64,000 bases of DNA from Exiguobacterium sp. s122. GTDB taxonomy: Bacteria > Bacillota > Bacilli > Exiguobacteriales > Exiguobacteriaceae. Under the pieces are notes generated by a model. The model ran no database searches. It had not been told where the DNA came from and worked only from the letters and a program-made list of their open reading frames with translations. A program made the position numbers and the translations under genes. Location: the NCBI RefSeq assembly GCF_018618475.1, contig NZ_JACSMD010000001.1, positions 620,001 to 684,000 on the forward strand, read 5' to 3'. Below are positions 1 through 64,000 of this stretch, piece after piece; position 1 is the stretch's first letter; each line of letters begins with the position of its first letter.

Positions 1-190
1 GGCCGAAAAACTGTTTATGCCAGTCCGTCGCTTTCATCGTGTCCATGTCCTGTTTGAACGTGGACGCCGTCGAGACGTACTGTTTGAACAAGTCGGTCAT
101 GAACTTCTCGATAACCGGGATTTGAAGGGCGAAGACGTTTTTTAAGAGCGCGTCGAGTTGCGCCCGTGACAATTGGGATTCGTTAGACAT
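1..190 (-). CDS. Hypothetical protein, N-terminal part (runs off the window)
   Basis: Reading leftward, an open frame starts with ATG at 190 and stays open to the window edge, giving the first 63 residues (start MSNESQLSRAQLDAL). An AGAGGAACC ribosome site lies just upstream. The visible part is hydrophilic and helix-rich with no signal peptide or membrane segment. It resembles small helical granule-associated or hypothetical proteins only in general character; I do not recognise a family. It is divergent from the gene at 346, so the roughly 155 bp between them should hold both promoters. Confidence 0.65.
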   Translation of the reverse strand, partial: MSNESQLSRAQLDALLKNVFALQIPVIEKFMTDLFKQYVSTASTFKQDMDTMKATDWHKQFFG

Positions 191-345
191 GTCGGTTCCT
201 CTTTTCTGTAATGCGATACTTTTATCGTATGGGATTGGAGAACGTGCGTCAACGCATCGCGAAACATTTTTTCAGAATATTTAATGATTTGCCTGCATTT
301 TATGCGATAATCGTCTCATGGCAGACTAAAGAGGAGTGGACCAAC

Positions 346-831
346 ATGAACAAAACTTTGAAGTGGGCTGTCGCGCTCGGCGTGACCGGTGTCCTTGTCG
401 CAACAGTCGGAGTCGTCTCGTCTCGGGGACGGACTGAGGATACGTCACAGACGATTCGAGACCGTTCCCTCGGTTATGAGATCATTCTCCCGTCGAAGAT
501 CGCCCAGGCGATTGAACGCGGAGACGTCTATATCGAGAAGTCGCAAGACGTGACCGATATCGGTGACAAGGCGAGCTACGGCACGTTCGACCTCTATTAC
601 AACCTTGAAGGTGGCGACGACCAGTTGTTGTTCCATTTGGATCTCGTCGACCGTGAGTTGTCAGAAGAGGCGTTCGCCGAGGAAGTCGGCTATGGCAACT
701 ATCTCGGTGCGAGTGACAAGACGTTCTTCTGGGTCGAACCGACCGAAGCTGTGCCGGGTGCCGAGGCGCATACGGATGAGATCACGGAGCTCCTCGAAAC
801 GCTCCCGGAGCTCGAGTTCCGCACGTTATGA
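346..831 (+). CDS. Hypothetical N-terminally anchored secreted protein
   Basis: 161 residues. The ATG at 346 is preferred over upstream in-frame starts because AAAGAGGAGTGG sits directly before it. Residues about 5-25 form one hydrophobic segment after MNKTLK, so this is a membrane-anchored or secreted protein; there is no lipobox cysteine. The rest is acidic and mixed alpha/beta, with no recognised motif. It is a single-gene unit closed by a UUCG-loop terminator. Function unknown. Confidence 0.75.
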   Translation: MNKTLKWAVALGVTGVLVATVGVVSSRGRTEDTSQTIRDRSLGYEIILPSKIAQAIERGDVYIEKSQDVTDIGDKASYGTFDLYYNLEGGDDQLLFHLDLVDRELSEEAFAEEVGYGNYLGASDKTFFWVEPTEAVPGAEAHTDEITELLETLPELEFRTL

Positions 832-835
832 GTCC

Positions 836-857
836 GCCCGCTTCGGCGGGCTTTTTT
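836..857 (+). terminator. Rho-independent terminator
   Basis: GCCCGC and GCGGGC pair around a TTCG tetraloop and are followed by a T-run. It closes the gene at 346-831. Confidence 0.9.
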
Positions 858-887
858 GTTGTGCTACAATAGATGCGAGGTGATGGT

Positions 888-1715
888 ATGAACTATTCAG
901 TGGAAGAAGTAAGACAAGCAGAAGACGTGAGAGCGCTCGAAGAAGCGGTCAATACGTTCGACGGAATCGACGTCAAAGTCGGACATGAGGCGGTCGGGCA
1001 AAACGATTACGCCGTCTACGCGGACGATTTGCTCGTCGGGTATTTAGTGTTGTTCCCGTATCTCGAGAACGAATATGAAGTGAACGCGCTCGTGCATCCG
1101 GACTATCGGAAACAGGGCATCTTCACGGCGCTATTGGAGACGGCGAAACGGGACGCGAAAGCGAACGGGTGTGAGGCGTTCACGTTTGTGATTGACCGGA
1201 AGTCGAAGTCCGGCAAGGCGGTCGTCGATCAACTCGGTGCAACATATCGCTTTTCCGAGTACAATCTCGTCTTGAAGAAAGCAGAGCTGTTCTTGAAACC
1301 GAACGAGGTGTCGCTCCGCGAGGCGACGGACGCCGACCGTCCACTGATTATTGAGACGCTCTCTGAGGCGTTCGGTGACCCGATTGATGTGACGGAGAAC
1401 ATCTATCGTCAAATCGACACACCGGACCGCGTGACGTATATTGGTGAAGTCGAAGGACGTCCGGTCGGCGTCATCCGCGCGCTCCTCTCAGGCGACGACG
1501 CGGGAAGCATCCACGCGTTCGGCGTTCGGGCGAGCGAGCAAGGTAACGGCTACGGTTCGAAAATGTTGAAACAGATGGTCCAACAGCTGTTCCGTATGGG
1601 CCGGACGAAGCTCGAACTCGACGTCGAGACGGAGAACAAGGCTGCGCTCGAGATTTATAAGCGGGCCGGTTTCGCAGAAAATGGTGGGTATGAGTTCTAT
1701 CTACTCGAACTGTGA
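888..1715 (+). CDS. GNAT-family N-acetyltransferase with two GNAT domains
   Basis: 275 residues. The ATG at 888 follows GAGGTGA at the right distance; the ATG at 873 lacks a ribosome site. Two tandem GNAT folds are visible. Residues about 1-130 contain an acyl-CoA loop-like HPDYRKQGIFTALL. Residues about 140-275 start at VSLREATDADRP and contain SEQGNGYGSKML, the R/Q-x-x-G-x-G/A pyrophosphate-binding motif, then the typical ALEIYKRAGF. The family transfers acyl groups from acyl-CoA to amines; the substrate cannot be read from sequence. The next gene starts 9 bp after it, so the two are probably co-transcribed. Confidence 0.88.
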   Translation: MNYSVEEVRQAEDVRALEEAVNTFDGIDVKVGHEAVGQNDYAVYADDLLVGYLVLFPYLENEYEVNALVHPDYRKQGIFTALLETAKRDAKANGCEAFTFVIDRKSKSGKAVVDQLGATYRFSEYNLVLKKAELFLKPNEVSLREATDADRPLIIETLSEAFGDPIDVTENIYRQIDTPDRVTYIGEVEGRPVGVIRALLSGDDAGSIHAFGVRASEQGNGYGSKMLKQMVQQLFRMGRTKLELDVETENKAALEIYKRAGFAENGGYEFYLLEL

Positions 1716-1724
1716 GGTGACAGC

Positions 1725-2045
1725 ATGGTCAGAAATTTAAAATGGCTTGGAGCGGCGTTTGAGGCGTTCCTCGGAATCCCCATCCTTGGCGGTCTGTTCA
1801 TCATCAGCATGGGCTATTCGCCGCTCGGCTTTATGCTCGCGTTCCATATCGTCGTACTCGTCTTGTCGCTCACAAGGCTGAACCGATTGTCGTTTGGTCC
1901 GATTGTCGGCATCACGGCGTCAGTGCTCGGCTTTATCCCCATCGTCGGGATGATGCTCCACTGGGCGGCAGCAATTGCGCTTGCAATCGATGCGCTGACG
2001 ACGACACGGGAACGATCGCGTGTGACAAAAGAAGACCCGTTTTGA
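1725..2045 (+). CDS. Small integral membrane protein of unknown function
   Basis: 106 residues. It begins 9 bp after the acetyltransferase with GAGGTGA overlapping the previous stop. Three or four hydrophobic stretches cover most of the chain (residues about 8-30, 35-52, 58-80 and 80-90), and the tail is charged (TTTRERSRVTKEDPF). No known motif. Translational coupling to the acetyltransferase is the only functional hint. Confidence 0.75.
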   Translation: MVRNLKWLGAAFEAFLGIPILGGLFIISMGYSPLGFMLAFHIVVLVLSLTRLNRLSFGPIVGITASVLGFIPIVGMMLHWAAAIALAIDALTTTRERSRVTKEDPF

Positions 2046-2050
2046 AGCAA

Positions 2051-2076
2051 TGCTCTCCAGCTGGAGGGCATTTTTT
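2051..2076 (+). terminator. Rho-independent terminator
   Basis: TGCTCTCC and GGAGGGCA pair, with one G-T wobble, followed by six Ts. It closes the acetyltransferase/membrane-protein pair. Confidence 0.85.
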
Positions 2077-2105
2077 CATTGACCAAACGTTCAACTGAAA
2101 ACGCT

Positions 2106-2132
2106 ATACAAAAGCTTCCAACAAGACGATAT
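2106..2132 (+). promoter_or_regulatory. SigD-like promoter for the chemoreceptor gene
   Basis: TACA, a 16-nt spacer, then ACGATAT. The flagellar sigma factor consensus in Bacillus is TAAA-N14-16-CCGATAT, so there is one mismatch in each element. The spacer length equals that of the hag and flaG promoters in this window. Confidence 0.6.
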
Positions 2133-2167
2133 AGAAGGTGATGAATTACACAGAGGAGGAACTTACA

Positions 2168-3460
2168 GTGAAGATTTTCAAAAACTTTACGACGCAGCTA
2201 CTCGCGTGGATTTTGGTCACATCGATCGTGACGGGTGGTTCGGTCGGGTACATCACGCTTCTACTGCTTACAGAGCTCGAGATGGCGAAAGGACAGGTCA
2301 TGCTCGTCGGGACGGCCGTGTCGCTTGTCATTTCAACGCTTGGCAGTATCGTCATCTACTTGATTGCACGCCGTCCGCTCAAAGCAATTGAGTCGGCATC
2401 AGACAAGGCGGTCCAGGTCGGAAACGGTGACTTGACTGTCGAGTTCGCAAACGAGGCGACGAACGATCGCTCGGAGATGGGGCGCTTGCTTCTCTCGATG
2501 GACAACATGGTCGGACACTTGCGTGAGCAAGGAACGAACATGCGCTACACGGCGGATCAGTTGACAGGATCCGCACAAGAGATCGCTGCGGCTGTTCAAG
2601 AAGGCAATGTGGCTGGCGAGAACATTCGTCAAGCGATGGACGCATTGAACAAGATGCTCGAAGACAACGTCAGTGCGACATACAGCTCAATGGACTTGCT
2701 TGGAGCCGTTGCACGCACAATGGAAAACATTCGTAACGAGATGGGCTCTGCACTTGACGCGGCCAGTGAAATGCAACAAGAAGCTGAAAGCGGAAAAGGA
2801 CTCGCTTCGTCGTCAGTCGATGCGATGCACGCGATTGCCGGCAAAGTCGAACAGTCATCGACGCTCAACAGCAAGTTGACGGAAATGACAGGTGAGATTT
2901 CACGGATTACGGACGTCATCAGTGACATTTCAGCACAGACAAACCTCTTGGCGTTGAATGCGTCGATTGAAGCGGCACGGGCTGGGGAACACGGACGCGG
3001 CTTCGCGGTCGTCGCGGCCGAGGTCAAAAAGCTCGCTGAACAGACAGCGAACTCGACGCAAGAGATCACGGATTTGATTGTCGACGTCAAACGTCTCGTC
3101 GGTGACACGTCGTCTTCGATGGCGAACGTGAAAGCGGAAGTGGAGACAGGGGTTGGCCTTGTCGAGAAGGCAGGTGGCGCGTTCGCGACGATTCACAACT
3201 CGGCGAACGAAGTGTATAGTCACGTCCATTCGGTCGACGCGCTCCTAGATGAGTCGCGTGGTCAAATTGATTCGGTTGTCACGAACTCAGCTGGAATCGT
3301 CGGTATGGTTGAAGAGGCGTCACGTTATGCCACAGAAGTGACATCAGCGGCTAGCCAGCAAGCGGCGAGTCTTGGAGAAGTGAACGGCGCGATGACGGAA
3401 CTCGTACGTGTTGCGGAAAGTTTGCAGAATGAAACGGAACAAGTAAAAGTTGAAGTGTAA
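2168..3460 (+). CDS. Methyl-accepting chemotaxis protein with minimal sensor region
   Basis: 430 residues from the GTG at 2168, chosen because AGAGGAGGA ends 7 nt before it; GTG 2138 and ATG 2141 have no such site. Two membrane segments lie at about 9-31 and 42-63, separated by only about ten residues, so there is no extracytoplasmic ligand-binding domain. A HAMP linker follows (about 64-115), then a long helical signalling domain whose hairpin tip holds the conserved [20 protein letters not shown] (residues about 258-277). It should signal to CheA/CheW. It lies directly upstream of hag but has its own SigD-like promoter and terminator. Confidence 0.92.
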
Positions 3461-3467
3461 GGAGACG

Positions 3468-3491
3468 CGACCCAGCGATGGGTCGTTTTTC
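3468..3491 (+). terminator. Rho-independent terminator after the chemoreceptor
   Basis: CGACCCA and TGGGTCG pair around GCGA, followed by five Ts. Confidence 0.9.
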
Positions 3492-3542
3492 TATACAAAT
3501 TAAATTTTCTACTCAAAACGTGTAACTTTTTTCGAAAAAGAC

Positions 3543-3569
3543 TAAACACATAAGAGATGGCTCCGATAT
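3543..3569 (+). promoter_or_regulatory. SigD promoter of hag
   Basis: TAAA at 3543-3546, a 16-nt spacer, and CCGATAT at 3563-3569. This is an exact match to the Bacillus SigD consensus, and it lies about 120 bp before the flagellin start, giving a long leader. Confidence 0.92.
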
Positions 3570-3600
3570 AGAGTATGGAAACGCTAAAACGTTCCAACTA

Positions 3601-3683
3601 ATACAAGGTGAGGGGCCGGCCTAAACCTTGTATGCTCGGACAAACGGATTTGGAAGAGCGGAAAAACTTAAACCTATGGAGGG
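3601..3683 (+). promoter_or_regulatory. Structured hag leader with repeated GGA motifs (possible CsrA target)
   Basis: ATACAAGGT (3601-3609) pairs perfectly with ACCTTGTAT (3625-3633) around a 15-nt loop. Downstream GGA triplets lie at 3638, 3646, 3652 and 3660, and the ribosome site GGAGGG lies at 3678-3683. In Bacillus, CsrA binds GGA-containing sites in the hag leader, one over the ribosome site, and FliW antagonises it. The arrangement here fits that model, but csrA and fliW are not in this window, so the role is inferred. Confidence 0.5.
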
Positions 3684-3691
3684 AAATTACA

Positions 3692-4510
3692 ATGATTATC
3701 AACCACAACCTTAACGCAATGAACGCACACCGTAACATGTCGTTCAACACAACGAACTCTGGGAAAGCAATGGAGAAACTTTCTTCAGGCCTTCGCATCA
3801 ACCGCGCTGGCGATGACGCTGCTGGTCTTGCAATCTCTGAAAAAATGCGTGGACAAATTCGCGGTCTTGATCAAGCATCACGTAACGCTCAAGACGGAAT
3901 CTCACTCATCCAAACAGCTGAAGGTGCATTGAACGAAACGCACTCAATCCTTCAACGTATGCGTGAACTCGCAGTTCAATCGTCAAACGATACGAACACT
4001 GACGATGATCGTTCTGAGCTTCAAAAAGAAGTAACAGAGTTGACAAGTGAAATCTCACGTATCGCGAACAACACTGAATTCAACACGAAGACGTTGATGA
4101 ACGGTGGGTTCTCGGCTACTGGTCTTAAATTCCACATTGGTGCAAACTCTGGTCAAAACATCGAATTGACAATTGCTGACATGACTGCAACTGGACTTTC
4201 TATTCAAGATGTTGACATTTCAGATCAATCTGGTGCAAACGCAGCGATTACGACAATTAACACTGCTATTACAACGGTATCTTCTGAGCGTGCAAAACTC
4301 GGGGCTACACAAAACCGTCTTGAGCACACAATCAACAACTTGAACGTTGGAGCTGAAAACCTTCAAGCTGCTGAATCACGTGTCCGTGACGTAGATATGG
4401 CGAAAGAAATGATGAACTTCACGAAAAACAACATCTTGAACCAAGCTGCTCAAGCAATGCTTGCTCAAGCGAACCAACAGCCACAAGCTGTACTTCAGTT
4501 GTTACGTTAA
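3692..4510 (+). CDS. hag: Flagellin (major filament protein)
   Basis: 272 residues from the ATG at 3692, preceded by GGAGGG. Upstream in-frame starts lie inside the leader. The conserved flagellin N-terminus ([17 protein letters not shown], then [20 protein letters not shown]) and C-terminus ([20 protein letters not shown], ending QAVLQLLR) are both present. The centre is very short, so D2/D3 domains are absent and the filament subunit is minimal. Ser/Thr residues in the middle are candidate glycosylation sites, given the maf and pse genes next door. Its codon use looks like that of a highly expressed gene. The SigD promoter and strong terminator make it a single-gene unit. Confidence 0.96.
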
Positions 4511-4532
4511 GATTCTCTTAAAGTCACAAATA

Positions 4533-4568
4533 GAGGGGGACAGACATTACGTCTGTTTCCCTTTTTTT
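4533..4568 (+). terminator. Terminator of hag
   Basis: GGGGACAGAC pairs with GTCTGTTTCCC, with small irregularities, around ATTAC; seven Ts follow. Confidence 0.9.
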
Positions 4569-4651
4569 AAATATTTTTTCCAAAGTATCGATATTAAAAT
4601 AGCATAATTGTATACTGAAATTAAACGAACTTGTATATGAAGGGGTAACTT

Positions 4652-6553
4652 ATGTCGCAACTAAAGCAAATATTAGACGAGCTTCACGGAATTTCAAAAC
4701 AAGTTATTTTATTGGCAGAAAGTGATGCTTCGGACATCCTTGATGAAATTGTTGAAATGATTCGTCTATTTGGAGAAAAAATTCAATCAAACGGTATTTG
4801 TACACCAGAACACGTATTACAGCTTCAAGCTATAAAACAAGAGAACAAACAATTATTTGCTAACGTTATCTATGACAATTTGCAATTATTAATTACAGAA
4901 TATGAATCGTTATTGGCTATGGAAAATCAAAATCAAATTGTTTTCCCGTTTCGTTACCACGAGAATGAAATGGCTCTTGTGAAGCAACACGAAAACAACC
5001 ATTATTTCGTTAATGAAACGATTATGGAATTCGAAAAGTTACAGGCGAGGATAAGTGAGGATACGGAAGCCATTATTCTATTAGGGTATGGAAGTGGAAT
5101 GTTTCATGCAGAGTTATTAAAACAATATCATGTATTGACAATCGATCCACTTAGCTTACCTGCCGATGTAAAAAATGATACGGTATTATCTTTCAATGAC
5201 TCGAAAGATGCTTCTAAAACTCTACTACAATCGAAGTTTCAATCATTTATTGGTCTGAAAACAGAAGTCATCAAGCATCCTCTTTACGAGGATACCCAAT
5301 CCCTACTTGAACTCTTAAAGTTGGTTCGCAACTATTTGAGTGAAAGTCGAATTGATTTGACTACTCGGAAAGTATATACAGAAAGCTGGTATCAAGAATC
5401 GTTTCAAAATGCGAGCTACTTAAAAGAAAATTTAGATCGTATTATTACTATCGATAGTCTTAAACACCAATATAAAGGAAGCCACGCGCTAATGATTGCT
5501 GGTGGGCCTTCATTAGAAGACGCTATTCCTTACCTTCAACAGGCACAACATGCTTATTACATCATCGCCATCGGTCAGACCGTAAAAGTACTATTCGATC
5601 ATGAAATTCGACCTGACTTTGTTATCTCGATTGACGCAGGAGAAGCAAATGCTCATTTCTTCCAAGATATCGAATTAGATATGCCTCTTGTATATTCGTT
5701 GCAAGTGAATCATCAGATTCCGAAACGAGCAAATGGGTTACTTATCCCATATGCGGATGCACAGCTCACACAAGATCTATTGACCTTTTCGAAAACAGTA
5801 TTTAGTACTTACCCAACGGTAGCGTTAGCAGCGGTTGCTTTTGCAAATTATTTAGATTTTGATTCAATTGGATTAATTGGACAAGATTTAGCGTTGAGAG
5901 AAGGCGAATATTATAGCGCTTCTGTCAAAGAGGTTTCTTCTACGGACGGACAGTTTAATAAAACATTATATGATATTCCGTTAAATAATGGCGAAATGGG
6001 TAAAACGACTCCGGTCTTATTCGGTTTTTTAACGAGCTATCAATCACTCATTAAATCACATGGTGGTTTGTCTGAGAAATTGATTAATTATGCAGAACAA
6101 GGCGCACTTATTAAAGGTGCATCATATAGATCGCTTGAAACGCTTCAAACAAAGTCAATTCAAAAGCGGAAGCTTGAAAAAGTGGACGCTCCAAATTTAA
6201 ATATTCCTATCGAATACGTTCAAGGAATGTTAGATAGTGTCTTGGACCGGTTGCAAACTCTCGCAAAACGATTACACCGTATCACGCAGCAAAAAGCAGT
6301 GACAGTCGATGAATTTGAAAAAATGTTACGCGATTGGGACGCAATGATTGAAGCGCCTTCGTTCCGCACACATATTATGCCATTGCAGCTTGTAAATCTA
6401 TTAATCATTCAAAATAAAATTAAATTCCACAATCGATACAATCGAACGAGTGCGATGCGTCTTTCTATTTTGTTACGCATGTTTGAGGCAATTCAAGAGC
6501 TAGAGACTCAACTTCGAACAATCAAACGGACATATGTAGAGACCATTACATGA
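4652..6553 (+). CDS. maf: Maf-type flagellin glycosyltransferase (DUF115 motility accessory factor)
   Basis: 633 residues. The central region (about 255-450) has the DUF115/MptE-like signature: GSHALMIAGGPSLEDAI, then IAIGQTVKVLFDHEIRPDF and ISIDAG. Flanking regions are helical, as in Maf proteins. Maf enzymes transfer CMP-activated nonulosonic acids (pseudaminic or legionaminic) to flagellin Ser/Thr residues before export. It lies between hag and the pse operon, exactly where such an enzyme is expected. GC is clearly lower than in the window's core genes. A weak GGGG-type ribosome site precedes the ATG. The gap to pseB is 67 bp without a clear terminator, so it may be co-transcribed with the pse genes. 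Confidence 0.88.
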   Translation: MSQLKQILDELHGISKQVILLAESDASDILDEIVEMIRLFGEKIQSNGICTPEHVLQLQAIKQENKQLFANVIYDNLQLLITEYESLLAMENQNQIVFPFRYHENEMALVKQHENNHYFVNETIMEFEKLQARISEDTEAIILLGYGSGMFHAELLKQYHVLTIDPLSLPADVKNDTVLSFNDSKDASKTLLQSKFQSFIGLKTEVIKHPLYEDTQSLLELLKLVRNYLSESRIDLTTRKVYTESWYQESFQNASYLKENLDRIITIDSLKHQYKGSHALMIAGGPSLEDAIPYLQQAQHAYYIIAIGQTVKVLFDHEIRPDFVISIDAGEANAHFFQDIELDMPLVYSLQVNHQIPKRANGLLIPYADAQLTQDLLTFSKTVFSTYPTVALAAVAFANYLDFDSIGLIGQDLALREGEYYSASVKEVSSTDGQFNKTLYDIPLNNGEMGKTTPVLFGFLTSYQSLIKSHGGLSEKLINYAEQGALIKGASYRSLETLQTKSIQKRKLEKVDAPNLNIPIEYVQGMLDSVLDRLQTLAKRLHRITQQKAVTVDEFEKMLRDWDAMIEAPSFRTHIMPLQLVNLLIIQNKIKFHNRYNRTSAMRLSILLRMFEAIQELETQLRTIKRTYVETIT

Positions 6554-6602
6554 CAGCAAAAAAATGAAATTGAAAACTATTCGATTTGTGCATTCTGCAT
6601 GA

Positions 6603-7586
<984 letters not shown>

Positions 7587-7625
7587 AGTAGACCACTTAA
7601 TCGTTTTGATGAGAGGGAGTTTAGA

Positions 7626-8798
7626 GTGATTGATCAACCTGTTCGAAACACATTTTTACCCTATGGAAAACAATGGATTGATGAAGCTGATATTCAAGCA
7701 GTAGTCGAAACGTTACGAGGTGATTTTTTAACGACAGGTCCTGCCGTTGATGAATTCGAACGAGCTATCGCTCAGTACGTTGGAGCCCGTTACGCTGTCT
7801 CTTTTTCGAATGGGACAGCCGCCTTACACGGTGCTTGTTTTGCAGCTGGAATCGAGGAAGGTGACGAAGTCATCACTACACCGATGACCTTTGCAGCGAG
7901 TGCAAACTGTGTCCTTTATCAAAAAGGAACGCCTGTGTTCGCGGACATCGATCCTATGACATATAACCTAGACCCGGTAGCGGTTGAACGAGCCATCACA
8001 CCGCATACGAAAGCCATCATCCCTGTCCATTTTACAGGACAACCCGCGGACATGCAGGAAATTCATCGCATCGCAAACGAACATGGTTTGGTCGTGATTG
8101 AAGATGCCGCCCATGCGTTAGGTGCAACGTATCAAGAGAAACGAATCGGTGCATTAAGCGACATGACCATGTTTAGTTTTCATCCTGTGAAACATATCAC
8201 GTCCGGAGAAGGCGGAATTATCACAACAAACGATGAAGGTTATTACCAAAAGCTATTGCAATTTCGTACACATGGAATTACGAAAAATGCCAATCAACTG
8301 ATGGATACCCACGGTCCTTGGTATTATGAGATGCAGTTTTTAGGGTTCAATTATCGCATGACCGACATTCAAGCAGTACTCGGGACAAGTCAATTAAAAA
8401 AAATCGAACGGTTTATCGAGTTACGAAAGCAGTATGTCGCACTATACGAAAAAGCATTTCGCGATTTACCTGAATTGACGACACCTTACCAGGACGAGAT
8501 TGGTGAATCAAGCTGGCACTTATACATCATTCGATTAAATCAAAGCAAACTTCGTGTTTCTCGAAAAGAAATTTTTGAAGCGTTATTAAACGAAAACATC
8601 GGCGTCAACGTCCATTATATTCCTGTCCATTGGATGCCTTATTATCAAGAGCTTGGTTATTCAAAAGGGATTTGTCCCAACGCTGAGGCGTTGTATGAGG
8701 ATATCATCACCCTTCCTCTATTCCCAGCTATGACAGAACATGATGTGTATGATGTCATCGATGCGGTTAAAAAAGTATTAACACGATATGGGAAGTGA
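7626..8798 (+). CDS. pseC: UDP-4-amino-4,6-dideoxy-N-acetyl-beta-L-altrosamine transaminase, PseC
   Basis: 390 residues from a GTG at 7626 that follows GAGAGGGAG. It belongs to the DegT/DnrJ/EryC1/StrS aminotransferase family. The PLP-binding lysine is in FSFHPVKHITSGEGG (residues about 183-197), and the substrate loop SNGTAALHGAC (about 61-71) and the EDAAHALGA motif are present. It installs the 4-amino group on the PseB product, using an amino-acid donor. That amine is the one acylated in the next step, normally by PseH. Confidence 0.94.
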   Translation: MIDQPVRNTFLPYGKQWIDEADIQAVVETLRGDFLTTGPAVDEFERAIAQYVGARYAVSFSNGTAALHGACFAAGIEEGDEVITTPMTFAASANCVLYQKGTPVFADIDPMTYNLDPVAVERAITPHTKAIIPVHFTGQPADMQEIHRIANEHGLVVIEDAAHALGATYQEKRIGALSDMTMFSFHPVKHITSGEGGIITTNDEGYYQKLLQFRTHGITKNANQLMDTHGPWYYEMQFLGFNYRMTDIQAVLGTSQLKKIERFIELRKQYVALYEKAFRDLPELTTPYQDEIGESSWHLYIIRLNQSKLRVSRKEIFEALLNENIGVNVHYIPVHWMPYYQELGYSKGICPNAEALYEDIITLPLFPAMTEHDVYDVIDAVKKVLTRYGK

Positions 8799-8807
8799 TG
8801 AGTAACG

Positions 8808-9539
8808 ATGAAAACAGTGGCTATTATTCAAGCGAGAATGGGTTCGACTCGACTTCCAGGTAAAGTGTTGATGAAACTTCAAGACAAAACCGTCCTAGAA
8901 CATGTCATCGAACGTGTGAAACAAGCGAGATTGATTGACGAAATTGTTGTAGCAACAACAACACTGAGCGAAGATGACGTGTTATATGAAGAGGCGATGC
9001 GATACGGCGTTCGCGTTTATCGGGGGAGTTCAGACAACGTGTTAAGTCGATATTATGAGGCAGCGAGAGAAGTAAAAGCTGATGTGGTGATTCGAATAAC
9101 TTCTGATTGCCCGTTAATCGACCCAGCGATAATTGATCAAATGGTTGAAAAATATCATTACAATCAATATGAGATGGTGACAAATTCCGGCCCCATTTCG
9201 AGTAAGAGAACATTTCCAAGAGGACTAGATGTCGAAATTTTCTCAGTTGAAATGCTAAACGATGCATTTTACAACTATAGTGAGAAGTATCATATGGAAC
9301 ATGTTACACCATATATGTATGAAAAAAGTCAAAACATATATCATTACATTTGTCATGAAGATTATTCAAACTATCGATTGACACTAGATACTGAAGAAGA
9401 TTTAGAACTTATCACACTAATATATAAAAAATTGTACGATAGAAATCATTCATTTTATCTATCTGACATTTTAAATTTTTTAAATAATAATCCAAATCTT
9501 ATTAATATCAATGCTCATATTGAACAAAAAAAATATTGA
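8808..9539 (+). CDS. pseF: SpsF-type cytidylyltransferase, probable CMP-pseudaminic acid synthetase (PseF role)
   Basis: 243 residues. The N-terminus AIIQARMGSTRLPGKVL is the nucleotide-binding motif of the SpsF/CMP-KDO-synthetase-like group, and ITSDCPLIDP and RGLDVEIF follow. By position in a pse operon it should activate the nonulosonic acid with CTP. It is closer in motif to the SpsF (spore-coat polysaccharide) branch than to Campylobacter PseF, so the symbol is given by context. GC drops sharply within the gene: the first roughly 300 bp resemble pseB/pseC, while the 3' half (from about 9,150) is as AT-rich as pseG. The C-terminal tail is rich in Asn/Ile/Lys. Confidence 0.82.
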   Translation: MKTVAIIQARMGSTRLPGKVLMKLQDKTVLEHVIERVKQARLIDEIVVATTTLSEDDVLYEEAMRYGVRVYRGSSDNVLSRYYEAAREVKADVVIRITSDCPLIDPAIIDQMVEKYHYNQYEMVTNSGPISSKRTFPRGLDVEIFSVEMLNDAFYNYSEKYHMEHVTPYMYEKSQNIYHYICHEDYSNYRLTLDTEEDLELITLIYKKLYDRNHSFYLSDILNFLNNNPNLININAHIEQKKY

Positions 9540-9568
9540 CGGAACTTTGACAAAGGATAGGTATTTGT

Positions 9569-10540
9569 ATGAATGTCATAATTTTTACTGAGGGTGGAAC
9601 AGTTAATGGATTTGGTCACATCTCTAGATGCAGTGCATTATACGATGAATTGTTGGCTAGAGGATTAGAAGTAGAATTAATAATCAATACTGATTTAAAG
9701 AAAATTGGTATGTTAGCTGATAGAACGTATCGAATAGCGAATTGGTTATCTATATCGTATCTTAAAGAAGTTTCATTTGATAAAACTTATTGTATTATTG
9801 ATTCTTATGTTGCTGACATGGAAATCCTTGAGTATCTTGAGTTAAATTCAATTAAGTGCATGTATATTGATGACTACAATAGATTAAATTATCCTAAAGG
9901 AATTACGTTGAATCCTAGTTTGAATGAAGAATTTGTGTGTCAAAACAAGAAAAACAGAATTGGTGGAAAAGATTACATTATTCTAAGAAAAGAATTTCAT
10001 ACGAGTATTAATAGAACGGTTAACAAAAGGGCAAAAAATGTACTTGTAACTTTAGGTGGATCAGATTCAAAAGGATTAACAAATATAATATTAGAAAAAG
10101 TGATTCCTCATTTTTCAACTCTTTCATTTGATATCGTTGTTGGTAACAACGATAATATTGCTCAATTTATTAAAAGGAATCCTATAAAAAATGTTACTTT
10201 AATCGAAAATGCAAGTGCTAACGAAATGAGACGATTAATGGAGGCTTCTGATTTTACAATTACAGCTGCAGGACAAACTATTTACGAACTCATTGTAACG
10301 AAAACACCGTTTATTCCAATTAAAACTGCTGAAAATCAAAGTGATAATATTAAAGGTTTGCTCAAGTTTAATATTGTCAATAATGTGATTGATTCAGAAG
10401 ACTTTTCATGGTTTGAAAATCTAATTTATGAAATAAATAATCTTGAAAATTATAATAATAGATTAGAAGTATCACACAAATCTAAAGGTTTAGTTGATGG
10501 AAAAGGTTGCGCAAGAATTATTAATCGATTGTTAGAATAG
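9569..10540 (+). CDS. pseG: UDP-2,4-diacylamido-2,4,6-trideoxy-beta-L-altropyranose hydrolase, PseG
   Basis: 323 residues. It is GT-B-like, related to MurG. The N-terminal GGTVNGFGHISRCSAL holds the glycine-rich loop and the conserved GxGHxxR histidine, and VLVTLGGSDSKGLT and ITAAGQTIYELI are typical PseG motifs. PseG removes UDP from the 2,4-diamido sugar so that PseI can condense it with PEP. Here it would have to accept the product of the neighbouring formyltransferase. It is strongly AT-rich (about 30% GC by eye), unlike pseB/pseC. It starts 29 bp after the cytidylyltransferase gene with an AAAGGATAGG site. Confidence 0.88.
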   Translation: MNVIIFTEGGTVNGFGHISRCSALYDELLARGLEVELIINTDLKKIGMLADRTYRIANWLSISYLKEVSFDKTYCIIDSYVADMEILEYLELNSIKCMYIDDYNRLNYPKGITLNPSLNEEFVCQNKKNRIGGKDYIILRKEFHTSINRTVNKRAKNVLVTLGGSDSKGLTNIILEKVIPHFSTLSFDIVVGNNDNIAQFIKRNPIKNVTLIENASANEMRRLMEASDFTITAAGQTIYELIVTKTPFIPIKTAENQSDNIKGLLKFNIVNNVIDSEDFSWFENLIYEINNLENYNNRLEVSHKSKGLVDGKGCARIINRLLE

Positions 10541-10553
10541 AGGTGAGTTTACA

Positions 10554-11396
10554 ATGACTATGATTTTTTGTGGTTTTGGTAAACTAGGGAAAATATGCTT
10601 AGAAACTTTACTTTATAATAAGTATAGTATTTCCTTTGTACTAACCCATAGAGAATTGGATAAAGATAGTGTAGATACATATTGTGAGTTAAATAACATT
10701 TCGTATTCATATATAGATTTGCGAAAAGAAAAAAGTGATTTACTCAGTCAGATATTAAATCAAAGTCCAAACTATTTAGTGAGCGTGAACTATAGGTATA
10801 TTCTACCCCTTGAAATTATTAATTCTGTAGGAGTTGCTTTAAATCTTCACGGCTCACTTTTACCAAAATACAGAGGTAGGACACCACATGTATGGAGTAT
10901 TATAAATGGAGAAGATTACAGTGGTGTAACTTCGCATTTAATCGATGAAGGTGTAGACACTGGAAAAATAATCAGGCAAGTAAAAATTAAAATTGATCAA
11001 GAAAGTACTGGATATGATTTGTTACAAGAATACGCAAAAGAATATCCGAAGTTGCTATTAGATTCGTTAAAAGATATTCAAAATGGAACTTTACTAAAGG
11101 AACAAGATGAGAAACAAGCAACTTATTTTGGAAAAAGAACTCCGGAAATGGGCTATGTAGATTTTTTTAAAAATTCAATCGAAATAATAAACTTCATCAG
11201 AGCACAGGCTAAACCATATCCAGGCGCCTATTATTATTTAAAAGATGGAAGAAAAATAGTAATACACAAGCTTGTTAGAGAAGCTAATGTAGTGAATATG
11301 GTTGAAGATATTGGAATAATCGAGAAAATAGACGACATATATTATGTAAGATGTAAAAGTGATGTTTTAAAGATAGTTGACTACGAAATATTTTAA
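10554..11396 (+). CDS. Formyltransferase-family enzyme in the PseH position; probable sugar-nucleotide N-formyltransferase
   Basis: 280 residues. The formyl-transferase fold is recognisable from LNLHGSLLPKYRGRTPHVWS (residues about 96-115), which carries the Asn-x-His catalytic pair and the SLLPxxxG loop seen in Fmt and ArnA, and from HLIDEGVDTG with the conserved aspartate. The N-terminus (MIFCGFGKLGKICLETL) is Rossmann-like. The C-terminal third resembles the C-terminal region of sugar-formylating members. Its place between pseG and pseI, with no GNAT-type pseH in the operon, suggests that it formylates the 4-amino group of UDP-4-amino-6-deoxy-AltNAc with formyl-tetrahydrofolate. The sugar and position are inference; the family assignment is firm. 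Confidence 0.85.
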   Translation: MTMIFCGFGKLGKICLETLLYNKYSISFVLTHRELDKDSVDTYCELNNISYSYIDLRKEKSDLLSQILNQSPNYLVSVNYRYILPLEIINSVGVALNLHGSLLPKYRGRTPHVWSIINGEDYSGVTSHLIDEGVDTGKIIRQVKIKIDQESTGYDLLQEYAKEYPKLLLDSLKDIQNGTLLKEQDEKQATYFGKRTPEMGYVDFFKNSIEIINFIRAQAKPYPGAYYYLKDGRKIVIHKLVREANVVNMVEDIGIIEKIDDIYYVRCKSDVLKIVDYEIF

Positions 11397-11425
11397 CTGC
11401 GATTAACTATGAGGTGTGTACAATA

Positions 11426-12472
11426 ATGTCTATTAAAATCCAAGATGTTTCTGTAAGGGATGGCAAGAATGTATTTATTATTGCAGAATTATCTGCAAAC
11501 CACTGCCAAAACATTCAAACTGCTCTCGACACGATAAAAGCTGCGAAAGAATCTGGAGCAGATGCAATTAAGTTGCAAACCTACACTCCAGATACAATTA
11601 CAATAAATTCGAATAATGAGTATTTCAAAATCAATAGCGGTACCATCTGGGACGGAAGGACCCTATACGATCTTTACCAAGAAGCTTATACACCTTGGGA
11701 ATGGCATCAAGAATTGATGGATTATGCGAAAGAGCTGGATATCATTTGCTTCTCTAGCCCATTTGATCCGACTGCGGTGGATTTATTAGAGAGTTTGGAC
11801 GTTCCAGCTTATAAAATTGCTTCTTTCGAGATTACAGACTTACCACTTATCGAGTATGTGGCATCTAAACAAAAGCCAATCATCATCTCAACGGGTATCG
11901 CGACCCTGCAAGAAATCGAGGACGCAGTGAACGTATGTAGGCGGGTCGGGAATGAACAAATTATTTTATTGAAATGTACATCCGCCTATCCGGCTAAAAT
12001 CGAAGATGCCAATCTCCTTACGATGCAAAACATGAGAGAAACGTTTGGTGTCGAAGTCGGATTATCAGATCATACGCTAGGAATAACCGTGCCTGTCGTT
12101 TCCGTTGCATTAGGAGCTTCTGTAATTGAGAAGCATTTCATTCTGGATAAGCAAATTGGAGGCCCAGACGCCAGTTTTTCCTTGGAACCAGACGAATTTA
12201 AAGCGATGGTAGATGCCGTTCGAGATGCGGAACAGGCATTAGGTCGCGTCGATTATCAATTAAACGAGAAAAAAGTAAAAAGCCGAGAGTTTTCACGCTC
12301 GTTGTTTGTTGTAAAAGATATTCAAGCGGGAGAAGTATTCACGACCGAACATGTCCGAAGTATTCGACCAGGTCATGGATTAGCGCCAAAACATCTTACG
12401 TCAATCATTGGAAAAGTAGCACGAGTAGACGTTGAGCGTGGTACTCCGATGAGTTGGAATTTGATGCAATAA
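11426..12472 (+). CDS. pseI: Pseudaminic acid synthase, PseI
   Basis: 348 residues. The ATG at 11426 is 9 nt after GAGGTG; an in-frame GTG at 11414 overlaps that site. It belongs to the NeuB family. A TIM barrel (about 1-280) carries IAELSANHCQN, GADAIKLQTYTPDT, CTSAYPA and SDHTLG, and a C-terminal SAF/antifreeze-like domain (about 285-345) includes SIRPGHGLAPKHL. It condenses 2,4-diamido-2,4,6-trideoxy-altropyranose with PEP to give the nine-carbon acid. The first about 100-200 bp share the AT-rich composition of the upstream genes; the remainder returns to about 45% GC. Last gene of the operon, closed by a terminator. Confidence 0.93.
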   Translation: MSIKIQDVSVRDGKNVFIIAELSANHCQNIQTALDTIKAAKESGADAIKLQTYTPDTITINSNNEYFKINSGTIWDGRTLYDLYQEAYTPWEWHQELMDYAKELDIICFSSPFDPTAVDLLESLDVPAYKIASFEITDLPLIEYVASKQKPIIISTGIATLQEIEDAVNVCRRVGNEQIILLKCTSAYPAKIEDANLLTMQNMRETFGVEVGLSDHTLGITVPVVSVALGASVIEKHFILDKQIGGPDASFSLEPDEFKAMVDAVRDAEQALGRVDYQLNEKKVKSREFSRSLFVVKDIQAGEVFTTEHVRSIRPGHGLAPKHLTSIIGKVARVDVERGTPMSWNLMQ

Positions 12473-12476
12473 CCTA

Positions 12477-12501
12477 AGACGACGTGAAGTCGTCTTTTTT
12501 C
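12477..12501 (+). terminator. Terminator of the pse operon
   Basis: AGACGAC and GTCGTCT pair around a five-nucleotide loop and are followed by TTTTT. Confidence 0.9.
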
Positions 12502-12528
12502 TATGGGAATGAGCATCTGGAATAATAC

Positions 12529-12555
12529 TAAAACATCATCACTTTTGGTCGATAT
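12529..12555 (+). promoter_or_regulatory. SigD promoter of flaG-fliD-fliS-fliT
   Basis: TAAA at 12529-12532, a 16-nt spacer, and TCGATAT at 12549-12555; one mismatch to the SigD consensus. Same spacing as the hag promoter. Confidence 0.82.
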
Positions 12556-12590
12556 AACTAATGAGAACAAAACATGTAGAGGAGAAGCCT

Positions 12591-12947
12591 ATGAATCCGA
12601 CCATCTCTGAAGTCAGACTCCACTTACCTTCTTCTGTTTTGCCGTACGAACAGACTAAAAACGTTTTTGTTGAGGCAAATCAAGAGCGACTTGCTGATGA
12701 GGGCATCGTTGTCTTACCGACTCCTCAACATATTACGAAACTCGAAACGGCAGTCGAGAAGGCAAATCTTGTGTTGGAGCAACAGCAAACCGGACTTAAA
12801 TTTGTTAAGCACGAAAAATTGAACGATTTTTACATTCAAATCCTCGATTCCCATAACGAAGTGATTCGAGAAATTCCTAGCAAAAAATCACTTGATTTCT
12901 TTGCAGCGTTTATGGAGTTCAATCGATTATTCGACGAACGTGTATAA
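12591..12947 (+). CDS. flaG: FlaG family flagellar protein
   Basis: 118 residues from the ATG at 12591, preceded by AGAGGAGAAG. The C-terminal half has the FlaG pattern: LKFVKHEKLNDFYIQILDS followed by NEVIREIPSKKSLDF. FlaG proteins are small factors encoded before fliD and affect filament length; the mechanism is poorly known. First gene of a four-gene filament-assembly operon, with its stop overlapping the fliD ribosome site. Confidence 0.88.
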   Translation: MNPTISEVRLHLPSSVLPYEQTKNVFVEANQERLADEGIVVLPTPQHITKLETAVEKANLVLEQQQTGLKFVKHEKLNDFYIQILDSHNEVIREIPSKKSLDFFAAFMEFNRLFDERV

Positions 12948-12959
12948 AGGAGGCATACG

Positions 12960-14615
12960 ATGACATCACCAATCCGATTTGGCGGACTTGCCAGTGGTAT
13001 TGATACGGATACATTAATCAAATCGTTGATGCAGGCGGAACGAGTACCAGTCGATCGTCTTGAACAGAAAAAGCAAGTGACCGAATGGAAACGCGATGCT
13101 TACCGTGAGATTAACCGATCGCTACTTGCATTACGAACGAGCGCAGTTGATTTAATCTTTAGTCGAAACTTTTACGCTAAAACAGCGTCTTCTTCTGACG
13201 ATACACGTGTATCAGTAGTCAGTGGCCCATCAAGTGGAAATTCGGCGATTTCGATTCAATCGGTTAGCCAATTGGCGACTTCGCCTTCGCATATTACAGA
13301 AGTGCGTAGTGGAGGGAATTTGGTCACCAACTCTACTTCAGTTGCTTCACTTGGGTTAGATGTTGGTCGCCGTAGTCAAACGTTGACAACGACTTCAAAA
13401 GAACTTACATTGAGACCCCTTCCAGGGAACACTCCAACATTCACAGATAAAGACGGTAATTCGATTAATTTAGCGCACACATATGACGCTGCGACTGGAA
13501 AGATAACTTTTGACGATGGGGTAGAGATTCCAGAAGGCGCGAAGGTCCATTATGAGGCTGGCTATCAAATTCAATTGCGCAATAAATCTGGTGGTAATCT
13601 TGAAACAGTCTTCCTTGACCAAAATGCTACATTCAAAGATGTAGTGACAGCACTCAACGGCACACGCACCGGAGTAAGTGCATTCTTTAATGAAGCGTCT
13701 GGAGAGATTTCAATCACCGGTAAGTCAACTGGAACTTCGGCTATTATTGAATTTGAAGGAGCCGCAAAAAACTTATTTGCTTTGAGTGGGACAAAAAACG
13801 GGTCAGATGCTCAAGTAAACATCAACGGAATTAACTTAACGCAGAGTTCAAACACGTTCACAATTGATAATATGACAATTACCTTGAAGTCAACGTTTAC
13901 AGATGGAAAAGCTGTCAATTTGTCGTCTGCAACTGACACACAAAAGGTTTTTGATAATATCAAATCGTTTATTGATAAATACAACGAAACAATTGATTTG
14001 ATGAACAAAAAAACACGGGAAGATCGCTTCCGCAGTTTCGCGCCTCTTACAAAAGCGCAACGCGATGAACTGTCTGAGGACGAGATTAAAAAATGGGAAG
14101 AAAAAGCGATGAGTGGCATGTTACGTAACGATACAATCGTGCGTGGCGCAATGGATAATCTTCGTGGAAAATGGAGTTCATCCTTCTCGTCGACGAATAG
14201 CCCGGAGGCAAGTCGCTTATTTCAAATTGGACTGGCTACAAATGCTGATTTTACAAACGGCGGAAAAATTGAAATCAATGAAGAAAAATTAAAAGCAGCA
14301 ATCGAGAAAAATCCAGAAGAAGTGTATCAACTATTTTCGAATGCTCAAAATGGATTACTCCCTCAAATTCGTGATGCGGCTGGTAGTGCAAGGTCAAACA
14401 TCACTCGAATCGCAGGTTCAGAAGGATCTGGAGCACCCACCTATTCGATGGGTCGCGAAATGTCACAAATTGATAGTCGGATTCAGCGACTTAACGCGTT
14501 GCTTGTAAATAAAGAGAATGCTTATTACCGTCGCTTCGCGGCGATGGAAACGGCGATGAACCAGGCGAACTCGCAAGCCGCCTCACTGCAACAATTTTTA
14601 GGCGGAGGCATGTAA
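12960..14615 (+). CDS. fliD: Flagellar hook-associated protein 2 (filament cap), FliD
   Basis: 551 residues. The FliD N-terminal domain is clear (GLASGIDTDTLIKSLMQAER, then PVDRLEQKKQVTEWKR). The C-terminal domain has TRIAGSEGSGAPTYSMG and ends in a helical heptad region (MSQIDSRIQRLNALLVNKEN through QASLQQFLGG). Five or so FliD subunits cap the growing filament and help flagellin fold. AAAGGAGG overlaps the flaG stop, indicating translational coupling. fliS follows 15 bp downstream. Confidence 0.96.
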   Translation: MTSPIRFGGLASGIDTDTLIKSLMQAERVPVDRLEQKKQVTEWKRDAYREINRSLLALRTSAVDLIFSRNFYAKTASSSDDTRVSVVSGPSSGNSAISIQSVSQLATSPSHITEVRSGGNLVTNSTSVASLGLDVGRRSQTLTTTSKELTLRPLPGNTPTFTDKDGNSINLAHTYDAATGKITFDDGVEIPEGAKVHYEAGYQIQLRNKSGGNLETVFLDQNATFKDVVTALNGTRTGVSAFFNEASGEISITGKSTGTSAIIEFEGAAKNLFALSGTKNGSDAQVNINGINLTQSSNTFTIDNMTITLKSTFTDGKAVNLSSATDTQKVFDNIKSFIDKYNETIDLMNKKTREDRFRSFAPLTKAQRDELSEDEIKKWEEKAMSGMLRNDTIVRGAMDNLRGKWSSSFSSTNSPEASRLFQIGLATNADFTNGGKIEINEEKLKAAIEKNPEEVYQLFSNAQNGLLPQIRDAAGSARSNITRIAGSEGSGAPTYSMGREMSQIDSRIQRLNALLVNKENAYYRRFAAMETAMNQANSQAASLQQFLGGGM

Positions 14616-14630
14616 GAGGAGGAATTTAAC

Positions 14631-15005
14631 ATGGTATCCAATCCATATGCAGCATATCAAAACAACGCGGTTACGACCGCAAACCCGCAAGAACTGACGC
14701 TCATGTTGTATGACGGGGCGCTCAAGTTCACGCGCCTCGCCAAACTCGCCATTGAACAAGGAAATATTGATTTAAAGAACATAAATATTCAAAAAGCACA
14801 GGCCATCTTCCAAGAGATGCGTTTAACGCTCAATAAAGAAATTGCCATCTCAGCAAATCTTGATTCACTTTATGAGTATATTTGGCGTCGTCTCCTAGAT
14901 GCGAATGTAAAAAACGACACTACGATTTTGGATGAGGTGCTCGACTTCACGACCGAACTCCGTGACACGTGGAAGGAAGCGATGAAACTCGCGAAGCAAG
15001 CATGA
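14631..15005 (+). CDS. fliS: Flagellin export chaperone FliS
   Basis: 124 residues, the usual size. The start NPYAAYQNNAVTTANPQEL and LMLYDGALKFTRLA are hallmarks of FliS, a four-helix bundle that binds the flagellin C-terminus and prevents premature polymerisation. It is preceded by AGAGGAGG. Its last codons overlap the next gene (ATGA). Confidence 0.95.
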   Translation: MVSNPYAAYQNNAVTTANPQELTLMLYDGALKFTRLAKLAIEQGNIDLKNINIQKAQAIFQEMRLTLNKEIAISANLDSLYEYIWRRLLDANVKNDTTILDEVLDFTTELRDTWKEAMKLAKQA

Positions 15006-15355
15006 GACCCATCGACGAGATTATTTTAAAGACGCAACGGCTGAAGGACCTGCTCGCGCAAGTGCCGGAAGAGCCGACGTACGACACGTGGATGGACCAA
15101 ATCCATGAACTCTTGGACGACCGTGAGCAACTGCTCGCCGCGCACGGACCAGACCTAGAGGCGGCCGACCAGACCGTCATCCGTCAGCTCGTTGACGACA
15201 GTCAAAAGATTGCCCGTTTGATCGAGGCCGAGCACCAACGGCTCGGGATGACACTTGGGACGGCTCGTCAAGAACGGAAAGCCGTCAAAACATACGTTGA
15301 CCCGTACGAGGAAGTTGACTCAAATTTCGCGGGGCTCTTTGACCAACAGACGTAA
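15002..15355 (+). CDS. fliT: FliT-like flagellar chaperone
   Basis: 117 residues. It starts at the ATG overlapping the fliS stop. It is all-helical and acidic, with coiled-coil tendency. The size, position after fliS and pattern (LKDLLAQVPEEPTYDTWMDQ, ELLDDREQLLAAHGP) fit the FliT-like proteins of Bacillus, which chaperone the cap protein FliD. Sequence conservation in this family is low, so the symbol rests mainly on context. Confidence 0.7.
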   Translation: MRPIDEIILKTQRLKDLLAQVPEEPTYDTWMDQIHELLDDREQLLAAHGPDLEAADQTVIRQLVDDSQKIARLIEAEHQRLGMTLGTARQERKAVKTYVDPYEEVDSNFAGLFDQQT

Positions 15356-15386
15356 AACAGCTCGAAGGCGCGCCTTCGAGCTGTTT
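15355..15386. terminator. Bidirectional terminator between convergent genes
   Basis: A perfect 16-bp inverted repeat (AAACAGCTCGAAGGCG and its complement), A-rich on one side and T-rich on the other. It lies between fliT and the convergent DUF3021 gene. Confidence 0.8.
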
Positions 15387-15391
15387 GTCGT

Positions 15392-15772
15392 TCAAGAAGG
15401 GGTCCTTAGTTGGCGACGGGCTTTAGAGACGAGGTACGTCACGCCAAACAGGATCAGTCCGCTCACGTTGAAGTTCACATACAAACGGCCGAGGTCTTGA
15501 ACGGAGTTGACCGGGACAAGCCCGGACAGAAACACGAGAGGTAAAATTGTCACATGCATGACGGTCCAGTGGATGAAAATCTGTTTCGGGAACGACCATC
15601 TTCTCACTTCGTAAATCACACTCATTACGCCGAGGAAGAAGCCGATGCCGCCGTAAGTTAAAGCGAGGCGGACGCTTTCTGCATCGCCCACTAACCTATT
15701 ATATAGGGCAAGTGCGCCAGATGCCGCCAATAGCAGGATCCCGCGCTTCAATCCTTTCTTAAATAAATCCAT
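15392..15772 (-). CDS. DUF3021-like membrane protein
   Basis: 126 residues from the ATG at 15772, chosen because AAGGATGG lies just before it; a longer frame to 15835 begins with unlikely sequence. Four hydrophobic helices at about 10-30, 38-58, 70-90 and 98-118, with FIHWTVMHVTILPLVFLSG in the third. Overall pattern and length fit DUF3021, small four-helix membrane proteins of Bacillota often found with LytTR regulators. No such regulator is adjacent. Function unknown. Confidence 0.72.
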   Translation of the reverse strand: MDLFKKGLKRGILLLAASGALALYNRLVGDAESVRLALTYGGIGFFLGVMSVIYEVRRWSFPKQIFIHWTVMHVTILPLVFLSGLVPVNSVQDLGRLYVNFNVSGLILFGVTYLVSKARRQLRTPS

Positions 15773-15941
15773 CGAACCCATCCTTCCGACAATGTAGTGG
15801 TCTATTCTACGCAAACAAACGCTCAGAAGTTTCACGATTTTCGAACAGATACAAACACGTCTGTTATCCGGTAAAATCGGGTAAATACCATTAAAACAGG
15901 TAGCTCCATTGCTTCATTTCTGGAATGAGGAGGGAAACGAG

Positions 15942-16127
15942 ATGAGTGAGAAAAATGTGAAACCCGAGTCAGTCAAGAAACGTCGCTACTTCGTCTACGG
16001 TCCAGAGGGAGCGTACGATGAATACGTGGAACGCGATCCGAAGCTCGAGGCGTATGTCGAGGATGACGCGCCACTTGAGGATGGGCCCGACCCGTATGAA
16101 GAAAAGGATTTGAAATCAAGAGGATAA
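15942..16127 (+). CDS. Small acidic hypothetical protein
   Basis: 61 residues from the ATG at 15942, behind a strong GAGGAGGG site. It is basic at the start (VKKRRYFVYGPEGAYDE) and very acidic afterwards (PLEDGPDPYEEKDL), with no hydrophobic segment. No family recognised. The good ribosome site and dedicated terminator support a real gene. Confidence 0.65.
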   Translation: MSEKNVKPESVKKRRYFVYGPEGAYDEYVERDPKLEAYVEDDAPLEDGPDPYEEKDLKSRG

Positions 16128-16137
16128 TGCAACCGGA

Positions 16138-16171
16138 GTCAAGGCCAGATTCATGGCCTTGACTTTTATTT
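16138..16171 (+). terminator. Rho-independent terminator
   Basis: GTCAAGGCCA and TGGCCTTGAC form a perfect 10-bp stem around GATTCA, followed by TTTTATTT. Confidence 0.9.
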
Positions 16172-16274
16172 ATCCAGGGTACGCACCTTGAACTTTTTCT
16201 TACACCGGTCAGGCTAGACAAACCCGTATGCTCATCTTATCAACTACCACATACATGAAAAGGGGAGATTTTTG

Positions 16275-16901
16275 ATGAAGATGAAACGATACGGATTGGT
16301 GCTCGCGTTACCTTTGGCACTACTCGTCGGATGCGGAGATGCAGACGAACTGAAGACGACCGCGACCGACACGGAGGAAGTCGCAGCGGCAGAAACGGAA
16401 AAACAAATAGCTGAACCGAAAGAAGAGACGGAGGTGCAAGAAAGTGAGCTCGGCTCGAACCAGATTTATATGAAGAACAAGGCGCTTGATATTTATGAGA
16501 CGATTGGCTCGATTCAGTTCGTCATCGATAAAGTCCAAACGTCACGACTGACGGTCGAGGAGTCATACCGTGAACTATTCGATGGGAAAGAGGCGGTGAC
16601 GGTCGTGGCGATGAACGTCATCGTCGAAAACACGATTGACGACACAATCAGTTTCCATCCGAACCAGGCGACGCTCGTGACGAATACGGGAGAACAAGTG
16701 ACGGCCGACATCTGGTACTCCGACGATGTTGGCGGCGAGTTCCTAGGGAAAGTGAAGAAGGAAGGGAACGTGCTCTTCTTCGTCGAGACGATGCCTGAGG
16801 AGTTGACAGAAGTCCGCTTCATCGTCGACGGACCGTTCGACGCGAACTATGAGCAGATTGCCGAAGACCGTTACGAGTATAAGATTGATGTTACAAAATA
16901 A
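16275..16901 (+). CDS. Lipoprotein with DUF4352/DUF5068-like domain
   Basis: 208 residues. The ATG at 16275 lies 7 nt after GGGGAG. The signal peptide ends in the lipobox LLVGC (Cys about 17), so it should be lipid-anchored outside the membrane. An acidic Glu/Thr-rich linker (about 20-60) leads to a beta-rich domain (about 65-208) with the pattern VVAMNVIVENTIDDTISFHP typical of DUF4352-type immunoglobulin-like domains. Function unknown; a single-gene unit. Confidence 0.8.
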   Translation: MKMKRYGLVLALPLALLVGCGDADELKTTATDTEEVAAAETEKQIAEPKEETEVQESELGSNQIYMKNKALDIYETIGSIQFVIDKVQTSRLTVEESYRELFDGKEAVTVVAMNVIVENTIDDTISFHPNQATLVTNTGEQVTADIWYSDDVGGEFLGKVKKEGNVLFFVETMPEELTEVRFIVDGPFDANYEQIAEDRYEYKIDVTK

Positions 16902-16934
16902 AAAAGAGTGCATCCATGCGGATGCGCTCTTTTT
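16901..16934. terminator. Bidirectional terminator between convergent genes
   Basis: AAAAAGAGTGCATCC pairs with GGATGCGCTCTTTTT around ATGC. It overlaps the stop codons of both flanking genes. Confidence 0.88.
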
Positions 16935-17430
16935 AACGTTGATGCGGCAACGGAATCGTCAACACGTTCCAGTTCTCCCCGGCGAACAGCTTTGCGAGAA
17001 AGACGATTTGCCCGACGTGGTAGCTGTAGTGCGACACTTGCTTCTCGATCGCCCAGATGGCCGTCTTCTCTTCGCCGCGGATGAGGACGGTCTTGCCGAG
17101 GTCTTCGGGCGTGAGGCTCGCCAACACATCGTCCAACAACTGCCATCGCGCGTCCCACGTCGCCATAAGTTCTTCACGAGACAACTGCTGGTCCTCAAAC
17201 TCGGCGTCGCGGTTGCGGTCCGGTTTCTCGCCGTCCGTCGTCAAAAAGTCGGTCCAACGCGACCACATATTGTTTGAGATGTGCTGTACGATGACAGCGA
17301 GCGAGAGTGTGTCCGGTGCGAGGACGCGATGCAACTCTTCATCGTTTACTTGATTGAGCGCGCTTTCGGCAAGTTGTTTCTGTTCTTGGAAAATGGCACG
17401 TACTTCCGTTATGTAGCGTTGTTCAAACAT
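16933..17430 (-). CDS. DinB-like protein (DUF1572 family)
   Basis: 165 residues, preceded by AAGGAGG. It starts MFEQRYITEVRAIFQEQKQ and carries histidines placed as in DinB/YfiT four-helix metal-binding proteins: VIVQHISNNMWSRW near residue 50 and VSHYSYHVGQIVFLAK near 140. The latter is the usual DinB second metal site. Some relatives are thiol-dependent transferases, for example with bacillithiol; the substrate is not predictable here. Confidence 0.85.
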   Translation of the reverse strand: MFEQRYITEVRAIFQEQKQLAESALNQVNDEELHRVLAPDTLSLAVIVQHISNNMWSRWTDFLTTDGEKPDRNRDAEFEDQQLSREELMATWDARWQLLDDVLASLTPEDLGKTVLIRGEEKTAIWAIEKQVSHYSYHVGQIVFLAKLFAGENWNVLTIPLPHQR

Positions 17431-17476
17431 AGCTTTTCCTCCTTATGTAGAGTTCTTTTAAACATACCCTAAATCA

Positions 17477-17505
17477 AAAAAGACGAACAGTTACCTGTCC
17501 GTCTT
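17477..17505 (-). terminator. Terminator of the second flagellar operon
   Basis: On the minus strand AAGACGGACAG and CTGTTCGTCTT pair (one G-T) around GTAA, then six Ts. It overlaps the DUF2225 stop. Confidence 0.88.
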
Positions 17506-18169
17506 AAGTATGTTCCAATCGAAAATCTTCCCAATGATCTTTTGCCTGCGTTCGAATTCGCTCTGAAACTTCCTTACTGCCGAGAAGGATGCCATACCAG
17601 CGTCTTGCATCCTCATATAATTCAAGGTCGGCTGATAAGTCTGCGATTCGTAACATCAGTTGATCATACGGGAGACCAGTCCGGACTTGGTCTGTGTAGG
17701 TTTCTTGCACTTCGTTATATTTATCGAGCGTGCGTTTCATCCAATCGCGCTCGGCCTTCACGTCGCCCGTCAAGCGGTACATCCAGACGAGGCGCATGCC
17801 GAGCATGGCGACGACGGACGGTTTCTGTCCGCTCAATTGAGCCGTCATCACAGCAAATTTATACAATCGAATAACATGTTCGGGCGTCCGGTCACCGGCC
17901 AAGATGTCGGCGTTCACACGCGGAAAGTACTCCGTCTCAAGCGCCTCACGGTTGTTCTTCCGTACCTTGTCGAACGAGTCGTGGAAGACGAGGTGGCAGT
18001 GGCTACAGACGGCAGGCTCATACAAGTACGGGTTCTCGCCGTCGTACGTCGTGTAACCATCTTTCGCCACTTCTTGCGGTCGGATGTGGCGTGACAACAC
18101 ACGTGGGGTCGTACTCTCTTTTAAGCAATACGGACATTTCACTTTCTTTGAAAACAAATGTTCAGCCAT
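17504..18169 (-). CDS. DUF2225 protein with paired CxxC motifs
   Basis: 221 residues. Two zinc-ribbon-like pairs, CPYC at 12-15 and CSHC at 55-58, are followed by an all-helical TPR-like part (about 80-221) including GMRLVWMYRLTGDVKAERDW. This is the DUF2225 architecture common in Bacillota, whose function is unknown. GAGGTGA before the start overlaps the yaaR stop, and the terminator lies directly after, so it is the last gene of the operon containing the second flagellin. That position suggests a motility link, which is inference. Confidence 0.85.
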   Translation of the reverse strand: MAEHLFSKKVKCPYCLKESTTPRVLSRHIRPQEVAKDGYTTYDGENPYLYEPAVCSHCHLVFHDSFDKVRKNNREALETEYFPRVNADILAGDRTPEHVIRLYKFAVMTAQLSGQKPSVVAMLGMRLVWMYRLTGDVKAERDWMKRTLDKYNEVQETYTDQVRTGLPYDQLMLRIADLSADLELYEDARRWYGILLGSKEVSERIRTQAKDHWEDFRLEHT

Positions 18170-18177
18170 ACATCACC

Positions 18178-18621
18178 TCATACGTACACGTTAACGAGTA
18201 GCCCGCGAATCTCACCGACTTGATCGAGGAGTGACAAGCGTGACGCCTCGCCCGAAATCACTTGATCTGTCAAGGCGAGTAGTTTCTGATCAACTTGTTC
18301 GACGATTTTATAAATCTTCGCACGGCCTCGGCGGTTAAAGCCGCGTTTATCTTCGAGACGAAGGGCTGCGTCAACGGCGTCTTTCATAAAGTCTTTAATC
18401 AGTTGTTTATATTCAGCGAGTGCCTCGACCGTCTGGCTCTCGGCGAGGAGCTCGCCTTGCTCGTGGATGGCCGCGATTTGCCGTTGGAAACGTTCATGTT
18501 CGCGGTCCTCCCGTTTTTGTCCGATGACGTTCGAGAATGAGACACCAGGCTCAACTTCAGGCTTCTTTGCTTTACTAGAGCCAAGGAGAGACTGCGTCTC
18601 CATGATGCGACGAATGTCCAT
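18178..18621 (-). CDS. yaaR: YaaR family protein (DUF327)
   Basis: 147 residues. It is helical and charged, with the DUF327 core EYKQLIKDFMKDAVDAALRL and GRAKIYKIVEQVDQKLLALT. In Bacillus, yaaR lies in a different locus and its role is unclear. Here it sits 21 bp downstream of a flagellin gene. The ribosome site is modest (AAAGGACGAGG). Confidence 0.85.
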   Translation of the reverse strand: MDIRRIMETQSLLGSSKAKKPEVEPGVSFSNVIGQKREDREHERFQRQIAAIHEQGELLAESQTVEALAEYKQLIKDFMKDAVDAALRLEDKRGFNRRGRAKIYKIVEQVDQKLLALTDQVISGEASRLSLLDQVGEIRGLLVNVYV

Positions 18622-18642
18622 AAGGCCTCGTCCTTTCTTTAC

Positions 18643-19467
18643 TTAGTTCAATAATTGTAACACGCCTTGCGGCAATGCGTTCGATTGAGCAATCATCGCC
18701 ATGCCAGATTGATTTAAAATATTGAGGCGGGCGAAGTCCATCATCTCACGAGCCATATCGGCATCACGAATACGCGACTCGGACGCCGTCAAATTCTCTG
18801 AACCGATAGAGACAACACTGACATTCGCCTCAAGACGATTTTGTATAGCGCCGAGTTTTGAACGTTCAAGTGAAACGGCGTTAATAGCGGCATCAAATTT
18901 AGCGATGGCGTCCCCGGCTTCTGACGCTGTCAACACGCTAATACCGTCAATCTCGAGGGCACTGGCCCGCAGGTCGGCAACATTTAAGATAACGGCTTCA
19001 CCGCTTCCGGCACCGACCTGAAAGAACAGTTCTTTTGCGCCTTGTGTGTATTCGCCGTTCATGATTTTCTTCGAGTTGAATTCGGTCGTCTCGGCGATAC
19101 GAGTCACTTCAGCAGTGAGCGCGGTAATTTCTTCTTGGACGGCTTTGGCATCGTCAGGACTAAGCGTACCGTTTGCTGCCTGCACCGATAGTTCACGCAT
19201 ACGCTGGAGGAGAGCGTGTGTCTCGTTCATTCCGCCTTCGAGCGTCTGCGTGAGCGAGATGCCGTCAAGGGTGTTACGTTCGGCCATCGACAACGAGTCG
19301 AGACGCATGCGCATTTTTTCTGAGATGGCGAGACCGGCCGCGTCATCAGACGCTTTATTGATGCGGACACCGCTTGAAAGTCGATCCATCGTCTTCTTCA
19401 TCGTCGCTTGGTTCATCGAGAGCGACGTATAGGCTTTTAAGGCTTGAACGTTATTGGTAATTTTCAT
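18643..19467 (-). CDS. Second flagellin
   Basis: 274 residues. Conserved N-terminus (KAYTSLSMNQATMKKTMDRL, then [18 protein letters not shown]) and C-terminus (RIRDADMAREMMDFARLNIL, ending LPQGVLQLLN). It is as short as hag, with no D2/D3 domains, but clearly diverged from it and with the general genomic codon bias rather than hag's optimised one. It follows AGGAGG, and its start overlaps the upstream FliS-like gene by 17 bp. A minor filament subunit or an alternative filament are both possible. Confidence 0.93.
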   Translation of the reverse strand: MKITNNVQALKAYTSLSMNQATMKKTMDRLSSGVRINKASDDAAGLAISEKMRMRLDSLSMAERNTLDGISLTQTLEGGMNETHALLQRMRELSVQAANGTLSPDDAKAVQEEITALTAEVTRIAETTEFNSKKIMNGEYTQGAKELFFQVGAGSGEAVILNVADLRASALEIDGISVLTASEAGDAIAKFDAAINAVSLERSKLGAIQNRLEANVSVVSIGSENLTASESRIRDADMAREMMDFARLNILNQSGMAMIAQSNALPQGVLQLLN

Positions 19468-19831
19468 AGCGGTTTCCTCCTAACGGTTGCGGGGTTAGCT
19501 TGGCACGCTCCATTGCTTCACTCCAAGTGTGGTCTAAATCTTTCGCAAGGTCACGTAATTCCTCGATTTTAGACAAATCTTGTTCAATCAACGCCTCGAG
19601 GCTCGACTTTGCCATATACAAGTAAATCTCATCGAGCTGGGCCGAGATGATGCCGCCGTTGTCGTGCAAACCTTGGTGTAGTTTCGCGAGCAGCTCGCGC
19701 GCCTGCCGGAGGTGACGGTTTCGTTCGGCGATCGTCGTTGTCAATGCGTGTTCATAATGATATGTGAGGGCATGAAGCATCGCTTGCGTCAGCTCTTCGG
19801 CGCTCATCTCGTATAGTTGATTCTGGTTCAT
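19451..19831 (-). CDS. FliS-like flagellin chaperone, second copy
   Basis: 126 residues. The helical pattern aligns by eye with FliS: NQNQLYEMSAEELTQAMLHA at the start, then ISAQLDEIYLYMAKSSLEAL and LRDLAKDLDHTWSEAMERAK, matching FliS helices three and four. The usual N-terminal NPYxAY motif is missing. It overlaps the gene upstream (ATGA) and the flagellin downstream, implying tight co-expression as a dedicated chaperone. AAAGGAGAAC precedes it. Confidence 0.8.
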   Translation of the reverse strand: MNQNQLYEMSAEELTQAMLHALTYHYEHALTTTIAERNRHLRQARELLAKLHQGLHDNGGIISAQLDEIYLYMAKSSLEALIEQDLSKIEELRDLAKDLDHTWSEAMERAKLTPQPLGGNRYENYQ

Positions 19832-20118
19832 CCTTGTTCTCCTTTAAGTGAGTCGAGTTCTTCAATCAACAACAGTACTTCAGCCATGACGTCATACAGC
19901 TCGGGCGGGATGGCGTCACCGAGGTCAAGGTCGAGCAGGTGGCCAAGGAGCGAGTGGTCATGCTCGATGGCGACGCCGCGCGCTCTTGCCTCATCTAAAA
20001 TTTTATCGGCGACGGCGCCCGTCCCGCGGGCGACGATGACCGGTGCCCGGTCCGTCGACTCGTCGTAACGGACGACGGCGGCCGTCTTTCGTTTCGTCAA
20101 ATCCATGCGTTGATACAT
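19828..20118 (-). CDS. FlhB C-terminal-domain-like protein (YlqH/FlhX type)
   Basis: 96 residues, with AGGAGG 5 nt before the start. It matches the cytoplasmic tail of the export-switch protein FlhB: KTAAVVRYDESTDRAPVIVA, then GTGAVADKILDEARARGVAI and a C-terminal IPPELYDVMAEVLLLI. The autocleavage NPTH motif and the membrane part are absent. Stand-alone copies (YlqH in Bacillus) are known and can partly replace the FlhB tail in some bacteria. Here it follows a FliK-like gene, its expected functional partner. Confidence 0.86.
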   Translation of the reverse strand: MYQRMDLTKRKTAAVVRYDESTDRAPVIVARGTGAVADKILDEARARGVAIEHDHSLLGHLLDLDLGDAIPPELYDVMAEVLLLIEELDSLKGEQG

Positions 20119-20127
20119 GTCGGCCTC

Positions 20128-21807
20128 CTAAATCTTGAAGTCGTAACCGGTCGTCGGGGGTGTCACCGGCTCGGCTTCGACTTTCTCGGTCTTCGTCAGC
20201 GGTCGAAACTGCGTCGTCACGCTTTTGTAGCCGATTGCCTCTAACGTCGTCTCGACCTTTCCGAGGAGCGGACGGGCGAGCGTCTCGACACGCTTGTCAT
20301 CGTGCTCGAGCGTCAGACGTAAATTGCGGTCGATCGCCTCGAGCTTCACCGCAATCTCGCCGAGCCGTGGCGTTTCGAGCCGGATGTAGAGGACACTGTT
20401 TTCCCAGTCGACGACGTCCCCGGCCTCCCGGTTTTGGATGTGGACGTGGATGCCTGTGTCAATCTCTTGCACTTTCGCCGGCAAGGCGAGCAAGAGCTGA
20501 TGCAACTGGCCACCGTCGAGCCGGTTGAGCGTCTGTTGGACTTGGAAGAACGAGGCGAGACGCACCGCCTCTGGGTTCGTCGCATCCGCTTTAACAGAGA
20601 GACCAGACGCCTGGACACGCTGCGCCGTTTCTTGGATGACGCGGCCCGATAGCTGTTGGTCAAGCTTGAACGGCGGTATTTTCGCGATCTCGCCAGCGCG
20701 GCTCGCTTGATGCGGGATATATTCGAGTCGGACGTGGTTCGGCACGTAACGGAAGTCGTTCAACGCAGCGCGCACTTCTTTAATGAGTGCGGCACTCTCG
20801 GCCGGTTTCGTCGCAAGCAGGCCTAGCGCGACGTCAAGTTTCGCCGTCATCGACACGAGCGCCTTCTCTTGCGTCGCGTCCGTATGTAACAGCGCGTCCG
20901 TCTTCTGGATGAGTTGCGTCAACCGGGTCGATACCGTCTCAAGGGCGGGGCGGGCCGTATGCGGGCTCGTCTCGACGAGCGCGGCGACTTGGCCGAGCTG
21001 TTTCGTCACGGTCGCTTGTTCGTTTCGGAACGTGTTCGTCACCTTCGCGAGGTGGCTCGTCACTTCCTTGACGACGACTTGTCGTCCGGACGGGAGCGTT
21101 ACCGCATCAAACTGTGGTCGGTTCGTCGGAACGTGAAGCGACTCGACCGATTTTTGCGGGACCGGAACGTCACGAATGATTCGGTCGACCGTCTCCGGTG
21201 TCGGTGTGATGCGTTCGCTCACAGGACGGGATAAGTTAACGAGTTCGACGAAGCGTTCTTTTCGCGGATACGGTGCGTCCGGCGGCGGTGGCTTTAATTG
21301 CTCCCTCGCCTCAGAGAGGGTCGACGCAGCGATCATGTTTTTGACGTCTCGCGGGACGTCCGGTGTGTCCACGGTCTTCAATAGAAGGATCGCGTCGCGC
21401 AAGTCGCCTTTCATCGCCGTCTCGAGCAAGCGAACCGTGTCGGCGTTCATCGGCAGTCGTCCGGTCTGGAGCAGGCGGCTGACGGCGCTCCGTACTTCTG
21501 GTGGGAGCGCGGCGAGGAGCGTCTGAATCTTTGCTTCGAGCTTCGTCGGTTGACTGGTCGGTTCTGCTTCTTCTTTTGGCGGAACGACCGTCGCAAGTAG
21601 CGTGCCGTCTTGTTCCGCGAGCGTCACATGGAACGGGTTCGTCTTCGGCATACCGTCTTTGAACGTAAGTTCCATTTCTTCGCCGTTGATTTTCACGATA
21701 GCTGTGTCGGGACCGGTCTGTTTGACGAGCTCGGCCTTATAAACCCGGTTCGTCTGGATGCCGGCGCTCGCTTGCACGAGGGCGAGCGATTGGGCTTGGA
21801 TTTGCAT
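20128..21807 (-). CDS. FliK-like protein with hook-length-control C-terminal domain
   Basis: 559 residues from the ATG at 21807, which follows GAGGTGA. An OB-like start (about 1-55), a long low-complexity Pro/Thr/Glu-rich middle, and a C-terminal domain (about 445-535) with LYIRLETPRLGEIAVKLEAI and LRLTLEHDDKRVETLARPLL, matching the Flg_hook/FliK-C pattern. It resembles Bacillus YlqG, which is encoded before ylqH. FliK measures hook length and flips FlhB specificity. Whether this one does so, or serves a separate export state, is unknown. Confidence 0.75.
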   Translation of the reverse strand: MQIQAQSLALVQASAGIQTNRVYKAELVKQTGPDTAIVKINGEEMELTFKDGMPKTNPFHVTLAEQDGTLLATVVPPKEEAEPTSQPTKLEAKIQTLLAALPPEVRSAVSRLLQTGRLPMNADTVRLLETAMKGDLRDAILLLKTVDTPDVPRDVKNMIAASTLSEAREQLKPPPPDAPYPRKERFVELVNLSRPVSERITPTPETVDRIIRDVPVPQKSVESLHVPTNRPQFDAVTLPSGRQVVVKEVTSHLAKVTNTFRNEQATVTKQLGQVAALVETSPHTARPALETVSTRLTQLIQKTDALLHTDATQEKALVSMTAKLDVALGLLATKPAESAALIKEVRAALNDFRYVPNHVRLEYIPHQASRAGEIAKIPPFKLDQQLSGRVIQETAQRVQASGLSVKADATNPEAVRLASFFQVQQTLNRLDGGQLHQLLLALPAKVQEIDTGIHVHIQNREAGDVVDWENSVLYIRLETPRLGEIAVKLEAIDRNLRLTLEHDDKRVETLARPLLGKVETTLEAIGYKSVTTQFRPLTKTEKVEAEPVTPPTTGYDFKI

Positions 21808-21826
21808 AGTTGTCACCTCGACCAAT

Positions 21827-21853
21827 ATATCGACCTCTTTTTAAAAAAGTGAA
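21827..21853 (-). promoter_or_regulatory. Possible SigD promoter of the second flagellar operon
   Basis: On the minus strand TTCA, a 16-nt spacer, then TCGATAT. The -10 is good but the -35 has two mismatches, and the transcript leader would be only about 12 nt. The spacing agrees with the other SigD sites here. Confidence 0.42.
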
Positions 21854-21867
21854 GCAAATTAAATAAG

Positions 21868-21895
21868 AAAAAACCTCCCGTCACGTGACGGAAGG
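21868..21895 (-). terminator. Terminator of comK
   Basis: On the minus strand CCTTCCGTCAC and GTGACGGGAGG pair with one wobble, then TTTTTTC. Confidence 0.87.
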
Positions 21896-21899
21896 CAGG

Positions 21900-22394
21900 T
21901 CAAGATTCGAGCACAGGGCTCATGTTCAGTTGTTGGAACCGGGCGACGAGTTCTCCCGTCGCTTTGATTTGATTCTTTAGGACGTACGCGGTCGCGTTCG
22001 TCTGGATTCGGCGGCCGTCTGTCGTGACAATCAGACCGTTCGGATTCCCTTCGACCGTGACGATTTCACGGACGTGGGACCAGGCGTACCATTCGCAGTC
22101 TTCCCGTTTTGGTGATTTCGTCGGGAAGAAGACGAGACCGCTCGTCGGTTCGATGACGACAGGTACTTTCCCTTTGACACCGGCGACGCGCTTGGCGATG
22201 AAGATCCGTTCCTCGATCGAGCTGTTGTATTGGCGGCAAGAAAGCTGCAGCAACTGATACGGCCTGAGCGGGGTCGAGATTTCCGTGCCATCTTCGAGAA
22301 TGATTTGCGACTGCTTCATCATGTCGAAGCAAGGCAAAATCGCCACGGTTCGTTTCGTGATGCGATATTTTTCGTCGGAATAGTAGGGGCGCAT
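21900..22394 (-). CDS. comK: Competence transcription factor ComK
   Basis: 164 residues from the ATG at 22394 (GAGGAGG 12 nt upstream); the ATG at 22415 would overlap that site. The ComK core is recognisable: PLRPYQLLQLSCRQYNSS, then PVVIEPTSGLVFFPTKSP and ECEWYAW-like CEWYAWSHVREI. In Bacillus, ComK activates the DNA-uptake genes by binding AT-boxes (AAAA-N5-TTTT). It is shorter than B. subtilis ComK (192 aa), mainly missing the C-terminal tail that there is needed for MecA/ClpCP degradation. No clear AT-box was found in its own upstream region. Confidence 0.85.
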   Translation of the reverse strand: MRPYYSDEKYRITKRTVAILPCFDMMKQSQIILEDGTEISTPLRPYQLLQLSCRQYNSSIEERIFIAKRVAGVKGKVPVVIEPTSGLVFFPTKSPKREDCEWYAWSHVREIVTVEGNPNGLIVTTDGRRIQTNATAYVLKNQIKATGELVARFQQLNMSPVLES

Positions 22395-22580
22395 ATGCTG
22401 CACCATCCTCCTCATATTGGATTTTCAGGATCGGCTAAATGTTAGCGGCACAAACCTAAATCATCTCTTCCATGATATATCACAAAAAATGTAAACTCAA
22501 CAAGACAATATGAAAAGTAGGGAAATATAATTCCAATGTAAGCCAAAAAGTAAATCGTTTGCAAAATATTGAGAAAGTGT
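22395..22580. other. Divergent intergenic region comK / cold-shock gene
   Basis: AT-rich control region. No ComK AT-box pair with 5-nt spacing was found. A possible comK promoter on the minus strand is an extended -10 TGATATAT near 22473. An open frame on the minus strand here is judged spurious. Confidence 0.5.
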
Positions 22581-22609
22581 TTGTCACGCCATCCATAAGG
22601 TGGTAAGAT
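22581..22609 (+). promoter_or_regulatory. SigA promoter of the cold-shock gene
   Basis: TTGTCA at 22581-22586, 17-nt spacer, TAAGAT at 22604-22609. It gives a leader of about 50 nt. Confidence 0.75.
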
Positions 22610-22665
22610 TACCGGTAGAGGGAAAGCCTCTGTATTCTTCAATGGTGAAAGGAATGGATTTACAC

Positions 22666-22863
22666 ATGGTAGGTAAAGTAAAATGGTTTAACTCAGAAAA
22701 AGGTTTTGGCTTCATCGAAGTTGAAGGCGGCAAAGACGTTTTCGTACACTTCTCAGCAATCCAAACTGACGGCTACAAATCACTTGACGAAGGTCAAGAG
22801 GTAGAGTTTGAAATCGTTGATGGCGAGCGTGGCCCACAAGCGGCTAACGTTGTAAAATTATAA
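22666..22863 (+). CDS. csp: Cold-shock protein (Csp family)
   Basis: 65 residues, typical Csp length when started at ATG 22666 (an ATG four codons earlier is possible). RNP1 KGFGFIEV and RNP2 VFVHFSAIQ are intact, with the start [15 protein letters not shown] single OB-fold that binds single-stranded RNA/DNA and melts RNA structure at low temperature. Optimised codon use indicates high expression. Own promoter and terminator. Confidence 0.95.
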
Positions 22864-22872
22864 TTTCAAACG

Positions 22873-22904
22873 AAGCCGGCTCTCTCGTAGAGCCGGCTTT
22901 TTTG
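22873..22904 (+). terminator. Terminator of the cold-shock gene
   Basis: AAGCCGGCTCT and AGAGCCGGCTT form a perfect 11-bp stem, then TTTTT. Confidence 0.93.
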
Positions 22905-23040
22905 TTTTCCTCACATAACGTACAAACCTTAAAATACGCGTTTAAAAATCTGTCAAACGGGTACAAACCTTTTATACCAACCGACTTCGTGATGAGACGA
23001 ATCATTCGGAACAAAATTGTCATTATTTTCTGATGATAAC

Positions 23041-23071
23041 GTTTTCATAACGAACGAATTCGGGGTATACT
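23041..23071 (+). promoter_or_regulatory. Candidate hpf promoter, SigA and/or SigB type
   Basis: A SigA -10 TATACT (23066-23071) overlaps a SigB-like GGGTAT (23063-23068). Upstream GTTTTC at 23041 resembles the SigB -35 but with a 16-nt spacer, longer than usual. In Bacillus hpf (yvyD) is controlled by stress sigma factors. An 11-bp direct repeat GTACAAACCTT lies further upstream at 22920 and 22961. Confidence 0.4.
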
Positions 23072-23176
23072 AAATATGAGCCACCTGGTTCCACTTTCTT
23101 TTCAGAAATGAAGCAGGAGATTCCGTCACATGTGACGAATCATTGGGTCAAGCGGTTATTTTAAGGAGGAGTTCAG

Positions 23177-23737
23177 ATGATTTATAACATTCGCGGCGAA
23201 AACATTGAAGTCACACCAGCCATCCAAGACTATGTCGAGAAGAAGCTGGAGAAGTTGACTCGGTATTTCACAACTCCTACGGATGCACAGACGGCTTACG
23301 TCAACTTGAAAGTGTACAATGAAAAGCAAAAAGTAGAAGTCACGATTCCGATGCCGAACTTGTTGCTTCGTGCTGAAGAGACGAACCTCGATATGTACGC
23401 GGCGATCGACCTTGTCGTCGACAAGTTGGAGCGTCAAATCCGTAAACACAAAACAAAACTCAACCGTAAAGGACGCGCCAAAGAGGGCGGGATCGGCGAG
23501 TACTTCAAAGCGCTCGAAGGTCCGGAAGACGTGCCGGTGTATGATGAAGAAGAGTCAGAGCTCGAACTCGTCCGGACGAAGCGTTTCACGCTCAAGCCGA
23601 TGGACACAGAAGAAGCAATCCTTCAAATGGATATGCTCGGCCACAGTTTCTTCGTCTTCTCCGATGCCGAGACGGGCAACACGAACGTCGTCTACCGTCG
23701 AAAAGACGGCAAATACGGTTTGATTGAACCTGAATAA
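23177..23737 (+). CDS. hpf: Long-form ribosome hibernation promoting factor
   Basis: 186 residues. The N-terminal S30AE/YfiA domain (about 1-100) starts MIYNIRGENIEVTPAIQDYV. A linker leads to the C-terminal dimerisation domain (about 128-182) with RTKRFTLKPMDTEEAILQMD and LGHSFFVFSDAETG. Long-form HPF dimers join 70S ribosomes into inactive 100S particles in stationary phase or stress. AAGGAGGAG precedes the start. hpf before secA is the Bacillus order. Confidence 0.95.
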   Translation: MIYNIRGENIEVTPAIQDYVEKKLEKLTRYFTTPTDAQTAYVNLKVYNEKQKVEVTIPMPNLLLRAEETNLDMYAAIDLVVDKLERQIRKHKTKLNRKGRAKEGGIGEYFKALEGPEDVPVYDEEESELELVRTKRFTLKPMDTEEAILQMDMLGHSFFVFSDAETGNTNVVYRRKDGKYGLIEPE

Positions 23738-23756
23738 TTTAAACTTGACTATTATA

Positions 23757-23788
23757 CGGCCTCCCTCCATGGGGGGCCGTTTCGTTTT
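23757..23788 (+). terminator. Terminator of hpf
   Basis: ACGGCCTCCC pairs with GGGGGGCCGT, followed by TTTCGTTTT. Confidence 0.8.
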
Positions 23789-23877
23789 GCCTTTCCTTGA
23801 AAGCGCGGGTCACTTCGGTTAAACTGTACATTAGGGAAAAAACATGCATTTTAGAGGAATGCTGAGGAGATATGAGT

Positions 23878-26400
23878 ATGGCGAACTTTTTGAAAGATTT
23901 ATTTGCTCCACAGAAACGGATATTGAAAAAAGCAGAGAAAGCGGCCGACCTCGTCGAGTCGTTTGCTGAACCGATCAAAGCGTTGTCTGACGAACAGTTG
24001 CAGGCGAAGTCTGAAGAGTTCCGCGGTCGTCTTGCCAAGGGCGAGACGCTCGATGATATTCTCCCGGAAGCGTTCGCGGTCTGCCGCGAGGCATCGGAAC
24101 GCGTGCTTGGCATGCGTCACTATCGTGTCCAGCTCATCGGGGGATACGTGCTCCATAACGGCGACATCTCTGAGATGAAGACCGGGGAAGGGAAGACGCT
24201 CGTCGCGACGCTCCCGGTTTATTTGAACGCGCTCACAGGTCGTGGTGTCCACGTCGTCACGGTCAACGAATATTTGGCCCGTCGTGATAAAGAGTTGATG
24301 GAACCGCTCTACTTCGCACTTGGCCTCTCGGTCGGTTTGAACGTCTCGAACATGGGACGCGAAGAGAAGCAGGCCGCATACAACTGCGACATCACGTATT
24401 CGACGAACAACGAGCTCGGGTTCGACTATTTGCGTGACAACATGGTCCTTTATAAAGAAGACCGTGTCCAGCGTGAGCTCTACTTCACAATCGTCGATGA
24501 AGTCGACTCGATTCTCGTCGATGAGGCGCGGACGCCGCTCATCATCTCGGGATCGGCTCAGAAGTCGACCGAACTCTACACACGTGCTGACGCGTTCGTC
24601 CGCACGCTCACGGTCGAGGACGACTACACGGTCGATGTGAAGACGAAATCGGTCTTACTCACGGACAAAGGGGTCGACCTTGCCGAGAAGTTCTTCGGCA
24701 TCGACAACTTGTTCGCGATTGACCACGTCTCGGTCAACCACCACGTCGGGCTCGCCCTTCGCGCGAACGCCGTCATGCACCATGACGTCGACTATATGAT
24801 TCGTGACGGCCAAGTCATGATCATCGACCAGTTCACGGGCCGGGTCATGGATGGACGCCGCTACTCGGAAGGGTTGCATCAGGCGATTGAGGCGAAAGAA
24901 GGCGTCGAGATTCAACGCGAATCGATGACGCTCGCGACGATCACGTACCAGAACTATTTCCGTATGTATGAGAAGCTTGCCGGGATGACCGGGACGGCGA
25001 AGACGGAAGAAGAAGAGTTCCGGAACATCTACAACATGCAGGTCGTGACGATACCGACGAACCGTCCAATCCTTCGGGAAGACAGCTCCGACCTCATCTT
25101 CAAGTCGATGGAAGGCAAGTTCAAGGCGGTCGTCGAAGAAATCATGGCTGCGCACGCGACAGGCCAACCGGTGCTCGTCGGGACGGTCGCGGTCGAGACG
25201 TCCGAATACTTGAGCAAGCTCTTGTCGAAGAAAAAGATTAAGCATGAAGTGTTGAACGCGAAGAACCACGCCCGCGAGGCCGAAATCATCGAGAACGCCG
25301 GACAAAAGGGAGCGGTCACGATCGCGACGAACATGGCCGGACGCGGAACCGACATCAAGCTCGGAGAAGGCGTCATCGATCTCGGTGGTTTGTATATCAT
25401 CGGGACGGAACGTCACGAGTCACGCCGGATCGACAACCAGCTCCGTGGTCGTGCCGGTCGTCAAGGGGACCCGGGTAAATCCCAGTTCTACTTGTCGCTC
25501 GAAGACGAACTGATGCGTCGTTTCGGTACCGACAGCCTCCAGAGCATGATGGAGCGCCTCGGGATGGACGACACGCAGCCGATCGAGAGTCGTATGGTCT
25601 CAAAAGCCGTCGAGTCGGCACAAAAACGCGTCGAGGGGAACAACTATGATGCGCGGAAACAGCTCCTCGGTTACGATAACGTCATGGCCGACCAACGCAA
25701 GGTCATGTACAAAGACCGGGCAAGCATCCTCGAGAACGAGTCGGTGTCTGACATCGTCCGTTCGATGATGCGGGACACGGTCGAGGCCGGCGTGGCACAA
25801 TATACGCCACTCGAACTCGTGCCGGAAGAATGGAACATCGACGAGCTTGCGCACTGGGCGAACCAGACGCTCGCCCTCGAGCACACGGTGGAAGGGAAAG
25901 ACTTCTACGGTAAAGAACGCGAAGAGATCACCGAACTTCTTCTCGAGCGCACGAACGCGCAGTACGAGGCGAAACGTCAACTCGCACCGCCAGAGCGGTT
26001 TAACGAGTTCGAGAAGATTATCGTGCTCCGTGCCGTCGACTCGCACTGGATGTCGCACATCGACCACATGGATCAGCTCCGTCAAGGGATTCACTTGCGT
26101 GCCTACGGTCAGAACGACCCGCTTCGCGAGTACCAGTCGGAAGGGATTAACATGTTCGACGCGATGAACGCCGCCATCTCGGAAGAAGTGACCGGATTCG
26201 TCCTTCGCGCCGAGGTCGGCGACAACCTCCGCCGTGAGAAAGTCGTCGAAGAAGAAGTGGCCGTCTCTGGGAAAGACGACGCCCCGATGAAGAAGAAGCC
26301 GGTCCGTCGCACCGAAGACCAGCGTCTTGGCCGCAACGACCCGTGCTGGTGCGGATCGGGCAAGAAGTTCAAGAACTGCCACGGTAAACAACAAGCTTGA
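23878..26400 (+). CDS. secA: Preprotein translocase ATPase SecA
   Basis: 840 residues from the ATG at 23878, 8 nt after GAGGAG; the ATG at 23872 is too close to that site. Motor motifs are present: Walker [15 protein letters not shown] near residue 100, DEAD-like [17 protein letters not shown] near 205, and [14 protein letters not shown] near 480. The C-terminal zinc finger [14 protein letters not shown], which binds SecB or lipids, is intact. It drives unfolded preproteins through SecYEG. Length is normal. Confidence 0.97.
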
Positions 26401-26406
26401 TTTTTT

Positions 26407-26432
26407 AAGAGGCGAGCCTGCTCGCCTCTTTC
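26407..26432 (+). terminator. Hairpin between secA and prfB (terminator or attenuator)
   Basis: AAGAGGCGAG and CTCGCCTCTT pair perfectly around CCTG; only three Ts follow, so read-through into prfB is likely. Confidence 0.7.
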
Positions 26433-26454
26433 CTACGGAAAGGTGACATACACT

Positions 26455-27555
26455 ATGGAAATTTCAGATATTCGGAACGAACTCGAGGCGATGGCAAAAC
26501 GCCTCGACAACTACAAGGCTTCCCTTAACTTGACGGAGAAGCAGGCGCGTATCGCCGAGCTCGAGAACGAGATGACGTACCCGGACTTCTGGGACAGCCA
26601 AGAGAAAGCGCAAAAAGTCATCGACGAGTCGAACGGTTTGAAAGCGATGGTCGACAAATATCAGGCGCTCGCTGACGGACACGAGGACGGTGAAGTGACG
26701 CTCGAGCTCATCAAAGAAGAGCCGGACGCCGAGATGCAACAAGAGCTCGCCGAGATGGTGACAGAGCTGAAAGGTCAATTCGACGAGTTTGAGCTCGAAA
26801 TCCTCTTGAACGGCCCATATGACGCGAACAACGCCATCCTTGAGCTTCACCCGGGAGCCGGCGGGACCGAGTCGCAAGACTGGGCCTCGATGCTCCTTCG
26901 CATGTATCAGCGCTTCGCCGACAAACAAGGTTGGAAAGTCGAGACGGTCGACTACCTTCCGGGTGAGGAAGCCGGTGTCAAATCGGTCACGCTCCGCATC
27001 ATCGGGCATAACGCCTACGGATACTTGAAAGCGGAGAAAGGGATTCACCGGTTGGTGCGCATCTCGCCATTCGACTCGTCAGGCCGCCGTCACACGTCGT
27101 TCGTCTCATGTGACATCATGCCGGAGTTCGATGACGACATCGAAGTCGACGTGAAGACAGAAGACCTCCGCATCGACACGTACCGCGCGTCAGGCGCCGG
27201 CGGTCAGCACATCAACACGACCGACTCGGCCGTCCGGATCACGCACGTGCCGACGGGCGTCGTCGTCTCGTGTCAGACCGAGCGCTCACAAATCAAGAAC
27301 CGTGAATCAGCGATGAAGATGCTCAAGGCGAAGCTTTACCAACGTGAGCTCGACGAGCAACAACGTAAGCTCGACGAGATTCGCGGTGAGAAGACGGACA
27401 TCGGCTGGGGTAGCCAAATCCGTTCCTACGTCTTCCACCCGTATGCGATGGTCAAAGACCACCGTACAAGCTATGAAGTCGGGAACACGGGCGGCGTCAT
27501 GGATGGGGACATCATGGGCTTCATCGACGCGTACCTGCGTAAGACAAATATGTGA
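26455..27555 (+). CDS. prfB: Peptide chain release factor 2, encoded in one frame
   Basis: 366 residues from the ATG at 26455, 7 nt after AAAGGTGA. The GGQ loop [17 protein letters not shown] (about 244-260) that triggers peptide release is intact, and the SPF-type anticodon-like region is [13 protein letters not shown]2 reads UGA and UAA. Most bacteria have an in-frame UGA near codon 25 read by programmed +1 frameshift. Here codons 24-25 are CTT AAC and the frame is continuous, so this feedback control is absent. Confidence 0.96.
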
Positions 27556-27560
27556 TGCAT

Positions 27561-27590
27561 GTGGCTCAAAGACCGATGTCTTTGGGCCAC
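27561..27590 (+). other. Intergenic hairpin after prfB
   Basis: GTGGCTCAAAGAC pairs with GTCTTTGGGCCAC (one wobble) around CGAT. No T-run follows, so it may be an mRNA-stabilising or processing structure rather than a terminator. Confidence 0.6.
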
Positions 27591-27616
27591 GTTGTATGTA
27601 GAGGAGAAAACCTTTA

Positions 27617-28474
27617 ATGAAGCAAATCGTCAAAGACTATATGTATTTACTGACCGGATCCGTCTTCGTCGCCTCGGCGTTCAGCTTGTTTCTACTTCCG
27701 AACAACCTCGCCTCCGGGGGCGTCAGCGGGATTTCGATTATCACGTATGAGCTGTTCGGTATCTCGCCAGGTGCGTTCCAACTCGTGGCGAACGTGCTCC
27801 TCCTCATCATCGGCTGGATGATTCTCGGGCTCGGCTTCGGCGTCAAGTCGCTCGTCGGCTCGATTTTCTTGCCAGGGGTCATCTTATTCTATGAAGCGAT
27901 TGACGCCGGGGCCGCGGTAAATGATACGCTGCTCGCGGCCGTGTTCGGTGGTGCGGGTGTCGGGATTGGTCTTGGTCTCATCTTCCGTGGACGTGCCTCG
28001 ACCGGGGGGATGGACTTGCTCGCCCAAATCTTACATAAGTTCACGCACATCCCGCTTTATCTTTGTATCGCCATCCTCGACGGGGCGGTCGTCCTCGTTG
28101 CGGCGGTGACGTTCTCGTTCACGACGGGACTATATGCGCTCATCGCGCTCTTTATCACGATCAAGATGATCGACTTCGTCCAGCTCGGCTTCACGCAAGA
28201 CAAGATGGCGTACGTCATCTCGGAGAAGCGCGACATCATCACGCGGGCCGTTTTCGACGAGCTCGACCGTGGGGCGACCGAGATTCAAGCGATTGGGGCT
28301 TACTCACGCCTGGACCGTCCGATGCTCCTCGTCGTCGTCCGGCAGAACGAGGTGAGCCGGTTAAAAGAAATCATTCGCCGCATCGACCCTGACGCGTTCC
28401 TCGTCTTCAGCGAGGCGCACGAGGTGATGGGACAAGGATTCACGTCGGACAAACGCTACATCAACGTGCCGTAA
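27617..28474 (+). CDS. YitT family membrane protein with DUF2179 domain (YvjA-like)
   Basis: 285 residues. Five or six membrane helices in about 1-195 (start LLTGSVFVASAFSLFLLPNN, then GGVSGISIITYELFGISPG), and a cytoplasmic C-terminal DUF2179 domain (about 215-285) with YVISEKRDIITRAVFDELDR and RIDPDAFLVFSEAHEVMG. This is the YitT architecture; the Bacillus homologue YvjA is encoded by prfB. Its function is not established. GAGGAG lies 11 nt before the ATG. Confidence 0.88.
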   Translation: MKQIVKDYMYLLTGSVFVASAFSLFLLPNNLASGGVSGISIITYELFGISPGAFQLVANVLLLIIGWMILGLGFGVKSLVGSIFLPGVILFYEAIDAGAAVNDTLLAAVFGGAGVGIGLGLIFRGRASTGGMDLLAQILHKFTHIPLYLCIAILDGAVVLVAAVTFSFTTGLYALIALFITIKMIDFVQLGFTQDKMAYVISEKRDIITRAVFDELDRGATEIQAIGAYSRLDRPMLLVVVRQNEVSRLKEIIRRIDPDAFLVFSEAHEVMGQGFTSDKRYINVP

Positions 28475-28510
28475 GTTGTGTAATCTTTGTGTACTTTTCA
28501 TGAGATTAGG

Positions 28511-28538
28511 TTAGAAAGCGTTACAGAACGGCTATAAT
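28511..28538 (+). promoter_or_regulatory. Likely SigA promoter of the cytochrome c gene
   Basis: TATAAT at 28533-28538 with TTAGAA 16 nt upstream. The -10 is perfect and the -35 weak. Confidence 0.55.
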
Positions 28539-28581
28539 GGTAATTGTAGGTTATTTCTACAACTTAGGAGGGGAACCTGAT

Positions 28582-28917
28582 ATGAAGAAGTGGATGATGG
28601 CTATCGGCCTCGGCGCCATGCTCACGCTTGGTGCGTGTGGTGGCGGCGATGAGGAAGACACGTCAAGTAACGGGGATACGGGATCGAACACGGCGTCGGT
28701 TGACGCGGAAGCCGTATACGCTCAAAACTGTGCGGCATGTCACGGCGCGAACTTAGAAGGGATGAGCGGTCCGTCACTTGAACAAGTCGGCGCACGCTTG
28801 TCAGCGGATGAGATTGAAGAGATTATTCGAAACGGGAAAGGCAACATGCCTGCGAACGTCCTTCAAGATGACGAAGAGATCACAGCAGTTGCAGCTTGGC
28901 TCGCTGAGAAGAAATAA
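28582..28917 (+). CDS. cccB: Cytochrome c-551, membrane-anchored lipoprotein
   Basis: 111 residues from the ATG at 28582 behind TAGGAGGGG. Signal peptide with lipobox LTLGAC (Cys 19), so the lipid anchor replaces a membrane helix. A flexible Ser/Asp/Gly linker leads to one heme-binding motif CAACH and a distal Met in GNMPANVL. Small single-heme c-type cytochrome carrying electrons to the terminal oxidase, as Bacillus CccB. Own promoter and terminator. Confidence 0.94.
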   Translation: MKKWMMAIGLGAMLTLGACGGGDEEDTSSNGDTGSNTASVDAEAVYAQNCAACHGANLEGMSGPSLEQVGARLSADEIEEIIRNGKGNMPANVLQDDEEITAVAAWLAEKK

Positions 28918-28924
28918 TACGAAG

Positions 28925-28955
28925 ACCACGGGACAGGTTCACCCGTGGTTTTTTG
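28925..28955 (+). terminator. Terminator of cccB
   Basis: ACCACGGG and CCCGTGGT pair, followed by TTTTTTG. Confidence 0.9.
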
Positions 28956-29013
28956 TTTCATGGTTATACATAATAGGTAAAAAAAGAGTAACAACTTCAA
29001 GGGGTGGAGTACA

Positions 29014-30621
29014 TTGAAAACAAAAATGATTGATTGGCCCACGTTCATCGGCGCATTCTGTTTACTGCTCGCGGTGACGCTACCGCTCGTCTTGTTTCCG
29101 GATGCCGGACGGGCTTGGGTCGGCGGGGCGAACACGTTCATGACGCAAAACTTCGGCATGCTGTACTTAGCGATGGGACTCGGTGCGTTCGGCTTTTTGA
29201 TCTTTGTGGCCTTCAGCAAGAACGGCCACGTCAAGCTCGGCCGCGAGGACGAGGAGCCGGAGTTCAGTACGTTCTCGTGGGCGGCGATGCTGTTCGCGGC
29301 CGGGATCGGCTCGAGCATCCTCTATTGGTCCGTCATCGAGTGGGTGTATTACTATCAAGGCCCGCCGTTCGGCGTGACGCCAGAATCGTCCGAAGCCATC
29401 GAATGGGCGACGGCATACGGGATGTTCCACTGGGGACCGATTGCCTGGGCAATCTATACGCTTCCGGCGCTCCCGATCGCCTACTTCTTTTATGTCCGTC
29501 GCCGCTCGGTGCTGAAAGTGAGCGAGGCGGTTCGCCCTGTCATCGGCAAATGGGCGGACGGCCCGGTCGGGAAATTGATTGATATTTTATTTATCTTTGG
29601 TCTACTCGGCGGGGCGGGGACGACGCTCGCGCTTGGAACGCCGATGATTGCTGAAGGGGTGAACGCGATTACCGGTATCCCGGTGACACTCGGCATGCAG
29701 GCGGTCATCATGCTCATTTGTACGGCCATCTTCGCCGTCAGCTCGTACGTCGGATTGAAGCGTGGCATTAAAGTGCTCAGCGACTTGAATATTTGGTTGT
29801 CGCTCTCGATTCTCGCCTTCGTTCTCATTCTCGGACCGACCCGCTTCATTCTCGAGACGACATTCAACGCCGTCGGGATCTTGCTCGACAACTTCTTCAA
29901 GATGGCGACGTGGATGGAACCGTTCGGTGACCTTGGTGGGTTCACCGAGACCGGATTTCCCGAGGCATGGACGGTGTTTTACTGGGCGTGGTGGCTCGTC
30001 TATGCGCCGTTCGTCGGTCTCTTCGTCGCCCGCATCTCACGCGGTCGGACGATTCGCGGGATGATTATCGGGACGATGGTGTACGGCACGTTCGGTTGTA
30101 TCCTCTTCTTCGGAATTCTCGGGAATTTCGGGCTTTATCTCCACTTGAGCGGCGCGTTCGATGTCATCGGTTATATGGATACGTACGGACCGGCTGCGAC
30201 GATTATCGCCATCATCGGACAACTACCGTTCGGCAAGGTCGTCGTCGCCGTGTTCACGTTCCTCGCCATCATCTTCCTTGCGACGACGTTTGATTCATCC
30301 TCATATATTTTGGCATCGGTGACACAAAAGTATGTCGAAGGGGAGCCGGCGGCTTGGAATCGTTTGTTCTGGGCGTTCGCGCTCTGTATCATGCCGCTTA
30401 CCCTCATGTTCCTCGGGGGACTCGACACGCTCCAGACGGCGAGCATCGTCGGTGGGTTCCCGCTCATCTTCATCATGGTGCTTCTCGCCTGGTCGTTCAT
30501 GCGGGTGTCGAGCAAAGACATTCGCGCCTCAGACGAATATGAGTCACCGACGATTCATATTAAGTATCGGAAAAAGAAACGGTCCCCGTTCGATGCGTTG
30601 AAAGACCGCCCCCCTGAGTAA
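29014..30621 (+). CDS. BCCT family transporter (betaine/choline/carnitine)
   Basis: 535 residues from a TTG start behind GGGGTGGAG. About twelve membrane helices. The BCCT signature is visible: AAMLFAAGIGSSILYWSVIE and GPPFGVTPESSEAIEWATAY around residues 90-140, and the tryptophan-rich substrate helix WTVFYWAWWLVYAPFVGLFV near 325. Family members import glycine betaine, choline or carnitine with Na+ or H+ for osmoprotection. Substrate not decided by sequence. The C-terminus is short and basic (RKKKR). Confidence 0.92.
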   Translation: MKTKMIDWPTFIGAFCLLLAVTLPLVLFPDAGRAWVGGANTFMTQNFGMLYLAMGLGAFGFLIFVAFSKNGHVKLGREDEEPEFSTFSWAAMLFAAGIGSSILYWSVIEWVYYYQGPPFGVTPESSEAIEWATAYGMFHWGPIAWAIYTLPALPIAYFFYVRRRSVLKVSEAVRPVIGKWADGPVGKLIDILFIFGLLGGAGTTLALGTPMIAEGVNAITGIPVTLGMQAVIMLICTAIFAVSSYVGLKRGIKVLSDLNIWLSLSILAFVLILGPTRFILETTFNAVGILLDNFFKMATWMEPFGDLGGFTETGFPEAWTVFYWAWWLVYAPFVGLFVARISRGRTIRGMIIGTMVYGTFGCILFFGILGNFGLYLHLSGAFDVIGYMDTYGPAATIIAIIGQLPFGKVVVAVFTFLAIIFLATTFDSSSYILASVTQKYVEGEPAAWNRLFWAFALCIMPLTLMFLGGLDTLQTASIVGGFPLIFIMVLLAWSFMRVSSKDIRASDEYESPTIHIKYRKKKRSPFDALKDRPPE

Positions 30622-30627
30622 AATCGG

Positions 30628-30657
30628 AAGGCGTCCTCATTACAGGACGCCTTTTTT
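30628..30657 (+). terminator. Terminator of the BCCT transporter
   Basis: AAGGCGTCCT and AGGACGCCTT form a perfect stem around CATTAC, then T-run. Confidence 0.93.
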
Positions 30658-30963
30658 GAACCGCGATTTCAGTAAATATGACGAATGCGTGAAGTAGACA
30701 TTCGATGTGACAATTTCCCACCTTGCGCCCCCCAACTGAAACACTCCTGTAATGGTGTTTTAAAAAACCGATTGATATAATGGTAGCGCTCCTTGTCCCG
30801 TCCTCGGTCTAATTGACTAGGACATGGATACGAGCAACGTGCCTTGACAGCACGTTTCGTTTCCTGTAGAACAGAGGCTAGACGAAAAAATATACAGTAA
30901 CTAAAACAATGAAACTTCGTCATAGATGCATGAAAAATATTAAAAAAGGGTAGGGAATACGTT
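30658..30963 (+). promoter_or_regulatory. ftsE upstream region with two candidate promoters and hairpins
   Basis: The gap between the transporter terminator and ftsE. An extended -10 (TGATATAAT, 30773-30781) lies about 180 nt before ftsE. A second candidate, TTGACA (30844-30849), 17 nt, TAGAAC (30867-30872), is closer. Between them GTCCT/AGGAC (30799-30822) and ACGTGC/GCACGT (30837-30855) could form hairpins. I see no known riboswitch consensus. A minus-strand open frame here lacks supporting signals. Confidence 0.45.
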
Positions 30964-31650
30964 ATGATTTCGATGCAAAAAGTCAGTAAAGTATATCCGA
31001 ACGGCGTCGTCGCCGTCGATGATCTCGATTTACAGATCCAAGACGGCGAGTTCCTTTACGTCGTCGGACCATCCGGCGCCGGGAAATCGACGTTTATGAA
31101 AATGATTTACCGGGAGGAGAAACCGTCAAGCGGTCAGTTGCTGATTGACGGAATTGACGTCGGGAAGTTGAAGAATCGCCACGTGCCAAAACTTCGTCGC
31201 CAACTCGGCGTCATCTTCCAAGACTACAAGCTGTTGCCGTCGCTCACCGTGTACGAGAACGTCGCCTTCGCCCTTGAAGTCGTCCAAGCCGACACGAATA
31301 CGATGCGCAAGCAAGTGATGGACGTGTTGAATCTCGTCGGGCTAAAAAACAAGGCCCGCAACTATCCGGACGAACTGTCGGGTGGGGAGCAACAACGTGT
31401 CTCCATCGCAAGAGCCATCGTCAACAAGCCGAAGCTCATCATTGCCGACGAGCCGACCGGGAACTTAGACCCGGACACGGCGTGGGGCATCATGGAAGTA
31501 TTTGAAGAGATTCACCGCCGCGGTGCGACCATTGTCATGGCGACACACAACCGTGACATCGTCGATAAGATTCGCCATCGTGTCATCGCGATTGAGAACG
31601 GAAAAGTCGTCCGCGATGAAGAGAAAGGAGCTTACGGCTATGATATTTAA
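30964..31650 (+). CDS. ftsE: Cell-division ABC ATPase FtsE
   Basis: 228 residues. ABC motifs in order: Walker A GPSGAGKST (about 36-44), Q-loop IFQDYKLL, signature LSGGEQQR (about 139-146) and Walker B LIIADEPTG. FtsE partners the permease FtsX; ATP hydrolysis is thought to gate peptidoglycan hydrolases outside the cell. Its last 11 nt overlap ftsX. Confidence 0.95.
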   Translation: MISMQKVSKVYPNGVVAVDDLDLQIQDGEFLYVVGPSGAGKSTFMKMIYREEKPSSGQLLIDGIDVGKLKNRHVPKLRRQLGVIFQDYKLLPSLTVYENVAFALEVVQADTNTMRKQVMDVLNLVGLKNKARNYPDELSGGEQQRVSIARAIVNKPKLIIADEPTGNLDPDTAWGIMEVFEEIHRRGATIVMATHNRDIVDKIRHRVIAIENGKVVRDEEKGAYGYDI

Positions 31651-32542
31651 AAGTGGACTCCGCCACTTACGGGAAGGGTTCAAAGGAACACTTCGCAACG
31701 GGTGGATGACGTTTGCGGCCATCAGTGCCGTCACCATCACCTTGTTACTCGTCGGCATTTTCGCCCTCGTCATGTTCAACGTCAATGAAATCTCACAAAA
31801 CGTCGAGAACGATGTCGAGATTCAGGTGTTCGTCACACGGACTGCCGAAGAGGCGAACGTCGAACAGCTTGGACAAAACATTGAACAAATCCCCGGTGTC
31901 GCAGAAGTTACGTTCAGCTCGAAAGACGCTGAGCTCGAGAACTTCCGTAACCAGTTAGGGGAAGACGCGAACGCATACGGTGCTGTTGAGAAGGACAACC
32001 CGCTCCACGACCGTTACATTGTCAAGGCGTCAGACCCGCTCGAGACGGAACAAGTCGCCGAGGCGGTCCAGTCGCTTGAGAACGTCGATAGAGTCACATA
32101 CGGACAGGACTATATCGACAAGATGTTCGCGTTCTTCAACGGGATTCGCATCGGCGGACTCGTATTGATCGTCGGGCTCACGCTCATGGCGATGTTCCTT
32201 ATCTCGAACACAATCAAGATGACGATTTTCTCGCGTCGTCGCGAAATCGAAATCATGCGTCTCGTCGGAGCGAAAAACAGCTTCATCCGCTGGCCGTTCT
32301 TCATCGAAGGACTCCTCCTCGGTGTGCTCGGTGCGCTCATCCCGATTGCCGTCGTCTACTTCGGCTACGACGTCGCATATAGTGCTTTACAACCATCGCT
32401 AGATCAATTGAATAGTGATATATTTAAGTTGATTGATCCATCAACGCTCACGACGCAAGTGTCACTCGTCTTATTGGCACTCGGGGCGTTCATCGGAATC
32501 TGGGGATCGACGACATCGCTCGGTCGATTCTTAAAAGTCTAA
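31640..32542 (+). CDS. ftsX: Cell-division permease-like protein FtsX
   Basis: 300 residues from the ATG at 31640, 9 nt after AAAGGAG; upstream in-frame starts lie within ftsE. Membrane helix 1 at about 22-45, a large extracytoplasmic loop (about 46-168), then three helices at about 172-192, 222-245 and 270-292, the FtsX topology. SRRREIEIMRLVGA before helix three is highly typical. The loop contacts a hydrolase partner, and a hydrolase is the next gene. Confidence 0.94.
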   Translation: MIFKSGLRHLREGFKGTLRNGWMTFAAISAVTITLLLVGIFALVMFNVNEISQNVENDVEIQVFVTRTAEEANVEQLGQNIEQIPGVAEVTFSSKDAELENFRNQLGEDANAYGAVEKDNPLHDRYIVKASDPLETEQVAEAVQSLENVDRVTYGQDYIDKMFAFFNGIRIGGLVLIVGLTLMAMFLISNTIKMTIFSRRREIEIMRLVGAKNSFIRWPFFIEGLLLGVLGALIPIAVVYFGYDVAYSALQPSLDQLNSDIFKLIDPSTLTTQVSLVLLALGAFIGIWGSTTSLGRFLKV

Positions 32543-32565
32543 CTTAGATAAGGGGGAGTTGGCGG

Positions 32566-33954
32566 ATGAAACGTTCGCTTGCGCTTGGATTATGCATGAC
32601 GTTACTTGCCGCGCCGGTCATGGCGTCGGAGAAAGAGACGTTACGGGAACGGCAAGATCGTCTATCCAAACAGCTAGAGGCATCAAAGAAAGCGCAAGCC
32701 GAGACGGATGCCGAGCTCAATATCACCGAGGCAGAGCGCGACGCGGTCTTGACTGAGGTGAAAGTCGTCAATGAACGGCTCGACCAACTTAGCGAACAGA
32801 TTGCGGTCCAGCAGTCTGAAGCTGACGCGGCCAAAGCTGAGCTCGAGACAACACGCCGCCAACTCGCTGCTCAAGAGCAGTACCTCCAAGGCCAGAAGGC
32901 GCTCCTCAGTGAGCGTCTTCGTGTGCTTCAAGTAAACGAGGACCGGTCCTATCTCCAAGTCATCTTTGAATCCCGCACGTTCGGGGATTTCATCACGCGT
33001 CTTATGACGGCGCAGTCGATTGCGGAGCAGGATCGGGACCTGATACATAGTTTCATGGAAGAAGTCGAACGGCTCGAGTTCCTTGAGACGACGCAACGGA
33101 CTCAGCTGTCGTTCGTCAAACAAAAAGAGCGTGAGCTCGTCATCACGAAGCAGGCGCTCGACCGCGCCGCTGAGGAGAAGCAGACGCTCCTTTCCGAATT
33201 AAACGAACAAGTCGAGCTACTTGAGCTCGAACAGATGACGCGTGAAGAAGAACAGGCGCTCATGGACGAACAACGCCGCATCATCGCTGGTCAGCTCGAG
33301 GCGATTGCCACCGCTGAACGAGAGGCGGCTGAAGCGGAAGCGAGAAGACAAGCGGAAGCGAAAGCAGCGGCCGAGGCACAGGCGAAGGCAGAGGCACAAG
33401 CGAAGGCAGATGCAGAAGCGCGAGCGCGCCAAGAAGCCGAGGCGAAAGCGAAGACGGAGACAGAGACGTCGCCGAACACTGCCCCTGTCACGCCACCGGT
33501 CCCACCAACCGAAGCGACCGAGAAGGTGACGCAACCCGTGTCGACGTTCATCCGTCCGGTCTCTGGTTACGTATCGAGCCGGTTTGGCCCGCGGGCGAAC
33601 CCGCTGACCGGTGCACCGGAGTCGCATCGCGGCATTGATATCGTCAACGCGACCGGTACGCCAATCGTTTCGGCGGCACCTGGCATCGTCATCAAAGCGG
33701 CGCCGGCGACGGGCTACGGTAACGTCGTCTTCGTCTCACACGTGTTAGGCGGCCAAGTGTGGACGACCGTGTATGGTCATCTCGACGCGATCACCGTCTC
33801 GCCGGGTCAGACGCTTGCGGCCGGGCAGACGGTCGGTACGCTCGGTAACACGGGCTGGTCGACGGGGCCGCATTTACATTTTGAACTTCACCGCGGCGAA
33901 TGGGCTCCGGGGCAACCGAACGCGGTCGACCCCGGTCCTTATATCGGCTATTGA
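32566..33954 (+). CDS. Secreted M23 peptidase with coiled coil (EnvC-like), probable FtsEX partner
   Basis: 462 residues. Signal peptide cleaved near APVMA-SE (residue about 21). A long coiled coil (about 25-240) passes into an Ala/Glu/Lys-rich helix (about 245-300, repeats of EAKA/EAQAKA). The C-terminal M23/LytM domain (about 330-460) has the metal ligands in SHRGIDIVN and the HLHFE motif, so it looks catalytically competent. It lies 23 bp after ftsX with GGGGGAG. In E. coli FtsEX acts on EnvC, a degenerate M23 activator, and in B. subtilis on CwlO; here the neighbour is an intact M23 enzyme. Confidence 0.88.
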   Translation: MKRSLALGLCMTLLAAPVMASEKETLRERQDRLSKQLEASKKAQAETDAELNITEAERDAVLTEVKVVNERLDQLSEQIAVQQSEADAAKAELETTRRQLAAQEQYLQGQKALLSERLRVLQVNEDRSYLQVIFESRTFGDFITRLMTAQSIAEQDRDLIHSFMEEVERLEFLETTQRTQLSFVKQKERELVITKQALDRAAEEKQTLLSELNEQVELLELEQMTREEEQALMDEQRRIIAGQLEAIATAEREAAEAEARRQAEAKAAAEAQAKAEAQAKADAEARARQEAEAKAKTETETSPNTAPVTPPVPPTEATEKVTQPVSTFIRPVSGYVSSRFGPRANPLTGAPESHRGIDIVNATGTPIVSAAPGIVIKAAPATGYGNVVFVSHVLGGQVWTTVYGHLDAITVSPGQTLAAGQTVGTLGNTGWSTGPHLHFELHRGEWAPGQPNAVDPGPYIGY

Positions 33955-33959
33955 TGGAG

Positions 33960-33993
33960 AGACGCGTCCCAAATGTGTGGAACGCGTCTTTTC
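33960..33993 (+). terminator. Terminator of ftsEX-M23
   Basis: AGACGCGT and ACGCGTCT pair around a 14-nt loop, then TTTTCTTCT. Confidence 0.75.
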
Positions 33994-34005
33994 TTCTAAA
34001 CTTTT

Positions 34006-34014
34006 TGCTATACT
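34006..34014 (+). promoter_or_regulatory. Extended -10 promoter element before ctpB
   Basis: TGCTATACT, an extended -10 element 38 nt before the GTG start. No good -35 is seen. Confidence 0.45.
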
Positions 34015-34051
34015 GAATGAAAGACTGACAAAGAGAAATGAGGGACTACCC

Positions 34052-35464
34052 GTGAAAAATTCAACCGCTGGACTACTCGCCGGCGCCACGTTCGTCGCTG
34101 GGGCCGGTGCAGGGCTCGCGACGATGGCGTTTACTGATACAGCCGCCTTACCGACCGCCATTCAACCACGTAGTGAGGGCTGGGATAAAATCGAGCAAGT
34201 ACGCAAGCTCATCGAGGCCCACTCCCTAAAAGATATATCGGACGAGACGCTCCTCATCGGGGCACTCGACGGCATGACCGCTGCGCTCGACGATCCGTAC
34301 TCGGACTTCCTCGACGCGGAAGAGACCTCACAATTTACCGATTCCATCGAGTCGAGTTTTGAAGGAATCGGCGCGACTTTGGAGAAGAAAGGAGAAGACA
34401 TCTTAATCGTCGCTCCAATCAAGGGAGCACCGGCCGAGGCGGCCGGGCTCCGTCCAGGAGATGTCATCACGGCCGTCGATGGTGAGTCGATTGAAGGGAT
34501 GGCCGTCGAAGAGGCAGTCCGTCTCATCCGCGGGGAAAAAGGGACCGTCGTCACGCTGACGATTCGTCGTGGGGGCCAAGAGGCCGATTACGAAATCACA
34601 CGAGACACCATTCCGATTGAGACGGTGACGTCGGAAGTGAAAGAAGAGGCTGGCAAGAAAATCGGCTATTTGCAAGTGACCCAGTTCTCGGAACCGACCG
34701 ACGAGGAGTTTTTAGAACAGCTCGAAGAACTTGAAAGTCAAGACATCGACAGCCTCATCATCGACGTGCGTGGTAATCCGGGCGGTCTTTTACCGTCCGT
34801 CATCACGATGGTCGAAGGTTTCGTCCCGACGGATACGCCGGTCGTCCAAATCGAGAACGCCAAAGGGGAACGGGAGTCGCAGAGCGGCCGTGCCCGTGAG
34901 GCGAAACCGTACGGACTCTTCGTCTTGACGGACGAAGGATCAGCTTCTGCGTCTGAGATTCTCGCTGGTGCACTCAAAGAAGGGGCCGGCGCGACCGTCA
35001 TCGGCAACAAGACGTTCGGAAAGGGCGTCGTCCAGACGGCATTTGACTTAGAAGACGGCAGCAACTTGAAGCTGACGACGAGCAAGTGGCTCACGCCGGA
35101 CGGCAATTGGATTAACGAGAAAGGAATCGAACCGGACATCGAAGTCAATCAACCGGACTATTTCAGCGTCAACCGCATCCTCGCCGAGACGGACACGCTC
35201 GAAGTCGGCGACTACGGCGATTCGGTCTCGAACTTGCATACCGTCTTAGAAGGCCTCGGCTACGAGCCGGGCGGACAGGCGGGCTATTACGGCGATACGA
35301 TGGCTCGGGCCGTCTCCGCCTTCCAAGAAGACAATAACTTGACGGCGGACGGGATCGTCAACGAGGAGACGGCCTCGGCGCTCGAATCACGTCTACTTGA
35401 AGTCATTCAAGACGAGGCGAACGACGCCCAGTTGAACCGTGCGCTCGAAGAAGCCGCAAAATAA
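34052..35464 (+). CDS. ctpB: C-terminal processing peptidase (S41), CtpB-like
   Basis: 470 residues from the GTG at 34052, 6 nt after TGAGGGA. N-terminal membrane anchor (about 5-28), PDZ domain (about 95-185, with GIGATLEKKGEDILIVAPIK), then the S41 core with Ser in DEGSASASEILAG and Lys in FGKGVVQ. A C-terminal peptidoglycan-binding domain (about 385-440, DSVSNLHTVLEGLGYEPGG) follows. It is a secreted Ser-Lys protease acting on envelope proteins. In Bacillus, CtpB cleaves SpoIVFA in sporulation; the substrate here is unknown. Confidence 0.92.
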   Translation: MKNSTAGLLAGATFVAGAGAGLATMAFTDTAALPTAIQPRSEGWDKIEQVRKLIEAHSLKDISDETLLIGALDGMTAALDDPYSDFLDAEETSQFTDSIESSFEGIGATLEKKGEDILIVAPIKGAPAEAAGLRPGDVITAVDGESIEGMAVEEAVRLIRGEKGTVVTLTIRRGGQEADYEITRDTIPIETVTSEVKEEAGKKIGYLQVTQFSEPTDEEFLEQLEELESQDIDSLIIDVRGNPGGLLPSVITMVEGFVPTDTPVVQIENAKGERESQSGRAREAKPYGLFVLTDEGSASASEILAGALKEGAGATVIGNKTFGKGVVQTAFDLEDGSNLKLTTSKWLTPDGNWINEKGIEPDIEVNQPDYFSVNRILAETDTLEVGDYGDSVSNLHTVLEGLGYEPGGQAGYYGDTMARAVSAFQEDNNLTADGIVNEETASALESRLLEVIQDEANDAQLNRALEEAAK

Positions 35465-35489
35465 GGATTAGGGAAAGGATTGGACACGT

Positions 35490-36641
35490 GTGGACGTTCT
35501 ACGAATGAGTGTACTTGCTTTATTGACTTTGATCGGTAGTCCGCTGCTCTGGGTGACACTCGTCGCCCTCGCTTACATATCCATGACACGCATCAAACGG
35601 GAGCGGGCGATGTTCCGCTCACGCCGGCGCCCGCCAAAATCGGACTGGATTCATTTCGTCTGGCCTAGCCTTCTGCTCGGCGTGCTCGCCTCGGTCGCGA
35701 CCGTCTGGCTCGAGACGACAGTCAACATCGAGTGGCTCGTCACGTTCACCGTCCTGTATACGCTCGTCGTCCTGACGATGCATCCACGCTTCGTCAGCCC
35801 GGCGTTCCCGCTCCTCGTCATGCTCGCGGTCGTGTCGCTCCGTGATGTCGTGTCGTTCGGACCGGCTGAGGAGACCATCGCGCGACTCGCCGAGGTGGAT
35901 TGGCCGGTGTACGCCCTCGTCTTCGGTGTCGTGACGCTCGCCGAGGCGATTCTGTTACGGTGGAACGGCAACGTTGAAACGTCACCGACGCTCATCTTGT
36001 CGAAGCGGGGCCAGTTCGTCGGCGGTCACGTCGTTAGACGACTCTGGTTTTTCCCGCTCGTCGTCTTTTTGCCACCGTCGTTCGGATTCGACAGCATGGT
36101 CCCGGTCATCCTCCCGATTCCGATTGGGGTGAGTCTCTTGTCGACCGGTGCGTTGCCGCGCACGCTCCTCGGAAAGTTGAGCACGTACCGCGGTCTTCTC
36201 GCTGTCATCGCGCTCGGCCTGTTCGGGGCGTCCTATGCGCTGGACGTGCCGTATGCCGGTTACGTGTTGCTTGGTCTTTACGTATTGTATGAGCTTGCCT
36301 TACAGCTCATCAAACGAGAGAACCGGGCGACGACCCCAGTGTTCATCAACGGCAACCGGGGGGCGGTCATCGTCGATACGTTGCCAGGTTCGCCAGGTGA
36401 GGCGATGCAACTCATTCCGGGCGAATCGATCTATAAAGTGAACGGGACGGTCATCACGGGTGGAAGCAGTTTCTACGAGGCGCTCCAACGTCATAAGCCG
36501 TACATCAAGCTCGAGGTGCTCAATTTGAACGGAGATATCCGCTTCGTGCAGCGGGCGATGTATGAGACCGACCCACACGAGCTCGGCATCTTGTTCGTCG
36601 GAGAACCGATGAGTCCACGGCTTCGGCTACGCAAGTTATAA
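35490..36641 (+). CDS. minJ: PDZ-domain membrane protein, MinJ-like
   Basis: 383 residues from a GTG start 10 nt after AAAGGA. About eight membrane helices in residues 5-270, then a C-terminal cytoplasmic PDZ-like domain (about 275-365) with GNRGAVIVDTLPGSPGEAMQ and PGESIYKVNGTVI. Same architecture and genomic place (after ctpB, before uvrB) as Bacillus MinJ/YvjD, the bridge between DivIVA and MinD at cell poles. The swrA gene found between ctpB and minJ in B. subtilis is absent here. Confidence 0.8.
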   Translation: MDVLRMSVLALLTLIGSPLLWVTLVALAYISMTRIKRERAMFRSRRRPPKSDWIHFVWPSLLLGVLASVATVWLETTVNIEWLVTFTVLYTLVVLTMHPRFVSPAFPLLVMLAVVSLRDVVSFGPAEETIARLAEVDWPVYALVFGVVTLAEAILLRWNGNVETSPTLILSKRGQFVGGHVVRRLWFFPLVVFLPPSFGFDSMVPVILPIPIGVSLLSTGALPRTLLGKLSTYRGLLAVIALGLFGASYALDVPYAGYVLLGLYVLYELALQLIKRENRATTPVFINGNRGAVIVDTLPGSPGEAMQLIPGESIYKVNGTVITGGSSFYEALQRHKPYIKLEVLNLNGDIRFVQRAMYETDPHELGILFVGEPMSPRLRLRKL

Positions 36642-36652
36642 AATCCATGAAA

Positions 36653-36680
36653 AAAGGGAGTCTCCGTGGAGACTCCCTTT
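36653..36680. terminator. Bidirectional terminator, minJ / glpK
   Basis: AAAGGGAGTCTC and GAGACTCCCTTT form a perfect 12-bp stem around CGTG between convergent genes; A-rich on the left. Confidence 0.9.
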
Positions 36681-36687
36681 CGTGTGC

Positions 36688-38226
<1,539 letters not shown>

Positions 38227-38233
38227 TTAGAGT

Positions 38234-38941
38234 TTACGGGACAAGGATGCCATAGATGAGTGCGGCGATGATGGCACCGATAATCGGTCCAACAACCGGA
38301 ATCCATGAGTAGCCCCAGTCAGATGTACCTTTGCCTTTGATTGGGAGTATCGCGTGCGCAATCCGCGGCCCGAGGTCACGGGCTGGGTTGATCGCATAAC
38401 CGGTCGTGCCCCCGAGCGAGAGACCGATTGAAACAATCAAGAACGCGACAACAATTGGGTTCAATCCATCCGCGAACGTATTCGCACCGAATGAGAGTAA
38501 GGCGAATACGAGGACGAACGTCCCGATAATCTCAGAGACCAAGTTGAACGGGGTGTTGCGAATCCCTGGAGCGGTCGAGAACGTAGCGAGTTTCGCACCT
38601 GGGTCATCCGTTGCATCATAATGCGGTTTGTAGTGCACGAACACAAGACATGCCCCGATGAATGCCCCGATGAACTGTGCGAGAATGTACATCGGCACAT
38701 CAGCCCACGGGAACGTACCGGCCGTCGCAAGCCCGATTGTAACGGCAGGGTTGATGTGCGCCCCTCCGTAGATTCCGGCTGCATAGACACCAATCATGAC
38801 GGCAAAGCCCCACCCGAACGTGATGACAATCCAGCCTGCGTTCTCCGCTTTCGAATGGCGAAGGACGACACCCGCGACGACACCGTTACCGAGCAAGATT
38901 AGTAGCATTGTACCGATAATTTCACTAACAAATGCTGACAT
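38234..38941 (-). CDS. glpF: Glycerol uptake facilitator GlpF
   Basis: 235 residues, six membrane helices and two half-helices with INPAVT (63-68) and the second motif INPARD near residue 190. Asp after the second NPA (NPARD) is characteristic of aquaglyceroporins. Passive glycerol entry, trapped by GlpK. GGGGAG precedes the start. First gene of the glpFK operon. Confidence 0.95.
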   Translation of the reverse strand: MSAFVSEIIGTMLLILLGNGVVAGVVLRHSKAENAGWIVITFGWGFAVMIGVYAAGIYGGAHINPAVTIGLATAGTFPWADVPMYILAQFIGAFIGACLVFVHYKPHYDATDDPGAKLATFSTAPGIRNTPFNLVSEIIGTFVLVFALLSFGANTFADGLNPIVVAFLIVSIGLSLGGTTGYAINPARDLGPRIAHAILPIKGKGTSDWGYSWIPVVGPIIGAIIAALIYGILVP

Positions 38942-38984
38942 GTGATACTCCCCTTTCCCATATTGAATTTTGACTTACCACTTC

Positions 38985-39013
38985 ATTATATCCCCAATTT
39001 GAAAGCGCTTCAA
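38985..39013 (-). promoter_or_regulatory. glpFK promoter overlapped by a candidate CcpA cre site
   Basis: Minus strand: TTGAAG, 17 nt, TATAAT (38985-38990). The plus strand TGAAAGCGCTTCA (39000-39012) overlaps the -35. Each half matches half of the cre consensus TGWAANCGNTNWCA, but the site is one base short. Position and near-symmetry suggest catabolite repression. No GlpP-type leader terminator is visible. Confidence 0.6.
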
Positions 39014-39026
39014 AACCAAGATATTC

Positions 39027-39059
39027 AAAAAAACCACTTTTTTATTTTCCAAGTGGCTT
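39027..39059 (-). terminator. Terminator of the TauE/SafE gene
   Basis: On the minus strand AAGCCACTT pairs with AAGTGGTTT (one wobble), followed by a run of Ts. It overlaps the gene's stop. Confidence 0.8.
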
Positions 39060-39896
39060 TTATTTGGTAAATCGCTTCGTAAAATCAAGGATGATGCCCA
39101 TTAAAAAAACGAGTAAGACGCCTAAACTCGCATACGTGAACGGCATCCAGAGGGGGGTCATCAAGTCGAGTGTGATCGAGAGGATGACGGTGACGTACAA
39201 ATAAGCGAGACGTCGTGAAATTTCTTTATCACGATAACGGCTCGTCATCGTCGCGCCGAGCGGTGCCCCGATAAAGGCACCGAAAATAAGGGCGGCCGGA
39301 ACGATTAAATCGAGTGTCAGTGACGGCAAATAACCGAGTAACCCCCCGAAGGCGATGAACAAGACGGCGGCGAGACTCGTCCCGACAGCCCGATGCGTCG
39401 AATAGCCGAGCCAACTGACGAGAAGCGGGACGATGATGAAGCCGCCACCGATACCGAGTAAGGCCGACAACAACCCGGCAATGGCACCGATAGCAATCGC
39501 AGCAACGGTCGTGTTTTGTTTTGGATTCCGTTTCGATGTTTTCTTTAGGAGCGTAACGGCAAAATAAGATAGGATAGCGAGATACAATACGTTCAGCACC
39601 CAATCACTCGTACCGGAGAAGGCGAGGACGAACCGGCTCGATAACTGTGCGGTTATAGCTCCAGTGAGCCCGATCATGAGACCGGACGACCACGAGACGT
39701 TGCCGAGTGACGTGTGCCGTTTCGCGCCGGCGAGACTCGTCCCGACGACAAAAAGAAGGGACGTGGCGACGGCTTCGGCCGCTGAATAGCCACTAAACAA
39801 GAGCACCGGGACGATGATGACCCCGCCACCGATTCCGAAAAACCCGGACAAGGTGCCGACGACGGCACCGAGCGGGATAAAGAGGAGAGACCACAT
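39060..39896 (-). CDS. TauE/SafE family sulfite/anion permease
   Basis: 278 residues from the ATG at 39896; a TTG nine bases upstream is less likely. Eight predicted helices arranged as two repeats, each with the family motif: GTLSGFFGIGGGVIIVPVLL near 18 and GLLSALLGIGGGFIIVPLLV near 150. Family members export or import sulfite, sulfonates or related anions; the substrate is not clear. Single gene. Confidence 0.9.
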   Translation of the reverse strand: MWSLLFIPLGAVVGTLSGFFGIGGGVIIVPVLLFSGYSAAEAVATSLLFVVGTSLAGAKRHTSLGNVSWSSGLMIGLTGAITAQLSSRFVLAFSGTSDWVLNVLYLAILSYFAVTLLKKTSKRNPKQNTTVAAIAIGAIAGLLSALLGIGGGFIIVPLLVSWLGYSTHRAVGTSLAAVLFIAFGGLLGYLPSLTLDLIVPAALIFGAFIGAPLGATMTSRYRDKEISRRLAYLYVTVILSITLDLMTPLWMPFTYASLGVLLVFLMGIILDFTKRFTK

Positions 39897-39974
39897 GCCG
39901 ATCAACTCGTTTCTATAAGAGATTCATTCTTTATGATAACGGAAACGAGAGCAGAATGGGAAACATGTCAGAAG

Positions 39975-40003
39975 CGAATATTTGTTCGTGTATGTGCTAT
40001 AAT
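39975..40003 (+). promoter_or_regulatory. LexA (SOS) box and -10 of uvrBA
   Basis: CGAATATTTGTTCG at 39975-39988 matches the Bacillus LexA/DinR consensus CGAAC-N4-GTTCG with one mismatch. TATAAT follows at 39998-40003. Placed to block RNA polymerase on the uvrB promoter. Confidence 0.82.
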
Positions 40004-40041
40004 CAAATCAATTATGTATGAAGAGAAAGTGAGGAATCATC

Positions 40042-42012
40042 ATGGATTCGATCCCGTTCGCATTACAATCGGAATATAAGCCGGGTGGCGACCAGCCGGA
40101 AGCGATACGACAGCTCGTCGAAGGTGTCAATCGCGGTGATCGCTACCAGACACTACTCGGTGCGACCGGTACCGGGAAGACGTTCACCGTCTCGAACGTC
40201 ATTCAAGAAGTGAAGAAACCGACGCTCGTCTTAGCCCACAACAAGACGCTCGCCGGCCAGCTCTACTCGGAGTTCAAAGAGTTCTTCCCGAACAACGCCG
40301 TCGAATACTTCGTCAGTTATTACGACTATTACCAGCCGGAAGCGTACGTTCCGTCGACGGACACGTTCATCGAGAAAGACGCGTCGATTAATGATGAGAT
40401 CGACAAACTACGTCACTCGGCGACGTCCGCCTTGTTCGAGCGGGACGACGTCATCATCGTCGCCTCGGTGTCGTGCATCTACGGTCTCGGTAACCCGGAA
40501 GAGTACCGCAGTCTCGTCCTCAGTCTCCGTGTCGGAAAAGAGATGGGACGCGATGAGATGCTTCGGAAGTTGATCGACATTCAATATGAACGAAACGACA
40601 TCGATTTTCAGCGTGGACGTTTTCGCGTACGGGGCGACGTCGTTGAGATTTTCCCGGCGTCTCGTGACGAGCATTGTATGCGCGTCGAATTTTTTGGTGA
40701 CGAGATTGACCGGATTCGGGAGATGGATCCGCTCACCGGTGAGATTATCGCCGACCGTGAGCACGTCGCCATCTTCCCGGCGTCCCACTTCGTCACGCGT
40801 GACGAGAAATTGCAAAAAGCGATCGTCAACATCGAAGCCGAGCTCGAAGAACAGCTCGAGAAGTTCCGTGAAGAAGGGAAACTGCTCGAGGCGCAACGTC
40901 TCGAACAGCGGACGCAATACGACTTAGAGATGATGCGGGAGATGGGCTACTGTTCAGGGATTGAGAACTATTCACGACACTTGAACCTCATGCCTGAAGG
41001 CGCGACGCCATATACGCTCATCGACTACTTCCCGAAAGACTTCCTGCTCGTCGCCGATGAGTCGCACGTGACGCTCCCGCAAGTGCGTGGGATGTATAAC
41101 GGCGACCAGGCACGGAAACAAGTGCTCGTCGACCACGGCTTCCGCTTGCCGTCGGCAAAAGACAACCGGCCGCTCAAGTTCGAAGAGTTCGAGAAAAAAC
41201 TGAGCCAAGCAATCTTCATCTCGGCGACACCAGGTCCGTATGAGCTGGAACATACACCAGAAATGATTGAACAGATCATCCGTCCGACCGGCCTTGTCGA
41301 CCCGACGATTGAGATTCATCCGATTAAAGGGCAAATCGACTACTTGATGGACCAAATCCGTGACCGCATTAAACAGGACGAACGTGTCCTCGTGACGACG
41401 CTCACGAAGAAGATGGCCGAAGACTTATCTGACTATCTTCGTGAGGCCGGCATCAAGGTCAACTACATGCATTCGGAGATCAAGACGCTCGAACGGATTG
41501 AGATCATTCGTGACCTTCGTCTCGGTAAGTATGACGTGCTCGTCGGCATCAACTTGCTCCGAGAAGGGCTCGATATTCCGGAAGTGAGTCTCGTCACGAT
41601 ACTAGATGCCGATAAGGAAGGGTTCCTTCGTTCGGACCGGTCACTCATCCAGACGATTGGCCGGGCGGCCCGAAACGCGAACGGACATGTCATCTTGTTC
41701 GCCGATAAGATGACCGATTCGATGCAACGCGCTATCGATGAGACCGATCGTCGTCGGACGATTCAATTGGCTTATAATGAAGAACACGGCATCACCCCAC
41801 AGACGATTCGAAAAGAAGTGCGCGGTGTCATCCGTGCGACGGTCGATGCCGAGGAGGAAGTGCTCGAGTCGCTCAGCTCGATGAAGCCGGCCGAGCGCGA
41901 GGCGGCAATTGCCAAACTAGAAGAAGAAATGAAACAAGCGGCCCGCGACCTCCAGTTCGAGCGGGCGGCCGAATTGCGTGACTTAATCTTGGAGTTGAAG
42001 GTAGGGAGTTAA
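40042..42012 (+). CDS. uvrB: Excinuclease ABC subunit B, UvrB
   Basis: 656 residues. Walker [17 protein letters not shown] near 38, beta-hairpin [20 protein letters not shown] that probes damage, helicase motifs with [16 protein letters not shown] and [13 protein letters not shown], and a C-terminal UVR domain (about 620-656) that recruits UvrC. UvrB verifies lesions after loading by UvrA. uvrA begins at the next base after the stop. Confidence 0.98.
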
Positions 42013-44886
42013 ATGGCTGAAAAGAAAAATGCGATCGTCATCAAAGGGGCGCGCGTCAACAACTTGAAAAACATTGATATTGAGATTCCTCGGGACCAAC
42101 TCGTCGTCTTGACGGGTTTGTCCGGTTCCGGGAAGTCTTCGCTTGCCTTCGACACGATCTATGCGGAAGGACAGCGCCGTTACGTCGAGAGTTTGTCCGC
42201 GTATGCCCGTCAGTTCCTCGGACAGATGGATAAGCCGGACGTCGATACGATTGAAGGCTTAAGTCCGGCCATCTCGATCGACCAAAAGACGACGAGTCGC
42301 AACCCGCGCTCGACTGTCGGGACGGTGACGGAAATTTACGATTACTTACGCCTCTTGTTCGCCCGGATCGGGAAACCGGTCTGTCCGAATCACGGCATCG
42401 AAATCTCGAGCCAGACGATCTCGCAGATGGTCGACCAAGTGATGGAATTGCCGGAGAAGACACGCCTGCAAATCCTCGCCCCGATTGTCTCCGGTCGGAA
42501 AGGGACGCACGTCAAAGTGTTCGACTCGCTCAAAAAAGAAGGGTTCGTCCGCGTCCGTGTCAACGGTGAGACGATTGAGCTGACAGATGAGATTGAACTC
42601 GACAAGAATAAGAAACATTCGATTGAAGTCGTTGTCGACCGCCTCGTCGTCCGTCCTGACGTCGAGGGGCGTCTTGCTGACTCGCTCGAGACGGCGCTTC
42701 GCCTCGCGGACGGTCGGGCCATCATCGACAAGATGGATGGGACAGAGCTCCTCTTCAGCGAGCATCACGCCTGTCCGATTTGTGGATTCTCGATTGGCGA
42801 GCTCGAACCACGTATGTTTTCGTTCAACTCACCGTTCGGTGCATGCCCGACGTGTGACGGACTCGGGACGAAGCTCGACGTCGACCCGGAACTCGTCATC
42901 CCCGACGCGACGAAGACGCTGAAAGAAGGCGCGGTCGCAGCGTGGCAGCCGACGAGTTCGCAATATTACCCGCAACTGCTTGCGGCGATGTGTCATCATT
43001 TTGACATCGACATGGACGTCCCGTTCGAGCGGTTATCAAAGCGAGACCAAGACCTCGTCTTGAAAGGGACCGATCAAGAATCGTTCTTGTTCCGCTATGA
43101 GAACGATTTCGGTCAAGTTCGGACGAACACGATTTTCTTTGAAGGGGTGCTCCGTAACATCGAGCGTCGCTATAAAGAGACGACGTCCGATTATATCCGT
43201 GAACAGATGGAAATGTACATGGCAACCCATGCGTGTCCGACGTGTAACGGGTATCGGTTGAAAGAAGAGACGCTCGCCGTCAAGATTACCGGACATCACA
43301 TCGGTCAAGTGACGGAGTTGTCGGTCGTCAATGCGATCAACTTGTTCGATACCATCACGAGCGAGATTAGCGAGAAAGACCTCGCCATCGCCCGTCTCAT
43401 CTTGCAAGAGATTTGTGAGCGGCTCAGCTTCCTGAACAACGTCGGTCTCGACTATTTGACGTTGTCACGGGCGGCCGGTACGCTCTCGGGTGGAGAAGCG
43501 CAGCGGATTCGCCTCGCGACACAAATCGGGTCACGTCTCACCGGCGTCTTGTACGTCCTCGACGAACCGTCAATCGGTCTTCATCAACGGGATAACGACC
43601 GATTGATCGCGACGTTGAAACAGATGCGCGACATCGGCAACACGCTCATCGTCGTCGAGCATGACGAAGACACGATGATGGAAGCCGACTATTTGATTGA
43701 TATCGGTCCAGGTGCAGGTGAGCACGGTGGACAAGTAATCGCTGCCGGAACGCCGAAGCAGCTCATGAAAAACAAGGCGTCCTTGACGGGACAATATTTG
43801 GCTGGGAAGAAGTTCATCCCGCTCCCGACGGAACGAAAAGTACCGGATGAGCGCTTCCTTAAAATCTTGATGGCCGAAGAGAACAACTTGAAAGGGGTCG
43901 ACGTCTCGATTCCGCTTGGGATGTTCATCGCGGTCACTGGTGTCTCGGGATCTGGGAAATCGACACTCATCAACGAGATTCTTTACAAGTCACTCGCGCA
44001 CCACATTAACCGGGCGAAAGCGAAACCGGGTCGCCATAAGAAGATTGAAGGGCTCGACCAGATTGATAAAGTGATCGACATCGACCAATCCCCAATCGGA
44101 CGGACACCACGTTCGAACCCGGCGACATACACGGGTGTGTTCGACGATATTCGGGACGTGTTCGCCACGACGAACGAGGCGAAGATGCGCGGCTACAAGA
44201 AGGGCCGCTTCAGCTTCAACGTCAAAGGTGGGCGCTGTGAGGCATGCCGCGGAGACGGCATCATTAAGATTGAGATGCACTTCTTGCCGGATGTGTACGT
44301 ACCGTGTGAAGTGTGTCACGGGAAACGCTATAACCGGGAGACGCTCGAAGTGAAGTATAAAGGGAAGACGATTGCGGACGTCCTCGATATGACGATTGAG
44401 GAAGGGCTCGAATTCTTTGACAAAATTCCGAAAATCAAACGGAAGATTCAAACGATCTTTGACGTCGGTCTCGGTTACATGAAACTCGGCCAACCGGCGA
44501 CCGAGCTGTCAGGTGGGGAGGCGCAACGCGTCAAACTCGCGTCCGAACTCCATAAACGTTCGACCGGGAAGACGATTTATATTTTGGACGAACCGACGAC
44601 CGGGCTCCACGTCGACGATATCGCGCGACTGTTGAAAGTACTCCAGCGCCTTGTCGAGAACGGGGACACGGTGCTCGTCATCGAGCACAACCTCGACGTC
44701 ATCAAGTCGGCCGATTACTTGATTGACCTTGGTCCGGAAGGCGGGGACGGTGGCGGAACAATCGTCGCGACTGGGACGCCGGAAGAAGTCGCTGAAGTCG
44801 CAGGATCGTATACGGGCAAGTATTTGAAGCCGGTACTCGAGCGGGATGCAGCTCGGGCGAAACCGAAAGCAGGAAAACGGAAGTAA
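42013..44886 (+). CDS. uvrA: Excinuclease ABC subunit A, UvrA
   Basis: 957 residues. Two ABC modules: Walker [15 protein letters not shown] (about 31-44) and [14 protein letters not shown] (about 640-653), with signatures [15 protein letters not shown] and [15 protein letters not shown]. Zinc fingers CPICGF/CPTCDG and [14 protein letters not shown] are intact. Dimeric damage sensor that loads UvrB. Its start abuts uvrB, with GTAGGGAG inside the uvrB end. Confidence 0.98.
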
Positions 44887-44951
44887 GGTATAGAAATGGT
44901 GAGAAACGGGAACATGATTGACGTGTAACCAAACCAAAGGGGGAAACGAAC

Positions 44952-46121
44952 GTGAAACAAGAAATGCGTGAACTGATTCTCCAGCAAGTGAAAGACGGCA
45001 AGTTGACGATTGAGGAAGGCATGACCCAACTCGAGCGGCTCGAAAAACTTGAACCGGAACGCATCCAGGCACTCGAAGAACAGCAACAGACGGAAAAAGT
45101 CGACGCTTACTCGGTCGAATCGCTGACGACAAAACTGACGTCTGCGGTCGAGGGGCTTGTCACGAAGCTTCGTGACAGCGACTTCTCGTTTAGCTCGAAC
45201 TTCGGTCCGGAAGTGACGTACTCGAAGTCCTTCCCGTTCACCGGTAAAGACATCACCCTCGACTTGTTCAACGCCTCGGCGACAATCGTTTCGTCGGACA
45301 ACGAGGAGTGCGAGCTCATCGTCACGGGCCGGCCGCTCCGTCAACAAGATGCGGATAAGGCGCTCGAGCAGCTTCAGTCGGCCGTGAAACATTCGGTCAT
45401 CGGAGACCGTCTCGTTGTCTCGCTTCGTGACAAACTCGTCCGGGCGCACGTCGAACTGTACGTCCCACATCATCATTTCGACCACTTAAACGTTCAAACG
45501 TTAAACGGGGAAGTCCGTGCCGATGGGCTCGACGTCGAGAGCGTCCGCGTCCAGACGGCGAACGGTCGCATCGTCCTGCACGACGTCCACGCCTCCGAAC
45601 TGTTGCTCAACACCGGAAACGGTACGGTCGAAGTCGATGGAATTGAGACCGAGCTCGTCCACGTCCGGACGGGGAACGGGGCCGTCATTGTCGGAGGGAA
45701 GTACGACAAGGCCTCCCTCAAGACCGGTAACGGCAATATTCGGGCCGAACTCGCGACGGCTCGTCCAGCCAAGTTCGAACTCGTCTCGCTCGCCGGGAAC
45801 ATCCGCCTCGTCTTGCCACACGGCGTCGAGGTCGAAGGGGATCTTGAGACGAACTTCGGCGGCTTGCACTGTAACTTAGACGAACTCGAAATCGTCCGTG
45901 ACCGAAAAGACGTCGCCCAGCGCCGCCTTGAATTTATCTCTGGACGGGGCCAAACTCCGCGCATCGAAGTTGAAGCCGGCACACGTACCGGAACGATCGA
46001 CCTCGAGCACGGTTCACAGCACACACCGTCCACGTTCCTCGAAGAAGAGAAGCATGAACCGGTTGACCCGGTCGACCCGGTGAACCCAGGGGACTTGAAC
46101 AATCCGTTTCATCAGAAGTAA
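44952..46121 (+). CDS. DUF4097 beta-helix protein (YvlB-like)
   Basis: 389 residues from the GTG at 44952 behind AAGGGGGAAA. N-terminal SHOCT-like helical segment (EMRELILQQVKDGKLTIEEG) and coiled coil, then a DUF4097 domain (about 90-345) made of repeated short strands such as VRVQTANGRIVLHDVHASEL, LLNTGNGTVEVDGIETEL and KTGNGNIRAELATA. The tail is acidic and proline-rich (PVDPVDPVNPGDLNNP). Architecture matches Bacillus YvlB, found near uvrA and hprK and linked to membrane stress. Cytoplasmic by lack of a signal. Confidence 0.85.
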   Translation: MKQEMRELILQQVKDGKLTIEEGMTQLERLEKLEPERIQALEEQQQTEKVDAYSVESLTTKLTSAVEGLVTKLRDSDFSFSSNFGPEVTYSKSFPFTGKDITLDLFNASATIVSSDNEECELIVTGRPLRQQDADKALEQLQSAVKHSVIGDRLVVSLRDKLVRAHVELYVPHHHFDHLNVQTLNGEVRADGLDVESVRVQTANGRIVLHDVHASELLLNTGNGTVEVDGIETELVHVRTGNGAVIVGGKYDKASLKTGNGNIRAELATARPAKFELVSLAGNIRLVLPHGVEVEGDLETNFGGLHCNLDELEIVRDRKDVAQRRLEFISGRGQTPRIEVEAGTRTGTIDLEHGSQHTPSTFLEEEKHEPVDPVDPVNPGDLNNPFHQK

Positions 46122-46127
46122 TGCACG

Positions 46128-46156
46128 ACCCGGAGGTGATGCCTCCGGGTTCTTTT
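46128..46156 (+). terminator. Rho-independent terminator
   Basis: ACCCGGAGG pairs with CCTCCGGGT around TGATG, followed by TCTTTT. Confidence 0.82.
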
Positions 46157-46173
46157 ATAGAGGGAGGGGTCAC

Positions 46174-46530
46174 ATGCGGCGATTCGTTTCGGTATACGGA
46201 GGGGTGTTGATTGCGGTACTGTTGCTCGTCGGATGTGACGATGCGCAACGCGTCGTCAACGGAACCGAGCCGGCTGACGACGAAGCAATCGCCGTCGCCT
46301 GGTCTTACATCACCGCGCGCAATTGGCAGGGAACGAGTGACGAGGGGCAAAACGCCGAGGTGAACCGAATCGTCATCAAGGACGGCTTCGAGCTTTTTGA
46401 CGAGACGCTCATTGGGGAAGAAGTGCTCGCGGTTTCGTTCGTGTCTGAACCCGACAGCGTCGTCGGCGCCCCGATCGTGTTGCTTTCGCCAAAGACGAAC
46501 GAAGTCATTGGGTATATTCCGAGCGAGTAA
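46174..46530 (+). CDS. Small lipoprotein of unknown function
   Basis: 118 residues. Signal peptide with lipobox LLLVGC (Cys about 21). The mature part has a PepSY/YpeB-like feel (AIAVAWSYITARNWQGTSDE, then VLAVSFVSEP and LLSPKTNEVIGYIPSE), but I cannot assign a family. GAGGGAGGGG precedes the ATG. A terminator on each side makes it a single-gene unit. Confidence 0.75.
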   Translation: MRRFVSVYGGVLIAVLLLVGCDDAQRVVNGTEPADDEAIAVAWSYITARNWQGTSDEGQNAEVNRIVIKDGFELFDETLIGEEVLAVSFVSEPDSVVGAPIVLLSPKTNEVIGYIPSE

Positions 46531-46551
46531 GGCTGATTTCCCATACGATAA

Positions 46552-46596
46552 GAAAGAGAGGAGCGGCACCCCATGCGGGATGACGCTCCTCTCTTT
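46552..46596. terminator. Bidirectional terminator
   Basis: AAAGAGAGGAGCG and CGCTCCTCTCTTT form a 13-bp stem between convergent genes. Confidence 0.85.
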
Positions 46597-46619
46597 GTTC
46601 ACGATGTAACCATATTTGG

Positions 46620-46976
46620 TTATAGATTCATCTCGTACTCCATCTGTTCCCATTCCATCATTGGGGCTTCATACAGCGTGAACGAGCCAATCGCCAAGAC
46701 GATGAAGAGAATCGGTCCGGCGATGAGTAAGAAAATCCCAAGGTTACGCATTTTACGCGACCGTTTCCAATAGAAGATGATGGCGACGATCATCGAGATG
46801 AGCGAGCCGGATAAGAAAAAGCCGACGATGTTCAAAATGAATAATAACAGAACCGTTTCGTTTTTCGTCGCGGCGTACTCGCGCCACATGTCGATGAGTG
46901 ACTTGATGAGATAGACGAGTGCCGCAATCCCAATGATAAATACAAAGATGACCGCAATCACAAATAGTGAGTTCAT
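46620..46976 (-). CDS. Small membrane protein of unknown function
   Basis: 118 residues from the ATG at 46976, preceded by AAAGGAGGTGA (a perfect ribosome site). Three membrane helices at about 5-28, 45-68 and 78-100. A basic loop KRSRKMRN and a Met/Glu-rich tail. No family recognised. It is divergent from hprK. Confidence 0.75.
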   Translation of the reverse strand: MNSLFVIAVIFVFIIGIAALVYLIKSLIDMWREYAATKNETVLLLFILNIVGFFLSGSLISMIVAIIFYWKRSRKMRNLGIFLLIAGPILFIVLAIGSFTLYEAPMMEWEQMEYEMNL

Positions 46977-47125
46977 GAATTTCACCTCCTTTAATGGTCT
47001 ATACCCTATTTACGGCGCTCATATAAAATTGTTTCATTTATTTCTGACACACCACGACTCACTTTCGCTGACACCAAGTATAGAGAGCTATGATACAATA
47101 ATGAGCGTGAAAGGGGCAGATACTC

Positions 47126-48064
47126 ATGCAAAATATCGTACGTACGGCTCAACTCGTTGAGCGCTTCAAATTAAAAGTCGTCGCGGGGGAAGAAGGACTT
47201 CACCGTCCTGTCGCCACGCCGGATCTCAGTCGCCCGGGACTCGTCCTTGCCGGCTACTATACGCACTATGCGAAGAACCGCCTGCAAGTGCTCGGAAAGA
47301 CAGAGCTCACGTTTTATGCGAGCCTGTCCGAGGAGAGTCGCCGTGAACGCGCGAAGATTCTTTGCACCGAGCTGACACCAGGCATTCTCATCACGCGCGG
47401 CTTTGACATCCCGAAAGAGATTTTAGAACAGGCGGAGGCGGCGAACGTACCGCTCATGCAGACGAACGCAGTGACGACATCAATCGAATCACAAATCACG
47501 AACTTCCTCGAGATGGAGCTCGCACCGATGACGGCGATGCACGGCGTCCTCGTCGACATTTATGGCGTCGGCGTCCTCATTAAAGGACAGAGCGGTGTCG
47601 GAAAATCGGAGACGGCGCTCGAGCTCGTCAAGCGCGGGCATCGTCTCGTCGCCGACGATTCGGTCGAGATTCGCCAGACCGGTGATCAACTCCTCGTCGG
47701 ATCGGCACCGAAACTCATCCGTCATTTGCTCGAGATTCGCGGGATTGGCATCATCGACGTCATGACGCTCTTCGGGGCAGGTGCCGTCCGTTCGCATAAG
47801 AAGATTAGCCTCATCGTCAACCTCGAGAACTGGGACGCAGGGAAAGTCTATGACCGTGTCGGGCTCGACCATAACACGATGAAGATTATCGATAGCGAAG
47901 TGCCACTCCTTACGATTCCGGTCCGTCCGGGACGTAACTTGGCCGTCATCGTCGAAGTTGCGGCGATGAACTATCGTCTTCAAAACATGGGCATCAATAC
48001 CGCGGAAGAGTTCGCCGAGCGTCTCGCGAACGCGATCCACGATAACGAAGGGGACATGGAATGA
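47126..48064 (+). CDS. hprK: HPr kinase/phosphorylase
   Basis: 312 residues. N-terminal domain (about 1-125), then the kinase domain with Walker [15 protein letters not shown] (about 153-166) and the family signature [20 protein letters not shown] near 205. It phosphorylates HPr on Ser46 in response to glycolytic intermediates, enabling CcpA control; this links it to the cre and CggR signals in the window. First gene of hprK-lgt-ppaX-yvoF. Extended -10 TGATACAAT at 47091-47099. Confidence 0.97.
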
Positions 48065-48882
48065 TGGTGGAACCGACGTTTGATCGTGTAGCATTTGAAA
48101 TCGGGTCGCTGCCGATTTACTGGTACGGGATGATTATCGCCTTCGGGGCGATGCTCGGACTCGTACTCGCCTTGTTCGAAGCGAAACGCATCAACTATGA
48201 TTCGGAACGACTCGTCGACGTCGTCATTTGGTCGATTCCGATTAGTATCGTCTTCGCCCGCGTGTACTATGTCGTCTTCCAATGGGATTACTATAGCCAA
48301 AACCTCGGGCAAATCATCGATATCCGGCAAGGTGGTATCGCGATTCACGGGGCGATCTTCGGAGCGCTCCTCGTCGTCATCGTCTACAGCATGCGCAAGT
48401 CGATGTCGTTCTGGAAAGTGACGGACATCCTCGCGCCGTCGCTCCTACTCGGCCAAGCGATCGGACGTTGGGGCAACTTCATGAACCAAGAAGCGCATGG
48501 GGATGAGACAACGCGTAGCTTCCTAGAAGGCACGCTCCGCCTCCCGGATTGGATTGTGAATCAGATGTTCATCGACGGGGCGTATTACTTGCCGACATTC
48601 TTGTTCGAGAGCATGTGGAACCTTCTCGGGGTCATCGTCCTCGTCGTCTGGCGTATGGTCGGGAACCCGCCACGCGGCTATATCTTCTTGTCGTACCTCG
48701 TCTGGTACTCGGTTGGCCGCTTCTATATCGAAGGACTCCGGACGGACAGCCTCATGGCTGGAGACTTACGGACGGCCCAAATCGTCTCGATTTTGATGAT
48801 TGTCTTCGGAATTGTCATGATGGTCGTACGCCGCAAAGCGAAACGATATGATGACCCTTCAGAGAAAGGACTGTTTGATTAA
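48061..48882 (+). CDS. lgt: Prolipoprotein diacylglyceryl transferase Lgt
   Basis: 273 residues, seven membrane helices. The Lgt signature [13 protein letters not shown] (about 139-151) is present, with HGAIFGALL before it and [14 protein letters not shown] after. It transfers diacylglycerol from phosphatidylglycerol to lipobox cysteines, the first step for the lipoproteins in this window. Overlaps hprK by four bases (ATGA). Confidence 0.97.
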
Positions 48883-49532
48883 TGGATACGTTACTGTTTG
48901 ATTTGGACGGGACGCTGCTCGATACGAACCCACTTATTCTTGCGAGCTTCCGTCATACACTCGGCTATTACTTCCCGCATGAGACGTATCGGGATGAGGA
49001 TTTGTATCCGTTCATCGGCCCGACGCTCGAGAAGTCGTTCCGGGAACTGAACGAACCAGAGTGGAAAGAGATGCAGGCGTTTTATCGAAGCTTCAATATC
49101 GCGATGCATGATGCACTCGTCGCCGAGTATCCGGGCGTCATCGAAGGGCTTCAGCGTCTGCATGCGAAAGGCTACAAGATGGGGATCGTCACGTCGAAAG
49201 GGCGTCCTGTCGTCGAACAAGGGTTGCGCTTGTTCAAAATCGACCACTTGTTCGACGTCGTCATCACAGCCGATGACGTTGAAAACGAGAAGCCACACGC
49301 CGAACCGGTCGAACGCGCCCTTCGCGCCCTCGATTCGACGCCTGAACGGGCCGTCATGGTCGGGGACAACGATACGGACATCTTTAGCGGTAAGAATGCC
49401 GGGACGAAGACAGTCGCCGTCGGTTGGGCCTTGAAGGGCCGTGCCTTCCTCGAGGCGCTCGAGCCGGACGTAATCATCGAGTCGATGGAACACTTCGAAG
49501 CGTGGCTTGACGAGGTTACGATCCATGCGTAA
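48882..49532 (+). CDS. ppaX: Pyrophosphatase PpaX (HAD superfamily)
   Basis: 216 residues. HAD motif I FDLDGTLLDTN at the start, motif II VTSKG near 105, and motif IV MVGDNDTDIFSGKNAGT near 165. PpaX hydrolyses the pyrophosphate made when HprK dephosphorylates P-Ser-HPr; the operon position after hprK-lgt is as in Bacillus. Its start codon shares one base with the lgt stop (TAATG). Confidence 0.93.
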   Translation: MDTLLFDLDGTLLDTNPLILASFRHTLGYYFPHETYRDEDLYPFIGPTLEKSFRELNEPEWKEMQAFYRSFNIAMHDALVAEYPGVIEGLQRLHAKGYKMGIVTSKGRPVVEQGLRLFKIDHLFDVVITADDVENEKPHAEPVERALRALDSTPERAVMVGDNDTDIFSGKNAGTKTVAVGWALKGRAFLEALEPDVIIESMEHFEAWLDEVTIHA

Positions 49533-50007
49533 GACGGAACGGTTCCGTCTCGCCGGACCGAATCCGCTCTGGCAGATGTATCGGACGATTCGGTTCGTCC
49601 GTGTGTTCAAGAACACGGCCGTCGTCATGGTCGGTCGCTTCTTCCCGTCGGTGAAGGCGAAACGGTGGTTGTATCGGACGTTTCTCGGCATGCGAATCGG
49701 GGAGTATAGCGCACTCGCCCTCATGGTGACACCGGACGTCATGTTCCCGGAACGGATCACGATTGGGCGGAACACCGTCATCGGATTCAATACGACCATC
49801 CTTTGTCATGAATACCTCGTCGACGAGTATCGAATCGGCGACGTTTCAATCGGAGACGAGGTGTTGATTGGGGCGAACGTGACGATCCTTCCGGGCGTCA
49901 CGATCGGCGATCGGGCCGTCGTAGGTGCCGGTGCCGTCGTCCATCGTGACGTCTTGCCCGGGGAGCGCGTCGTCGGTGCAAAGCTCTTGACAGTCGACAC
50001 GAAATAG
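49525..50007 (+). CDS. yvoF: Hexapeptide-repeat acyltransferase (YvoF-like)
   Basis: 160 residues from the ATG at 49525, 9 nt after GAGG and overlapping ppaX by eight bases. The C-terminal two-thirds is a left-handed beta-helix: ITIGRNTVIGFNTTI, then SIGDEVLIGANVTILPGVTI and GDRAVVGAGAVVHRDV. It belongs to the maltose/galactoside O-acetyltransferase group. The substrate is unknown. Last gene of the operon. Confidence 0.9.
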   Translation: MRKTERFRLAGPNPLWQMYRTIRFVRVFKNTAVVMVGRFFPSVKAKRWLYRTFLGMRIGEYSALALMVTPDVMFPERITIGRNTVIGFNTTILCHEYLVDEYRIGDVSIGDEVLIGANVTILPGVTIGDRAVVGAGAVVHRDVLPGERVVGAKLLTVDTK

Positions 50008-50069
50008 ACACAATTTAGCACGAAATCAATTTTGAACGGTGACGGATGTCACAAGATAAAAATACTTGA

Positions 50070-50106
50070 GCGGTATCACGTTTTCATAAAGTGATTCCGC
50101 TTTTTT
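50070..50106 (+). terminator. Terminator of hprK-lgt-ppaX-yvoF
   Basis: GCGGTATCAC and GTGATTCCGC pair with a central mismatch, followed by six Ts. Confidence 0.85.
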
Positions 50107-50223
50107 GCGTTTTTATGCGACTCTTGAGAAGCAACAAGTTTTTGCTGAAAAGCAATTTTCGCACCCTATAAAATATATTCATTATAGAAGGAATATAGTC
50201 CCGATTTTTTTTAAGTTTTACAG

Positions 50224-50252
50224 TTGCCCTCGCCGTTTGAGTGCGGTATTCT
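50224..50252 (+). promoter_or_regulatory. SigA promoter of the TPR protein gene
   Basis: TTGCCC at 50224-50229, 17 nt, TATTCT at 50247-50252, about 50 nt before the start. The rest of the yvoF-yvcD gap is AT-rich and holds only the terminator above. Confidence 0.62.
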
Positions 50253-50302
50253 TAACCCTGCAACCAAAAAACGATTTAGAACTGATGTGGGGGATTTAGA
50301 AT

Positions 50303-51769
50303 ATGGAAGCGAACTATGAAGCTCTAATGACGCTACCCGAACCAGAATCTCCGCTCGCTGCGGAGCTCCACTACTATAGAGGTCGTCGCGCGTTACGAGA
50401 AGGTCGCCTAGATGAAGCGACTTTTTTCATGGCTGAAGCTACGGCTGCTGCCACACACCGCGTCGATTATCACAAACAGTACGCTGAACTGTTATTCGAA
50501 GTAGGAGAGGTCTACCACGCCAATGACGTGTGGAAACGGGTGCTACAACTCGATGATACGGCGACAGAGGCCCTTTACCACCTTGCGAGCAACTGTGCCT
50601 ACATCTCACAATATGAGGAAGCTGCGACTTTTGCGAGCCGTTATCTTGAACGTGAAGCGAACGGCCCTTACGCGGAGTCGGTTCAGTCGCTCCTCGAACT
50701 GATTGAACTTGAGCAAGAGCTCGAGGACGAAGAAGAAGACGAATTGATCACATGGCATACGGAAGCGCAACGTCAAATCGACAAAGGCCGCCTGTTTGCC
50801 GCGAAGTCGACGCTTGAGCGGTTGATTGACCGTTATCCGACGTTTTGGCCAGGCTATAACAACTTGGCGGTCGTCCATTTCTATTTAGGGAACGACGAGA
50901 CGGCGTTCGAGACACTCGAATATGTGCTTGATGAAAACCCGGGCAACTTACATGCAATTTTAAATACGATCTTGTTGCTCCATGAGGCTGGACAGTCCGA
51001 AGCGGCGCTTCATTTATCGGCCCCGCTGACACGCGTCCGTCCGCTTCAATTTGAAGTCCGCTATAAACTCGCGACGACGCTCGCGCTCGTCGGGCATTAT
51101 GATCATGCCTACGAAGAACTTCGCCTTTTGAAAGAGCGGGGCTTCCGTGGGGATTCACTGTTTGGGCATTGGCTCAGCGTCTCCGCCTACAAGACCGGGC
51201 GTCTTGAAGAAGCGGCGACCTATTTGAATGGTGAGGAATTGAAACGCTTTGAAGAGAAGCAATCGTTCGATATCCGTGACAATCTCGAGTTCCGCTCGGC
51301 ACTCGTCCAAGGGTTACGGCAAGAAGACGACTTGGCGCGAATCGAGATTATCCGCATCATTGCTAAGCTTGAAGACGACGAGGCGTTCGAGGCGCTCGCG
51401 CTGACGGCCACTGTCACGGACGATGAGACGGTCATCGCCTTCGCGAAGAAATGTCAGGCCGTCATCTGTGCCACACCGTTCACAGGCGACGCACGCATCG
51501 AGCGGGCGTATGAGGCGCTCGTCTTGGCCGAGCGTCACGTCTCAGAAGCGGAGCAGATGAGCTTAGAAGGCGACTTCTATGAGCGGTTCGCCCGCCTATT
51601 GCTCGGCAACTATTCATTTGACGACGTCACGGCATCGGCCGCGGCGCTCGTCTGGACGTTCTATGCGAAACGAGACGCGCTCGTTCTCGCGGACTGCGCC
51701 GACGTGTTCGGTGTCGATGTCTCGACGCTCACGGACACGATTCGTTCGTTCAAGCAGACAATCGAATAA
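50303..51769 (+). CDS. TPR-repeat protein (YvcD-like)
   Basis: 488 residues, all helical. Tetratricopeptide repeats are visible at about 20-150 (AELHYYRGRRALREGRLDEA, then QYAELLFEVGEVYHANDVWK) and 155-290, including PGYNNLAVVHFYLGNDETAF. The C-terminal part is less repetitive. It lies before trxB, as yvcD does in Bacillus. TPR proteins are interaction scaffolds; the partner is unknown. GGGGGA lies 9 nt upstream. Confidence 0.82.
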   Translation: MEANYEALMTLPEPESPLAAELHYYRGRRALREGRLDEATFFMAEATAAATHRVDYHKQYAELLFEVGEVYHANDVWKRVLQLDDTATEALYHLASNCAYISQYEEAATFASRYLEREANGPYAESVQSLLELIELEQELEDEEEDELITWHTEAQRQIDKGRLFAAKSTLERLIDRYPTFWPGYNNLAVVHFYLGNDETAFETLEYVLDENPGNLHAILNTILLLHEAGQSEAALHLSAPLTRVRPLQFEVRYKLATTLALVGHYDHAYEELRLLKERGFRGDSLFGHWLSVSAYKTGRLEEAATYLNGEELKRFEEKQSFDIRDNLEFRSALVQGLRQEDDLARIEIIRIIAKLEDDEAFEALALTATVTDDETVIAFAKKCQAVICATPFTGDARIERAYEALVLAERHVSEAEQMSLEGDFYERFARLLLGNYSFDDVTASAAALVWTFYAKRDALVLADCADVFGVDVSTLTDTIRSFKQTIE

Positions 51770-51810
51770 GCATAAAGATAGACGATACCTCCCTAGGTTT
51801 CATATACTGA

Positions 51811-52797
<987 letters not shown>

Positions 52798-52802
52798 TTC
52801 AC

Positions 52803-52846
52803 CGGAGAAGGCATTGCGGGCGACCGCAATCCCTTCTCTTTTTTTC
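52803..52846 (+). terminator. Terminator of trxB
   Basis: GAGAAGGCATTGCGG and CCGCAATCCCTTCTC pair around GCGA (with one small bulge), followed by seven Ts. Confidence 0.93.
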
Positions 52847-52916
52847 GAGCGTTCGCTATACTAAAGAGTGAAGAGTGCTACACACACGGCTCGGTTGTCA
52901 AAATTAAGGGGGCGTC

Positions 52917-53795
52917 ATGGAGATGGAAGACTTTAAAGGATTAGAAGAATTGATCATCATCAGCGGGATGAGCGGGGCCGGGAAATCGGTCGCGATGAAT
53001 AGTTTCGAGGACCTCGGCTATTTTTGCGTCGATAACTTGCCGCCGGTCTTATTGCCACAACTGATCGATGTCATCAGCTCGGTCCGTCCGAAAATCGCCG
53101 TCGCCATCGACACGCGGACGCGCGACTTCATCGATAGTTTGTTCATCGTCATCGATGATTTAGAACAGAAAAACGTACACCCGCACTTGCTTTACCTCGA
53201 GACGCGGGACGACGTGCTCGTCCGCCGCTATAAAGAGACGCGCCGGTCACATCCGCTCGCACCGGAAGACGCGCCGCTTGTCGGCATCAAAATGGAACGT
53301 GAACTGCTCGAAGGGTTCCGCGACCGGGCGCACACGCTCTACGACACGAGCGATTTGAAACCGCAGATGCTCAAGGACCGGATCTTACTCCAGTTCAACG
53401 AGGAGCGCATCCCGTTCACCGTCAACTTCATGTCGTTCGGGTTCAAGCACGGCGTGCCGCTCGACATCGACTTGTTGTTCGACGTCCGCTTCATCACGAA
53501 CCCGTTCTATATCCCGGAGCTTCGTCCGCTCACGGGCCAGACGAGCGAAGTGCAAGACTACGTCATGTCGCACCCTGAGGCGCGGGCGTTTTGGAAGAAG
53601 TTGATCGATATGCTCGAATTCCTCTTGCCGCAGTATAAGCGTGAAGGAAAGACGCAAGTCGTCGTCGCGTTCGGTTGTACGGGCGGGAAGCACCGCTCGA
53701 TCACGTTCGCCGAAAAAGTATCGGAACATTTCGCGGAGCGCTATAACGTCAAGACCGTCCATCGCGACTTAGCGCACGCGACGAAGGAGAAATAA
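52917..53795 (+). CDS. rapZ: RNase adapter/nucleotide-binding protein RapZ (YvcJ)
   Basis: 292 residues (the ATG six bases downstream is equally possible from the AAGGGGG position). P-loop [18 protein letters not shown] near 17, FCVDNLPP, and the C-terminal [16 protein letters not shown], the conserved phosphate-binding loop. In E. coli RapZ controls glmS sRNAs; in Bacillus YvcJ is a GTPase affecting competence gene expression. First gene of rapZ-yvcK-whiA. Confidence 0.95.
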
Positions 53796-53796
53796 G

Positions 53797-54792
53797 ATGA
53801 GACGCGATCGGAAAGTTGTCGCCATCGGCGGCGGTACCGGATTATCGACGCTCGTCCGCGGATTGAAGCACTATCCGCTCGACATCACGGCGATCGTCAC
53901 GGTCGGGGATGATGGCGGGAGCTCGGGACGGCTCCGCGACGAGTTTCATATGTTGCCCCCGGGCGACATTCGAAACGTCATTCTCGCCTTATCCGAAGTC
54001 GAGCCGCTCATGGACAAGATTTTACAGTATCGGTTCGATAGCGGGTACGGCCTTGAAGGCCACTCCCTCGGCAACCTTATGCTGACGGCGGCGACGCACA
54101 TTTGTGAAGGTTCGTTCGTCAAGGCGGTCGACGTCTTGTCACAGCTGTTGAACGCGCAAGGCCGGGTGCTCCCGGTCACGGAGACGCTCATGACGCTCGC
54201 GGCCGAGTTCGAAGACGGGACAATCGTGAAAGGCGAGTCGAAGATTCCGCTCGTCGAGAAGCCGATTAAGCGACTGTTCTTGCTCGAGGACGGCATCAAG
54301 CCGGCATCGGGTGTCGTTGAAGCGATTCATGAGGCGGACGTCATCGTACTCGGACCGGGTAGTCTCTATACGAGCATCATCCCGAACTTGTTAATTCAAG
54401 AAGTGCGCGACGCTATCGTCGAGGCGGGTGTGCCGGTCGTCTATATTTGTAACGTCATGACGCAACCAGGCGAGACGAAAGGCTACGATGCGATGAAGCA
54501 TTTGAAGGCGATTGAGGCGTATCTCGGCAAACCGTCGATTGATACGATTGTCGTCAACAACGAGCCGATCGAGGACACGTATTTAGAACGTTATCTCGAG
54601 GACGGCTCCGAAGAGGTCCGCTTCGACCGTAAGAAGCTTCGTAATTACGGCACGAACGTCCTCGCGGGCGACATCGTCGATTACAACCGTGACTACATCC
54701 GTCACGACTCGGACGCGATTGCTGGGCTCGTCATGCAACGTGTCCTCCGTATTAAGAAACCACGCTCGTTCCAAGAGCTTGAATTAAAATAG
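53797..54792 (+). CDS. yvcK: Gluconeogenesis factor YvcK (MgfK)
   Basis: 331 residues. UPF0052/CofD fold: VVAIGGGTGLSTLVRGLKHY near 7, VGDDGGSSGRLRDEF, PPGDIRNVILALSE, and VIVLGPGSLYTSIIPNLLI near 185. YvcK binds UDP-GlcNAc and is needed on gluconeogenic carbon; it influences cell-wall synthesis. It starts one base after the rapZ stop. Confidence 0.95.
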   Translation: MRRDRKVVAIGGGTGLSTLVRGLKHYPLDITAIVTVGDDGGSSGRLRDEFHMLPPGDIRNVILALSEVEPLMDKILQYRFDSGYGLEGHSLGNLMLTAATHICEGSFVKAVDVLSQLLNAQGRVLPVTETLMTLAAEFEDGTIVKGESKIPLVEKPIKRLFLLEDGIKPASGVVEAIHEADVIVLGPGSLYTSIIPNLLIQEVRDAIVEAGVPVVYICNVMTQPGETKGYDAMKHLKAIEAYLGKPSIDTIVVNNEPIEDTYLERYLEDGSEEVRFDRKKLRNYGTNVLAGDIVDYNRDYIRHDSDAIAGLVMQRVLRIKKPRSFQELELK

Positions 54793-54822
54793 AACGATTG
54801 ATCAAGAAAGGAGGGGAATGAG

Positions 54823-55776
54823 ATGAGCTTTGCTTCAGACGTCAAAAAAGAATTGACCCAATTGACCGTCACCGACGCCGAGGCGAAAGCGGAACTGTCC
54901 GCCCTCGTCCGGATGAACGGTGTCATCTCGCTCGCCCTCGGACGCGGGATGACGCTCGACGTCTCGACGGAGAACGCCGCCATCGCCCGACGGATTTATT
55001 CCCTGATGAAACGGCTGTATGACCATCACCTCGACTTGTTCGTCCGTAAGAAAATGCGGCTGAAGAAGAACAACGTCTACATCGTCCGCGTCTCCCAGCA
55101 CGCCGAGACGATGCTAAAAGACCTTGAGATTCTCGGGGAGCAATATGAGATGATTCGGACGCTCAACTCGGACATGACGCGTGACGAGAACTTGGCCCGT
55201 GCGTATTTGCGAGGCGCGTTCCTCGCCGGTGGCTCAATCAACCATCCGAAGACGTCATCGTATCACCTCGAGGTGTATAGCTTGTATGAGAACCATAACC
55301 AGGCACTCCGAGACCTTGCCAACCGATTCGGGTTGAACGCGAAAACGCTCGAACGCAAAAAAGGGCATATTCTCTATATCAAGGAGAGCGAGAAAATCTC
55401 CGACTTCTTGAAACTTGTCGGGGCGACGCGCGGGATGCTTGATTTCGAGGACGCCCGCATCATCAAGGATATGCGCAACTCGGTCAACCGGCTCGTCAAC
55501 TGCGAGACGGCCAACTTGAACAAGACGGTCGGGGCGGCACTCCGCCAAGTCGAGAACATCAAGTATCTTGAGCGGACGGTCGGTCTCGAAGTGCTACCGA
55601 CGAAGCTCCGCGAGATCGCTGAACTGCGTGTCACACATCAGGACGTCTCGCTTCAAGAACTCGGCGAGATGCTCGAGACGGGACCGATCTCGAAGTCGGG
55701 CATCAACCACCGGCTCCGGAAAATCGACCAGATTGCCGAGAAAGTCCGAAAGGGCGAAGAAATCGGCTCCTCGTGA
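54823..55776 (+). CDS. whiA: WhiA DNA-binding protein
   Basis: 317 residues. N-terminal degenerate LAGLIDADG homing-endonuclease fold ([20 protein letters not shown] near 125) and a C-terminal helix-turn-helix ([17 protein letters not shown], then [13 protein letters not shown]). In Bacillus, WhiA affects division and chromosome segregation. It follows AAAGGAGGGG, 30 bp after yvcK. Confidence 0.95.
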
Positions 55777-55862
55777 CACCGGTTGCGCCAAAACCATTCT
55801 TCCTATATAATTAGCAATTGTGTATAGGATTTTGAAAAGCGAACTAAAGGAGCTTTATGATT

Positions 55863-56099
55863 ATGGCGAATGATAAGAAACGACTTTCGCTCACGATCGA
55901 CGCTGAGCTTGACCGCGTCATCACCGAGCGTGCAAAAGAAATCGGGATTCCAAAAAGTGCACTCGTGACGTTTGCGACGAGCCTTTTCCTCAACCAACTT
56001 CGGGCAGAAGAGATGCTCTCAGGCAACACGAACGCAATCTATCAAGTCATCCGGAAGGACTACGAGTTGCTCACAAGTGTCCGCAACTTAGATAACTAA
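55863..56099 (+). CDS. Ribbon-helix-helix (Arc/CopG-like) small protein
   Basis: 78 residues from the ATG at 55863, 10 nt after AAAGGAG; an ATG two codons earlier is only 4 nt from it. Residues 6-45 fit a ribbon-helix-helix: one strand KRLSLTIDAEL, then ITERAKEIGIPKSALVTFAT. The tail (MLSGNTNAIYQVIRKDYELL) may mediate contacts. It is single and not paired with a toxin gene, so it is more likely a DNA-binding regulator than an antitoxin. Confidence 0.75.
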   Translation: MANDKKRLSLTIDAELDRVITERAKEIGIPKSALVTFATSLFLNQLRAEEMLSGNTNAIYQVIRKDYELLTSVRNLDN

Positions 56100-56103
56100 G
56101 CGA

Positions 56104-56129
56104 AAGGCTGACTGCGGTCAGCCTTTTTT
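56104..56129 (+). terminator. Rho-independent terminator
   Basis: AAGGCTGAC and GTCAGCCTT pair around TGCG, then TTTT. Confidence 0.92.
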
Positions 56130-56191
56130 GGTTGCATCCGTCTGTGAAATTTGGAATAGTGGAGATATTGAATCGATAGGAGGTCGATGGA

Positions 56192-56707
56192 ATGGGTCAA
56201 ATCTTGCTCATCTTGTTGTTACAACTACTATACGTCCCGGTGCTCACCCTCCGGACGATCATGCTCGTCAAAGGGAAGACGGTCATCGCCGGAATGTTTG
56301 GGACGCTCGAGACGCTCATCTACATCTTTGCGCTCGGGATCGTATTCCAAGATTTGACGACGATCGGGATGGTCGTCTACGCCGTCGGTTTCGGGCTTGG
56401 TATTCTCGTCGGTGGATTCGTCGAGCGGAAGCTCGCAATCGGGTACAACATGATTCAAGTGCACACGCAAGAATTCCCGGCCGAGCTCATCCAAAAGATG
56501 CGCGACAGCGGTTATGGGGTGACCCATTATCAAGGGCAAGGACGTGACGGTGTCCGCTATCGCCTCGACGTGTTGGCAGCTCGAACGCGCATGAAAGAGT
56601 TGCGGCAGCTCGTCGAAGACCACGAGCCGAAAGCGTTCCTCGTCGCATTCGATCCGATCGACTTTAAAGGCGGTTATATGATGAAAGGGCTCCGTCGGCC
56701 GAAATGA
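56192..56707 (+). CDS. DUF5698/DUF2179 membrane protein (YebE-like, UPF0316)
   Basis: 171 residues. Three membrane helices (about 3-25, 32-52, 58-78), then a cytoplasmic DUF2179 domain with RDSGYGVTHYQGQGRDGVRY (about 108-127) and KAFLVAFDPIDFKGGYM at the end. Matches the UPF0316 family. It shares the DUF2179 module with the YitT protein at 27.6 kb. ATAGGAGG precedes it. Function unknown. Confidence 0.88.
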   Translation: MGQILLILLLQLLYVPVLTLRTIMLVKGKTVIAGMFGTLETLIYIFALGIVFQDLTTIGMVVYAVGFGLGILVGGFVERKLAIGYNMIQVHTQEFPAELIQKMRDSGYGVTHYQGQGRDGVRYRLDVLAARTRMKELRQLVEDHEPKAFLVAFDPIDFKGGYMMKGLRRPK

Positions 56708-56713
56708 CAAGGG

Positions 56714-56740
56714 AGACTCACGGAAAGTGGGTCTTTTTTT
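56714..56740 (+). terminator. Rho-independent terminator
   Basis: AGACTCAC and GTGGGTCT pair (with one wobble) around GGAAA, followed by seven Ts. Confidence 0.88.
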
Positions 56741-56776
56741 GTTGGAACGGGAATAGGACACAAAGGAGTGGGGCGA

Positions 56777-57208
56777 ATGAGACGAAAGACGATGTGGTTT
56801 TGGGTAATTGTACTGGTGCTCGCTGGAGGGATTGTATACGGGCTGTCGTTTTGGCAGACGTCTTCTAGCACGAAACCGCCGCTTCCGACGGTCAAGGTCG
56901 GGTCGGTGACGGCCGAAGTGAAGCAGTCGACGTACTGTTGGTCGAACGGAAGTGAGGCCGTCTGCGAAGATCACGCCTTGCCGGAGCCGGACGACTTGCA
57001 GCTTGTGACGGTCGAGCCCGGTGCGCGCATCGACATCTCGTTCCATGAAACACCGGACAATGAGACGTTTCATCAAATCGTGGACGGGGAGCTCGTACTG
57101 GCCGAACGAATCGTCCCGAATGAACCGGGCGTATACCTGTTTGAGACCGGCGGGGACTGGGCGAACGGAGATAGCCGTTACGTGTTCGGGGTCGAAGTCG
57201 AAGAATAA
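56777..57208 (+). CDS. Membrane-anchored hypothetical protein
   Basis: 143 residues from the ATG at 56777, 8 nt after AGGAG. One N-terminal helix (about 6-28) anchors a small extracytoplasmic beta-rich domain with two cysteines (CWSNGSEAVC, nine residues apart) that could form a disulfide. No family recognised. It lies just upstream of the merR gene, whose regulatory dyad starts right after the stop. Confidence 0.7.
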   Translation: MRRKTMWFWVIVLVLAGGIVYGLSFWQTSSSTKPPLPTVKVGSVTAEVKQSTYCWSNGSEAVCEDHALPEPDDLQLVTVEPGARIDISFHETPDNETFHQIVDGELVLAERIVPNEPGVYLFETGGDWANGDSRYVFGVEVEE

Positions 57209-57213
57209 AGAAG

Positions 57214-57244
57214 TTGACCTGTCCGTTACGGGTGGATGTACAGT
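57214..57244 (+). promoter_or_regulatory. MerR-type promoter with 19-bp spacer
   Basis: TTGACC at 57214-57219, a 19-nt spacer, and TACAGT at 57239-57244. The long spacer is the hallmark of promoters that MerR-family proteins activate by distorting DNA. A CCG-TTA-CGG dyad core lies in the spacer (57222-57230). It should drive the merR gene itself. Confidence 0.7.
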
Positions 57245-57267
57245 AAGAGTAGGAAGGGGGGAAGTAA

Positions 57268-57963
57268 ATGATTCAAATTGGAAAAGTCGCACATTTGACG
57301 GGGCTTTCCATAAAAGCAATCAAGTGGTATGAAGCGAAAGGACTTGTCCAACCGACTCGACTCGATAATCAATATCGACTATACGGGATGGAAGAAATTC
57401 GACGTTTAAACGAGATTCGATTGTTGCGTCAAATGGGGGTATCCATTGAAGCGATGCAGACGACAGAGCGTTTTGAAACGCTACTTTCGCAACGATTAGA
57501 AGAAGTTCGACTCGAAATGAGGACACTTCGATTGATTGAACAACAAATTAAATGGATGCAGACAGGAGGGGATTCGATGAACATTCGATACGAGACATGG
57601 GATCAACCAAAATACGTGAATGGCTATCAGACTGAACTCACGAAAATTCCGGAGGCGTGGATGAGGCTCAATCGAGAGTTAGGGACGGATGAGTCATACG
57701 GAGTGTGCATCGCAAAAGAAGATACGTATGTAGCGGCAACGACAGGAGCATTGTCAGGTAAGGATTGTCGCCGAGTTGAATTGACGGCAGGACGTTATAT
57801 TGTGGCAACAGTTGAAGGTGGAATAGCTGCTATTCCCTCAACGTACAACCGTTTATTAACGTTACCAGATGTGATGTTACGTGATGCGGTCGACTTTGAA
57901 CGTTATATCCACGGACAAGGTGGCGCGGATGATTTAATTGAAGTGTGGATTCCCGTCCAATAA
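57268..57963 (+). CDS. MerR-family regulator with GyrI-like effector-binding domain
   Basis: 231 residues. N-terminal winged helix-turn-helix IQIGKVAHLTGLSIKAIKWY, then a coiled coil (about 70-105) and a GyrI-like/BmrR-type effector domain (about 108-231) with WMRLNRELGTDESYGVCIAK and GRYIVATVEGGIAAIPSTYN. Such proteins bind lipophilic cations or drugs and activate efflux genes. No transporter is adjacent; only its own promoter carries the 19-bp spacer. It is more AT-rich than its neighbours, suggesting acquisition. Confidence 0.88.
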   Translation: MIQIGKVAHLTGLSIKAIKWYEAKGLVQPTRLDNQYRLYGMEEIRRLNEIRLLRQMGVSIEAMQTTERFETLLSQRLEEVRLEMRTLRLIEQQIKWMQTGGDSMNIRYETWDQPKYVNGYQTELTKIPEAWMRLNRELGTDESYGVCIAKEDTYVAATTGALSGKDCRRVELTAGRYIVATVEGGIAAIPSTYNRLLTLPDVMLRDAVDFERYIHGQGGADDLIEVWIPVQ

Positions 57964-57965
57964 GA

Positions 57966-58047
57966 ACATGCATCTCGATGATTGGCTCTCCAAACGTTGG
58001 CATTTTTCCATGTTTAGAGAACCGTTCAACCGAGATGCATCTTTTTT
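57966..58047 (+). terminator. Long imperfect inverted repeat with T-run after the merR gene
   Basis: ATGCATCTCG (57968-57977) pairs with CGAGATGCAT (58031-58040), and inside CTCTCCAAAC and GTTTAGAG can extend the stem. A run of seven Ts follows. It probably terminates the merR transcript. It is unusually long for a terminator. Confidence 0.65.
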
Positions 58048-58053
58048 TTAAAA

Positions 58054-60843
58054 TCAGAACCAGTCCCGGGCGACGTCCCACGTCTGGTTCGGAAACCGTC
58101 GGCGCGTATCGTCACGTGCTTGTTGGACCGATGTCTCGTCTTGGTGGACCGCATCGTAACAATAGAGTCCGTTCGCGAGTTCGACCCGGTTCGTGATTGT
58201 CACTGCGACCGACACTTGATTCGGCGGTAGCGCGAGGGTGAATCGTAAAAAGTCGTCAGGCGGTAAATACAGTTTCGTATAAAGCGCCACCAAGCCTGAC
58301 GCTCGAATCGCGACTAATACGGGGGCCTGACCGAGGTTGATCGTGAGCGTCTTGATTTTCGAGAACGACATGTGGGCGGGAATGAGTTCCGTTTGTCGTT
58401 CGACCGGTAACACCTCGGTCGGATGTAAAAACTTCTGCTCGGTCAAGGCGAGAAACGCGTGATTGGATACCGGACGGCTGAACAAGAATCCTTGAATCGT
58501 CGTGACGCCATGGTCACGTAACCAAGCAAGATCTCGGAAACATTCCACGCCTTCTACGACGACGTGCATCGTGAACTCTTTGGCGATGAACATGAGGCTG
58601 CGGACGATCGCCTGTGATTTCGTGTTTTGATGAATCCCATGCGCAAAGACACGGTCGATTTTAATCGTTTGCACGTTATAGTCCTGCACATAGGCCAAAG
58701 ATGAATAGCCTTTGCCGAAGTCGTCAAACGAGATGCGGACGCCATATGCGTTCAGCTCATCAAACACCTGTTTCATCCGTGGGCGATTATCCAGTAGCGT
58801 CGACTCGGGAATCTCGATTTCAAGTAAGGACGGTGTGAGTCCGTTCGCTTCAATCGATTGGCGTAAGACGGCCAAGTAGTCGTCCCGATAGAAATATTGG
58901 ACCGGCACGTTGATTGAGATGGGGATATCGGCAGCCATTCGTTTCAAAAAGCTACATACTTCTGAAATCAAAAAGTCGGTCAATTCGACGTATTGATTGT
59001 TGTGCTCAATCAACGGGATGAACTCGGCAGGGGAAACGGCTCCCCATCTTGGGTGGGTCCAGCGCATCAATGCCTCCGCCCCAATGATTTCACCCGACCA
59101 GGCGTCGACTTTCGGCTGGTACACGACATAAAACTCGCGTTGTTTGATGGCCGTCCGTAAATCATTAATCAGCTCATAGCGACGTAGGGAAGGAATATCG
59201 ACTTTGGACGAATAGAGCTCCACATAGGGCGCCCCTTGAGCGAACGCATAGTTCGTGACGTGCACCGTATGTTTGATTAAGTCGTTCGCCGTCTTCCCGT
59301 CCCGTGGCGATCGACAAACCCCGACGGAAATCGTCGTGAAGATTTCATAATTCCCGATGACGAACGGCTGCTCCGCTAATTCCGTCACGCGCTTCCCGAA
59401 CTGGCGCGCTTCTTCGTCTGTCCACGCACTCGGAATCACGATCGCGTTCAAGTCCTCCCCGATGAGGGCGAGCATCGCTTGGTCCGGGATGAGTTGTTGT
59501 AGGGCGGCCGTCGTAACGGCACGCCATTCGTCGGCAAACTCAAAGCCGAGTGTTTGGGAGACTTCCTTATGATGGTTGAACGAGACGCCGATCATCGTGA
59601 CCGGGGTGTGATTGGTTAACAACGTATGGACATGTTCGGTCAACGTCTCTCGATTGGCGACGCCCGTGACCGGATCGACCGTCCGGAGCTCTGTGATTTT
59701 TTCTTGTTGTTCATGGAGACGGGTGATGTTTTTAAACATCGACCGATAACCGGTGACACGTTTCGTTTCGTCAACTATTGGCTCGCGGCGTTCCTCCACC
59801 CAGACGAGTTCGCCTTTTACGTATACCCGATACACGTAAGTGTCGGCTTTTCCGGCGAGTGACTCCTCACGCGAGGCGAGCAACAAGTCGAGATCGTCCG
59901 GATGAATCAAGTCTCTCCAAAACTCGGGCGTTAAAGCCGGTAGTTCTGACGTGTACCCCATCATGGTGAAGAGTCCAGGCGACATATACCGAAACGACTC
60001 CGTCTGAAAGTCATATTCCATCATCGCGGCTTCGACGAATTGACTCAATTGTTCAATCGTTGTCTGATCGCTCGACGTGGAGCGTGATGAATCGATGACG
60101 GCGAACGTCAACACTTTCCGATTCGTCGACAAGTGGCTCTTGACGAGAAACGAGCGGTACTGGGCCGTCTGAAGGTGAAAGATCCGCACAGTCGATTCCC
60201 GCGTGTACGTCTTTGGATCGATCATCAGTTGACCCAGGTCAGCCAAATACGCATTCAAGTCGTCCGGATGGAGCATCTGCTTGAACAGTTGGGGCGTATA
60301 ATTGGAAAAATCGGTCTCGGTCAGACCGAACATCGCTTCGAGCGACCCGAACGTCGTGAACGCATTGTTGCTCAAATTGAATTCGAATAAGGCGAGTCCA
60401 TCGATGCTCCCAAAGATGTGACGATACGCATCAAAGCGGACGCGTTCTTCTTGCAACTGAATCGAGTCCGTCATCGATTTGACGATTCCGATGACGAGCC
60501 GTTCAGACGCTTTGACAGGGGCGGGCAAGTGGGTGATGGAAAAATGGTGTGTTCCTTCGCCAAACGTGCACGTCACCTCGGACGTAACCCGTTCTCCTTG
60601 AGAGGCTCGCGCCTGGGCGTCCCGAATCGTTGACCAGGTCTTCTCCCACATCGGCTCGGTAAAGAAGTCATCGCGCGTCTTACGGAAAAGCTTTCGGAAG
60701 GAGGGGTTCGTGTAGCGCTGCTCAAACGTCGCCGTGGCAATGAAAATCGCTTCTGGCGATTGCTCCATATACTGGACGAGGTGTGCCCACTCGCTCACAG
60801 TGTTAGATGTTTGATTCGCGACATAATTTAAGAATTTTTTCAA
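58054..60843 (-). CDS. PAS-PAS-PAS-degenerate GGDEF-EAL signalling protein, probable c-di-GMP phosphodiesterase
   Basis: 929 residues from the TTG at 60843, 6 nt after GGAGG. An ATG at 60894 would add 17 poorly conserved residues and overlaps a possible -10, but remains an alternative. Three PAS modules lie at about 20-120, 130-245 and 260-375. The GGDEF-like domain has GEDLN in place of the GGDEF signature, so cyclase activity is unlikely. The EAL domain (about 570-815) keeps the EAL motif (GAEALMRW), FDDFGKGYSSL, KIDRVF and VEGVE, so hydrolysis of c-di-GMP is likely. A PilZ-like tail (about 825-929) is possible. Confidence 0.85.
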   Translation of the reverse strand: MKKFLNYVANQTSNTVSEWAHLVQYMEQSPEAIFIATATFEQRYTNPSFRKLFRKTRDDFFTEPMWEKTWSTIRDAQARASQGERVTSEVTCTFGEGTHHFSITHLPAPVKASERLVIGIVKSMTDSIQLQEERVRFDAYRHIFGSIDGLALFEFNLSNNAFTTFGSLEAMFGLTETDFSNYTPQLFKQMLHPDDLNAYLADLGQLMIDPKTYTRESTVRIFHLQTAQYRSFLVKSHLSTNRKVLTFAVIDSSRSTSSDQTTIEQLSQFVEAAMMEYDFQTESFRYMSPGLFTMMGYTSELPALTPEFWRDLIHPDDLDLLLASREESLAGKADTYVYRVYVKGELVWVEERREPIVDETKRVTGYRSMFKNITRLHEQQEKITELRTVDPVTGVANRETLTEHVHTLLTNHTPVTMIGVSFNHHKEVSQTLGFEFADEWRAVTTAALQQLIPDQAMLALIGEDLNAIVIPSAWTDEEARQFGKRVTELAEQPFVIGNYEIFTTISVGVCRSPRDGKTANDLIKHTVHVTNYAFAQGAPYVELYSSKVDIPSLRRYELINDLRTAIKQREFYVVYQPKVDAWSGEIIGAEALMRWTHPRWGAVSPAEFIPLIEHNNQYVELTDFLISEVCSFLKRMAADIPISINVPVQYFYRDDYLAVLRQSIEANGLTPSLLEIEIPESTLLDNRPRMKQVFDELNAYGVRISFDDFGKGYSSLAYVQDYNVQTIKIDRVFAHGIHQNTKSQAIVRSLMFIAKEFTMHVVVEGVECFRDLAWLRDHGVTTIQGFLFSRPVSNHAFLALTEQKFLHPTEVLPVERQTELIPAHMSFSKIKTLTINLGQAPVLVAIRASGLVALYTKLYLPPDDFLRFTLALPPNQVSVAVTITNRVELANGLYCYDAVHQDETSVQQARDDTRRRFPNQTWDVARDWF

Positions 60844-60956
60844 AATATGCCTCCATTCATGGAATAAAAAGTCTTGAACACCACTCTTTAACATTATAAA
60901 ACGTCCTCTTATAAAATTGGGTCAATACATGAAGAGACGACACATTGAATGTTGAC

Positions 60957-60989
60957 ACAAAAAGACACATGTACAAGTGTACATGTGTC
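60957..60989 (-). terminator. Terminator of clpP
   Basis: On the minus strand GACACATGTAC and GTACATGTGTC pair around ACTT, then TTTTT. Confidence 0.92.
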
Positions 60990-60996
60990 GAGGTAA

Positions 60997-61572
60997 TTAA
61001 CGTGACATCACTTTGTCGATAAGACCGTAGTCTTTCGCTTGGTCAGCTGACATGAAGTAATCGCGCTCTGTGTCGCGTTCAATCACTTCAAGTGGCTGGC
61101 CCGTGTTGTCGGCCATGATTTGGTTCAACTTCTCACGCATCTTGATGATGCGCTCGGCATGGATCTTGATGTCCGAAGCTTGACCTTGTGTGCCGCCGAG
61201 CGGTTGGTGAATCATGATCTCCGCGTTCGGAAGCGCGAAGCGTTTACCTTTTTCGCCGGCTTGAAGCAAGAAGGCACCCATCGATGCGGCCATTCCGATA
61301 CAAATCGTCGACACGTTCGGTTTGATGAAGTTCATCGTGTCGTAAATCGCCATCCCAGAAGTGATCGAACCACCCGGGCTGTTGATGTAAAGCGAGATGT
61401 CTTTATCAGGGTCCTCCGCTGCAAGGAAGAGAAGCTGTGCGACGATTGAGTTGGCGACATTGTCGTCAATCGCACTTCCGAGCAAGATAATACGGTCTTT
61501 AAGCAAGCGTGAGTAAATGTCATATGCGCGTTCCCCACGACCTGTTTGTTCGATAACTGTTGGAATTAACAT
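60997..61572 (-). CDS. clpP: ATP-dependent Clp protease proteolytic subunit
   Basis: 191 residues. Catalytic triad visible: Ser97 in GMAASMGAF, His122 in MIHQPLGG and Asp171 in RDTERDYF. N-terminal [20 protein letters not shown] is typical. Fourteen-subunit barrel working with ClpC/ClpX. AAAGGAGG precedes it. Controlled by CtsR (see operator). Single gene. Confidence 0.98.
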
Positions 61573-61606
61573 TGAATCTGCCTCCTTTTATGTAGGTTGT
61601 AAACAT

Positions 61607-61636
61607 ATCATACCGCTATAGTCAATGTTGGTCAAA
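61607..61636 (-). promoter_or_regulatory. clpP promoter with overlapping CtsR operator
   Basis: Minus strand: TTGACC, 17 nt, TATGAT (61607-61612). The plus strand reads AGTCAAT-GTT-GGTCAAA (61620-61636), matching the CtsR direct repeat RGTCAAA-N3-RGTCAAA with one mismatch and covering the -35. This is the standard stress-control arrangement of clp genes in Bacillota. Confidence 0.85.
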
Positions 61637-61685
61637 CGATAGTCATCGTTTTTCACCTATTCCACGATTCGAATGTGCTGAAACG

Positions 61686-61715
61686 AAAAAAGGGGTCAGG
61701 CGTTTGCCTGACCCC
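61686..61715 (-). terminator. Terminator after tRNA-Arg
   Basis: GGGGTCAGGC and GCCTGACCCC form a perfect 10-bp stem around GTTT; on the minus strand Ts follow. Confidence 0.92.
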
Positions 61716-61725
61716 TTACGTATGA

Positions 61726-61798
61726 TACACCCGGAGAGATTCGAACTCCCGACACCTGGCACCGGAAACCAGTGCTCTATCCCCTGAGCTACGGGTGC
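61726..61798 (-). tRNA. tRNA-Arg(CCG)
   Basis: 73 nt on the minus strand. The acceptor stem GCACCCG pairs with CGGGTGT. D-arm TAGCTCAGGGGATAGAGCA, anticodon stem-loop CTGGT-TTCCGGT-GCCAG giving anticodon CCG, and T-arm GGGAGTTCGAATCTCTC are all present. Reads the Arg codon CGG. CCA is not encoded. A single tRNA gene with its own terminator. Confidence 0.96.
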
Positions 61799-61921
61799 AT
61801 GTTCTCTGACACGATTTATTATACATTTGTTTTTTTAAAAAAGCAATCCTGTTTCCCGACCTTTTTTTGAAGCGGCATGGAGGCGCTTCCGCTACAATAG
61901 AAGGCGAGAGGAGTGACCGTT

Positions 61922-63061
61922 ATGCATCGACACGTTCAACATCAAGTGCAGCAACAACAATTGACGCAAGACATGTTGCGGCGCCTGCCTGTGTTAGAGG
62001 CGGACCGGGCTGCTGTCGTGTTCCAGCTCGGCCGACTCGCACGGCGGACCGGCCATGCGGCCAGTGGGAACGGCATGGTCGAGTGGATCGCCGACGCGGG
62101 GGCCGGCTTTGAGGCGCGCTTGTTCGAGCAAATCGAGGAAGGGAGCGGGACTGAAGCGGAGAAAGCACTGCAACGTCAGCTCGTCATCGCGCTCGACCAT
62201 CGCGGCTTATTGCCTGAGAGGGATGCGTTGCTTTCCGAGCGGTTCGGCGTGGAAGTTGAGGCGATTGAAGGGGCGCGCCGGGCGCTGTTATTTTTAGAAC
62301 CGACGGGTGTCGGAGCGAAGAATGAACGCGAATGCCAATACCGTCACGCCATCGAGCACGACGACCCGCTCGTCTTGGACGTGTTCGAGGCGCTCGAGGC
62401 GGGAGTGGAGGACGTTCCAAGCTTCCTCGAGATCAGTGCGTCTGAGTTCGACCGAATCACGCGCTTAATCGCGACTTTGCCAAAAGTACCGCTATTATAT
62501 GAAGAAACTGAACAAGTCTTTCCCGAGCTCGAGGTAAGGCGGGAAGACGGACAACTCGTCACGACGTGGTTGACGCCGACGCTCGATGTTGAAGCGACTG
62601 ACCCAGAAGTGAAATGGTGGCATGACACGCTCGCGATGCGGACGAAGACGTTGCAGGCGATTTGGGACGTCATCGCCGAATGGCAGGCCGATTGGTTGAA
62701 CGGCGAACTCGTGTTGCATCCGTTGACTCGAAAAGAAGTTGCCGCGCAAATCAATAAACACGAGTCGACAGTTGGCCGAGCGATTCAACAGAAGTTTGTT
62801 CGGACGGAGAATGGCATGATGGCGTGGCGTGATTTTTTCGTCCGCGGGACAGAACGGGGGCAGTCTCCGTTCATGATTAAACGGGCGATCGCCGAGTTGA
62901 TCCGTTCCGAGACGGCGCCGCTGAGCGATCAAGCGTTATGCGAGGCGCTTTCGAATAAAGGGTATCATGTGACGAGACGGACGGTCGCCAACTATCGGGA
63001 AGCGCTCGGCTTCGGCAACTCGCGTGAACGGGAACGACAACTATGGAAAGGGGAGAGATGA
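61922..63061 (+). CDS. rpoN: RNA polymerase sigma-54 factor (short form)
   Basis: 379 residues from the ATG at 61922 behind GAGAGGAG. Region I is glutamine-rich (VQHQVQQQQLTQDMLRRLPV), the core-binding region is shortened, and the C-terminal RpoN box TRRTVANYRE (consensus ARRTVAKYR) and the preceding HTH are intact. Typical sigma-54 is about 430-480 residues, so this one is compact. It recognises -24/-12 promoters with an enhancer-binding activator; no such promoter was seen in the window. It abuts the next gene. Confidence 0.92.
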   Translation: MHRHVQHQVQQQQLTQDMLRRLPVLEADRAAVVFQLGRLARRTGHAASGNGMVEWIADAGAGFEARLFEQIEEGSGTEAEKALQRQLVIALDHRGLLPERDALLSERFGVEVEAIEGARRALLFLEPTGVGAKNERECQYRHAIEHDDPLVLDVFEALEAGVEDVPSFLEISASEFDRITRLIATLPKVPLLYEETEQVFPELEVRREDGQLVTTWLTPTLDVEATDPEVKWWHDTLAMRTKTLQAIWDVIAEWQADWLNGELVLHPLTRKEVAAQINKHESTVGRAIQQKFVRTENGMMAWRDFFVRGTERGQSPFMIKRAIAELIRSETAPLSDQALCEALSNKGYHVTRRTVANYREALGFGNSRERERQLWKGER

Positions 63062-63319
63062 ATGAAGCTGACACTTTACCGACGTGACAATTGTTCGCTC
63101 TGTGAGGAGGCGCTCATCATGCTCGAATGGTTACGGGAAGACTATCCGTTCGAGCTCGAGCAAATCGACATCACGACGGATGAGACGCTCGAGGCCAAAT
63201 ACTTGTATGAGATTCCGGTCGTGGTACACGAAGGGCATGTCATAAGTCAAGGACGATACGATGACAGCAAAGTTGAAGATTTTGTTAAGTATACGCTTAC
63301 ATCGAAAAAAAACGTTTAG
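63062..63319 (+). CDS. Glutaredoxin-like thioredoxin-fold protein
   Basis: 85 residues. Redox motif CSLC near residue 11 in YRRDNCSLCEEALIML, and a cis-proline in EIPVVVHEG near 70. Small DUF836/glutaredoxin-type oxidoreductase. Starts directly after the rpoN stop with GGGGAGAG, so it is translationally coupled. Partner substrates unknown. Confidence 0.87.
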   Translation: MKLTLYRRDNCSLCEEALIMLEWLREDYPFELEQIDITTDETLEAKYLYEIPVVVHEGHVISQGRYDDSKVEDFVKYTLTSKKNV

Positions 63320-63324
63320 AGGGG

Positions 63325-63353
63325 TTGCAAGACGGAAAAGTGATTGATAAGAT
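63325..63353 (+). promoter_or_regulatory. SigA promoter of cggR
   Basis: TTGCAA at 63325-63330, 17 nt, TAAGAT at 63348-63353, with an upstream TGA that makes an extended -10. Confidence 0.78.
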
Positions 63354-63366
63354 GAACTCGTAGCGG

Positions 63367-63401
63367 TGGGACGTAAAAATGAAAGTGGGACAAAAAATGT
63401 C
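63367..63401 (+). promoter_or_regulatory. CggR operator
   Basis: Two TGGGAC boxes (63367-63372 and 63386-63391), the second followed by N6 and TGTC. The Bacillus operator is CGGGAC-N6-TGTC-N4-CGGGAC-N6-TGTC. Here the first TGTC is degenerate and the repeat period is 19 instead of 20. It lies just downstream of the promoter, as expected for a roadblock. Confidence 0.75.
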
Positions 63402-63429
63402 CATACTAATGTCGAGGGGGAATTGAGGT

Positions 63430-64000
63430 ATGATCCAGCAACTGATTCATGTTCAGAAGCAAATCGTCCCAGACCTGCTCGACACGCTCCGACATCGTTA
63501 CGACATCTTACATTATGTCCGGTTAATGCAGCCAATCGGCCGCAGGACATTAGCCACGAGCCTCGGGCTGACAGAACGCATCTTAAGGCGAGAAGTCGAC
63601 TTCTTGAAAGACCAAGGTCTGCTCGCAGTCGCTACTCAAGGGATTTCCCTTACGGAATCGGGCCGAAACGTTCTCCGGGACTTGCACGAAGTCATGGGCG
63701 AGATTCTCGGAATCTCCGAAGTCGCACGAGAACTCGAACAAAAATTGGGCGTTCGCCAAGTCGTTATCGTTCCGGGAGATTCGGACGAGACGTTCTGGGT
63801 CCAGCGAGATATCGGTCGGGCCGCCGTCACGCAGTTAAAAGCGCGACTGGCACCGGATGATAATATCATCGCGGTCACAGGCGGGACGACGATGGCATCT
63901 GTCGCGGCGATGATGTCGCCCGATAAGAAAGAACGGCCGATGCATTTCGTGCCGGCGCGCGGCGGGCTCGGTGAGACGCTTGAACTGCAAGCGAACACCG
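63430..64000 (+). CDS. cggR: Central glycolytic genes regulator CggR (N-terminal part, runs off the window)
   Basis: The first 190 residues are in the window. N-terminal HTH (RRTLATSLGLTERILRREVD), then a sugar-binding SorC/DeoR-type domain starting about residue 90 with IIAVTGGTTMASVAAMM, the loop that binds fructose 1,6-bisphosphate. It represses the gapA glycolytic operon expected downstream. The start follows the GAGGGGG site. The frame is open to the window end. Confidence 0.93.
   Translation, partial: MIQQLIHVQKQIVPDLLDTLRHRYDILHYVRLMQPIGRRTLATSLGLTERILRREVDFLKDQGLLAVATQGISLTESGRNVLRDLHEVMGEILGISEVARELEQKLGVRQVVIVPGDSDETFWVQRDIGRAAVTQLKARLAPDDNIIAVTGGTTMASVAAMMSPDKKERPMHFVPARGGLGETLELQANT

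What the first reader, a model, noticed from the sequence alone, without database searches (positions are those of the whole stretch)
10554..11396. Formyltransferase where PseH is expected: possible 7-N-formyl pseudaminic acid on the flagellum
The operon has pseB, pseC, a cytidylyltransferase, pseG and pseI, but no GNAT-type pseH. In its place is an Fmt/ArnA-type formyltransferase with NLHGSLLPKYRGR and the conserved aspartate. PseH normally acetylates the 4-amino group that becomes N7 of pseudaminic acid. Formylation there would give a 5-acetamido-7-formamido sugar. N-formylated nonulosonic acids are known chemically, but I know of few complete flagellar loci like this.
Basis: partly seen in the sequence, partly recalled or inferred. 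Interest (0 to 1): 0.75.

Follow-up and report, generated by a model that had tools for sequence, protein, structure and literature searches.

The report
Formyl-capping enzyme in flagellar sugar operon
In this bacterium's flagellar sugar operon the enzyme that normally adds an acetyl cap to the sugar is replaced by one that probably adds a formyl cap, and a near relative carries the same operon with an acetyl-type enzyme in its place.

Summary
Window 10554-11396 encodes an intact 280-aa, two-domain formyltransferase (PF00551 + PF02911). It lies between pseG and pseI in a maf-pseB-C-F-G-FT-pseI unit between flagellin and flaG/fliD. No PseH was detected in the genome: the best PseH-model score is 42.5 bits (cut-off 93.1), and the fused PseH-like GNAT domain of congener G016 finds nothing at E<=10, while finding itself or kin in three control genomes.

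The best evidence is a natural swap. Congener G016 has the same island without this gene; its PseG carries a fused GNAT domain. G016 and G012, which has the formyltransferase, are 0.88-0.99 identical along the aligned island except for one cassette (mid-pseF to 5' pseI) and a short maf patch. A second genus shows a similar alternation with a PseJ-type enzyme.

So a Pse5Ac7Fo-type sugar on flagellin is the best reading, untested by chemistry. It is not unprecedented: PseJ of Anoxybacillus (PDB 6ci2/6ci4; paper recalled, not held) has this role. What looks new is that this enzyme is not an obvious PseJ orthologue: its best solved relative is the ArnA transformylase (112 versus 54 bits), though a common clade with PseJ is not formally rejected (p=0.059).

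The parts
10554..11396 (+). ArnA-transformylase-like sugar N-formyltransferase (280 aa) in the PseH slot
   Evidence: PF00551 + PF02911; closest solved relatives ArnA 112 bits, PseJ 54 bits; model pLDDT 87, Z 30.2 to ArnA 1yrw over 270 residues, Fmt structures tied within 1 Z
9569..10540 (+). PseG-type UDP-sugar hydrolase, 323 aa, of a divergent PseG group in which three of six sampled members carry a fused GNAT domain
   Evidence: TIGR03590 114.8 bits, below cut-off 153.55; PseG tree
8808..9539 (+). CMP-nonulosonic acid synthetase (PseF role); a cassette breakpoint lies near 9050-9200
   Evidence: PF02348 127.8 bits; TIGR03584 only 29.9 bits; identity and GC shift
11414..12472 (+). PseI pseudaminic acid synthase (probable start ATG 11426); the other cassette breakpoint lies in its 5' part, near 11500-11750
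   Evidence: TIGR03586 535.4 bits
6621..7586 (+). PseB 4,6-dehydratase/5-epimerase
   Evidence: TIGR03589 542.2 bits, over cut-off
7626..8798 (+). PseC aminotransferase, makes the free 4-amino group
   Evidence: TIGR03588 506.1 bits, over cut-off
4652..6553 (+). Maf-type flagellin nonulosonic acid transferase; 5092-5347 is a second patch where formyl-type G012 resembles G000 more than it does elsewhere in maf
   Evidence: PF01973 125.1 bits
3608..4510 (+). Flagellin (Hag), presumed acceptor
   Evidence: PF00669 and PF00700
9100..11650 (+). Exchanged low-GC cassette (end of pseF, pseG, formyltransferase, start of pseI): G012/G016 identity drops from 0.88-0.99 to about 0.45-0.65; G000 GC there about 0.23-0.36 (rest of the island about 0.30-0.50, whole window 0.51)
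   Evidence: informative-site counts
4532..4564 (+). Terminator-like hairpin after flagellin (upstream edge of the maf-pse unit)
   Evidence: 14 pairs plus T-run; consensus match only, number of such sites in the region not above shuffles
12476..12496 (+). Terminator-like hairpin just after pseI (downstream edge)
   Evidence: 8 pairs plus T-run; consensus match only

Best explanation
The gene encodes a 10-formyl-THF-dependent sugar N-formyltransferase that takes the step done elsewhere by PseH. Proposed route: PseB and PseC turn UDP-GlcNAc into UDP-4-amino-4,6-dideoxy-beta-L-AltNAc; this enzyme formylates the 4-amino group; PseG removes UDP; PseI adds pyruvate; the PseF-type synthetase makes CMP-5-acetamido-7-formamido pseudaminic acid (Pse5Ac7Fo); Maf transfers it to flagellin. 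The enzyme and its PseG partner form a cassette that has been exchanged by recombination with an acetylating PseG-GNAT fusion inside an otherwise conserved island. Shown: gene content, order, catalytic residues, predicted fold, no detectable PseH, and the swap. Inferred: substrate, product, formyl donor, the acetylating activity of the fused GNAT, and presence on the flagellum.
For: Two-domain formyltransferase with N97/H99/D135 kept and an ArnA/Fmt-like predicted fold. It sits between pseG and pseI in a unit bounded by terminator-like hairpins. Same gene order with a 71% identical enzyme in congener G012 and a 53% identical one in Amphibacillus jilinensis. Congener G016 has the same island, no such gene, and a 477-aa PseG with a C-terminal GNAT (PF13302 39.9 bits over cut-off 25.4; PseH model 36.7 bits, below cut-off). 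G012 and G016 diverge strongly only in the cassette and a short maf patch. No kin of that GNAT domain in G000 or G012 at E<=10, with hits in 3 control genomes. Parallel: G119 (PseJ-type enzyme) and G130 (GNAT) of one genus alternate between pseG and pseI. G322 has a PseJ orthologue (337 bits to 6ci2) between pseG and pseI. The PseG group of the window (6 of 49 sequences) holds 3 partners of this formyltransferase and 3 GNAT fusions.
Against: No biochemical or mass-spectrometric data. PseG and the cytidylyltransferase score below their family cut-offs, so the pathway label rests on PseB, PseC and PseI plus context. The closest solved relative, ArnA, makes a formyl group that is later removed (recalled); no deformylase-like family was seen among the operon genes scanned, but no genome-wide search for one was made. 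In G012, the nearest relative with this gene, pseI has an in-frame premature stop: a sequencing error or a dead pathway. The PseH cut-off does not recognise this group's own fused GNAT (36.7-38.8 bits), so only one search is a fair test of absence.
Confidence: 0.85

Rival explanations
1. The enzyme formylates a different substrate of the same island (for example a later CMP-sugar or a second sugar on the flagellin), while N7 is acetylated by an unlinked GNAT.
For: The genome has 17 weak hits to the PseH model at E<=10; substrate cannot be read from sequence.
Against: The best own hit (42.5 bits) has counterparts of like range and score (39-46 bits) in pse-minus congeners (orthology not tested), so it looks generic; the fused PseH-like GNAT of G016 has no kin in G000; PseC makes the only free amine expected in this pathway (pathway knowledge); the gene takes the GNAT's place in a swap.
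Confidence: 0.09
2. Formylation is transient, as in the ArnA pathway: N7 is protected as formamide and later deformylated, so the final sugar has a free or otherwise acylated amine.
For: Nearest solved relative is ArnA, whose formyl group is removed by ArnD (recalled; arnD stands beside arnA in E. coli).
Against: No deformylase-like family among the operon genes scanned; PseJ precedent gives a formamido product (recalled).
Confidence: 0.04
3. It is a duplicated housekeeping methionyl-tRNA formyltransferase stranded in the operon.
For: Same superfamily, Fmt model 121.6 bits; Fmt structures tie with ArnA in the second structural look; a clade with Fmt is not rejected (p-AU 0.119).
Against: Below the Fmt cut-off of 201.5 bits; the genome has two further PF00551 genes, one fused or read through with a deformylase-like N-terminus as expected of a def-fmt region; gene order kept with Amphibacillus at 53% identity.
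Confidence: 0.02

Closest known systems
PseJ, pseudaminic acid pathway formyltransferase (PDB 6ci2, 6ci4, 6ci5, 6edk; Anoxybacillus kamchatkensis, Reimer et al. 2018 ACS Chem Biol, both recalled; paper not held)
   Same: Formyltransferase at the PseH step (recalled); an orthologue (G322, 337 bits to 6ci2) lies between pseG and pseI exactly as here
   Different: The G322 PseJ orthologue is 192 aa with PF00551 only; the window enzyme is 280 aa with PF02911 as well, aligns to it over only 96 positions (36%), and falls in its own clade (common clade p-AU 0.059)
ArnA N-terminal transformylase domain (UDP-4-amino-4-deoxy-L-arabinose formyltransferase)
   Same: Best solved match by sequence (112 bits) and top of the Foldseek list; 32% identity over 238 positions; Z 30.2, rmsd 2.0 over 270 residues, Fmt structures tied; predicted substrate is likewise a UDP-4-amino-L-sugar
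   Different: No fused decarboxylase domain; not in an arn operon; 153.9 bits against a whole-protein cut-off of 777 for PRK08125, and the best NCBIfam model is another formyltransferase, PRK06988, at 168.3 of 316 bits
PseH N-acetyltransferase (TIGR03585)
   Same: Same proposed step and operon slot
   Different: GNAT fold and acetyl-CoA instead of formyltransferase fold and formyl-THF
Geobacillus flagellin glycosylation islands (PMC5109656: passages, and the first part of section 8)
   Same: Types II-IV have pseC/F/G/I and no PseH ortholog; fmt genes occur in Gram-positive flagellar islands, fmt2 in both type III strains
   Different: In what I read the authors do not put fmt2 at the PseH step (they do propose such a replacement for another sugar, fmt3 for fdtC); whether fmt2 is PseJ-like or window-like was not tested

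Membership tests
CMP-pseudaminic acid pathway | PseB, PseC and PseI over their curated cut-offs | tested here: met
   542.2/407.75, 506.1/423.5, 535.4/340.25 bits
CMP-pseudaminic acid pathway | PseG (TIGR03590) over cut-off | tested here: not met
   114.8 against 153.55 bits; a divergent PseG group shared with GNAT fusions
CMP-pseudaminic acid pathway | PseF (TIGR03584) over cut-off | tested here: not met
   29.9 against 205.7 bits, although PF02348 is over cut-off; a local profile seeded with this protein finds pseF-like genes in most of the other PseI loci
PseJ-type Pse formyltransferase | Formyltransferase catalytic Asn-His-Asp (triad recalled) | tested here: met
   N97, H99, D135
PseJ-type Pse formyltransferase | Located in a pse locus lacking PseH | tested here: met
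PseJ-type Pse formyltransferase | Single-domain PseJ architecture | tested here: not met
   PF02911 present in window, G012 and Amphibacillus enzymes, absent in the G322 PseJ orthologue
PseJ-type Pse formyltransferase | Same clade as PseJ | tested here: inconclusive
   Separate clades, 100/100 and 100/99; forced common clade p-AU 0.059
PseJ-type Pse formyltransferase | Formylates UDP-4-amino-4,6-dideoxy-L-AltNAc | not testable with these tools
   needs enzyme assay
ArnA | Transformylase fused to UDP-GlcA decarboxylase domain | tested here: not met
   280 aa, matched only to positions 4-277 of 649; 153.9 of 777 bits to PRK08125
Methionyl-tRNA formyltransferase | TIGR00460 over cut-off | tested here: not met
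   121.6 of 201.5 bits
PseH | GNAT domain | tested here: not met
   No GNAT family among its Pfam or NCBIfam matches at E<=0.001

The most novel reading that the evidence does not exclude
Flagellar Pse acylation is a recombining module: an ArnA-like formyltransferase, recruited separately from PseJ, has replaced a PseG-fused acetyltransferase as a pseF'-pseG-acyltransferase-pseI' cassette, and a 250-bp patch of the Maf transferase was exchanged as well, perhaps because Maf reads the N7 acyl group. Closely related species would thus wear flagella differing by one CH2 per sugar.
Probability: 0.4. Interest if true: 0.65.

Novelty: new variant of a known kind. Interest (0 to 1): 0.5.

Why it matters
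It gives a closely matched pair of natural islands (formyl type, acetyl type) in which the effect of one acyl group on Maf specificity, filament assembly, phage receptor use and flagellin sensing can be tested. It also suggests that the PseH step was filled more than once by different formyltransferases, so a missing pseH should not be read as an incomplete pathway.

Tried and rejected
The GNAT gene at window 873-1715 as a hidden PseH: rejected, as it has a counterpart in 13 of 13 pse-minus congeners examined (of 16 such congeners), is also present beside the GNAT-fusion island of G016, and scores 25.2 bits on the PseH model.

Orthology to PseJ: not supported by score or architecture, but a joint clade is not formally rejected (p-AU 0.059). 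The deep placement beside ArnA is weak (78/87).

A wider family of this exact enzyme: one search found only the own genome among 398 genomes of the phylum (drawn evenly) at E<=1e-50; one search gave 12 loci, of which only Amphibacillus (L012) is in a pse locus, while in the other 11 no PseI homologue was found in the fetched stretch. One search is a pattern scan and a lower bound.

Promoter scan: no excess over shuffles (25 found, mean 28.8), so no promoter is claimed. Terminator-like counts are also at the shuffle mean (5 found, mean 4.9).

Maf structure: phmmer against the PDB found no relative at E<=0.01, so the exchanged Maf patch was not placed on a structure.

Literature: searched the open library. 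None of the listed titles was a paper on PseJ (PseJ with pseudaminic, gave 0), and the PseJ paper itself is not held. Of the papers found, I read passages of PMC5109656 and part 1 of 2 of its section 8, and passages of PMC13317340 ('formyl' does not occur in the main text) and PMC8851196 (reports a pseudaminic acid synthase cluster in Exiguobacterium profundum; 'formyl' does not occur). For the rest only the search listings were seen.

Rows left out or counted with care: the census counts PseH only when over the curated cut-off within 10.5 kb and formyltransferases only when PF00551 matches within 6.5 kb. G152's 227-aa formyltransferase-like ORF and G214's PF00551 match about 20 kb away are therefore not counted. 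G326 and G360, counted as 'none', have sub-threshold GNAT genes. G087's contig ends at pseI and could not score it. The sample includes the whole own genus (19 genomes), so the two loci of the window's type are over-represented. The list was cut below about E 3e-9; places over the cut-off are listed first.

Full report
What is there. The ORF at 10554-11396 is real: ATG start, ribosome-binding-like GAGGTGAG upstream, 280 aa, TAA stop. It has both formyltransferase domains (PF00551 90.3 bits, PF02911 37.3 bits). Its best NCBIfam models are PRK06988 formyltransferase (168.3 of 316 bits) and ArnA (153.9 of 777 bits); no NCBIfam cut-off is reached. Its closest solved relatives by sequence are ArnA (112 bits), then other sugar and tRNA formyltransferases; PseJ follows at 54 bits. 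An AlphaFold2 model (mean pLDDT 87) is matched first by ArnA in Foldseek and in the second look by the ArnA transformylase domain (1yrw, Z 30.2, rmsd 2.0, 270 residues), with Fmt structures tied within 1 Z. The catalytic residues, labelled Asn-His-Asp from knowledge of the family, are N97, H99 and D135.

The operon. Flagellin (3608-4510), a terminator-like hairpin (4532-4564), maf, pseB, pseC, cytidylyltransferase, pseG, the formyltransferase, pseI, a second hairpin (12476-12496), then flaG, fliD, fliS (the last three are named by resemblance). PseB, PseC and PseI pass curated cut-offs; PseG and the cytidylyltransferase do not. The genus is probably Exiguobacterium; this is my recollection from genome size and gene content and comes from no call.

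Is PseH absent? In the own genome 0 of 17 PseH-model hits at E<=10 pass the cut-off, and 0 of 19 genus genomes have one over it. That test alone is weak, because the fused GNAT of G016 scores only 38.8 bits there. A fairer test uses that GNAT domain itself: in 9 genomes it finds G016 (itself), G270 (50%) and G278 (40% for the fusion, 25% for a stand-alone PseH), with weak hits to other GNATs and one marginal hit in G009 (E 0.016); it finds nothing at E<=10 in G000, G012, G005, G013 and G002.

The natural swap. PseI over the cut-off occurs in 3 of 19 genus genomes: G000, G012 and G016. All three have the same island. G000 and G012 have a 323-aa PseG and the formyltransferase. G016 has no formyltransferase there but a 477-aa PseG with a C-terminal GNAT. 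From maf to fliS, G012 and G016 are 0.88-0.99 identical in 200-base steps, but between about 9100 and 11650 (mid-pseF to the 5' part of pseI) this falls to about 0.45-0.65 (within the acyltransferase part the two genes are not homologous, so values there mean nothing), and in maf around 5100-5300 to 0.74-0.82. Informative sites flip: outside, almost all 250-base bins favour G012=G016; bins 9250 to 11250 all favour G000=G012. One other bin departs: 4000-4250, in the flagellin, favours G000=G016 (34 sites, against 19 and 11). The cassette is AT-rich (pseG 0.286, formyltransferase 0.300 GC); maf is 0.367, other pse genes 0.34-0.43, the window 0.51.

A second patch. In maf, 5092-5347, 37 sites group G000 with G012, 26 group the two congeners and 15 group G000 with G016, while flanking maf bins are 1-6 against 39-78; 0 of 2000 shuffles of site order reached the segment score (shuffles ignore linkage between sites). 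In protein residues 151-240 the counts are 12 against 2; in the rest of Maf they are 7 against 102. This is one event in three genomes, so a functional link to the acyl group is only a lead.

Where the island comes from. In 13 of 13 pse-minus congeners examined (of 16), flagellin gene(s) precede flaG with no maf or pse gene recognised between. In the PseG tree (49 sequences, quick method) a distinct group of 6 (support 100, long stem) holds the three partners of this formyltransferase (G000, G012, Amphibacillus) and three PseG-GNAT fusions (G016, G270, G278); a fourth fusion, G089, lies elsewhere, and the program warns that long branches meet at this group and G030. A plausible history is that the GNAT domain was lost when the formyltransferase arrived; direction is not shown.

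How common. Among 398 Bacilli genomes (drawn evenly, own genus whole) 50 have PseI at E<=1e-100, at 51 places. Near these: 27 PseH over cut-off only, 1 PseH plus formyltransferase, 8 formyltransferase only, 4 PseG-GNAT fusions, 11 neither (from; fusions also seen). The 8 are G000, G012, G322, G119, G226, G160, G170 and G030. G322, G119 and G226 form the PseJ clade; G160 and G170 (with G165) form another; G030 sits on a long branch with G152. Genus g66 shows a like pattern: G119 has a PseJ-type enzyme and G130 a GNAT between pseG and pseI; their PseI is 84%, PseC 87%, FliS 81%, PseB 77% and FliD 68% identical, but PseF 60% and PseG 49%, and their best Maf copies are not alike (26%). There the contrast is less clean than in G012/G016.

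Novelty. The chemistry is anticipated by PseJ (PDB entries named 'formyltransferase PseJ'; the paper on a 7-formamido CMP-Pse pathway is recalled and was not held). The Geobacillus survey PMC5109656 (passages, and part of section 8) notes absent PseH orthologs and formyltransferase genes in flagellar islands without joining the two in what I read. The window enzyme differs from PseJ in architecture and best match, so it looks like a separate recruitment, but the tree does not exclude a shared clade (p-AU 0.059). I therefore file it as a new variant of a known kind.

Most novel reading left open: a recombining acyl-choice module with a co-exchanged Maf patch, i.e. glycoform switching between closely related species. 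It would be tested by flagellin mass spectrometry of formyl-type and G016-type strains and by Maf swaps.

Noticed in passing
G012 (L076 10557-11420; G012:C1:1204628-1205608): pseI of G012 carries an in-frame premature stop, and its flaG and fliD read as one 673-aa ORF: sequencing error or decaying island.
   Followed up: no
L118, L125, L105 (and by eye L116, L126, L142): pse loci lacking both PseH over cut-off and formyltransferase: PylC-like ATP-grasp genes (3 checked by Pfam) and in some a HAD phosphatase gene (1 checked) stand near pseI, hinting at a ligase-made N-acyl group instead of acetyl or formyl.
   Followed up: partly
window 5092-5347: Recombination-like patch in maf shared by the two formyl-type genomes.
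   Followed up: partly
L123, L113, L140 (G160, G170, G165): A third group of roughly 270-aa formyltransferases near PseI, distinct from both PseJ and the window enzyme.
   Followed up: no
window 18643-19467 (-): A second flagellin-like ORF (by eye, not scanned) on the minus strand about 14 kb from the first, with small ORFs beside it.
   Followed up: no
L155 (G017) and L156 (G005), between hag and flaG: Pse-minus congeners carry other large ORFs (512 and 785 aa; 1249 aa) at the island site, perhaps other flagellin-modifying genes (not identified).
   Followed up: no
window 4000-4250 (flagellin variable part): The flagellin bin groups G000 with G016 rather than the two closer congeners, a further sign of local exchange.
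   Followed up: no
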